From: Methylococcaceae bacterium
GTDB taxonomy: Bacteria; Pseudomonadota; Gammaproteobacteria; Methylococcales; Methylomonadaceae
Length of the DNA: 37,028 bases
Direction: 5' to 3'
Assembly (NCBI GenBank): GCA_030626845.1
Contig: DAOUTG010000017.1
Location: 1 to 37,028 of the forward strand
In this document: piece after piece, positions 1 through 37,028 of the stretch
Layout: every line of letters begins with the position of its first letter
Position numbering within the stretch: the first letter of the stretch is position 1
The notes under the pieces: model-generated
Told to the model about the DNA's origin: nothing
Database searches by the model: none
What the model saw: only the letters and a program-made list of their open reading frames with translations
Position numbers and translations under genes: made by a program

Positions 1-358
1 AACTAAGCCAGAGCTTGAAAGACAATAAGCTATCCCCGTAGAACCTACGGTTGAAAAGTAAAAAACAAGGAACATTTATATGAAAATCTAGTTTTCAACC
101 CCTTTAAGATATATACTTTTAAACCATTATACCTATTTATAGATAGAAATTAAAGAACAGTTGGTAACTCTCTATAATAACGCCAAAATTTAAATTTTTA
201 AAAACTTGAACTAAAGTTCATGATTTTTACTAACAAAGAGTAATAAATCTTCATTCCTTGTCAGTTTTTAATAGTTCAATACCAAGAGATTACTCATTAA
301 AATATCACTTTTGTTGTAACATGTAACTTTAATAATACGATATAAATAGGGAGAAAAT
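1..358. other. Intergenic region upstream of parC
   Basis: I see no confident gene here. One frame at the left edge reads eight codons to a stop at 26-28 and could be the end of a gene outside the window, but this is too short to call. A perfect 6-bp hairpin (CCGTAG, loop AAC, CTACGG) lies at 36-50 without a following T-run. A 9-bp inverted repeat (49-57 with 92-100) encloses an A-rich loop. The rest is very AT-rich. A TATAAA at 341-346 could be a -10 element, but I see no good -35 box at the right distance. Confidence 0.4.
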
Positions 359-412
359 ATGAAAAAACAGGGTTGTATTATATTTATCAACTTTATCGAG
401 GATGACATCTAA
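359..412 (+). CDS. Possible 17-codon leader ORF coupled to parC
   Basis: An ATG at 359 follows an AGGGAG ribosome-binding site by about seven bases. It encodes 17 residues ([17 protein letters not shown]), and its TAA stop overlaps the parC ATG by one base (TAATG). A second Shine-Dalgarno-like GAGG lies inside it, in front of parC. This layout fits a translationally coupled leader peptide or a small gene. The peptide has no recognised domain and may simply be untranslated leader. Seen: the ORF, the RBS and the overlap. Inferred: translation. Confidence 0.3.
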
Positions 413-2649
413 TGGGTGTACAAGAAAATTTTGAACAAATACCCTTAAAAGATTTTACTGAAAAGGCCTATCTTGATTATTCTATGTATGTCATTTTAGA
501 TCGTGCTTTACCTTATATCGGCGATGGTTTAAAACCTGTACAGCGGCGTATTATTTATGCAATGTCAGAACTTGGTTTAACGGCATTAGCAAAATATAAA
601 AAATCCGCACGAACTGTGGGTGATGTGTTGGGAAAATATCATCCACATGGCGATTCTGCCTGTTATGAAGCGATGGTATTAATGGCGCAATCTTTTTCTT
701 ATCGTTACCCCTTAGTTGATGGGCAAGGTAATTGGGGGTCAAGTGATGATCCTAAATCATTTGCCGCCATGCGCTATACTGAATCTCGTCTAACCGCTTA
801 TTCACAACTATTATTAGCCGAATTAGGACAAGGCACGGTTAATTGGGCAAATAATTTTGATGGGACTTTAAAAGAACCTAAGTTATTACCAGCTCGCCTA
901 CCTAATATATTATTAAATGGAACAATGGGGATTGCAGTCGGTATGGCAACGGACATACCACCGCATAATTTACAAGAAGTGGCCGATGCTTGTATTAATC
1001 TATTAGATGAACCTGATACCCCGATAGAAGTCTTATTAAAACATATTAAAGCCCCTGATTATCCGACAGAAGCTGAGATTATTACTTCGAGTGAAGATAT
1101 TGCGAAACTTTATCACACAGGGATAGGTTCTATTAAAATGCGAGCCAAGTATTTGCTTGAAGAACAAAATATAGTCATTATCGCATTACCACATCAAGTA
1201 TCAGGCTCAAAATTAATTGAACAAATTGCAGCGCAAATGCAGGCAAAAAAACTGCCAATGATTGAAGATGTTCGTGATGAATCAGATTATGAAAACCCAA
1301 CACGAATAGTGATTATTCCTCGTTCAAAACGTATAGAAACGAATACCGTAATGTCGCATTTATTTGCAACGACTGATTTAGAAAAAAATTACCGTGTTAA
1401 CATGAATATTATTGGTTTAGACGGTAAACCACAGGTTAAAAATTTACGTCAAATTTTAGTTGAATGGTTAGAATTTAGAACACAGACGGTGCGAAACCGT
1501 TTGCAATACCGTTTAGATAAAATCTTAGTTAAACTCCATCTATTAGAAGGTTTAATGTGTGCCTTTTTAAATATTGATGAAGTGATTGCGATTATTCAAG
1601 AACATGATGATCCTAAAATGGTGTCAATTGAACGCTTTGAATTAACCGACCAACAAGCCGAAGCTATTTTAGAATTAAAACTACGTCAGCTTGCTAAACT
1701 TGAAGAAGTTAAAATTACAGAAGAACAACAAGCATTAGAAAAAGAGCGTAAAATCTTAGCTAAAACCTTAGCATCATCTCGCTTACTCAATCGTTTAATT
1801 AAAAAAGAAATCATGGGAGATGCTAAAAAATATGGCGATTTACGCCGTTCACCCTTAGTTGAACGTCAATCAGCGCAAGCCCTAGATACCACTGCATTAA
1901 TATCTAATGAACCCTTAACGATTATTTTATCCAAAAAAGGTTGGATACGTGCAGCCAAGGGACATGATATTGATGTTGAAACTTTAAATTATCGTTCAGG
2001 CGATGCTTATTTAGAGGCGGTTAAAGGACGCAGTACGCAAGCGGTTTATATTTTGGATTCCACAGGGCGTATTTATACGGCTTCTACCCATGATTTACCC
2101 TCTGCACGTAGTCAAGGAGAACCCTTAACAGGTCGATTAAAGCCCCCCACAGGTGCATTGTTTACCCAATTACTCAGTGGTCAGGCAGATGATTGGTATT
2201 TATTAGCCAGTGATGCAGGTTATGGATTTAGAGTGCAATTAAAAGAATTTCAAACAAAAAATAAAGCAGGAAAAGCTTTAGTGAGTTTACCTAAAAATTC
2301 GCAATTATTAACCGCTATTAGCATTCAAGATGAAAATGCTTTATTAGCGGTGATTACTTTACAAGGACGTTTATTAATTTTCCCTGTGAGTGAACTTCCT
2401 GCATTAGTACGCGGTAAAGGCAATAAAATCATACAAATACCCGCCAAAGATTTAGCGGCTAAAGAAGATGCGATTAAACTAATGGCTATTTTATCAGCGA
2501 GTCAATCCCTTAAAATTTTCTCAGGAAAACGGCATTTAACCTTAAAGACTTCTGATATAGAAAGATATACCGCAACGCGTGCTAAGAGAGGAGCAACGTT
2601 ACCTAGAGGCTTTCAGCGTGTTAATCGTGTAGAGGTTAATATAATTTAA
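412..2649 (+). CDS. parC: DNA topoisomerase IV subunit A
   Basis: This is the ParC subunit of topoisomerase IV, which with ParE decatenates daughter chromosomes in the cytoplasm. The 745-residue length fits gammaproteobacterial ParC. The winged-helix/tower breakage-reunion domain fills about the first 480 residues. The catalytic tyrosine is Tyr122 in AMRYTESRL. The quinolone-resistance region [12 protein letters not shown] keeps the sensitive-type Ser82 and Glu86. The C-terminal beta-pinwheel is present and degenerate, as is usual for ParC compared with GyrA. The ATG overlaps the stop of a short upstream ORF. Its own stop overlaps the next start (TAATG), so the gene heads an operon with a membrane protease. 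parE is not in the window. Confidence 0.95.
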
Positions 2650-3236
2650 TGCCTCCTTCTACGACTAAAAACTTTTTTAAAACCGCCTGTTATTTTGAAG
2701 GGGCGTTGATTTTTATTGCGGTTATTATCGGCTGGTTAACAGAAATTAATCCTTTTTGGGATTTTTATTTTTCCGAAGCAGCTATTTTTTATGGCATTAT
2801 TGGTACATTCCCTTTATTGGTCTTATTTTTAATTTCAGAGCATTTGCCATTTAAATCGTTCCAGAAAATAAAATATTTATTGCAAGAAAGCCTAGCAAAA
2901 GACTTACAGCATTACCCGTGGACAGATTTATTTATATTGGCGGCTATTGCAGGGATTAGTGAAGAGATTTTATTTAGAGGTGCATTGCAACCTTGGTTAG
3001 AACAAAGTTTAGGATTAAATGAAGGTCTCATTGTTTCCAGTTTAATTTTTGGACTTATTCATGCCATTACGCCTTTATATGCGATACTTGCAACGCTTAT
3101 TAGTCTTTACTTAGGGCTTGCATTAGATTATGGTGAAAGCCGTAATTTATTAACCCCCATTATTATTCACGCGCTCTATGATTTTTTTGCGTTTATTGTT
3201 TTAATACGAAACTATCGTAAAAATAATTCACTTTAA
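2649..3236 (+). CDS. CPBP family intramembrane metalloprotease
   Basis: A 195-residue integral membrane protein of the CPBP (CAAX protease/bacteriocin-processing, ABI) family. The diagnostic motif SEEILFRG lies near residues 104-111, supplying the paired glutamates and arginine. The second motif FGLIHA is near 135-140 and the third, HALYDF, is near 179-184. These residues form the metal-binding intramembrane active site in Rce1-type proteins. At least five hydrophobic segments are visible. The start overlaps the parC stop by one base, which implies coupled translation. The substrate is unknown; members of this family act in peptide export, immunity or membrane homeostasis. Confidence 0.85.
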   Translation: MPPSTTKNFFKTACYFEGALIFIAVIIGWLTEINPFWDFYFSEAAIFYGIIGTFPLLVLFLISEHLPFKSFQKIKYLLQESLAKDLQHYPWTDLFILAAIAGISEEILFRGALQPWLEQSLGLNEGLIVSSLIFGLIHAITPLYAILATLISLYLGLALDYGESRNLLTPIIIHALYDFFAFIVLIRNYRKNNSL

Positions 3237-3248
3237 AGCCTTAAGTTT

Positions 3249-3707
3249 ATGACCGACAACGAACTCAAAACTAATTTTACCCCAATCTGGGTTATCGTTG
3301 GTATGATGTGTTTTATCCAAAGTATTTATATTTTATTAGCCCATCTTTTGCAACAACCATTACAACAAGCTCCGATGATGGCAGAATCACGTGAAATTCT
3401 TAGAAGTGTTTTTTATCTAATCGCCATTGTAATTTTTCCGCTAACCAATTTAACGCGCCACATTCAACTACGCTTAAATCAAACCATAGCCAGCAATACC
3501 TCGCTTAATAAACGCTATTTAGTAACCGTAATGGTCTCTCAAATTATGATAGCATCCATCGGTTCATTAGGTTTTATAATATTCATTTTAGGAGACGGTT
3601 TTAATAGCCTTTATATTTTTAGTTTTTTGGCTTTTTTAGGCTTTTTTTTGTATCGACCCAAAGAAGATGAGTATCAAAATTTGAAAAGTCATTATCATGA
3701 ACGATGA
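3249..3707 (+). CDS. Small integral membrane protein of unknown function
   Basis: I do not recognise a family for this 152-residue protein. It has about four hydrophobic segments (roughly residues 13-34, 49-67, 88-112 and 114-133), with basic loops between them. The short charged C-terminus (PKEDEYQNLKSHYHER) looks cytoplasmic. It starts 12 bases after the protease gene, and its end overlaps tadA by 11 bases, so it is probably in the same transcript. Nothing in the sequence suggests a catalytic role. Confidence 0.7.
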   Translation: MTDNELKTNFTPIWVIVGMMCFIQSIYILLAHLLQQPLQQAPMMAESREILRSVFYLIAIVIFPLTNLTRHIQLRLNQTIASNTSLNKRYLVTVMVSQIMIASIGSLGFIIFILGDGFNSLYIFSFLAFLGFFLYRPKEDEYQNLKSHYHER

Positions 3708-4173
3708 AGCGTGGATGCGTCATGCAATTAGGCTAGCGCAACGTGCCGAGGATGAGGGGGAAGTCCCTATCGGCGCATTATTGGTCAAAGAAAATAAATT
3801 AATTTCAGAAGGCTGGAATATGCCTATTTCTTGTTGTGATCCAACGGCTCATGCTGAAATAATCGCTATAAGAAAAGCAGGTCAGGTGCTGGATAATTAC
3901 CGCTTAATAGGGACAACGCTTTATGTGACTTTAGAGCCTTGTGTTATGTGCATGGGGGCTATTTCTCATAGTCGTATTCAACGGTTGGTTTTTAGTGCTT
4001 ATGATCCTAAACGAGGGGCGGTTTGTCATGCGCTTAATCTTAGCAATGCAGATTTTTTAAATCATACAATCAATTGGAAAGGCGGCGTTTTAGAAAGAGA
4101 AACATCCACATTATTAAGCAATTTTTTTCAAGCTAAACGTTTACTTAAGTCCTCAAAAAAACTTATAAATTAA
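3697..4173 (+). CDS. tadA: tRNA-specific adenosine deaminase
   Basis: TadA converts the wobble adenosine of tRNA-Arg(ACG) to inosine. The 158-residue protein shows the zinc-dependent cytidine deaminase fold signatures. His52 and Glu54 are in HAEIIAIRKAG, which supplies one zinc ligand and the proton-shuttle glutamate. Cys82 and Cys85 are in PCVMC and supply the other zinc ligands. GEVPIGALLV near residue 21 is typical of TadA. The start overlaps the preceding membrane protein gene by 11 bases. Length and motifs match the family with nothing missing. Confidence 0.95.
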   Translation: MNDEAWMRHAIRLAQRAEDEGEVPIGALLVKENKLISEGWNMPISCCDPTAHAEIIAIRKAGQVLDNYRLIGTTLYVTLEPCVMCMGAISHSRIQRLVFSAYDPKRGAVCHALNLSNADFLNHTINWKGGVLERETSTLLSNFFQAKRLLKSSKKLIN

Positions 4174-4193
4174 TACCATACGGCTCATTTATT

Positions 4194-4829
4194 ATGTCAG
4201 AACTTCAAAACCCTCTAGATAATCGCTTTAGAGGTTATTTACCCGTCATTATTGATATAGAAACAGCAGGGTTTGATTGCAAAAAAAACCCTTTACTAGA
4301 AATTGCAGCTATCATTGTTGAACTTAATCAAGATGGACACTTTGAAATTACAGAATCACATTCTTTTCATATCATCCCGTTTAAAAACTCAGAACTCGAT
4401 CAGGCTGCCCTTAAATTTACAGGGATAGATCCCTATCACCCCTTTAGGTTTGCCTTGGAAGAAAAAGAAGTTTTAACTAAATTATTTACCCCAATTAGAG
4501 CCGCAGTAAAACGTAATCAATGTACCCGTGCTATTTTGGTTGGGCATAATCCAGCCTTTGATATAGGTTTTTTAAATGCCGCAATTACCCGTACCAAAAT
4601 TAAACGCAGTCCTTTTCATGCCTTTAGTTGTTTTGACACCGCAACCTTAGGCGGCTTAGTTTATCAACAAACGGTGCTGGCAAAAATTGCTAAAGCAGCG
4701 GGATTAGCTTGGGATGCCGAAAAAGCCCATTCAGCCCTTTATGATGCAGAGCAAACGGCAGAATTATTTTGTAGGATGGTTAATCGTTGGGAAAAGTTAC
4801 TGGCTTTAGAGAAAAAACAGGGTTTATAG
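4194..4829 (+). CDS. rnt: Ribonuclease T
   Basis: RNase T is a DEDD-family 3'-5' exoribonuclease that trims the 3' ends of tRNAs and 5S rRNA and turns over tRNA CCA ends. All DEDDh residues are visible: Asp21 and Glu23 in DIET, Asp123 in GHNPAFD, and His179 and Asp184 in HSALYDAEQ. The opening RFRGYLPVIIDIETAGF is characteristic of RNase T rather than the DnaQ proofreading subunit. The length of 211 residues is normal. It follows tadA by 20 bases, so two tRNA-processing genes are adjacent here. Confidence 0.94.
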   Translation: MSELQNPLDNRFRGYLPVIIDIETAGFDCKKNPLLEIAAIIVELNQDGHFEITESHSFHIIPFKNSELDQAALKFTGIDPYHPFRFALEEKEVLTKLFTPIRAAVKRNQCTRAILVGHNPAFDIGFLNAAITRTKIKRSPFHAFSCFDTATLGGLVYQQTVLAKIAKAAGLAWDAEKAHSALYDAEQTAELFCRMVNRWEKLLALEKKQGL

Positions 4830-4889
4830 AAGCTTAAATATAGGGATAGATTCTCTCGTATTTAATCCACAACAAAACTAGAAACAAGG

Positions 4890-4917
4890 TAAAATGTCGA
4901 GTTTGCTACCCATTTTA
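4890..4917 (+). promoter_or_regulatory. Inverted repeat with a motif shared with the recA upstream region
   Basis: A 7-bp inverted repeat (TAAAATG at 4890-4896, CATTTTA at 4911-4917) lies about 50 bases before the methyltransferase start. The right half belongs to the string GTTTGCTACCCATTTTA, which recurs with one mismatch at 6674-6690 upstream of recA. No T-run follows, so it is not an obvious terminator. A protein-binding site is possible but unproven. Confidence 0.3.
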
Positions 4918-4967
4918 GGGTTCAAAAATAAAGACTTATTTCTTACAACACATTTATTTAATTGACA

Positions 4968-5900
4968 ATGACTGAGCAAACTTTATTCCGTATGGAACCC
5001 GACCAAGACTACCGTGATGACAGCTTAGCTAAAGATGTCAAACTTTCTGAAAGAGCGTTAGTCGAAGATACCGCGCAACATTTTGAAGATTGTCATAATG
5101 ACTATTTATTCGCTTGGAGTAACAGTGAAAATCTAGCCTTTCACTATGGTTACTGGGACTCAAATGAATCTTATAATCAGCATGAAGCGTTGATGAATAA
5201 AAACCAACTGCTTTATGATAAAGCCCAGATTAAACCAACAGATCGCGTTTGGGATGCAGGTTGCGGAATTGGCGGTAGCTCTATTTGGATGGCAAAAAAA
5301 TATGGTAATCATGCCACAGGTGTCACCATCAGTGGTATGCAAGTTGATTATGCCACCAAGCAAGCTAAGAAAAAAGGCGTTGCTGATTTAGCAGACTTTG
5401 TGAAAACTAATTTTTGTGAGACCCCATTTGAGGATGAAACCTTTGATGTTGTCTGGGCGGCTGAAAGTGTTTGTCATACCCAATATAAAGGGGCATTTTT
5501 AAAAGAGGCTTTTAGAGTATTAAAACCAGGGGGACGGCTTGTTTATTGTGATGCGTTCATGATGCGGCGTGAGTTTACTAAAGAACAATGGCAAACCATG
5601 ATGGATTTTTTCAATGGTTGGGCAGTCCCTAATCTTTGTTATTGTGATGAGTTTGAAGGGTTATTAAACGAAAATGGTTTTGAAGGGATTGAATTGCAAT
5701 ATATTCATAAACAAACCATTCAATCAGCTGAATATATGTACAAAGTGGGTAAACGTTTATTGCCTATACAAAAAATTAGTCAATGGTTAGGTTTGCGTAC
5801 AAAAGCACAAACGGCTAATTATTATGCAGGTTTGGCACAATACGACATGTTTCGTGAACGTTATGCAGAATATTGCGTATTTACAGCAACTAAAAAATAA
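4968..5900 (+). CDS. Class I SAM-dependent methyltransferase
   Basis: A cytoplasmic 310-residue methyltransferase with a complete Rossmann-type SAM site. Motif I is DAGCGIGG at residues 96-103. The post-I region is GVTISGMQVDYA. Motif II is PFEDETFDVVWAAESVCH, and motif III is RVLKPGGRLVY. The pattern resembles the sterol/tocopherol/phosphoethanolamine methyltransferase group, but the substrate cannot be read from the sequence. The ATG at 4968 is preferred; a TTG two codons earlier would add two residues, and neither has a good ribosome-binding site. The gene appears to be a single unit, with its own upstream region and a terminator at 5910. Confidence 0.85.
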   Translation: MTEQTLFRMEPDQDYRDDSLAKDVKLSERALVEDTAQHFEDCHNDYLFAWSNSENLAFHYGYWDSNESYNQHEALMNKNQLLYDKAQIKPTDRVWDAGCGIGGSSIWMAKKYGNHATGVTISGMQVDYATKQAKKKGVADLADFVKTNFCETPFEDETFDVVWAAESVCHTQYKGAFLKEAFRVLKPGGRLVYCDAFMMRREFTKEQWQTMMDFFNGWAVPNLCYCDEFEGLLNENGFEGIELQYIHKQTIQSAEYMYKVGKRLLPIQKISQWLGLRTKAQTANYYAGLAQYDMFRERYAEYCVFTATKK

Positions 5901-5909
5901 CCATAAAGG

Positions 5910-5934
5910 GGGTGGTTTTAATCACCCATTTTGT
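5910..5934 (+). terminator. Intrinsic terminator after the methyltransferase gene
   Basis: The stem GGGTG (5910-5914) pairs with CACCC (5923-5927) around a short AT loop and is followed by ATTTTGT. It lies ten bases after the methyltransferase stop codon. Confidence 0.6.
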
Positions 5935-6008
5935 ATGATTTTTAGGTCAACTCAGTTTAGCAACCTAATTAACTTTATTAGAAGCTAAATATTGTAAGGT
6001 AAAAAATA

Positions 6009-6617
6009 ATGTCCTATAGTGATTTTAATATTAAGCAAGTTCAAAATGACTTTGATTTGGAAATTATTGAGAAAAGAGGGATTTTTTCAGCCATTGAACC
6101 GATAAAGATGAGTGATTATTTAGCGATAACTTTGGAAGAAAATATTCCCTTAGCCGTTTCAATTAATACAGAAAAAGCAAAATCTGAGTTAATTATTTCA
6201 AATGTTATCGTTGAGATTAGGAAAATATTTGACCGAAAAATTAGTTTTTTTTCAGGGATTGAATTTAATATTGATAAGGAAAAAGGTTTAAATGGCTATT
6301 GTGATTTTCTGATTAGTTTATCATCTGAACAATTGTTTATAAAATCCCCTGTCATTGCACTTGTGGAAGCAAAAAACGAAAATATTATAGGCGGACTTGG
6401 GCAATGTATTGCTGAAATGATTGCGGCTAAAATTTTTAATGAAACCGAAGGTAATAATATAGCAGCAATTTATGGCACAGTGACAACTGGTCTTATTTGG
6501 AAGTTTATAAAATTAACAGGAAATACTATTCAAATTGATTTGAAAGATTATAGTTTAGATGGAAATCCAGAGCAGGTCATTGGTATATTATCATCAATGA
6601 TGGCACAAAAAGCTTAA
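6009..6617 (+). CDS. PD-(D/E)XK nuclease-like protein of unknown function
   Basis: A 202-residue soluble protein. The order of acidic residues fits a PD-(D/E)XK nuclease fold: Glu69 in a helix (NVIVEIRKIF), Asp99 in GYCDFLIS, then Glu120 and Lys122 in VIALVEAKNE, with Gln132 in the next helix (GGLGQCIAEMIAA). No helicase, methyltransferase or specificity domain is attached, and no restriction partner is adjacent apart from the unrelated-looking methyltransferase upstream. It has its own start region after a terminator, so it is probably transcribed alone. I infer the fold from residue spacing. Catalytic activity and target are unknown, and it could be a nuclease-derived binding protein. Confidence 0.6.
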   Translation: MSYSDFNIKQVQNDFDLEIIEKRGIFSAIEPIKMSDYLAITLEENIPLAVSINTEKAKSELIISNVIVEIRKIFDRKISFFSGIEFNIDKEKGLNGYCDFLISLSSEQLFIKSPVIALVEAKNENIIGGLGQCIAEMIAAKIFNETEGNNIAAIYGTVTTGLIWKFIKLTGNTIQIDLKDYSLDGNPEQVIGILSSMMAQKA

Positions 6618-6647
6618 GGGGAAGCAACGCAAATGACGACTACCCAC

Positions 6648-6701
6648 TTAAGACGGGACAGCAGTAAATTTATGTTTTCTACCCATTTTATCCCGTCTTA
6701 A
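6648..6701 (+). repeat. 11-bp inverted repeat upstream of recA
   Basis: TTAAGACGGGA (6648-6658) and TCCCGTCTTAA (6691-6701) are perfect reverse complements around a 32-base loop. Each arm is preceded by a CTACCCA string (6640-6646 and 6679-6685). It could end the transcript of the nuclease-like gene, but no T-run follows. Alternatively it is an operator or mRNA structure for recA. Confidence 0.45.
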
Positions 6702-6789
6702 ATTGATAGCCAGTCAATAAAAATATAAGCTCGCTATTCCATATTATGTAATAATACAAAAATAGCTAACAGCTTAAAGGTATCTAAAA

Positions 6790-7809
6790 ATGGATGACGC
6801 TAAAAAACAAGCATTAAGTATTGCATTAATGCAGATAGAAAAACAGTTTGGCAAAGGGTCTGTTATGCGTATGGGCGATACAGGCGCATTACGTGATATA
6901 GAAGTCGTTTCAACTGGCTCTTTATCCTTAGATATTGCCCTAGGCTGTGGTGGATTACCTAAAGGGCGTGTTGTTGAAATTTATGGGCCTGAGTCATCAG
7001 GAAAAACCACGATGACCTTAGAGGTGATCGCTCAAATTCAAAAACAAGGCGGAACGGCTGCTTTTGTTGATGCAGAACACGCGCTTGATTTAGGCTATGC
7101 TGAGAAAATTGGGGTGGATATTGATAATTTACTGGTTTCTCAACCTGATTATGGCGAGCAAGCCTTAGAAATAGCTGAAACCTTAGTGCGTTCAACAGCC
7201 TTAGATATTATTGTGATTGATTCAGTTGCAGCGCTTACCCCAAAAGCCGAAATTGATGGTGATATGGGGGATAGCCATATGGGACTTCAAGCGCGGTTAA
7301 TGTCTCAAGCATTACGAAAATTAACGGCAGTGATTAAGCGTACTAATACCTTAGTTATTTTTGTCAACCAATTGCGTAGTAAAATTGGGGTTGTGTTTGG
7401 AAGCCCTGAAACCACAACAGGCGGCAATGCCCTTAAATTTTATTCCTCAGTACGCTTAGATATTCGCCGTATTGGTTCAATTAAAAAAGATGATGAAATT
7501 ATTGGTAATGAAACCCGCGTAAAAGTGGTTAAAAATAAAGTTGCGCCGCCTTTTAAAGAAGCAAGATTTGATATTTTATATGGCGAAGGGGTTTCTTTTA
7601 TTGGTGAGTTAATTGATCTAGGCGTTAGTTATGGCTATATAAAAAAATCAGGCTCTTGGTATAGTTGTGGTGATGAAAAAATTGGACAAGGCAAAGAAAA
7701 TGTTCGACTTTATTTAATAGAACACCCAGAAAAGGCAGAACAAATAGAAGGACAAATTCGTGCCGAAGTCTTTGCAAATCAAGTATTGTCAAAAGATGAT
7801 GGGAAGTAA
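6790..7809 (+). CDS. recA: Recombinase RecA
   Basis: RecA is the cytoplasmic strand-exchange ATPase of homologous recombination and the co-protease of the SOS response. The 339-residue protein has Walker A GPESSGKT (66-73), the Walker B-like [14 protein letters not shown], the L1/L2 DNA-binding loops ([18 protein letters not shown] and the [14 protein letters not shown] region), and [14 protein letters not shown]. The C-terminal acidic tail is short (KDDGK). The start ATG is unambiguous, since [24 protein letters not shown] is the normal N-terminal pattern. The upstream 170 bases show no canonical CTGT-N8-ACAG LexA box. recX follows at 13 bases. Confidence 0.98.
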
Positions 7810-7822
7810 ATCAATTTAGACC

Positions 7823-8263
7823 ATGCTAACAAAAGAAATTAGAGCGATTTGTTTACGTTTATTAGCAAGGCGTGAATATAGTCAATTGGAATTGTTGACT
7901 AAACTCAGCTTGAAAGGATTTATTCGACAAGATGTGCAAGCTGTGATTGATATTTTGGCAAATCAAGGCTTACAAAGTGATGAACGTTTTGCAGAAATTT
8001 ATGCGCGATCACGGTTTAATAAAGGCTTTGGGTCTTTAAAAGTTGCTTATGAATTAAAACAGCGTGGAATTAATGATTTTGATTTACAAGCGGTTATTGT
8101 GGAAAACTTTGGTGATGAGACACAACTAATTAATCAAGTTTACAATAAGAAATATGAGAAATATGTACCAACGTTAGAATTAACCCTAAAAGAAAAACTG
8201 AAGCGGCAACGTTTTTTGCAACAACGTGGCTTTAGCTCAAAATTGATTCAAGTTTTATTTTAG
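7823..8263 (+). CDS. recX: Regulatory protein RecX
   Basis: RecX binds RecA filaments and limits their growth. The 146-residue protein is all helical and has the expected repeats, including the first-helix pattern ICLRLLARREYSQLELLTKL and ANQGLQSDERFAEIYARSRFNKGFGSLKVAYELKQRGI. The C-terminal RQRFLQQRGFSSKLIQVLF matches the family's usual ending. It starts 13 bases after recA, the normal arrangement, so read-through from recA probably sets its level. Confidence 0.93.
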   Translation: MLTKEIRAICLRLLARREYSQLELLTKLSLKGFIRQDVQAVIDILANQGLQSDERFAEIYARSRFNKGFGSLKVAYELKQRGINDFDLQAVIVENFGDETQLINQVYNKKYEKYVPTLELTLKEKLKRQRFLQQRGFSSKLIQVLF

Positions 8264-8436
8264 CATGCCTCTCGTATTCCGTAAGGAGTGCCTGCAATGG
8301 CAATAGATCAACCTGCATTTAACTGTCGCTGCATTAGCTATTTTGTCGTGATTAGCTTCTATTCGACTTATATCTGGACAAACCCTTATAAATTAGGCAG
8401 AATTGTCATCCCATATTACATCGACTCACACTTGTC

Positions 8437-8880
8437 ATGGCAACAATTTCCGTTTTAAATGGTCCTAACTTAAATTTATTAGGGGTCAGAGAGCCTACGC
8501 ATTATGGCAATAAAACCCTTCAAACAATACAAAATTCGCTTGAAACCCTTGCCTTGGCACAGGGTCATCAATTAGCGTTTCATCAGCACAATGCAGAGCA
8601 TCAACTCGTCGAACTGATTCATCAAGCTTTTTATGATAAAGTTGATTTTATCATTATTAACCCTGCCGCTTTTACGCACACCAGTGTGGCTATTCGAGAT
8701 GCTTTATTGGCAACAAGGATTCCTTTTATCGAAGTTCACCTATCAAATGTTCATGCGCGTGAACCTTTCAGAAAACACTCCTATTTTTCAGATATAGCAC
8801 AAGGTGTTATTTGTGGATTAGGGGCAAAAGGCTATGAACTGGCTCTACAAGCCGCCGATCAGCTATTAACCGAGAAATAA
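8437..8880 (+). CDS. aroQ: 3-dehydroquinate dehydratase, type II
   Basis: This cytoplasmic dodecameric enzyme dehydrates 3-dehydroquinate to 3-dehydroshikimate in the shikimate pathway. The 147-residue length and motifs fit type [18 protein letters not shown] carries the catalytic Tyr23, and the substrate-binding [16 protein letters not shown] and the histidine-bearing [18 protein letters not shown] are clear. The usual NHEG-like strand reads HNAEHQLVE, a mild variation. accB starts two bases after its stop, so it heads the aroQ-accB-accC cluster typical of gammaproteobacteria. Confidence 0.95.
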
Positions 8881-8882
8881 TT

Positions 8883-9341
8883 ATGACTATGGATATTAGA
8901 AAAATAAAAAAATTAATCGAACTTATTGAAGGTTCGGATATTTCAGAGATTGAAATTAGTGAGGGAGAAGGGTCTGTACGAATTAGTCGTAGTTCAGTTA
9001 CTGCCTCTGTTGGCGTAGCCTCTGTTAATATGGCAGCACCTATGGTTGCTACTAACATGCTGAATCCCGCAGAAACTATAAATGAAGCCGTTGAAGAAGT
9101 TCACCAAGGACACCTACTTAAATCGCCAATGGTTGGAACATTTTATAGAGCCTCATCACCAGGGACTGCAGCTTTTGTTGAGGTGGGTCAAGCAGTGAAT
9201 GAAGGTGAAACCTTGTGTATTATTGAGGCAATGAAAATTTTAAATCAAATTGAAGCCGATAAATCAGGCACAATTAAGAAAATATTGGTAGATAATGCAC
9301 AACCTGTCGAATATGACCAACCATTATTTGTGATTGAATAG
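8883..9341 (+). CDS. accB: Biotin carboxyl carrier protein of acetyl-CoA carboxylase
   Basis: AccB carries the biotin that moves CO2 from biotin carboxylase to the carboxyltransferase in fatty acid synthesis. The 152-residue protein opens with the family pattern [19 protein letters not shown] variable Ala/Val/Met-rich linker follows (about 38-75), then the biotinyl domain with [14 protein letters not shown], where Lys118 is the biotinylation site. The start could be the second ATG at 8889, which matches homologues better. accC begins nine bases downstream. Confidence 0.96.
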
Positions 9342-9350
9342 GGAAGCATA

Positions 9351-10694
9351 ATGTTTGATAAAATTGTAATTGCCAATCGTGGCGAAATTGCACTACGGAT
9401 TTTACGTGCTTGTCGGGAATTAGGTATTAAAACGGTTGCCGTTCATTCGGATGTTGATCGAGATTTAAAGCACGTTCGTTTAGCAGATGAGGCGGTTTGT
9501 ATAGGGCCTGCAGCATCGGCAGATAGCTATTTGAATATCCCAGCTATCATTAGTGCAGCAGAAGTAACCGATGCCGAAGCGATTCATCCAGGTTATGGAT
9601 TTTTATCTGAAAATGCGGATTTTTCAGAAAAAGTAGCGCAAAGTGGTTTTACTTTTATAGGGCCTAATGCTGAAACTATTCGCATTATGGGCGATAAAAT
9701 TTCTGCAAAAAAAGCAATGAAAGCTGCGGGTGTTCCTTGTGTTCCTGGCAATGGGAGTCCATTAGGAAGTGATGCTAAAGAAAATTTAAGAATGGCGAAT
9801 GATATTGGCTATCCTATTATTATAAAAGCTTCAGGGGGGGGCGGGGGGCGTGGAATGCGTACCGTTCACACTGAGGCCGCTTTGTTAAATTCAATTAACT
9901 TGACTAAAGCAGAAGCGGCAACAGCATTTGGTAATGATACGGTGTATATGGAGAAGTTTTTAGAAGATCCACGCCATATTGAGTTTCAAATCTTAGCCGA
10001 TAGTCATGGAAATGTGATTCATTTAGGTGAACGTGACTGTTCCATGCAGCGAAGACATCAAAAAGTAATAGAAGAAGCGCCCGCGCCTGGAATTACTGAC
10101 GAAGAGCGTCAGCAGATGGGGAAACTTTGTACGGATGCTTGTAAAGATATAGGCTATTTGGGGGCTGGAACATTTGAGTTTCTTTATGAGAAAGGTGAAT
10201 TCTTTTTTATTGAGATGAATACGCGGGTTCAAGTTGAGCATCCTGTGACCGAAATGATTACAGGTTTTGATATTGTTAAAGAGCAACTTCGGATTGCGGC
10301 AGGTTTACCTTTATCAAAAACGCAAGATGAAATTACCTTTACAGGTCATGCGATTGAATGTCGTTTAAATGCAGAAGATCCTGATAATTTTATGCCTTGT
10401 CCCGGCGTTATCGACCAATTTCACATGCCTGGTGGACCTGGGATTCGTTGTGAAACGCATATCTATAATGGCTATAAAGTCCCCCCTTATTATGATTCTA
10501 TGATTGGTAAGTTAATTGCACATGGTGAAAATCGCGACAGTGCGATTGCACGAATGAAAACGGCATTAATGGAAATGATTATCGAAGGAATTAAAACTAA
10601 TATTCCATTACAAAGTCGATTAATGGCGGATAATGGGTTTGCCTTAGGGGCGCAGAATATTCATTATTTAGAAAAGAAACTAGGCATTAGTTAG
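9351..10694 (+). CDS. accC: Biotin carboxylase subunit of acetyl-CoA carboxylase
   Basis: AccC carboxylates the biotin of AccB using ATP and bicarbonate, the first committed step of fatty acid synthesis. The 447-residue protein shows the N-terminal biotin carboxylase domain ([20 protein letters not shown]), the ATP-grasp glycine loop in the run around 9827-9856 ([12 protein letters not shown]), the catalytic stretch [18 protein letters not shown], and the C-terminal domain with [13 protein letters not shown]. All are complete. It follows accB directly and is followed by about 95 bases without a clear terminator before prmA. Confidence 0.97.
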
Positions 10695-10788
10695 CTAAGT
10701 AGAAACAAAACAAATACCTATGATTCAATTTGCTTCGTAAAATAAATTAATACTTTTCATTTTCTATCTTTTATTTGATAACTTTAAT

Positions 10789-11667
10789 ATGACTTGGCAT
10801 CAACTTTCTATTACCACAGACGAAAATACCGCACCGCGAATCGCTGATTTTTTTAGTGAATTGGGGGCAGTTTCTGTCACCTATATGGATGCAAAAGATC
10901 AGCCTGTTTATGAACCTGAGATTGGTGAAACAAAAATATGGCAACAAACAACTATCATTGGCTTATATGAATTAGACATCACCCCTGATTTTATTAAAAA
11001 AGCCTTATTCTCCCAATTTGGAAATTCAAACTTAGAAAACTGGCAACAGATTTTACTTGAAGACCAAGTTTGGGAGCGAGCATGGATGGAACATTACCAA
11101 CCCATGAAATTTGCTGATAAACTTTGGGTTTGTCCAACAGGGCAAGAAAAAAATGAAGCGGATTGTGTGTGTTTGGTTTTAGACCCAGGGCTTGCTTTTG
11201 GCACAGGGACACATCCGACCACCGCGTTATGTTTAGAATGGCTCGCAAAACATGATTTAACCGATAAAACGATGATTGATTATGGATGTGGTTCAGGTAT
11301 TTTAGCGATTGCTGCTGTTTTATTAGGGGCAAAATGTGCTTATGCTATTGATATTGATCCTCAAGCATTAGTGGCGACTCAAGCAAATGCGATAAAAAAT
11401 AAGGTAAGTGATAAAGTTCATAACTACCTAGTTGAAGATTTTACGCCTGTCAGTGTGGATATAGTTGTCGCTAATATTTTAGCAAAACCGTTAATTAATT
11501 TATATCAGCCGATTAGTTCCTTAGTTAACAATAAAGGCGCGCTAGTTTTATCAGGTATTTTAAACGAACAAGCAGAGCAAGTAAGTTCTATTTATACATC
11601 GACATTTGATTTTAATCCCGCAGAAAATTTGCAAGATTGGTGTCGTTTAGATGCAATAAAACGGTAA
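10789..11667 (+). CDS. prmA: Ribosomal protein L11 methyltransferase
   Basis: PrmA trimethylates ribosomal protein L11. The 292-residue protein has the N-terminal L11-recognition domain, then the SAM-binding domain with LAFGTGTHPTT (135-145), motif I DYGCGSGILAIAA (from 164), the acidic AIDIDPQAL and the catalytic-region VANILAKPL. It follows accC, as in many gammaproteobacteria. Its stop lies five bases before the next start, so the downstream zinc-ribbon protein is probably co-transcribed. Confidence 0.95.
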   Translation: MTWHQLSITTDENTAPRIADFFSELGAVSVTYMDAKDQPVYEPEIGETKIWQQTTIIGLYELDITPDFIKKALFSQFGNSNLENWQQILLEDQVWERAWMEHYQPMKFADKLWVCPTGQEKNEADCVCLVLDPGLAFGTGTHPTTALCLEWLAKHDLTDKTMIDYGCGSGILAIAAVLLGAKCAYAIDIDPQALVATQANAIKNKVSDKVHNYLVEDFTPVSVDIVVANILAKPLINLYQPISSLVNNKGALVLSGILNEQAEQVSSIYTSTFDFNPAENLQDWCRLDAIKR

Positions 11668-11672
11668 GGATA

Positions 11673-12296
11673 ATGCTTACTCAATGCCTACAATGTAAAA
11701 AAACCTATAGTGCTGAAATTAATGTTCTATGCTATAGCCGCCAAGAAAGGCTTTGTCCTCATTGTGAAGAAATGCTGGGGAAATTAAAACATTTGGGTCG
11801 TGATTTTGTTGTTCTAAATCAACAAAATACTTATCGAAAACCAGGTATATTACGCTGGCGATTAGGGGTTGTTTTTTGTCTTTTATTGCTATTGGCGCAA
11901 ATGTATATTTTTGAAAAAGATAGATTGAGTCAAAAGCCTAGTAGCCGTCTTTGGCTAACAGAAATTTGTCAGCGTTTCAACTGCCATTTGCCCATTTATA
12001 AAAATCGTGATGATTTTGAAGTGATGTATGGTAATTTTCAGCAAACTAACGATCAATACTATATCTTCCAAGCTGTCATTAGTAATCAGGGTAAATTTAA
12101 ACAACGCTACCCTAATATTAAATTAAACTTACACTCTTTTTCAGGTGAAAGCTTTGCATCACGCATTTTTATTCCTGAAAATTATACAACATCAATACAA
12201 AAAGAATTTATCAATCCCTCAAAAACAGTTGAAATCAGCATGAAAATTGCTGTACCTAAACAAAAAGTGGGTGGGTATACATTTGAATTAATTTAA
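11673..12296 (+). CDS. DUF3426 membrane protein with N-terminal zinc ribbon
   Basis: A 207-residue protein in three parts. An N-terminal zinc-ribbon-like segment has CLQC and CPHC pairs with a third cysteine between them. A transmembrane helix lies at about residues 62-80 (LGVVFCLLLLLAQMYIF). A periplasmic DUF3426 domain includes LTEICQRFNCHLP and the ending KQKVGGYTFELI. The ATG at 11673 has TAAGGA just upstream and is preferred to an earlier ATG inside prmA. DUF3426 genes commonly follow prmA, but the dusB and fis genes that often come next are absent here. The function of the family is unknown. Confidence 0.8.
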   Translation: MLTQCLQCKKTYSAEINVLCYSRQERLCPHCEEMLGKLKHLGRDFVVLNQQNTYRKPGILRWRLGVVFCLLLLLAQMYIFEKDRLSQKPSSRLWLTEICQRFNCHLPIYKNRDDFEVMYGNFQQTNDQYYIFQAVISNQGKFKQRYPNIKLNLHSFSGESFASRIFIPENYTTSIQKEFINPSKTVEISMKIAVPKQKVGGYTFELI

Positions 12297-12344
12297 CATT
12301 TTTTGTGTTAAAATTTATCTTTGGTTTTTGATGTTCTTCTTATA

Positions 12345-12545
12345 ATGCTTAATTCTCTGTTAGACATTCGCCCAACAACAGGCGCTGAAAAAAGAATCTG
12401 TGCGCTTTGTCATCAATCTGTCGATATAAAAGGGTTTGTTCTTTTGAGAAACTCTCAGACAAAACATTTTTGTTGTGAAGGCTGTTTAAGTATTTATAAG
12501 CTTTTTCACAAAAATATCTCTCGTCCCAACTCATCAATTATTTAA
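12345..12545 (+). CDS. Small cysteine-rich putative metal-binding protein
   Basis: A 66-residue soluble protein with cysteines arranged as RICALCHQ, then about 24 residues, then HFCCEGCLSIYKLFHK. This resembles the N-terminal metal-binding domain of heavy-metal P-type ATPases of the CcoI/FixI kind, but stands alone without the ATPase. The ATG at 12345 is preferred to a TTG at 12321; neither has a strong ribosome-binding site. It lies 9 bases before another cysteine-rich gene. Metal binding is inferred from the cysteine spacing, and the partner protein is unknown. Confidence 0.6.
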   Translation: MLNSLLDIRPTTGAEKRICALCHQSVDIKGFVLLRNSQTKHFCCEGCLSIYKLFHKNISRPNSSII

Positions 12546-12554
12546 GAGGTCTTT

Positions 12555-13088
12555 ATGAAAGCCTGCGAATCTTGCTCTCAACGTGTTGAAATAGGTAAAA
12601 ACCATAGAAATAAAAATGTTTTTATTCGTGCTATTGCTACGCCGTTGGTTTATTTGCCCTTACTAATGGTACCTTTTGTTATCTTTAGTGCCTATACCTG
12701 CTATTTTCATTTGCGTTTAAGCGGTGGAAAAAACATAAAAAAATGGGCTGATTTCATTCCAGATAGAGCATCACATCGTTATGAACTTAAATCTCAAGTA
12801 ACCATGAATCCTAGTTTTAAATTGAGTGCGGCTCAATCAAAACTTTACTGGATTTTTAACTGTACTTGGTATTGTCCTTTGAGTGTTGCTTTATTTGAAT
12901 GGCACGCTTATTTGGTTAAAGTGATTGAGAATTGGTGGTGTCCTTTTACGCATGATCGTAAAAATGAACATTATCAAGATGCGGCTATTGATCAATCTTT
13001 TTGGCATATTTACCCTGAAGAGGCAAAAAAACTAGATGAAGATGATTTGAAAAATCCCATTTGGAATGATGCTGAAGATAATAAATAA
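12555..13088 (+). CDS. Unrecognised Trp/Cys-rich membrane protein
   Basis: I do not recognise this 177-residue protein. It opens with a CESC pair (residues 4-7) and has one clear membrane segment at about 29-51 (LVYLPLLMVPFVIFSAYTCY). A second aromatic, cysteine-rich stretch at 99-131 includes NCTWYCPLS and ENWWCPF. The C-terminus is acidic and looks soluble. AAGAGG precedes the ATG. It follows the small metal-binding-like protein by 9 bases and precedes a lipoprotein by 35, so the three may form one unit. A metal or redox role is a guess based on cysteine content. Confidence 0.6.
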   Translation: MKACESCSQRVEIGKNHRNKNVFIRAIATPLVYLPLLMVPFVIFSAYTCYFHLRLSGGKNIKKWADFIPDRASHRYELKSQVTMNPSFKLSAAQSKLYWIFNCTWYCPLSVALFEWHAYLVKVIENWWCPFTHDRKNEHYQDAAIDQSFWHIYPEEAKKLDEDDLKNPIWNDAEDNK

Positions 13089-13123
13089 TAACCTTAATGT
13101 TTAAATTGTCTTAGATAAAAATT

Positions 13124-13543
13124 ATGATAAATAAAGAACTGAAAGTAATCCTATTAAGCCTTACTATTTGTATGGCTTTAACAGCGTGTTCTGATGAACC
13201 TTCTGTTAAAGATGCAGAGAGTGTATTTGAACACCCAAAAGAACCTGTTACAAGTTTAGAAAAACATAAATTTGAACTTGAGTTTACTGATGATTGTGTT
13301 GCACGAGAATTAAAAAATTCTGTTAATAAATCATCTGATGAACCTCGTATTGAAAAAGCATGTACTTGTATTGCTGAATTTATGATGAAAGATTTAACAG
13401 CCGTTGAAGCAGAAAAAGTTTTAGAAGATGATAGTGATACACAATCATTAAGAATCCGTTTTGATAATGCCGCTTATAATTGCTTACAAGAGGATCAACC
13501 ACGACAAGCACCCAAATTATTTGGTAAACCTAAGGCTTCTTAA
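13124..13543 (+). CDS. Predicted lipoprotein of unknown function
   Basis: A 139-residue protein with a lipoprotein signal peptide. The start MINKELKVILLSLTICMALTAC carries a lipobox LTAC, with Cys22 as the lipidated residue. The mature part is acidic and helical with four cysteines (DDCVAREL, KACTCIAEF, YNCLQ), which could form two disulfides or bind a cofactor. I recognise no family. It is the third gene of a small cluster and is followed by a good terminator at 13554. The next residue is serine (CSDEP), so the usual Asp+2 inner-membrane retention signal is absent and outer-membrane sorting is possible. Confidence 0.65.
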   Translation: MINKELKVILLSLTICMALTACSDEPSVKDAESVFEHPKEPVTSLEKHKFELEFTDDCVARELKNSVNKSSDEPRIEKACTCIAEFMMKDLTAVEAEKVLEDDSDTQSLRIRFDNAAYNCLQEDQPRQAPKLFGKPKAS

Positions 13544-13553
13544 AACAAAATAT

Positions 13554-13593
13554 ATAGATGTAGATTGAAAATTTTATCTACATCTATTTGATT
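13554..13593 (+). terminator. Intrinsic terminator after the lipoprotein gene
   Basis: A perfect 12-bp stem (ATAGATGTAGAT at 13554-13565, ATCTACATCTAT at 13576-13587) with a 10-base loop is followed by TTGATTAATTTTA. It starts 11 bases after the lipoprotein stop codon. Confidence 0.7.
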
Positions 13594-13689
13594 AATTTTA
13601 TAACTACCATTATCTTTATAAAACTGCTACTAAAAATAGGCATTAATCCATTCTGATAGGTGCTTATTTATTCACATCGTCATCAATTT

Positions 13690-13857
13690 AGCCCAGCTAC
13701 TTGAAAGGTAGTGGGGTCTAATAAATCTCTTATGTACATTTTGCGGTGGGCTGTAACGTGTCCTCACTGTAATTTTTAAGTTAATCACTACATTTAAATC
13801 ACAGTCTATTTCTAGGCTACGAACACGCCTTGAATTTATATCCCTCTTGATTCGCAC
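13690..13857 (-). pseudogene. Remnant resembling the C-terminus of an IS200/IS605-type TnpB
   Basis: On the minus strand the conceptual peptide contains EIDCDLNVVINLK. It matches the shape of the TnpB RuvC-III motif D-R-D-x-N-A-A-x-N-L. A one-base frame change just after it restores LKNYS, the usual continuation. Downstream on that strand, a hairpin at 13693-13714 (CCA-CTAC stem with one bulge, 7-base loop) is where an IS605-type right-end hairpin would lie. No TnpA, no N-terminal part and no zinc-finger cysteine pairs are left. The match is short and judged by eye. Confidence 0.35.
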
Positions 13858-14168
13858 GCCTTAATTATATCTTATCTATGCTATTATTTATACTTTCAAC
13901 ATAACCCTGCCAAGTATATACTTTAGGTATGTTAGGTAAAATATATAAAGTATAATTAAATGGCTAAATTAAAAACAAATATGCTAATGGAGGTTTTCAT
14001 TGATTCGGACTTGCAACGTGAAAAAAATCGCCAAAACTTACCAAATAATATTATTATTTGAGTCCATTTACAAATTTTAGACTAGTTACTGATAGAATTA
14101 TTAGAAAAAATTGATTAAATAATGACTTTAAACTAATTAATAAATAAATTTTAAATAACTGTTAATTA

Positions 14169-14345
14169 CTCCAAAAAATTGCTCGAGAACAAACAGAAAA
14201 ACCTAGTTTAGTATTGCGTGCAAAGATTATTTTAATAGCTGATAAAGCAAGTAATCTGTAGGTAGCTTGCAGAATATGGATATAAACCCTAGCTATTAAA
14301 CGTAACATCTATCTTTATGCGATAAAAATCGACATAGACTATCAG
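14169..14345 (+). pseudogene. Remnant of an IS630-family transposase N-terminus
   Basis: The plus-strand frame from 14169 reads LQKIAREQTEKPSLVLRAK followed by IILIADKASNL and then a stop. It matches the helix-turn-helix start of IS630-type transposases (pattern R-A-x-I-I-L-x-A-x-x-x-S-N). After the stop the match continues as VACR and, with a frame change, EYGYKP. No DDE catalytic region remains before the acetyltransferase gene. The element is therefore a dead fragment. Confidence 0.55.
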
Positions 14346-14391
14346 AAAACGCTAAAATAACCTTTTTTACTTTAGATCTACTGGAGTTTCA

Positions 14392-17073
14392 ATGGGCCCC
14401 CATTATTTAAGTCCTTTTTTTACCCCCAAAGCTGTTGCCATTGTTGGTGCTTCAGAGCGTCCTGAAAGTGTTGGCTACCGCTTATTATTAAATATGCAGG
14501 AAGCAGGGTTTAAAGGGGAGTTATATCCTGTTAATCACAAACGCGATCAACTTTTAGGTTTAAAAGCTTACCCTGACTTAGAATCTGTTCCTGAATTACT
14601 TGATTTAGTCGTTATTGCAACCCCTGCCGTTACTGTTCCTTCTATCATTAAACAGTGTGCGACCAAAGGCGTTAATTCGGTTATTATTATTAGTGCAGGC
14701 TTTGGTGAACTTGGGACTGAGGGAAAACGTTTACAACAAGAAATCTTAGATATTGCTCATCGTTACAATATTCGTATTATCGGGCCTAATTGTTTAGGTC
14801 TCGCCCGCCCTAGTGCTTTTTTAAACGCCACTTTCGGTGAGGGTATCATCGCCGATGGACATCTTGCTTTATTGTCTCAATCAGGGGCTGTTTGTACCGC
14901 AATTTTAGATTGGGCAAAATCCCAGGAAATAGGCTTTTCAACCGTTGTTTCTATGGGCGGTGCGGCTGATATTGATTTTGGTGAAGTGCTAGATTATTTA
15001 GCAACCGATAGTAAAACCACAGGAATTTTAATGTACGTTGAGGGGATTCGTGATGCCCGACGTTTTTTAAGCGGATTGAAAGCTGCGGCACGTTTGAAAC
15101 CTGTGATCTTAATTAAATCAGGACGACATGAGGCAGGTTGTAAAGCTGCCATGTCTCATACAGGAGCAATGGTTGGCGGCGATGATGTTTTTGATGCTGC
15201 GATTGAACGTGCGGGGGTTGTAAGAGCCTACACGATTACCCAATTATTTTCAGCCGCACGAGTGCTTGCAAATAATTATGTCCTAAAAAGTAATAAACTA
15301 GCCATTATCACTAATGCAGGAGGGCCTGGGGTAATGAGTACTGATCGTGCTGAAGATGTTGGCATTACAATGGCGCAATTAAGCTCGACAAGTATTGAAG
15401 CTTTAAATCAAGTATTACCCGTTCACTGGTCTCATGCAAACCCTGTTGATATTTTAGGTGATGCCACTTCAGAACGTTATCAACAGGCATTAGAAATTTG
15501 CTTAAAGGATGAAAATATTGATGGCGTATTAAATATTTTAACTCCACAAGCGATGACTGAGCCGACAGAAGTCGCACAGTATTTAATTAAAGCGGCGAAA
15601 AAAACTAACAAACCTGTATTAGCTTCCTGGGCAGGGGGGGAAAAAGTACAAGCAGGGCGTGATTTATTTGCTAATAGTCGCGTAGCACATTTTAATACCC
15701 CAGAAGTTGCAGTAGACGCATTTTCTTTTTTAGCTAAATACCGCCATAATCAAATTCTACTTAAACAAATTCCATCACCTTCGGCTGAATTAATTGCCCC
15801 TGATATTAATGGCGCACGTCTAATTATTCAGCGTATTTTATCAGAAGGACGGCAAGTTTTAACTACGCAAGAATCCAAAGCTATTTTAACGGCTTTTCAT
15901 ATTCCCGTAACTCAAACAATTAAAGTTTATAATGCCAAAGATGCCATGATTACGGCTGAAACCTTAGGGTTTCCTGTGGTTTTAAAAATAGATATGCCTG
16001 AATTTAGTCACAAATCAGATATAGGCGGGGTGCGTTTAAATATTAATAGTGTACAAGATGTATCCTATAATTTTACTGAAATGGAAGCCAAAATTAAACA
16101 AGCGCATCCTGAGATTGAAATTGTGGTGATTACCGTTGAACCTATGTATTGTTCACAAAATGGACGAGAACTAATGATAGGTGTAGTTCGAGACCCTGTT
16201 TTTGGCCCTGCGATTAGTTTTGGTTTGGGGGGAACAATGGTTGAAATTTTGCAGGACAAATCAGTTGCTTTACCGCCATTAAATGCTTATATGGTTGAGC
16301 AAATGATTGCAAAAACTAAAGCGGCAAGCTATCTTTCTAAATTTCGCCAACTTCCCCCAATTAATCAACAAGCCTTAGTGAATGTATTGTTGAATGTTTC
16401 TATTATGATTAGCGAATTACCTGAAATTTTGGAGTTAGACATTAATCCATTGATTGCAGATGAAAATGGCGTTATGGCGGTGGATGCACGGATTAAAGCA
16501 GAAGTCACTCATCAATTAATGCCATATTCACATATGGCAATTCATCCCTATCCTTCTGAATTAACACGTCATTGTCAATTACCGAATGGCGTGGATATTA
16601 CCATTCGCCCAATTCGCCCAGAAGATGCGAATATGGAAAAAGATTTTGTTCACAGCCTGTCTGAACGCAGTAAATATTTGCGTTTCATGCAATCATTGCA
16701 GGAATTAACCCCTGAAATGATTGTTCGCTTTACTCAAATTGATTATGATCGTGAAATGGCTTTTGTCGCGGTTACTGAACATGAAAATATGCCAACAGAA
16801 TTAGGGGTTGGACGTTATATTATGAACCCTGATGGACATAGTGTTGAGTTTGCCTTAGTGGTTGCTGATAGTTGTCAAGGGTTGGGGATTGGTGCAAAAA
16901 TCATGACAACGTTGATGAAAGCTGCTAAATATAAAGGGATTTCATTTTTTGAAGGCGAAGTATTAACAGTTAATAAACCCATGCTATCATTGGTTAAAAA
17001 ACTAGGATTTACGATAGAACCGATTGCAGGAGATAACGAAGTCGTTCGGGTGATAAAAGATTTAAGATTATAA
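14392..17073 (+). CDS. Pat-type protein lysine acetyltransferase with acyl-CoA synthetase half
   Basis: An 893-residue fusion with four parts in order: a CoA-binding domain (VAIVGASERPESVGYRLL, from residue 15), a succinyl-CoA ligase-like region with SHTGAMVGG (His256), an ATP-grasp domain (about 485-710), and a C-terminal GNAT acetyltransferase (about 735-893, with GLGIGAKIMTTLM as the acetyl-CoA loop). This is the architecture of PatZ/Pka, which acetylates and inactivates acetyl-CoA synthetase. It is transcribed alone and convergent with the RND gene. Family members such as Salmonella Pat are described as lacking ligase activity; whether this protein ligates acyl-CoA cannot be decided here. 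Confidence 0.9.
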   Translation: MGPHYLSPFFTPKAVAIVGASERPESVGYRLLLNMQEAGFKGELYPVNHKRDQLLGLKAYPDLESVPELLDLVVIATPAVTVPSIIKQCATKGVNSVIIISAGFGELGTEGKRLQQEILDIAHRYNIRIIGPNCLGLARPSAFLNATFGEGIIADGHLALLSQSGAVCTAILDWAKSQEIGFSTVVSMGGAADIDFGEVLDYLATDSKTTGILMYVEGIRDARRFLSGLKAAARLKPVILIKSGRHEAGCKAAMSHTGAMVGGDDVFDAAIERAGVVRAYTITQLFSAARVLANNYVLKSNKLAIITNAGGPGVMSTDRAEDVGITMAQLSSTSIEALNQVLPVHWSHANPVDILGDATSERYQQALEICLKDENIDGVLNILTPQAMTEPTEVAQYLIKAAKKTNKPVLASWAGGEKVQAGRDLFANSRVAHFNTPEVAVDAFSFLAKYRHNQILLKQIPSPSAELIAPDINGARLIIQRILSEGRQVLTTQESKAILTAFHIPVTQTIKVYNAKDAMITAETLGFPVVLKIDMPEFSHKSDIGGVRLNINSVQDVSYNFTEMEAKIKQAHPEIEIVVITVEPMYCSQNGRELMIGVVRDPVFGPAISFGLGGTMVEILQDKSVALPPLNAYMVEQMIAKTKAASYLSKFRQLPPINQQALVNVLLNVSIMISELPEILELDINPLIADENGVMAVDARIKAEVTHQLMPYSHMAIHPYPSELTRHCQLPNGVDITIRPIRPEDANMEKDFVHSLSERSKYLRFMQSLQELTPEMIVRFTQIDYDREMAFVAVTEHENMPTELGVGRYIMNPDGHSVEFALVVADSCQGLGIGAKIMTTLMKAAKYKGISFFEGEVLTVNKPMLSLVKKLGFTIEPIAGDNEVVRVIKDLRL

Positions 17074-17106
17074 AACTAGTTTATTTATCGGTAGTAAAAT
17101 TAAAGC

Positions 17107-17148
17107 ATAACCCAACATTGGCAAAAATATAAGCGTTAGTTGGGTTAT
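17107..17148. terminator. Bidirectional terminator between convergent genes
   Basis: A perfect 10-bp inverted repeat (ATAACCCAAC at 17107-17116, GTTGGGTTAT at 17139-17148) sits between the stop of the acetyltransferase gene on the plus strand and that of the RND gene on the minus strand. An AT-rich tail follows on both sides. Confidence 0.65.
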
Positions 17149-17156
17149 CCTTATCT

Positions 17157-19457
17157 TTAGACTTTATTTTTATCAATAGATATTAATAAGGGGGGTAAAA
17201 ATAATAAATCTAGAAATAAAGCGGCTGCAATAGTAATTGCCGTCATGAGTCCCATATCAGAATTCATTGAAAAATGTGATTGACTTAGAACCAAAAAACC
17301 ACTAATTAAGACTAAAGACGTAATCCATAAAGCAACCCCGACTGTCGAAAAAGCATAACGTATCGCATCTTCTGGGGTTAATCCTTTTTCAACCCGCGCT
17401 CGGTGATATTTGCTAATAAAATGCACGGTATCATCAACAACTATGCCTAAGGTCATCCCGATGATAACGGATAATCCTAAGCCAACATGTCCATTAATAA
17501 GCCCCCAGATACCAAAAGCAATCGCGGCGGGTAATAAGTTGGGAATAAGACTTAGAAGTCCCATTCTAATAGACTTAAATGCCAACATAAGTAAAAAAGA
17601 AATACCCGTTAAAGCAATGAGACTGCCCACCACCATACGTGAAATATTGCGTTGTCCCAAATGAGAAAACATCAATACAGGACTTGCGATTTCAATTTTT
17701 GTTGCAGGGAGGTTTGCATTTATCCACTGTTGAACGCGTTTCTCTAGGGCAAGTATTTCATTTGAAGTCATGCTTTCTATGGTTGCAATAAGCCTAGTAC
17801 CTGATTTATCAATATTAATCTGGTCATTTAAGTCTAAGCCATAAGGTAAAGACATTTCATAAAGTAATAAGTATTGTGCGGCAAGTTCCCTCTTATTAGG
17901 TAATTGATACCAACTAGGGTCATCTGCGTGCATATTTTTATTTAAACGCTTAAACGTATGTTCAATACTATTAACATGTATCACCTCTGGTTGAGCAATT
18001 AACCACTGCCCGAAAGTTTCTAAATTTTTTAAAAAAAGGGGATCGCTGATACCCCCTGAATCTTTGGCATGAATTGAAAAGCCAAGTGTATAAATTCCCC
18101 CCATATTTTCATTTAAAAAATCAGTGCCTTGTCGAAATTCGTTAGTTTTATCAAAGAATTTTACAAACTGATCGTCCAATTGATTCAGAGGAATAAAACA
18201 ACTGATAGCAATGGCTGCGATGACATTTATAATTAATAAAGGTTTACGTTGTTTAATGGTAAAATTTGCCAAACGGAGCATATAATTATTTTTCAACTCA
18301 TCTTTAGGTCGTATTCGTACAGGTAAAACCATCATTAACGCAGGTAATAATGTGATAGATAATAACCAAGCTGTAATGACCCCGATGGCAACAATATTAC
18401 CTAAATCTCTAAAAGGTGGCGCATCACTGAAATTCATGGATAAAAAACCAATAGCCGTAGTGATACTAGTTAAAAAGACAGGTTGGAAATTAACTCTAAG
18501 TGCCTCCTGCATAGCTAATTTTTTTTTGTAACCGCCTTGGCGCATATTATGTAAAAAAGTAACTAATATGTGAACACAATCAGCCACTGCCATCGTTAAG
18601 ATAATCGTTGGTGAAATCGCTGAGGTGGGGGTTAAAGCCCAGCCTAACCAAAATATAAGCCCTAATGTGCTAAGAACTGAAAAAATAATCAGTAAAATAA
18701 CCGCAAAAATACTACTGAATGAACGTAAACAGACAAATAAAACTAAAATAAGCACCCCATACATAATGGGCATTAAAGTCATATTATCGCTCATGGCAGA
18801 TTCTGCAAACGCATTATCCATCATTGCCATTCCCGTTATATGAACACGAATGGTAGGATTTTCAGCTTCAATATTTTTGGCTAGACCCCTTGCCATGGTA
18901 GCAACCTCGGCAGATTCTGTATGCTTTAGACCTGGAAGTTGTAAGGTGACCATTACCCCTGCGACATGGCCTGTTTTTGAAACTAAACGATTAACTAGTA
19001 GCGGTTCTTCTAAAGCGATTTGTTTAATCTTTAAATGTTCTTTTACGGTAAGTAATATGGGGTTTTTTACTAAGTCAGCAACTATTAAATCATCGTCAAT
19101 TGCATGGGTATGTTGAAAGTTGGTCATTGAATCAACACGACTTGAATAGGGTATTTGCCAAGCATCTTGGGTTAAGTTAACAATAACGTCTAATATTTTT
19201 GATGTAAAAACATCGCCATCTAAGGGTTCTACTACAAACATAAGATTATCCATCTTATTATAGGTTGTTTGCATTGTATTAAAAGCTTGTAATTGTGGGT
19301 TTTCTTTACCAAAATAAACCCGATAATCATTGTCAAAGTCTATTTTGATAATCCCTGTACTAAGCGCACTAATAACCAATAGCGATAAGAGTATTGTCCA
19401 CCACGGATGGCTTGTTACATAAATGCCTAACCAAGAGCTAAATTTAAACTTTTTCAC
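17157..19457 (-). CDS. RND superfamily exporter (MMPL/SSD type)
   Basis: A 766-residue inner-membrane protein with the duplicated RND layout: a helix near residues 18-37, a large periplasmic loop, a block of about five helices, a cytoplasmic link, then a helix, a second periplasmic loop and another block. Motifs TMAVADCVHILVTFLHNM and GIVVDDTVHFISKYHRAR are the paired acidic signatures of this family in the fourth helix of each half. Relatives export lipids, hopanoids or other hydrophobic molecules, but the cargo cannot be read here. No membrane-fusion or outer-membrane partner is adjacent. It is the last gene of the long minus-strand run, 74 bases after mfnB. Confidence 0.85.
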   Translation of the reverse strand: MKKFKFSSWLGIYVTSHPWWTILLSLLVISALSTGIIKIDFDNDYRVYFGKENPQLQAFNTMQTTYNKMDNLMFVVEPLDGDVFTSKILDVIVNLTQDAWQIPYSSRVDSMTNFQHTHAIDDDLIVADLVKNPILLTVKEHLKIKQIALEEPLLVNRLVSKTGHVAGVMVTLQLPGLKHTESAEVATMARGLAKNIEAENPTIRVHITGMAMMDNAFAESAMSDNMTLMPIMYGVLILVLFVCLRSFSSIFAVILLIIFSVLSTLGLIFWLGWALTPTSAISPTIILTMAVADCVHILVTFLHNMRQGGYKKKLAMQEALRVNFQPVFLTSITTAIGFLSMNFSDAPPFRDLGNIVAIGVITAWLLSITLLPALMMVLPVRIRPKDELKNNYMLRLANFTIKQRKPLLIINVIAAIAISCFIPLNQLDDQFVKFFDKTNEFRQGTDFLNENMGGIYTLGFSIHAKDSGGISDPLFLKNLETFGQWLIAQPEVIHVNSIEHTFKRLNKNMHADDPSWYQLPNKRELAAQYLLLYEMSLPYGLDLNDQINIDKSGTRLIATIESMTSNEILALEKRVQQWINANLPATKIEIASPVLMFSHLGQRNISRMVVGSLIALTGISFLLMLAFKSIRMGLLSLIPNLLPAAIAFGIWGLINGHVGLGLSVIIGMTLGIVVDDTVHFISKYHRARVEKGLTPEDAIRYAFSTVGVALWITSLVLISGFLVLSQSHFSMNSDMGLMTAITIAAALFLDLLFLPPLLISIDKNKV

Positions 19458-19531
19458 TACGACTCCTTACATGTTATTTGTTTTATTACGGGCATAATGG
19501 GGACTATCATTTATTTTGGAAATAAACACTA

Positions 19532-20212
19532 TTAAATGATGTTCATTGCCTTTTGGATTTTAATGATTGCTTGACTATCTAATTGTGCCTCTCTATTGTG
19601 TTGCTGGCATAATGCGCCTCTAAAGCCTAAATAATCTGGATTTAAGGTTAATAAATCCTTAATATCATTTTCTCTTAATGAACCTGCTAATCCACATAAT
19701 AATTGTTGTTGTTTGGCTTGGGTTACAAAGTCAGCTATTTGTTTTGAATCCATTATCTGTCTTAGAGACCCTTGGCGTTTATTCATCGTATCGAGCATGA
19801 TGCCTTTAAAGCCTGTTTTTCTTAGAATTTCAATAAGATTAAAACAGGGCAGGGCATCTGCAAATAATACGGCGATCAATGATAAATTCGATTTTTTTAA
19901 TTCGGCTAATTTGTTGAGTGTTGCGATTGAATCGCCTTCAGGAAAAATGCCCATTTTTACATAGTCAACCCCTGTCGCTGCCATTGCTTTAACCGCATTA
20001 AAAACTAAATCAGGCTGCATGGGTAAGTCGCCTATGGTGGCACTTACAAGGGATTTTTTTTCAATTGTTTTGACAATATCTGCGACAACGCTTATTTCTA
20101 ATGCGCCTAACGCGCCTTTAGAGGGTTGTTTAAGATCAATAATATCAACGTTTGCAGCTAAAACCTGTAGGGCTTCTTGTTTATCTTTAACACTTGCGAG
20201 CATTCCTGTCAT
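19532..20212 (-). CDS. mfnB: (5-formylfuran-3-yl)methyl phosphate synthase
   Basis: MfnB (DUF556 family) condenses two glyceraldehyde-3-phosphates to the furan precursor of methanofuran, the formyl carrier of the tetrahydromethanopterin C1 pathway. The 226-residue TIM-barrel protein keeps the lysine-rich active site: Asp26 and Lys28 in DIIDLKQPSKGALGA, Lys86 in GVDYVKMGIFPEG, and Asp141 to Lys145 in LDTMNKRQGSL. Its start overlaps the DUF447 stop by four bases (ATGA), so the two are translationally coupled. The gene is a marker for methanogens and for bacteria that oxidise formaldehyde through H4MPT. Confidence 0.9.
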   Translation of the reverse strand: MTGMLASVKDKQEALQVLAANVDIIDLKQPSKGALGALEISVVADIVKTIEKKSLVSATIGDLPMQPDLVFNAVKAMAATGVDYVKMGIFPEGDSIATLNKLAELKKSNLSLIAVLFADALPCFNLIEILRKTGFKGIMLDTMNKRQGSLRQIMDSKQIADFVTQAKQQQLLCGLAGSLRENDIKDLLTLNPDYLGFRGALCQQHNREAQLDSQAIIKIQKAMNII

Positions 20213-20775
20213 GTGTTTTTAAGCTCCATTTTATAGGTATCAATTAACTCCATTAGCCAAGACCATGCTTGCCATTCTCGCTCACCTGCCGTTTTTTCAA
20301 AACCTATGCGTAAATAAGCAATGTCTGTTTCAATTTTTTCTAATGACAATCGTTTTAAGCGACTACATAAAATAGCGGCTTCCAATACGGAATATTGCGC
20401 GCGATTAAAGCCTGTAAAGGGCGCGTGATTAACGCTATGTATTAGTTTACAAAATAACTTAGGCCGTATCTCATCGTCTTCAATACGCAATAATTTTAAT
20501 TCACTATGGGCTAGGGTATTCGTTAATACTTGTCCTTCGATCAATTCAGCGGGTTGTAGTTCCCAATCTTTATGTCCTGTTAGGCAACCTGCAAACACAC
20601 GAACATCATCACAATAATTAATCACAGCAGTTTGTGATTTTAAAATATTGTCAAGTGTGGTTGACGGTTTAAAAGGAAGTATAATAAATTCATCATTTAA
20701 AAGATGAATCCCCATCGGGGCTATATGGGCGACACCGTGTTGATTTACGGAAGTCACAATGGTTTCTTGAATCAT
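20209..20775 (-). CDS. DUF447 family protein linked to C1-cofactor genes
   Basis: A 188-residue protein of the DUF447 family, recognised by its N-terminal split-barrel pattern: ETIVTSVNQHGVAHIAPMG, then FIILPFKPSTTLDNI and AVINYCDDVRVFAGCLTG, as in FMN-binding split barrels. The helical C-terminal half (FNRAQYSVLEAAILCSRLKRL) is also typical. Family genes occur in the methanopterin/methanofuran clusters of methylotrophs, and here the gene overlaps mfnB by four bases. The reaction is not established to my knowledge. A REP-like palindrome lies just upstream. Confidence 0.75.
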   Translation of the reverse strand: MIQETIVTSVNQHGVAHIAPMGIHLLNDEFIILPFKPSTTLDNILKSQTAVINYCDDVRVFAGCLTGHKDWELQPAELIEGQVLTNTLAHSELKLLRIEDDEIRPKLFCKLIHSVNHAPFTGFNRAQYSVLEAAILCSRLKRLSLEKIETDIAYLRIGFEKTAGEREWQAWSWLMELIDTYKMELKNT

Positions 20776-20790
20776 GGACAGTAAAAGTAG

Positions 20791-20823
20791 TAGCCCGTAT
20801 GCAGCGCAGCGTAATACGGGGGT
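20791..20823. repeat. REP-like palindrome
   Basis: CCCGTAT (20794-20800) pairs with ATACGGG (20814-20820) around GCAGCGCAGCGTA. The whole, starting TAGCCCG, resembles the widespread proteobacterial intergenic palindrome of the type TAGCCCGGATG...CCGGG. It lies between the AsmA-like gene and DUF447 on the minus-strand run. I see one copy only. Confidence 0.6.
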
Positions 20824-20852
20824 GGGATAATAGTACGAGTAATAATATAAAA

Positions 20853-22907
20853 TTACTCAATAGTTGGGTCTTCAACGACCACATTACCTGTTTGGGAGAT
20901 ACGGCTTAAACGTTTCCACAATACCGCCCAATCAATGCGCGTATTATAGCCCATCACGTCAATACGCGGTAATCCCCCGCCTTTAACAATATAATAACCT
21001 CGTGTTCCCGCAGCTTCTGCACCCATTAATTGACACACGCCTTTATGTAGATAACAGCCTAAGCCCATTTTTTCATAATCAAAATTATCAAACATCCCTA
21101 AAATCATTCGGGAAACAAAATCTACTGCACCACCGCCCCCGATACTCGCAAGGTTTTCAACCGCTTTTTGGCTGATTTGATGCTTAGAATCATCATCGTC
21201 CTCTGTTCCCATCCACGCATAAAATTGTATCGGTTGCCAATTCTCCATGTATAACTCACGAACAAAGCCTGAAAGTTTACCTTTCATCCCTCCCGATTCA
21301 AGTTTTTGAGTTAATAAATTTAAATCTAAGTCTGTTACTTCTATATCACTATAAAATTGTGAAAAATCGGTGCTTAAACCTGATAAAGCTAATTGATTGA
21401 TATTAATTTCACCGCCAAATAAATTAATTTTTAAACCGCCTTCTAAACTTAGTTTTCCTGCCTCAAAATGCACGCCAGGAATATCACCACTAATACTGCC
21501 AGATAAAGATTTAACACCTAAGGTTTCAGTTAATTTTTCTAATGAGAGTGCTTGGATTTTACCTGCGAAAACAACTTTAGGGCTATTGTCTTTCATTGCT
21601 TGCCAGTCAAATTTATTAATTTGGATATTCCCACCTAATAAAGGAATATCAACGGATTTTAATAAACTGATTTGTTTATCTTTTAGTAATAAATTGAAAT
21701 AACTACGGGGTAGAGGAATGGCGTATAAATCTAACTGCCGCCAACTAATGCTGGAACTTTTCTTGAAGGCTTCATCTTTTGACCAGTTAAGGATAATTAT
21801 GCCATCGTGTAGATTGAAACGTTGTTTAGGATCTTTAAGTTGTAACTTATTAGTTGTTAAATAAGCTTTTTCGGCTTGGTTATTACGAATGCTAATACCT
21901 GCATCAATATTGCCTACTAACATTAATCCTTCTAAAGCCGTTGTTTCTGTGATTGAATTTAAATAAATTTTAGAGAGTTGCTCTAAACTCTCGATTTGAG
22001 CATAGGCTTTAGCAGAAATAATATTAAATTTGGGCTTAAGTTCAATGTTTGCATAGCCCTCTATAATGGCTATTTCAGGATGCGTAAATTGTAGTTTATC
22101 AAGGGTAAGTTGCTGACTGCCTAATTCAAATGAACCTTGAGTTTTTAAATTAATAAAGGTATTTTTATTTTCTAAATACAAGGGTTCAAAATAAAGACTG
22201 CCTTGTTTGAAAATACTTTGCTGTTGCCAATGCCAGCGTTGTTTGTTTCCTGTTGCTTTCAGTGTTGTTTTTAAGCTTAGGTTTTCTGTTGCTTTCTTAC
22301 CATCTTTGCTTTGTAAAGAAAGTTGATTAAGGTTTATATTTGCATTAATACCTTTTGCTTGAGTCCCTTTGCCATTGGCATTAATTTTTAAATCAATAGT
22401 GCCTGAGGAAAGTTTGTGGGTGGGAAATAAGAGTTGTTGAACTAATTTTAGGGCTATTTTTTTACCCTTGAGCTGCATTGTCCACTGATCTTTTTTTAAA
22501 TTGGCTTGTAGATTGAGAACACCGCTCAATAATTTGAACTGATTGATTGTAAACTGCGTTTTAGTCTCACTAATGAGAAAAGAAAAATTCAATCGGGGGG
22601 AATTAAAACGTTTTGATCGAATTGAAGCTTTACCTTGTTGACAATGAATTTTTGTGTCGTTCCAGATGAATTGTTGACAACGAATATCAACTAAATTCAG
22701 GTCATTAAAAGGTTTAGGTAAGTTTAGTTTTTGTATTGATAAGCCAAACTGTTGCGGCTGTTTACTTATTGCGCCTAAACTGACTTCTATTCCTTGTAAG
22801 TTCCATTTTTGAAAGCTTAATTGTTCCAGTTTTACAGTCACTGATTCTAGTGCGTAAGTATTTGAACTAATTAGTATTATTAAAAATACAAAAATATATT
22901 TGGTCAT
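20853..22907 (-). CDS. AsmA/YdbH-like envelope protein
   Basis: A 684-residue protein with an N-terminal signal or anchor (MTKYIFVFLIILISSNTYA) and a long body of repeating amphipathic strands (LKLNQLSL-, GEININQLALSG-like units). It resembles the AsmA/YdbH group of bridge-like envelope proteins that form a beta-groove for phospholipids. The C-terminal part with GGGGAVDFVSRMILGMF and GLGCYLHKGVCQLMG carries two cysteines that may form a disulfide. A periplasmic lipid-transfer role is inferred from general architecture only. It sits between the histidine kinase gene and DUF447, with short gaps. Confidence 0.55.
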   Translation of the reverse strand: MTKYIFVFLIILISSNTYALESVTVKLEQLSFQKWNLQGIEVSLGAISKQPQQFGLSIQKLNLPKPFNDLNLVDIRCQQFIWNDTKIHCQQGKASIRSKRFNSPRLNFSFLISETKTQFTINQFKLLSGVLNLQANLKKDQWTMQLKGKKIALKLVQQLLFPTHKLSSGTIDLKINANGKGTQAKGINANINLNQLSLQSKDGKKATENLSLKTTLKATGNKQRWHWQQQSIFKQGSLYFEPLYLENKNTFINLKTQGSFELGSQQLTLDKLQFTHPEIAIIEGYANIELKPKFNIISAKAYAQIESLEQLSKIYLNSITETTALEGLMLVGNIDAGISIRNNQAEKAYLTTNKLQLKDPKQRFNLHDGIIILNWSKDEAFKKSSSISWRQLDLYAIPLPRSYFNLLLKDKQISLLKSVDIPLLGGNIQINKFDWQAMKDNSPKVVFAGKIQALSLEKLTETLGVKSLSGSISGDIPGVHFEAGKLSLEGGLKINLFGGEININQLALSGLSTDFSQFYSDIEVTDLDLNLLTQKLESGGMKGKLSGFVRELYMENWQPIQFYAWMGTEDDDDSKHQISQKAVENLASIGGGGAVDFVSRMILGMFDNFDYEKMGLGCYLHKGVCQLMGAEAAGTRGYYIVKGGGLPRIDVMGYNTRIDWAVLWKRLSRISQTGNVVVEDPTIE

Positions 22908-22963
22908 TATCTAGTAAGCTACATAGGGTGCTACTCGCTATAATTCCACTATGATGGGTTTTA

Positions 22964-24502
22964 TTATTGCTCAAAAATATCTAATAACTGGTTGAAATCA
23001 AAAGGGCGCATTAGGTAATCATTAACATGGGTTTCTTCTAAAACGTAGCTGATTGCAAATGCTTCGGTATGTTTTTCAAAAACAGCCAACGTTGCTTGGG
23101 GTTGGATATATTCATTTAACAATTGAAGTTGCCTTAATTTACCCGCAACATCTTGGTTATCTATATCAATCAGCATTAAGGTCACTTGATGCTCTAGGTT
23201 TAATGAACGAATATCTTCACCATGAGGATAACCAATGAGTTGGTATTTTTTGTAGGGCGCGAGTAAATTGCGTAATAATTCAAAATGGATGGCATTATCA
23301 TAAAAATAAACTAAACGATGAGGCGTATAATAGTCGTTTCTACCATAACAATTAAAGCTTAACGGTAAGTCTATGTAAAACACACTACCTATATCTAATT
23401 CACTACGAACACTCAATGAGCCAGACATTAAGCCTATCAATCGTTTGCAGCCACTTAAGCCAATACCATCGCCTTCTATTGTATTTTGTTGTTCTTTATC
23501 AAGACTTCTAACAAAAGGCTGAAAGATACTATCAATCGTACTATCTGTAATTCCAATCCCTGTATCTTTTATACAAAGACGCAGTTTTTCGGGTAAAACC
23601 TTATAACGAATAATAATACAGCCATTTTTTCTATTATATTTAATGGCATTATTGACTACATTAATAATAATTTGTTGAAAACGTTTATGATCAATTTTAA
23701 CTCTTATAGGATCTGAAATAAGATTAAAAACTTTAATTCTATGTTTCTTAGCAATAGGCTCTAACCAGTGTAAACAATCATTAATAACTGTATTAATAGG
23801 TAATGATTGCGTACATAACTCTATATTTTCATTTTCAAGTCGTGCGACTTCTAAAATTTCATTAATTAACCCCGTCATATGCGTACCCGCACTGAGCATA
23901 TTCTTAACACAATCATGTTGTTTTTGGTTAAGTTCACCAAAAATGCCTGCCTCTAAAAATTGAGTAAAGCCTAGAATAGCTGAAAGTGGGGTGCGTAAAT
24001 CATGAGTAATCTGAGAGAGCAATTTGGTTTTAGACTGGTTTGCTATTTCAGCTTGTTTTTTTCTTGATTCTAGTTCTTTTTGTGTTTGTGTTAACAGTAA
24101 AATATTTTTATTTTGTTGTTGATTTAATAAATCAATATTATGTCGTTCTTGTTGTAATGATTGTAGTTGTTTGAATTTTTCGCTAACATTAATAAATAAA
24201 ATATAAGTTTCATTTATAGAGGGTAAAATATGAATATCAGCCACAAGACCGTCTTCAAAATTTACAAAGTCTAAAATAAAAACTTCATCATTTTCTTCTT
24301 CACAGGAAAACCAGCCCTCTAAAAATATGAGTTTTCCACCAATATTTTCACTAAGATGTAAGTCTTTTAATCCATAATATTCAATGTCTGGATGCCAACT
24401 TTGAATACCGCCTTGTTTATCAAAACTTATGTAGGCAAATTTTCCAGATTCCAACCATAGGTGAGATAAATAGTTTTGGATTGATAAAGGTAAATTATTC
24501 AT
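22964..24502 (-). CDS. Hybrid histidine kinase with degenerate receiver domain
   Basis: A 512-residue soluble sensor kinase. The N-terminal 110 residues look like a PAS-type sensor, followed by a coiled coil (about 110-160). The HisKA domain has His167 in THDLRTPLSAILGF. The ATPase domain has an N-box NVVNNAIKYN (281-290), G1 DTGIGI and G2 GDGIGLSG. The last 120 residues fold like a receiver, with Asp402, Asp446 and Asp448 present but Arg499 where the conserved lysine is expected (LMRPF). No membrane segment is seen, so it is cytoplasmic. It follows the GTPase gene after a 94-base gap that may hold its own promoter. No cognate regulator is adjacent. Confidence 0.8.
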   Translation of the reverse strand: MNNLPLSIQNYLSHLWLESGKFAYISFDKQGGIQSWHPDIEYYGLKDLHLSENIGGKLIFLEGWFSCEEENDEVFILDFVNFEDGLVADIHILPSINETYILFINVSEKFKQLQSLQQERHNIDLLNQQQNKNILLLTQTQKELESRKKQAEIANQSKTKLLSQITHDLRTPLSAILGFTQFLEAGIFGELNQKQHDCVKNMLSAGTHMTGLINEILEVARLENENIELCTQSLPINTVINDCLHWLEPIAKKHRIKVFNLISDPIRVKIDHKRFQQIIINVVNNAIKYNRKNGCIIIRYKVLPEKLRLCIKDTGIGITDSTIDSIFQPFVRSLDKEQQNTIEGDGIGLSGCKRLIGLMSGSLSVRSELDIGSVFYIDLPLSFNCYGRNDYYTPHRLVYFYDNAIHFELLRNLLAPYKKYQLIGYPHGEDIRSLNLEHQVTLMLIDIDNQDVAGKLRQLQLLNEYIQPQATLAVFEKHTEAFAISYVLEETHVNDYLMRPFDFNQLLDIFEQ

Positions 24503-24596
24503 AAGTAATAAAATATAAGTTTTAAGGTATCCTAGAGTAAAAAAGTTAAAATAACTAGATTCCAGTACAACTGTCTAAGTTAATAAACTTCACTCC

Positions 24597-25106
24597 TTAG
24601 GTGTTTGGTGCTAAAAATTGACTTAATGATATAAATGCTTCTTCTACTTGTTCACCTGTTTTCGCACTAGTGAAAAAAAGTTGTTTTTCCACTGCATTTA
24701 AACGGGCCATGTGTGCATCATCTATTTCCCATTGGGCTTTTAAATCAACTTTATTAATTAAGGCAACGAAAGGAATATCACCTAACAATTGGATAATATT
24801 TTGTTTAATATCCAAAGCAGCCTCTAGGGTCGTTAGGCGTGTACCATCAAGCACTAGTATAAACCCTGCCGCTCCACGTAAGTAGGTTTGCGATATTTTT
24901 TTAAACGAATTTTCACCCGCAATATCCCAAATAATGAGTTTAACTTTTAGAGCATCATTAACGGAAACTAATTTAGTATCCATTTTTACCCCAACGGTGG
25001 TTAAGTATTTGTCTGAAAATTCATTTTTAACAAAACGCCCGACTAAGCTCGTTTTTCCCACGCCAAAATCACCCAAAACACAAATCTTTTTTTGCAGTAT
25101 TTTCAT
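24597..25106 (-). CDS. Small Ras/Rab-like GTPase
   Basis: A 169-residue single-domain GTPase with all five G motifs: G1 GDFGVGKTS (12-20), switch I threonines at 36-37, G3 WDIAGE (60-65), G4 NKVD (118-121) and G5 TSAKT (146-150). It is closer to the Ras/Rab/MglA kind than to Era or Obg. The position matching Ras Gly12 is Phe14, and that matching Gln61 is Glu65, which suggests slow intrinsic hydrolysis and need for a partner. There is no C-terminal prenylation motif. Its start overlaps the stop of the OmpA-domain gene by four bases, so the two are probably made together. Confidence 0.88.
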   Translation of the reverse strand: MKILQKKICVLGDFGVGKTSLVGRFVKNEFSDKYLTTVGVKMDTKLVSVNDALKVKLIIWDIAGENSFKKISQTYLRGAAGFILVLDGTRLTTLEAALDIKQNIIQLLGDIPFVALINKVDLKAQWEIDDAHMARLNAVEKQLFFTSAKTGEQVEEAFISLSQFLAPNT

Positions 25107-27037
25107 TTTTTTTCCTTCTTATTAAAAATAACCGCAAAACCTACTTTGCGTTGTAATTTATTGCTACGTCGAATGGTTGATAATTGTGAGGCAATGATCA
25201 TTTCAACAGGAACTGCTTGTTGTCTTAAATAGTTAATAATTTTTTCCGCGCGTTTTAGTGCCAGTGCTGTATTGTATTTAGTCGTATTAAGTCCATCAGT
25301 ATGCCCTGTAATAATAAGGTACATGGTCTGTTCTAACTGTTCACTTAAATGATTAGTTTCTTTAATAAGGCTGACTAAATTTAGTAATTTTTTAGATTGT
25401 GTTTCAAGAAGTTCTGAACCTTTAATAAAATAAATAAATTGTTTTTCTAGTTTTTCGCTTAATATTTGCCGTTGTTTTTCTTCTGTAATTTCAAGTTTAT
25501 CAAGTTGATAATCAGTAATGAAATTTAGTTTGGCTATTTTTTTAGCTAAAGCATTTCGCCAAGCAATGGGCGCGATACCTTGTAACTGCAAATAACCTTT
25601 TTGGAAAAAGACCGCCACTGTTTCAGGTGTTTCTAGTTGTTGGTTAATAAATTGCGGATAAGTTTGCAATTGATGATACTCAATTGCAGTGACACCAGTC
25701 AAGACAGGCGTAATGATAGCTAAGTTTTTAATCCAAGCTTTATCGGCAACGCCTGTTAGTATAAGGCGAGTCTCTTTAAGGGTGATCTTAACCAGTGGCG
25801 GTGCTTGTAAAACCTGTTTTAAGCGTTGTTCTGCAATAGCTGGGACTAGAGAATGATAGGCTTGCCAGTCGGTTTTAACTTCATCAACTTGTAAGGTTGA
25901 ATTTTTAAGAATTTCATTTGGATTTGCAATTAAAGGGTCATAAAGTCCTTTAATAACCAGCTCACCTTGCTGATAATTATTTTCTGTTATCACAATGCCC
26001 TGATATTGTAATAACAAATTTAAATAATTTTCACGGCGTTGTTCAAATAACCAGCTATCATAAGCCCAATAGCCAAAAATAGCGAAAATAAGTAGTAAAG
26101 GAATTAAAATATATTTTCCTGAAACAGCCGATTTGTCTTCTATTTGTTTACGCTCTGATAATAAACATTTTTCTAATTCAGAATCAATAACAGCAAGCGG
26201 TTCATTATCCCCTTCAAATTTAGTCAATAGACCGATATATTTTTGATGAATATCACCTAAAATAGTTTCAAAATGATCCCGTAATGAATAAGGAGGAATG
26301 CCTTGAATAACACAAGCGAGCATTGCATAAGCCCCTCGATCTAAAAAGACGGTGTAATCACCAATTTCAACCGTATCTAATTTATCTTGTTGGTTCGCTG
26401 AAAATGAGTCTTGGGTAAAATCTTGAATGGCAGTTAGCATGGCAGAAACGGCATCACTATCACGTAACTCATCTATTCCTTCATTAGAGACATGACGTAA
26501 TAATAAACCTGTTTCTCGATGAATGAGAAAAGCTTGTTCAACCCGATAGGTTAAGGTATTTCGTAAAACCACTTCACGATAAGGCATCCCACTTCGCCAA
26601 GCTTGATAATGCCAAGCGAAACGGTTGATAGATAAGCCTTGCTCAATGGCAGAATTTAACGATTGCATCACCTCTTTAAACGCCTCTGCAATCGACTTTT
26701 TAATCATTGGCAGAATAACAGGATACAAAGCATCTACATAAAGCTCAGGTTCACGGTGAACGGACTCAACAAGACAGGCTTGCACGGTATCATGCAGTGC
26801 TTCATCTAAGGCATCACGTAACAAAACACCGTCGGCTTGACGTATTGCTTTAGGGAGTGCAAGCGCAATTTTTTTAGCATGCGCTTTTGGGCTTTTAAAA
26901 TAAAACTCAAGTTGTTGAAGACGTTTATCTTCCTCAGATAACAACAGTGTTTTTAAAACCTGATAGCTTTTTTGTTCAAGGCGAGCATTTAAAGGCGTAT
27001 TATTTTGTTTAACATCCTCATTATTTTTTTCAGTCAC
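25103..27037 (-). CDS. Inner-membrane protein with roadblock/longin-like and OmpA domains
   Basis: A 644-residue protein with one membrane helix (about 309-325, YILIPLLLIFAIFGYWAY) dividing two halves. The cytoplasmic half is helical at first. At about 165-270 it has the pattern AFLIHRETGLLLRHVS, AVSAMLTAIQDFTQDSF, TVFLDRGAYAMLACVIQG and a final helix, which resembles a roadblock/longin fold. The periplasmic half has two segments like BON units (about 415-460 and 473-515) and a C-terminal OmpA-like domain (about 530-640) with ITGHTDGLNTTKYN and LALKRAEKIINYL. The overlap with the GTPase gene and the roadblock-like part suggest direct regulation of that GTPase. Confidence 0.8.
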   Translation of the reverse strand: MTEKNNEDVKQNNTPLNARLEQKSYQVLKTLLLSEEDKRLQQLEFYFKSPKAHAKKIALALPKAIRQADGVLLRDALDEALHDTVQACLVESVHREPELYVDALYPVILPMIKKSIAEAFKEVMQSLNSAIEQGLSINRFAWHYQAWRSGMPYREVVLRNTLTYRVEQAFLIHRETGLLLRHVSNEGIDELRDSDAVSAMLTAIQDFTQDSFSANQQDKLDTVEIGDYTVFLDRGAYAMLACVIQGIPPYSLRDHFETILGDIHQKYIGLLTKFEGDNEPLAVIDSELEKCLLSERKQIEDKSAVSGKYILIPLLLIFAIFGYWAYDSWLFEQRRENYLNLLLQYQGIVITENNYQQGELVIKGLYDPLIANPNEILKNSTLQVDEVKTDWQAYHSLVPAIAEQRLKQVLQAPPLVKITLKETRLILTGVADKAWIKNLAIITPVLTGVTAIEYHQLQTYPQFINQQLETPETVAVFFQKGYLQLQGIAPIAWRNALAKKIAKLNFITDYQLDKLEITEEKQRQILSEKLEKQFIYFIKGSELLETQSKKLLNLVSLIKETNHLSEQLEQTMYLIITGHTDGLNTTKYNTALALKRAEKIINYLRQQAVPVEMIIASQLSTIRRSNKLQRKVGFAVIFNKKEKK

Positions 27038-27048
27038 GATTGTTGTTT

Positions 27049-27612
27049 TTAAAGATTATCACTAGTAAATAATGAGGCGACACTCGCCTTATCAATTTTA
27101 GTTTTTCGTAATATATCTAGTTCCTTTTCAAGCAAGTTATTTGTTTCTTCCCGTAATTGGTGTAAATTTTGGCGTAGACTTTTAACATTATCATGTTCTT
27201 GATTGCGTAGTTTACGAATTTCATCAAGACTTTGGTTTTCTAATTCTCCCAAGCGTTGAATAAGTAACTCATCTGCTTTTTTAAGGGAGGTTTCTATTGA
27301 AAATAAACTTTCTTGACGTTCTTTTTTTTCTAGTTGAAGTTTATCGGTTAAGGTTTCAAACTCCTGTCGAACTAGGGTTTCTAATGCCGTCATTCGTAAT
27401 TCCATATCCTCACGTAAATGGATAGTTTCTTTATTCAAATGGGTTTCTAATGAGGCAAAACGGCTTTCATTTTTACGCATTTCTGTGCCAAAAAGAATAT
27501 CACGAATTTTATTGATATTTTGACCCCCATCAATTTCAATGGGGGATTTTTCTATTTTTTGAGTTGAGTCCATATTTTTTATCGTTTGTGAAATGTAGTG
27601 GAAATACTGCAT
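27049..27612 (-). CDS. Coiled-coil protein of the GTPase/OmpA cluster
   Basis: A 187-residue soluble protein, nearly all coiled coil from about residue 45 to 170, rich in Glu, Lys, Arg and Leu heptads. A short conserved-looking block NKIRDILFGTEMRKNESRF precedes the coil, and a small ending KIDKASVASLFTSDNL follows it. No membrane segment is seen. The start may be the inner ATG at 27573 (MDSTQKIEK), since the first 13 residues look unlike the rest; neither start has a clear ribosome-binding site. It lies 12 bases after prmC and 11 bases before the OmpA-domain gene, which suggests one functional unit with that gene and the GTPase. Confidence 0.75.
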   Translation of the reverse strand: MQYFHYISQTIKNMDSTQKIEKSPIEIDGGQNINKIRDILFGTEMRKNESRFASLETHLNKETIHLREDMELRMTALETLVRQEFETLTDKLQLEKKERQESLFSIETSLKKADELLIQRLGELENQSLDEIRKLRNQEHDNVKSLRQNLHQLREETNNLLEKELDILRKTKIDKASVASLFTSDNL

Positions 27613-27623
27613 ATGCCAATAGT

Positions 27624-28463
27624 TTATTTAATTTTTCCTGAGGTAACCCTAGGTAAATTTGCTAAATCGCTATGAGTTTGAATATGACGATAACCCAATT
27701 GTCGAAAAATGGCCTGTACAGTCTGTTGCTGTTCACAACCATGCTCGATTAATAATTGTCCTTCAGGTTTTAAATAATCTAAAGCAGTTTCAGCAATGAT
27801 TAAAATATCACTTAAGCCGTTATTAGCTGCAACTAAGGCATGTTGTGGTTCAAAACGTAAATCACCTTGCTGCAAATGAAGATCATTTTTAGCAAGATAA
27901 GGTGGATTGCTGACAATTAAATCAAACTGTGTTTTTTCTATATTCGCAAACCAGTTACTTTGTTTAAAAAAAATAGTCTGAAGATCATAAGTCGTTGCAT
28001 TTTCTTTAGCTATTTGTAAAGCACTTTGACTCATATCAACCGCCATTACCTCTGCATTAGCTCGCTCTGCCGCCAACGTAATGGCAATAATGCCAGAACC
28101 TGTTCCTAAATCTATCATACGAAAAGGTTCATTTTTGGGAATAATGGTTAAACTTAGCTCTATTAATAACTCAGTATCCGCGCGAGGTATTAAAACATCG
28201 TTATTAACTTTAAATTCACGTGACCAAAATTCACGTGTTCCTGTTAAATAAGCAATAGGTGTTCCCTGAAAGCGTTGCTCAACTAAATTTTCAAAGGTTA
28301 AGGTTTGCTTAGGATCTAGTTTCTTTTCAGACCATGCGCGTAAATAAGACCGTGCTTTCTTTAAAACGAAGCATAATAAAACCTCAGCATCTAATGCGGG
28401 TGAATCAGAAACAGACGCAAGTTTTAAACTGGCTTTTGTTAGTGATTCATCAATCCGTGGCAT
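27624..28463 (-). CDS. prmC: Peptide chain release factor glutamine methyltransferase
   Basis: PrmC methylates the glutamine of the GGQ motif in release factors 1 and 2. The 279-residue protein has the helical N-terminal domain and the SAM site DLGTGSGIIAITLA (from 118). The catalytic NPPY lies at 186-189 in IVSNPPYLAKNDL, followed by the typical DLRFEPQHALVAANNGL. Its start overlaps the prfA stop by one base, so enzyme and substrate are made from one mRNA, as in most gammaproteobacteria. Confidence 0.95.
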   Translation of the reverse strand: MPRIDESLTKASLKLASVSDSPALDAEVLLCFVLKKARSYLRAWSEKKLDPKQTLTFENLVEQRFQGTPIAYLTGTREFWSREFKVNNDVLIPRADTELLIELSLTIIPKNEPFRMIDLGTGSGIIAITLAAERANAEVMAVDMSQSALQIAKENATTYDLQTIFFKQSNWFANIEKTQFDLIVSNPPYLAKNDLHLQQGDLRFEPQHALVAANNGLSDILIIAETALDYLKPEGQLLIEHGCEQQQTVQAIFRQLGYRHIQTHSDLANLPRVTSGKIK

Positions 28464-29548
28464 TAATCATCGCCTAATTGGGTTAATAATTCAGCCTGAT
28501 GCTCATGAATCAAAGGATTAATCACTTGATCTAAAGCCCCTTGCATGATGTCATCTAATTTATATAAAGTTAAATTAATACGGTGATCTGATAATCGCCC
28601 TTGAGGATAATTATAGGTACGAATTTTTTCAGACCTATCGCCTGAACCAACTTGTGATTTACGTTTTTCAGATTGCTCTGCATCGTGTTTTTCTTGTTCT
28701 GCGGCAAGCAGACGAGATTGCAATAATGCCATCGCTCGCGCACGGTTCTTATGTTGTGAACGTTCATCCTGACATTCAACTACGACCCCTGTCGGTAAAT
28801 GCGTTAAGCGGATAGCAGAATCGGTTTTATTGACATGCTGTCCACCAGAACCTGAGGCTCTAAAGGTATCTACTCGTAAATCGCCTGAATTTATTTCAAT
28901 TTCATCTATAGCTTCCGCCTCTGGCATCACTGCAACAGTACAAGCGGAAGTATGAACGCGCCCTTGGGATTCAGTTTCAGGAACTCGCTGCACCCGATGT
29001 GTTCCTGATTCAAATTTGAATTGTGAATAAACATCTTGCCCTGAAATTCGTAATACAATTTCTTTAAAGCCGCCATGATCGCCCCGGTTTTCTGAAATAA
29101 GCTCCGTTTTCCAGCCTTGTTTTTCCACATAACGCTGGTACATTTTACTCAAATCCCCCGAAAAAATGGCCGCTTCATCACCGCCCGTTCCTGCTCGAAT
29201 TTCTAAATAAATATTACGATTGTCGTTCGGATCTTTAGGGAGTAATAATATTTGTAGTTGCTGTTGTAAGGTCTCTTTTTGAGTTTCAGCTCCTTTTAAT
29301 TCTTCCTTTGCCATTTCACGCATCTCAGGATCAGAGTCTTGCGCCATTTCTTTAACACTTTCGAGGTTTTCCTCATTATTTTGATACTGTTGATAACAGT
29401 CAACAATCGGTTCTAATTGTGCGTATTCTTGCCCTAAGCTACGAAATTTATTTTGATCGCTTTGAACTTCAGGTTGTGATAAAAGGACGGCAATTTCTCC
29501 AAAGCGTTCACCTAAATGGTCTAATTTATGTTGAATAGATATTTTCAT
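28463..29548 (-). CDS. prfA: Peptide chain release factor 1
   Basis: RF1 terminates translation at UAA and UAG. The 361-residue protein has the peptidyl-hydrolase motif [14 protein letters not shown] (Gln237 is the methylated residue) and the codon-recognition tripeptide PET (190-192) in [10 protein letters not shown], a variant of the PxT motif. [16 protein letters not shown] follows in the usual place. It lies two bases after hemA and overlaps prmC, giving the classic hemA-prfA-prmC order. Confidence 0.97.
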
Positions 29549-29550
29549 GG

Positions 29551-30804
29551 TTAATTTTGTAATTTAAAAATTTCTCTGGCAGCCGCCACTAAATCAGGCC
29601 GTTCATTAATGCCTGCTTCCCGAATTTGTATACTCGGCGTATGAATTAATTTATTCGTTAATCCATGAGCCAGACGTTTTAAAACTTCTTCGGCAGCAAC
29701 ACCGTTATTTAGTTGAGATAAAGATTTCTGCAACACTTGCTCTCGAATCATTTCAGCTTGCAAGCGATAATCCTTAATTGTCGTTTGCGCCCCTTGTGAA
29801 CGCAACCACCCTAAAAAATGTTCAACTTGGGTATCAATAATTTCTTCGGCTTGTTCAGCGGCTTGTCGACGTGAATTCATATTTTCATCAATGGTATTTT
29901 GTAAATCATCAACGGTATATAAATAGACATCATTAAGCTGGGCTACTTCTGCTTCAATATCTCGGGGAACGGCGAGGTCAACCATAAAAATAGGTTTATG
30001 CTTTCGCTTTTTAATCGCACTTTCCAATAACCCTTTGCCTAAAATAGGTAAGGTACTCGCTGTTGATGAAACTACAATATCAGCTTCTGCTAAATGTTTA
30101 GGTAATTCTGACAGCGCGATAGCATAACCATTAAATTGTGCCGCTAAGTTATGCGCTTTGTCGTAAGTACGGTTGGCAATAATAATTTTTCTAACGCCTT
30201 GCTGGTGTAAATGGCGAGCAGTTAGTTCAATGGTTTCTCCTGCGCCAATTAAAAGCGCGGTTTGTTCGCTTAGTTTATCAAAAATTTGTTGTGCGAGTTG
30301 AACCGCTGCAAAAGCAACCGAGACAGGACTTGAGCCTATTTCGGTATCGGTGCGAACCTTTTTGGCAGCAGAAAAGGTATGTTGAAATAATTTACCTAAA
30401 TATTTTCCTAATGTGCCTGCCTCATAAGCGGCTTGATAGGCGGTTTTCATCTGTCCTAAAATTTGCGGCTCACCTAAAATCATTGAGTCTAAACCGCAGG
30501 CGACCCTAAAAATATGGCGAATAAATTGATTATCCTGATAGCTATAAAGGTAGGGGGTAAAATCAGCGGGGTCTATTTGTCGACTTTCAGCAATCCAATC
30601 GACTAATATTTTTTGGTCATCGGTTTCAGATTCATAATAAAATTCAGTACGATTACAGGTTGATAAAATAGCCGCCTCAGTAATGGTTTGGGTTTGTGAT
30701 AACTGTTGCAAAGCTTGATTTAAAATTTCAGCAGGGAAAGCAAAGCGTTCACGAATAGATACAGGGGCGGTATTGTAATTAATTCCTATAGCAATCAGAG
30801 TCAT
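29551..30804 (-). CDS. hemA: Glutamyl-tRNA reductase
   Basis: HemA reduces glutamyl-tRNA to glutamate-1-semialdehyde using NADPH, the first step of tetrapyrrole synthesis in the C5 pathway. From the ATG at 30804 the protein has 417 residues and opens [20 protein letters not shown], as homologues do; an ATG at 30828 would add eight unlikely residues. The catalytic Cys50 is in [12 protein letters not shown]. The NADPH domain has [16 protein letters not shown] and [10 protein letters not shown]. The C-terminal dimerisation helices are complete. It is divergent from the TPR lipoprotein gene across about 140 bases. Confidence 0.95.
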
Positions 30805-30947
30805 ATAGAGGGAGAAAACAATCATCAAAGGGGGTCTATTCTAAGGAATATCTTCATTTTATCAAAGAAGAATAAATCAACTATCTAATTTAGTGCTTTT
30901 TTCTGCTACTCTATAGGACACTTTTAACGAAAATTTAAGGGCTATTT

Positions 30948-32423
30948 GTGTTCTTTTTTAAATTAATCTCGGCACTTTCTTTACTCTTTGTTGTTGCGTG
31001 CCATAGTTCCCCCAAAGAGCAGCCTATCGCCACTGGGACTGAGGTTACAGAAGGTAAATTAGATGATAAGCCGCTTGAAGTAAAACCTATTGTTAGTTTA
31101 CCTGAAACAGCAATAAGTCCTGAGGTTTTGTATTTAATTTTAACCGCAGAAACTGCCTTGCAAAGAGAGCAATATGAGGTTGCTTTAGAAGCTTATTTAA
31201 GAGTTGCTAATCAAGTTGATGATATTAAAATTCTTGAGAAAACGGCAAAAATTGCGCTGTTTTTAGAGGATTTAACTAAAACGGAGCAAGCGGTTACGCT
31301 TTGGTTAAAAAAAGATAGTGAAAATATAATCGCAAGACGGATTGCATTGACCGTGGCTTTAAATCAAAAAAATGAAGCCGCAGCCGTTGAGCATTTGGGC
31401 GCTATTCTTAAAAAGAATCCTGCGGATTTTAGTGAATTATTGTTAGATATTCAAAAAGCATTTAAATCTGAGGAGGATGTTAAATTTTCAGAAAACCTGC
31501 TTAATAGTTTAGCACTTCAATATCCTCAACAATCGGTTGTTTTTTTATCACAATCTATTCTTGCTATTCGCCTACAAGACTTTGAGAAAGCTAAACAAAA
31601 AGTGGCGCGAGCCTTAATATTACAGCCTAAGTGGGAAAGGGCGATTGAATTAGAGGCTAAATTATGGATGTATTCAGGAAAAAAAGCACTTAATGAGAAA
31701 GATTACTCTAAAGCTTTACTTAATTTTAAAAAAATAAAGCATGAAAAACTAAAACTTGACGCGACGATAGCCATTATTTCAGTCTTGTTTAAGCAAAAGA
31801 AATTTAATGAGGCCAATGCTTATTTAGATAAAATGCTGAAAGAAAACCCTGAGCAACGAATACGTGTTTTGTTAATGCAAGCAGAAGTGCAAAATAGCCA
31901 GGAAAACTATCAGCAAGCATTTGATATATTAACGCAAGCCTTACAAGAATCACCCATGGACAGAAGTGTGCTCTATTCACGTTCTTTAATTGCAGAAAAA
32001 TTAGATGATTTGGTAACTTTAGAAGCAGATTTGAACAAAATTTTACAGCAAGACCCTAATGATACCGCAGCACTAAATGCTTTGGGTTATACCTTAACAG
32101 AAAAAACCACCCGTTATGAAGATGCTGAACGTTACTTAAAACAGGCTTTGGCTTTACAACCTGAGGAAGCGGTTATTATTGATAGTTATGGCTGGTTAAA
32201 ATTTAAACAGGGTGACTTACAAGCCGCTTTAAAATATTTACAACAAGCGCGTGAAAAAATGACAGGTGAAAATGAGATCACTGTACATTTAGCTGAGGTT
32301 TTATGGCATCTAAATAAAAAATTAGAAGCGAGAAAGTTGATTGAAGAGGAAATGAAAAAAACACCTGATGATAGTCATTTATTGGAGTTTAAAGCACGAA
32401 TTTTAGATAAGGAAGTTAGGTAA
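30948..32423 (+). CDS. TPR lipoprotein upstream of lolB
   Basis: A 491-residue protein starting at GTG with AAGGG upstream. It has a lipoprotein signal with lipobox VVAC (Cys18, then HSSPKEQ). The rest is a run of tetratricopeptide-like helices, clearest at about 370-470 (DTAALNALGYTLTEKTTRYE, then AERYLKQALALQPEEAVIID). TPR lipoproteins of this size directly upstream of lolB are common in gammaproteobacteria and are thought to serve as envelope scaffolds. It ends three bases before lolB, so co-transcription is likely. Confidence 0.85.
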   Translation: MFFFKLISALSLLFVVACHSSPKEQPIATGTEVTEGKLDDKPLEVKPIVSLPETAISPEVLYLILTAETALQREQYEVALEAYLRVANQVDDIKILEKTAKIALFLEDLTKTEQAVTLWLKKDSENIIARRIALTVALNQKNEAAAVEHLGAILKKNPADFSELLLDIQKAFKSEEDVKFSENLLNSLALQYPQQSVVFLSQSILAIRLQDFEKAKQKVARALILQPKWERAIELEAKLWMYSGKKALNEKDYSKALLNFKKIKHEKLKLDATIAIISVLFKQKKFNEANAYLDKMLKENPEQRIRVLLMQAEVQNSQENYQQAFDILTQALQESPMDRSVLYSRSLIAEKLDDLVTLEADLNKILQQDPNDTAALNALGYTLTEKTTRYEDAERYLKQALALQPEEAVIIDSYGWLKFKQGDLQAALKYLQQAREKMTGENEITVHLAEVLWHLNKKLEARKLIEEEMKKTPDDSHLLEFKARILDKEVR

Positions 32424-32426
32424 AGA

Positions 32427-32993
32427 ATGAATTTCAAACACTTTTTACTATTGATTTTATTATTGAGTAGTGGCTGTTCTGACAGAGTGGTTAAACCCGT
32501 TGAAGATACCTATCATCTAAATGAGAGAAGTGTATTTTATGAATTAAAAAAATGGGGATTTAAAGGGCGGTTGGCGGTATCTGATACCAAAGAATCATGG
32601 ACAGCGAGCATTGAATGGACGCATACCGAAGAAAAAGATGCTTTAAAATTATCAGGCCCTTTAGGACAAAGTGCGATTAAAATTATTTTAACTGAAAATT
32701 CAGTTATTTTAGATCGGGGCGAGGAGACGGTTCTGCAATCTAGTGAAATTAATGCGTTTATTGAAGCGCAATTAGGAATGAAAATCCCGATTAATTCTTT
32801 ACGTTATTGGGTGTTAGGATTAACGCATCCTGATAAAAGTTTTGTTAAATTAGCGGATGGCTTTGAACAAGAAAAATGGATTATCCAATATTCACAAATG
32901 CAACAAATTGATAAGCAATGGATGCCTCGTAAATTAAAAGCGTTACAAAATAAAACTCGCTTAAAATTAGTTATTGATAGTTGGGTCTTATAA
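32427..32993 (+). CDS. lolB: Outer-membrane lipoprotein receptor LolB
   Basis: LolB receives lipoproteins from LolA and inserts them in the outer membrane, and is itself a lipoprotein. The 188-residue protein has the lipobox LSSGC (Cys17). The LolB-like fold shows WGFKGRLAVSDTKESWTASIEW, DALKLSGPLGQSAIKIIL and LRYWVLGLTHPDKSF. Position in front of ispE supports the call. Its stop overlaps the ispE start by one base (TAATG). Confidence 0.9.
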   Translation: MNFKHFLLLILLLSSGCSDRVVKPVEDTYHLNERSVFYELKKWGFKGRLAVSDTKESWTASIEWTHTEEKDALKLSGPLGQSAIKIILTENSVILDRGEETVLQSSEINAFIEAQLGMKIPINSLRYWVLGLTHPDKSFVKLADGFEQEKWIIQYSQMQQIDKQWMPRKLKALQNKTRLKLVIDSWVL

Positions 32994-33856
32994 TGGAAAA
33001 AATAAGAGAAGCGGCTTGGTTAGAAAAATGGCCGGCCCCTGCAAAATTAAATCTAATGCTCAGAATTACCGGGCGTAGAGAAGATGGGTATCATTCATTA
33101 CAAACTGTGTTTCAATTTTTAGATTTGGCCGACTGGCTTACTTTTCATCCATTTGATGGCAATGTTGTTTGTTTAAAAAAACCGCTTGAGGGTGTGCCTG
33201 AGGCGACTGATTTAACCATTCGTGCAGCACAATTGTTAAAAAAGGAATCGGGTTGTCAGCAGGGGGTAAAAATAGAAATTGAAAAAAATTTACCTATGGG
33301 CGGTGGTTTAGGGGGGGGGAGTTCAGATGCTGCGACTACGCTCTTAGTATTAAATAAGCTTTGGGGTTTAGGTTTTTCAATAAAAAAACTAATGGAGATG
33401 GGATTACAATTAGGTGCAGATGTCCCCGTTTTTATTTATGGATTTTCTTCTTGGGCAGAAGGGATTGGTGAAAAATTAAAAAAAATAACCATTCCAGAAC
33501 AATGGGTTGTTGTTATAAAACCCGGTTGCCATGTTAATACGGGAGAAATTTTTTCACATCAAGACTTGACACGCGATAGTAAAATCATCACAATAGCCGA
33601 CTTTCTTGCAGGACAGCAGAAAAACGATTGTCTTTCCGTTGTTCGTAAGTTAAACCAGCCTATAGAACAAGCCTTATCTGCCTTATCTGAATTTTCAAAG
33701 GCAAGATTAACAGGAACAGGCGCGTGTGTTTTTGCACAGTTTGATTCGTATGAGTCAGCATGTAAAGCGCGTGATGCTTTAAAACCTGATTGGCAGGTTT
33801 ATTTATCTAAAGGGATGAATGAATCATTGTTAAGCAAAAAACTTAACTTGTTTTAA
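32993..33856 (+). CDS. ispE: 4-diphosphocytidyl-2-C-methyl-D-erythritol kinase
   Basis: IspE phosphorylates CDP-methylerythritol in the MEP pathway to isoprenoids, which in such organisms feed quinones, carotenoids and hopanoids. It is a GHMP kinase. WPAPAKLNLMLRITGRREDGYH is the start pattern (Lys18 active site), LPMGGGLGGGSSDAATTL is the ATP-binding motif, and LTGTGACVFAQF is the third motif. The ATG at 32993, overlapping the lolB stop, gives 287 residues and is preferred to an upstream TTG. tRNA-Gln follows. Confidence 0.95.
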   Translation: MEKIREAAWLEKWPAPAKLNLMLRITGRREDGYHSLQTVFQFLDLADWLTFHPFDGNVVCLKKPLEGVPEATDLTIRAAQLLKKESGCQQGVKIEIEKNLPMGGGLGGGSSDAATTLLVLNKLWGLGFSIKKLMEMGLQLGADVPVFIYGFSSWAEGIGEKLKKITIPEQWVVVIKPGCHVNTGEIFSHQDLTRDSKIITIADFLAGQQKNDCLSVVRKLNQPIEQALSALSEFSKARLTGTGACVFAQFDSYESACKARDALKPDWQVYLSKGMNESLLSKKLNLF

Positions 33857-33873
33857 AGACTGACTCTCAATAT

Positions 33874-33948
33874 TGGGCCGTCGCCAAGCGGTAAGGCACG
33901 GGGTTTTGATCTCCGCATACCCAGGTTCGAATCCTGGCGGCCCAGCCA
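33874..33948 (+). tRNA. tRNA-Gln (anticodon TTG)
   Basis: A 75-base cloverleaf. The acceptor TGGGCCG pairs with CGGCCCA, the discriminator is G and the CCA is encoded. The anticodon TTG is at 33906-33908 in loop TTTTGAT, and the anticodon stem contains one G-U pair. The T loop GGTTCGAATCC is standard. Location between ispE and prs is usual for gammaproteobacteria. Confidence 0.97.
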
Positions 33949-33982
33949 TTCTTTAGCTAAATAATCTTTTAGGAGTGCTCGA

Positions 33983-34936
33983 ATGAGTGACGCCTCTTTG
34001 ATGGTGTTTTCAGGTAATGCAAATATGGCATTATCCAAAGGCATAGTCAAAAAGTTGAATCTTCGCCTTGGAATGGCAAGTGTTGGTAAGTTTAGTGACG
34101 GTGAGCTTGCAATTGAGATTGGGGAGAACGTTAGAGACAAAGATGTCTTTATTATTCAGCCTACTTGTTCTCCTACTAATGAAAATTTAATGGAATTATT
34201 AGTGATGACTGATGCACTTAAACGTGCTTCTGCATCACGTATTACCGCGGTAATGCCCTATTTTGGCTATGCTCGTCAAGATAGGCGTACGCGTTCAGCT
34301 CGTGTACCGATTACAGCAAAATTAGTGGCTAATTTAATTGGTGAAGCAGGGGCTGATCGAGTATTAACCGTTGATTTACATGCTGACCAAATCCAAGGTT
34401 TTTTTAATATACCTGTTGATAATGTCTATGCATCCCCTATTTTATTGGGTGATATTTGGCGGCAGAAATATAAAGATCAAATCGTTGTCTCGCCTGATGT
34501 AGGAGGGGTTGTTCGTGCAAGATCGCTAGCGAAGCGTTTAGATGATGCTGATTTAGCCATCATTGATAAACGCCGTCCTAAGGCTAACGTCTCAGAAATC
34601 ATGCATATTATTGGTGATGTTGAAGGGCGTACTTGTGTGATGATAGATGATTTAGTCGATACCGCAGGCACATTATGTCATGCGGCAAGTGCATTAAAGA
34701 AAAATGGAGCGATTAAGGTTGTCGCTTACTGTACTCATGCGGTGTTGTCGGGACAGGCGGCTGAAAATTTAAAAAAATCAGAGCTTGATGAATTAATTGT
34801 TACTGATACAATTCCCTTGAGTAAAGAATTATCTGTTTTAGAAAATATCAGGCAATTAAGTGTTGCTGATATGCTCGCAGAAACCATACGCAGAATAGCG
34901 GCAAGCGAATCTGTAAGTTCGCTTTATGTTGATTAG
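33983..34936 (+). CDS. prs: Ribose-phosphate pyrophosphokinase
   Basis: Prs makes PRPP from ribose-5-phosphate and ATP, for nucleotide, histidine and tryptophan synthesis and for cofactors. The 317-residue protein has the N-terminal [20 protein letters not shown], the ATP-binding [14 protein letters not shown], the PRPP-family stretch [14 protein letters not shown] and the binding loop [20 protein letters not shown] precedes the ATG. It lies 34 bases after tRNA-Gln. Confidence 0.97.
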
Positions 34937-34981
34937 TAATTATTATTAAAGTGTTTTAAGGCACACGCTTTGGAGAAAAAA

Positions 34982-35617
34982 ATGTCTAACGTATTTGAAT
35001 TTATGGCGACAAGCCGTGAACAATCGGGAACAAGTGCAGCGCGTGGAGTACGTCGTCAAGGTAATGTCCCTGCGATCATCTACGGTGGTGATACAGATCC
35101 TACAATGCTAGTTTTAAATCATAATGATGTTCTCAAACATCTTGAGAATGAAGCGGTGTATTCTCATGTACTTGATATAATCGTGGATGGTAAGACTGAA
35201 AAAGCTATTTTGAAAGGACTTCAACGTCATCCTGCTAAACCTAGAATCTTGCATATGGATTTTATGCGTATTAGTGAAACAGAGGAATTAAAAATACATG
35301 TTCCCCTACATTTTATTAATGAAGCAGACTCAATAGGGGTGAAGAAAGGGGGGGTTGCAACCCATGCACGTGTTGAAATCGAAATTAGTTGTCTACCTTC
35401 TGTATTACCTGAATATTTAGAAGTTGATTTAGAAAAACTTGATATTGGTGAGTCAGTTTATTTATCTGAAATTTCTTTACCTGAAGGCGTAGAAATTGTT
35501 GAATTAACGCATGGTGAAGAACATGATCTAGCCGTTGCATCAATTCTTGCATCACGTGTTTCTCTTGAGGATGAAGATGATGAGTCTACTGATATCGATA
35601 GTGAAAAAGCAGAATAA
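34982..35617 (+). CDS. rplY: 50S ribosomal protein L25 (general stress type, Ctc/TL5)
   Basis: L25 binds 5S rRNA. This is the long two-domain TL5/Ctc form of 211 residues, with the 5S-binding domain at about 1-95 (TSAARGVRRQGNVPAIIYGG and KGLQRHPAKPRILHMDFMRI) and a C-terminal beta domain ending in an acidic tail. The ATG at 34982 follows GGAG at 34972-34975 and gives MSNVFEFMATSRE, so it is preferred to a TTG four codons upstream. It sits between prs and pth as expected. Confidence 0.94.
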   Translation: MSNVFEFMATSREQSGTSAARGVRRQGNVPAIIYGGDTDPTMLVLNHNDVLKHLENEAVYSHVLDIIVDGKTEKAILKGLQRHPAKPRILHMDFMRISETEELKIHVPLHFINEADSIGVKKGGVATHARVEIEISCLPSVLPEYLEVDLEKLDIGESVYLSEISLPEGVEIVELTHGEEHDLAVASILASRVSLEDEDDESTDIDSEKAE

Positions 35618-35623
35618 AAAATA

Positions 35624-36193
35624 ATGATTAAATTGATTGTTGGGTTGGGAAACCCGGGTCAACAATACGAAAAAACCCGGCATAATGCTGGGTTTTTGTT
35701 TTTAGAGCGATTAGTTTCAAATTACAATAGTTTTTGGACTAAGGACGTAAAGTTTCAAGGTTGGGTTGCTAACTGCCCTATTGACTCACAAAAAATAATT
35801 TTACTTAAGCCTGATACTTTTATGAATCGTAGTGGGCAATCGGTGGGTAAAATAGCACGCTATTATAAACTGGCTGTTGATGAAATTTTGGTCGTTCATG
35901 ATGAACTTGATTTTGTTGCTGGGATGGTTAAACTAAAAAAAGGGGGAGGGCATGCAGGTCATAATGGCTTGCGTGATATTATTGCTCATTTAAACTCTAA
36001 AGATTTTTATCGGCTAAGAATTGGAATTGGTCGTCCTTCTGAAGGAAAAGTCGTTGCAGATTACGTGTTATCAAATCCATCAAAGACTGATTTAGGTTTT
36101 ATAGAGGCAAGTTTTGTACGTATAGAGGCTATTTTGAATGAATTAATGACAGGTGATATAGCTACGGTAACGAATAAATTACATAGAGAATAA
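35624..36193 (+). CDS. pth: Peptidyl-tRNA hydrolase
   Basis: Pth frees tRNA from peptidyl-tRNA dropped by ribosomes. The 189-residue protein has GLGNPGQQYEKTRHNAGF with catalytic His20, KPDTFMNRSGQSV, VVHDELDFVAGMVKLKKGGG and GHNGLRDI, all complete. It starts six bases after the rplY stop and ends the prs-rplY-pth run; a strong tRNA promoter begins just after it. Confidence 0.96.
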   Translation: MIKLIVGLGNPGQQYEKTRHNAGFLFLERLVSNYNSFWTKDVKFQGWVANCPIDSQKIILLKPDTFMNRSGQSVGKIARYYKLAVDEILVVHDELDFVAGMVKLKKGGGHAGHNGLRDIIAHLNSKDFYRLRIGIGRPSEGKVVADYVLSNPSKTDLGFIEASFVRIEAILNELMTGDIATVTNKLHRE

Positions 36194-36201
36194 ATAAATC
36201 C

Positions 36202-36230
36202 TTGACAATATCTTACTTGACTAATACAAT
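36202..36230 (+). promoter_or_regulatory. Sigma-70 promoter of the tRNA operon
   Basis: TTGACA (36202-36207), a 17-base spacer and TACAAT (36225-36230) are almost full consensus. The -10 box ends 16 bases before tRNA-Tyr, leaving room for a short leader. Confidence 0.85.
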
Positions 36231-36246
36231 AGCTGGCTGAAGTAGC

Positions 36247-36331
36247 GGAGGGGTTCCCGAGCGGCCAAAGGGATCAGACTGTAAATCTGACGGCTCAGCC
36301 TTCGGAGGTTCGAATCCTCCCCCCTCCACCA
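36247..36331 (+). tRNA. tRNA-Tyr (anticodon GTA)
   Basis: An 85-base class II tRNA with a long variable arm. The acceptor GGAGGGG pairs with CCCCTCC, the discriminator is A and the CCA is encoded. The anticodon GTA is at 36281-36283 in stem TCAGA/TCTGA. First gene of the Tyr-Gly-Thr tRNA operon. Confidence 0.97.
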
Positions 36332-36356
36332 TTACTTCTTATCTAAAGATTATTTT

Positions 36357-36430
36357 GCGGGTGTAGTTCAGTGGTAGAACTCCAGCCTTCCAAGCTGATT
36401 ATGTGGGTTCGATTCCCATCACCCGCTCCA
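36357..36430 (+). tRNA. tRNA-Gly (anticodon TCC)
   Basis: A 74-base cloverleaf. The acceptor GCGGGTG pairs with CACCCGC, the discriminator is T and the CCA is encoded. The anticodon TCC is at 36389-36391. The top pair of the anticodon stem is a C-A mismatch (36382 with 36398). Second in the operon. Confidence 0.96.
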
Positions 36431-36446
36431 AATCAAACTTTTTGTC

Positions 36447-36519
<73 letters not shown>

Positions 36520-36522
<3 letters not shown>

Positions 36523-36537
36523 GTTTCTAAAAACTGG
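36520..36537 (+). terminator. Hairpin at the end of the tRNA operon
   Basis: CCAGTTT (36520-36526) pairs with AAACTGG (36531-36537) and starts inside the encoded CCA of tRNA-Thr. There is no T-run after it, so it may be a processing signal or a weak terminator. Confidence 0.4.
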
Positions 36538-36686
36538 AAACAAGACAATCTCAAACTCTAAAAATCCCCTTATTTTTTAATAGACGCATATCTTTATAAG
36601 CAAAGGATGTGTATAGTTATTTCTTATCAGGTATTAGTTCTGTTTAATATCTGAGCAATTACTATTTAAATTTTTGAGGGTTTAGA

Positions 36687-36893
36687 ATGAAAAAAATTAT
36701 TATCGGTTTAACATTGATGTTAATAAGCTCTATATCATATGCCAAAGCCTATGAATGTAAAGCTTATATTGATGGGGTTCAAGTTAGTGAAACAATGATG
36801 GTAAATGCTTCAAAAGTAGCTGTTGCAGAAGCTAAAGCTTATTCTCGCATGAAAAAAGCGAAAGTTGCCATAGACTATATAACCTGTAAATAA
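36687..36893 (+). CDS. Small secreted protein of unknown function
   Basis: A 68-residue protein with a clear Sec signal peptide (MKKIIIGLTLMLISSISYA, cleavage after residue 19) and a basic mature part of about 49 residues. The mature part has two cysteines (YECKAY and the final YITCK), which could form one disulfide in the periplasm. GAGGG precedes the ATG. No family is recognised. Its stop is only four bases from the stop of a converging gene. Confidence 0.7.
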   Translation: MKKIIIGLTLMLISSISYAKAYECKAYIDGVQVSETMMVNASKVAVAEAKAYSRMKKAKVAIDYITCK

Positions 36894-36932
36894 AAAATTA
36901 TCTGGTTTCTTTTGCTGATGCAGGAAACCAGA
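36894..36932 (-). terminator. Terminator overlapping the end of the cut gene
   Basis: TCTGGTTTC (36901-36909) and GAAACCAGA (36924-36932) form a perfect 9-bp stem. Read on the minus strand it is followed by TAATTTTTT, which includes the gene's stop codon. It may also stop transcription from the small secreted protein gene on the plus strand. Confidence 0.6.
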
Positions 36933-37028
36933 CATATCTCATTTCACTGATTGATAACTTTGCACTAAATGGGTCTGATTTGAGCTTATCAGACGCGGTT
37001 TCCCAAGCTTTTCGATAGTTTTCCTTTG
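36898..37028 (-). CDS. C-terminal end of a gene cut by the window edge
   Basis: On the minus strand a frame stays open from the window end to a TAA at 36898-36900 and gives 42 residues, including ENYRKAWETASDKLKSDPF and SEMRYVWFPASAKETR. The composition looks like a real protein and the stop is followed on that strand by a T-run. The frame is short and I recognise no family. Confidence 0.5.
   Translation of the reverse strand, partial: KENYRKAWETASDKLKSDPFSAKLSISEMRYVWFPASAKETR

Follow-up and report, generated by a model that had tools for sequence, protein, structure and literature searches.

What kind of regulatory system is encoded where the gene for a small GTPase lies beside that for a membrane protein with a putative wall-binding domain? 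We addressed this question in a 37,028-nucleotide stretch of DNA from a Methylococcaceae bacterium (hereafter the window). The original prediction, made from the letters alone, was of three consecutive minus-strand genes, with an 11-base gap followed by a 4-base overlap, for a coiled-coil protein, a membrane protein and a Ras-like GTPase. The coordinates of the open reading frames bore this out: all three frames were confirmed, the first two genes being separated by bases 27038-27048 and the second and third overlapping at 25103-25106. The proposal of a three-gene module was correct in part, in that these genes are real and usually occur together, but it missed a fourth gene. This encodes a PAS-type histidine kinase, the output protein, and lies downstream of the GTPase gene on the same strand, after a spacing of 94 bases. 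The features are as follows.

27049..27612, minus strand: coiled-coil cytoplasmic protein, 187 aa, first gene of the module (open reading frame; separate relative in 47 of 64 well-flanked loci)
25103..27037, minus strand: membrane protein, 644 aa, GTG start, with predicted longin domain, one helix, middle periplasmic region and OmpA domain
26150..26551, minus strand: predicted longin-fold domain, residues 163-296 of the membrane protein (AlphaFold2 and structure comparison)
26072..26128, minus strand: single hydrophobic segment, residues 304-322 (Kyte-Doolittle scan)
25187..25432, minus strand: OmpA-like domain, residues 536-617, with D581 and R596 (Pfam PF00691)
24597..25106, minus strand: Rup-type Ras/Rab-like small GTPase, 169 aa (Pfam Ras, E 2.6e-32; PDB Rab14, 6.4e-24)
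24912..24929, minus strand: G3 motif WDIAGE of the GTPase, with the Asp retained and the catalytic Gln replaced by Glu
22964..24502, minus strand: output protein, 512 aa (N-terminal PAS-like domain, HisKA, HATPase_c, sub-threshold receiver match)
24149..24151, minus strand: codon of Gln118, in the helix after the PAS domain (near-invariant in aligned output proteins)

The GTPase and its neighbours resemble a Group 1 Rup module

The assignment of the third protein as a Ras-like GTPase was upheld by its match to Pfam Ras (E 2.6e-32). Its 169 residues form a single domain in which GDFGVGKTS, TTVG, WDIAGE, NKVD and TSAK correspond to the Ras-like motifs G1-G5, and its best matches among solved structures are Rab proteins (Rab14 6.4e-24). 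The G3 Asp, D61, is present. None of 113 GTPase sequences, the window included, had a Ras-type catalytic Gln at G3; several of these sequences, and several of 110 output proteins, trace to genomes that were sampled twice (e.g. L027 and L096).

The original prediction knew of no characterised system with this layout, but one is described as Group 1 Rup in the accessible part of PMC4316618 (2014). There, a Rab-like GTPase without the G3 Gln is accompanied by a coiled-coil gene, by a membrane partner consisting of an unassigned domain, a helix and OmpA, and by output proteins with an invariant N-terminal Gln, those named being a kinase and a diguanylate cyclase/phosphodiesterase. By the account of that paper, no Rup member had been tested at the time, and the partner domain and the GAP were unknown. 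Our search of the literature, which covered subscription journals poorly, found no later studies of Group 1 Rup systems among the papers listed. The window locus has the same layout and the same traits, namely a Ras-like GTPase, a G3 motif without Gln, the set of neighbours and the N-terminal Gln of the output protein. Judging from its sequence, the locus would thus be a further copy of the known Group 1 Rup module; what is new here is the longin fold predicted for the domain left unassigned there, while the relatives described below add class III cyclase, HD-GYP-type and sigma-54 outputs.

A longin fold is predicted for the membrane protein

The membrane protein had been expected to have one helix and an OmpA domain. 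Consistent with this, the scan found the hydrophobic segment at residues 304-322, and residues 536-617 scored 35.5 bits against Pfam OmpA (cut-off 27.2). D581 and R596 form an Asp/Arg pair 15 residues apart, which we take to be the mark of a peptidoglycan-binding OmpA domain; together, the family match and this pair suggest a domain of the wall-binding type. When 51 longin proteins and that of the window were scanned against Pfam (52 members), six had no OmpA match at E 0.1, and we therefore do not regard OmpA as an essential part of the module. Two members of the class are just 407 aa long.

A roadblock/longin-like segment had been proposed at residues 165-270, and structure prediction gave such a fold at 163-296. 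The call comes from a single AlphaFold2 model (mean pLDDT 81.3, pTM 0.54), in which the pLDDT of ten-residue blocks was 78-97 across residues 161-290. By VIA, residues 163-296 matched the longin domain of Sec22b with Z 13.2 (2.6 A over 122 residues) and MglB with Z 10.9. The 50 VIA matches listed, from Z 13.2 to 10.5, were longin, roadblock, TRAPP, Mon1-Ccz1, Fuzzy-Inturned, COPI and clathrin-adaptor chains, the last two of which have the longin fold too. Foldseek gave a best E of 9.5e-5, with MglB chains at 2.7e-4. In VIA the longin match extended to about residue 296 and that of MglB to about residue 273. The domain is thus predicted to have a longin fold, of the roadblock/longin class, with a somewhat better fit to longin. 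The structure alignment contained 52 of 62 longin sub-ranges, plus that of the window; besides the duplicate L099, the ten omitted were long variants.

Sequence profiles by themselves appear to give no significant relation to longin or roadblock proteins. The longin domain profile had no match among PDB sequences at E 10. Profile-profile comparison with 26 Robl_LC7 proteins (27 were found; L191 was omitted) gave a score of 14.7 (E 0.11), which at least eight of 200 column-shuffled controls exceeded and to which one reversed and four unrelated alignments came close (10.6-14.4). This alignment covered residues 166 to about 244, with the first strands and the helix of the model, and its score lay within the shuffled range. 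Pfam Robl_LC7 matched one of the 52 membrane-protein members (E 0.056); in the window protein OmpA was the sole Pfam match at E 0.1, with none to Robl_LC7.

The GTPase and longin genes are tightly linked

We recruited loci by the GTPase alone, with query rows drawn from loci first found via the membrane protein. Since the best 80 of at least 577 confirmed candidates were kept, the sample leans to close GTPases. Linkage was counted in the 64 loci with adequate flanks, the 16 short-flank loci being left out. A longin gene was present in 54 of the 64 and a downstream match to the output-protein profile in 60; in 41, a longin gene just upstream was combined with a separate coiled-coil gene and an output match. 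In all ten loci without a longin neighbour, a longin gene was found elsewhere in the genome. Among 369 gammaproteobacterial genomes, the GTPase (E 1e-30) was present in 27, all of which also carried the longin protein (E 1e-12); the latter was present in 30, of which 27 carried the GTPase. In genome G236 we found the longin protein and coiled coil and no GTPase.

The GTPase, longin and coiled-coil genes are therefore usually together. Because this neighbourhood is conserved and the fold was predicted, neither of the contrary results named in the original prediction was obtained. The coiled-coil, membrane, GTPase and output genes occur together in Gammaproteobacteria and, according to record titles, in six other phyla. 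Presence is patchy, with the module in 7/61 relatives and in four of six genomes of the genus, its own included.

Output proteins vary and share an N-terminal Gln

Structure prediction gave a PAS fold for the N-terminal domain of the output protein. Output open reading frames were obtained at 77 of the 80 loci (all but L110, L145 and L159), making 78 aligned outputs with the window; the PAS alignment held the 41 output proteins with the domain near the start of the frame, plus the window. Gln118 was kept in 76 of the 78, and in 31 of 32 proteins of a second, overlapping set. The N-terminal Gln stays although the outputs of the relatives comprise kinases, class III cyclases, HD-GYP-type proteins and sigma-54 activators; the 17 families listed for the 78 outputs included no match to GGDEF or EAL. 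OmpR-type response regulators adjoin some loci (six of six tested). The outputs found point to a role in signalling in general, whereas the original prediction had put forward polarity, motility or envelope growth as the outcome. Gln118 may have a structural role in the signalling helix.

A model for wall-set GTPase signalling

We consider it probable that the locus encodes a Group 1 Rup signalling system in which the GTPase, set by the wall, is docked and controlled by the longin domain, and the output is switched by Rup-GTP. Most likely, the longin domain keeps the GTPase at the wall under its control, and the GTP state is read, and perhaps ended, by the output protein. The longin domain would serve as docking and control site, whether as GEF, GAP or platform, perhaps as a dimer that its helical N-terminus and the coiled-coil protein help to form; Arg143 of the membrane protein is a candidate Arg finger. 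Conditions in the wall or periplasm, sensed via the OmpA part and the helix, would set GTP loading. Rup-GTP would then bind the PAS domain or linker of the output protein and switch its catalytic part, in the Methylococcaceae bacterium that of a histidine kinase. Gln118 may complete the active site of the GTPase, so coupling hydrolysis to output, an idea put forward in PMC4316618.

An inert longin domain might merely hold the GTPase or coiled-coil protein at the wall, with GEF and GAP supplied by another protein. A shared fold by itself shows no function, and of the ten GTPase loci (among 64) without a longin gene, nine have a kinase-profile match downstream and the tenth (L129) an HD-GYP-type gene. 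However, a longin protein is still present in all ten genomes, and the co-occurrence of GTPase and longin is so tight as to exceed what a mere anchor would need; we find this account possible but doubtful. The original prediction favoured a pairing as in MglA/MglB, in which the roadblock-class domain would act as GAP on the GTPase and the two together would set cell polarity or motility. The structural matches do include MglB chains (Foldseek E 2.7e-4, VIA Z 10.9), and both systems combine a small GTPase with a roadblock-class partner, predicted in our case. However, MglB is a free protein whereas the partner here is a membrane protein, and PMC4316618 describes MglA as lacking the conserved G3 Asp and couples none of the Rup members to MglB. 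Here the Asp is retained and the Gln absent (113/113), its best-scoring PDB matches are Rab proteins, the match to longin spans a larger part of the domain than that to MglB (to about 296 against about 273), and the product of the fourth gene is an enzyme or activator that acts in two-component or second-messenger signalling. Given this G3 sequence and the lack of a Robl_LC7 match, we rejected membership of the MglA/MglB family for this Rup-type, Rab-like GTPase; a function of that kind is unlikely.

The actinobacterial conservon (cvnA-D) is likewise a single operon, coding for a GTPase, a kinase, a roadblock-class protein and an additional small protein, and the analogy is drawn in PMC4316618. 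If it extended to function, the kinase would be the sensor and the GTPase the output. The conservon GTPase, CvnD, is of MglA type and has an MglB homologue, CvnB (PMC4316618), whereas the locus studied here combines a GTPase of Rup type with a coiled-coil protein and a membrane protein for which longin and OmpA domains are predicted. Because there was no Robl_LC7 match and the GTPase is not MglA-type, we rejected conservon membership and kept the analogy. In some relatives, moreover, cyclases, HD-GYP-type or sigma-54 proteins fill the kinase slot, and OmpR-type regulators adjoin some loci, so that the fourth protein seems to stand at the output end; a sensor kinase upstream of the GTPase seems improbable.

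The reading as a Group 1 Rup system with a longin partner has a eukaryotic counterpart. The fold predicted here resembles those of the longin Rab regulators TRAPP, Mon1-Ccz1 and Fuzzy-Inturned (Z 11.8 to 13.2), and in both cases a Rab-like GTPase is alongside. In contrast, no sequence similarity to them was detected (profile against PDB sequences, E 10), and the bacterial protein has a membrane helix and OmpA, its GEF role being putative. Since Rab, Ran, Ras and Rho proteins are very similar to Group 1 Rup (PMC4316618), a bacterial longin partner would be relevant to the origin of Rab-longin regulation. The module would provide a small-GTPase-based signalling route from wall to cytoplasm, and the predicted fold and near-invariant Gln turn Rup regulation and GTP hydrolysis into biochemically testable questions. 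Much more tentatively, a Gln-less Rab-like GTPase might be loaded by a longin domain tied to peptidoglycan and unloaded by the Gln of the effector's post-PAS helix, forming a bacterial Rab-longin switch. If so, a single interchangeable module would unite wall sensing, output and switching-off and act on kinases, class III cyclases, HD-GYP enzymes or sigma-54 activators; the pairing of longin with Rab would then be older than eukaryotes.

The coiled-coil protein

Family searches with the 187-aa coiled-coil protein gave no family above its cut-off. An N-terminal motif common to coiled-coil and longin proteins was detected in four of 62 longin N-termini (E < 1e-3) and in none of 620 shuffled sequences; we regard a motif shared between the two proteins as suggestive only. 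In loci L030 and L171, which belong to one lineage, the coiled coil forms the N-terminal part of a fusion with the longin protein. The fusion protein is one of the four longin N-termini that match the coiled-coil motif.

A four-gene module of the Group 1 Rup type

The module consists of four genes, all on the minus strand:

27049-27612, minus strand: coiled-coil protein (ORF)
25103-27037, minus strand: membrane protein (ORF)
24597-25106, minus strand: GTPase (ORF)
22964-24502, minus strand: histidine kinase, the output protein, 512 aa (ORF and family profiles)

The ORF coordinates of the first three genes agree with the original prediction in position and strand, as well as in the 11-base spacing between the coiled-coil and membrane-protein genes and the 4-base overlap of the latter with the GTPase gene. 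A further 94 bases separate the GTPase stop from the start of the histidine kinase, in which a profile scan gave a receiver match below threshold. The same type of scan identified prmC and hemA upstream of the coiled-coil gene, with an ORF between them that, by eye, we take to be prfA. Since these genes lie beyond it, the coiled-coil gene forms the upstream border of the module.

The layout was originally taken to be undescribed, but PMC4316618 (2014) already contains it, likens the Group 1 Rup system to the conservon and states that none of the Rup members had been characterised. Because both the layout and the idea concerning the Gln are found there, the locus is a new member of Group 1 Rup. 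Among the matches listed, the open literature gave neither a more recent study of Group 1 Rup nor any longin assignment; PMC13343842, in its accessible text, discusses conservons and cites the 2014 paper, with no word beginning "Rup". What the present analysis adds is a predicted longin assignment, a co-occurrence test and a wider survey of the Gln and the outputs.

The four genes are linked across genomes

A scan of named genomes with the GTPase alignment gave at least 577 confirmed candidates, of which the best 80 loci were retained. Going by record titles, we take these to represent Gammaproteobacteria, Desulfobacterota, Acidobacteriota, Verrucomicrobiota, Myxococcota, Nitrospirota and Coatesbacteria. 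Among the 64 loci whose flanks reach at least 3 kb ahead of the GTPase and 1.2 kb past it, the membrane protein was present in 54 (directly upstream on the same strand in 50) and a separate coiled-coil gene in 47, such that the three genes are usually together, as had been proposed. The histidine kinase, the fourth gene, also belongs to the module: a kinase-profile match lay downstream of the GTPase in 60/64 loci, and 41 combined it with a coiled-coil gene and a longin gene directly upstream. A same-family kinase overlaps the GTPase gene by 4 bases in the relatives L027, L028 and L032, and starts 3 bases after it in L029. All 10 genomes whose loci lacked the membrane protein encode it elsewhere (E 1.6e-105 or better); for one such locus, L129, the same assembly yielded a complete locus, L153.

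The 29 loci from the class sample (L067-L095) had the membrane protein beside a matching GTPase in 26 and a coiled-coil match ahead of the pair in 20. All four profiles matched in 14; outputs of other types escape the kinase profile, and some of the contigs are cut short. L030 encodes a fusion in which the coiled-coil protein precedes the N-terminus of the membrane protein; L171 is apparently the same contig (30,324 bases each) and so provides no independent fusion case.

In the 369 genomes of the class, the membrane protein was found in 30 at E 1e-12, from 18 numbered families, and the GTPase in 27 at E 1e-30, every one of which also had the membrane protein (Fisher p 5.7e-38, kinship ignored). 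Two of the three genomes with the membrane protein and no GTPase at that threshold, G111 and G353, have a divergent GTPase adjoining it. Of 61 relatives' genomes, the window's own included, 7 had family-level matches to the membrane protein (E 1.8e-18 or better); the remaining 13 of the 20 matching genomes matched from residue 478 onwards only, mostly the OmpA end. Within the genus it occurs in 4/6 genomes.

At L071 (genome G236) the coiled-coil and longin-OmpA genes are present, and a Rup GTPase was found neither in the 16 kb nor, at E 1e-30, anywhere in the genome. Two longin-OmpA genes are present at L102 (1075 and 839 aa) and at L109 (983 and 810 aa), and in some long members of the class the N-terminal part of the membrane protein is matched twice. 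The module at L127 lies in a MAG record titled Klebsiella pneumoniae, a title we suspect to be wrong.

The membrane protein has a predicted longin domain

The main structural proposal, a cytoplasmic domain of the roadblock/longin class, was upheld by Foldseek and VIA comparisons of a predicted model of residues 1-315 (alignment of 53 sequences; mean pLDDT 81.3, pTM 0.54). In this model, helices to about residue 161 are followed by two strands, a helix, three further strands and then helices (164-289), with ten-residue blocks at pLDDT 78-97 over 161-290. The top Foldseek rows were Ragulator, TRAPP, Mon1-Ccz1 and MglB chains (E 9.5e-5 to 3.8e-4). VIA ranked Sec22b longin and TRAPP (Z 13.2), Vamp7 longin (13.1), Fuzzy (12.9) and a Mon1-Ccz1 chain (11.8) above an Asgard roadblock (11.1) and MglB (10.9). 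We favour a longin over a roadblock assignment for the modelled domain, since Z is about 2 higher and the match extends to about residue 296 versus about 273. Sequence profiles gave nothing significant for either relation (PDB sequences, Pfam on 52 members, profile-profile comparison with Robl_LC7). A separate Robl_LC7 protein is encoded elsewhere in the genome that the window comes from (L176, contig C29, 5298-5540; E 3.3e-16).

A single hydrophobic segment (304-322) follows the longin domain; the same scan found exactly one in 44/52 members, two in 6 and none in 2. At E 0.1, OmpA matched 46/52 members and BON 5/52. The pattern D-x(13-15)-RA (D581 and R596 in the window) lies within the last 30% of the protein in 44/52 members, some of these being loose matches. 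Arg143, in the helix ahead of the longin domain, is nearly invariant in the alignment and is a candidate finger, nothing beyond.

The GTPase lacks, and the output protein conserves, a Gln

The best solved-structure matches of the GTPase, among the best 60 of 636, were Rab proteins (Rab14, E 6.4e-24). Motifs G1-G5 are intact, save that Glu replaces the G3 Gln after WDxxG. At this position none of 113 GTPase sequences (100 distinct contexts) carries Gln; the commonest residues are Glu, Asn, Ser and Thr.

The model of output residues 1-150 (mean pLDDT 91.5) has a predicted PAS domain (ThkA PAS, Z 10.1, 2.1 A over 82 residues) and, from residue 107, a long helix. On this helix Gln118, numbered as in the window's protein, is kept in 76/78 aligned output proteins. 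One miss, L146, is a wrong ORF, the true neighbour reading VLQLARE with the Gln present; in the other, L106, position 118 is Leu and position 117 is Gln. In a narrower PAS alignment Gln117 is invariant (42/42) and Gln118 nearly so; in the wider one Gln117 occurs in 61/78, with mostly Leu in a second class reading LQxAR. Gln118 is present in 31 of a second set of 32 outputs, from genomes overlapping the first; the exception, L094, belongs to a divergent pair of uncertain alignment. The domains that follow are diverse:

Domains in 78 output proteins (17 families tabulated, E 1e-5)
HATPase_c: 58
HisKA: 51
Receiver: 46
Class III cyclase: 6
HD domain: 2
Sigma-54 activator: 2
GGDEF or EAL: none

The presence of one Gln-bearing N-terminus on outputs of different kinds suggests that this part meets the shared components. 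The output PAS domain and linker would read the GTP form of the GTPase, and the longin protein would dock and control the GTPase at the membrane and wall. The longin protein may serve as GEF, GAP or platform, roles among which the fold does not discriminate. Eukaryotic longin dimers are GEFs; MglB is reported to be a GAP.

OmpR-type response regulators adjoin some loci (6/6 tested were confirmed); none lies beside the locus in the window. At L128, L134, L143, L152, L161 and L166, by title presumably Desulfobacterota, Myxococcales and Coatesbacteria, a class III adenylate/guanylate cyclase is the output downstream of the GTPase, a type that the accessible text of PMC4316618 does not name. Sigma-54 activators occupy the output position at L156 (1691-3496), with a PAS-like N-terminus, and at L175 (8009-9793), 511 bases from the GTPase, with a short ORF in between that matches the output profile. 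In seven loci (L121, L130, L141, L142, L146, L148 and L158; Verrucomicrobiota by title) the GTPase is followed by two kinase-like ORFs; both scanned, L121 and L130, have HATPase_c, with HisKA undetected or below cut-off.

Other genes in the window

The gene that directly follows the kinase downstream, 20853-22907 on the same strand, encodes a 684-aa protein with nothing above cut-off in Pfam. The product of 14392-17073 is CoA-ligase-like (acetate-CoA ligase alpha profile, 543 bits, slightly below cut-off) with a GNAT-like C-terminus. At 19532-20775 a 4-HFC-P synthase gene adjoins a DUF447 gene, a pair that suggests C1-cofactor synthesis, which fits the record titles of the closest relatives in that they name Methylococcales.
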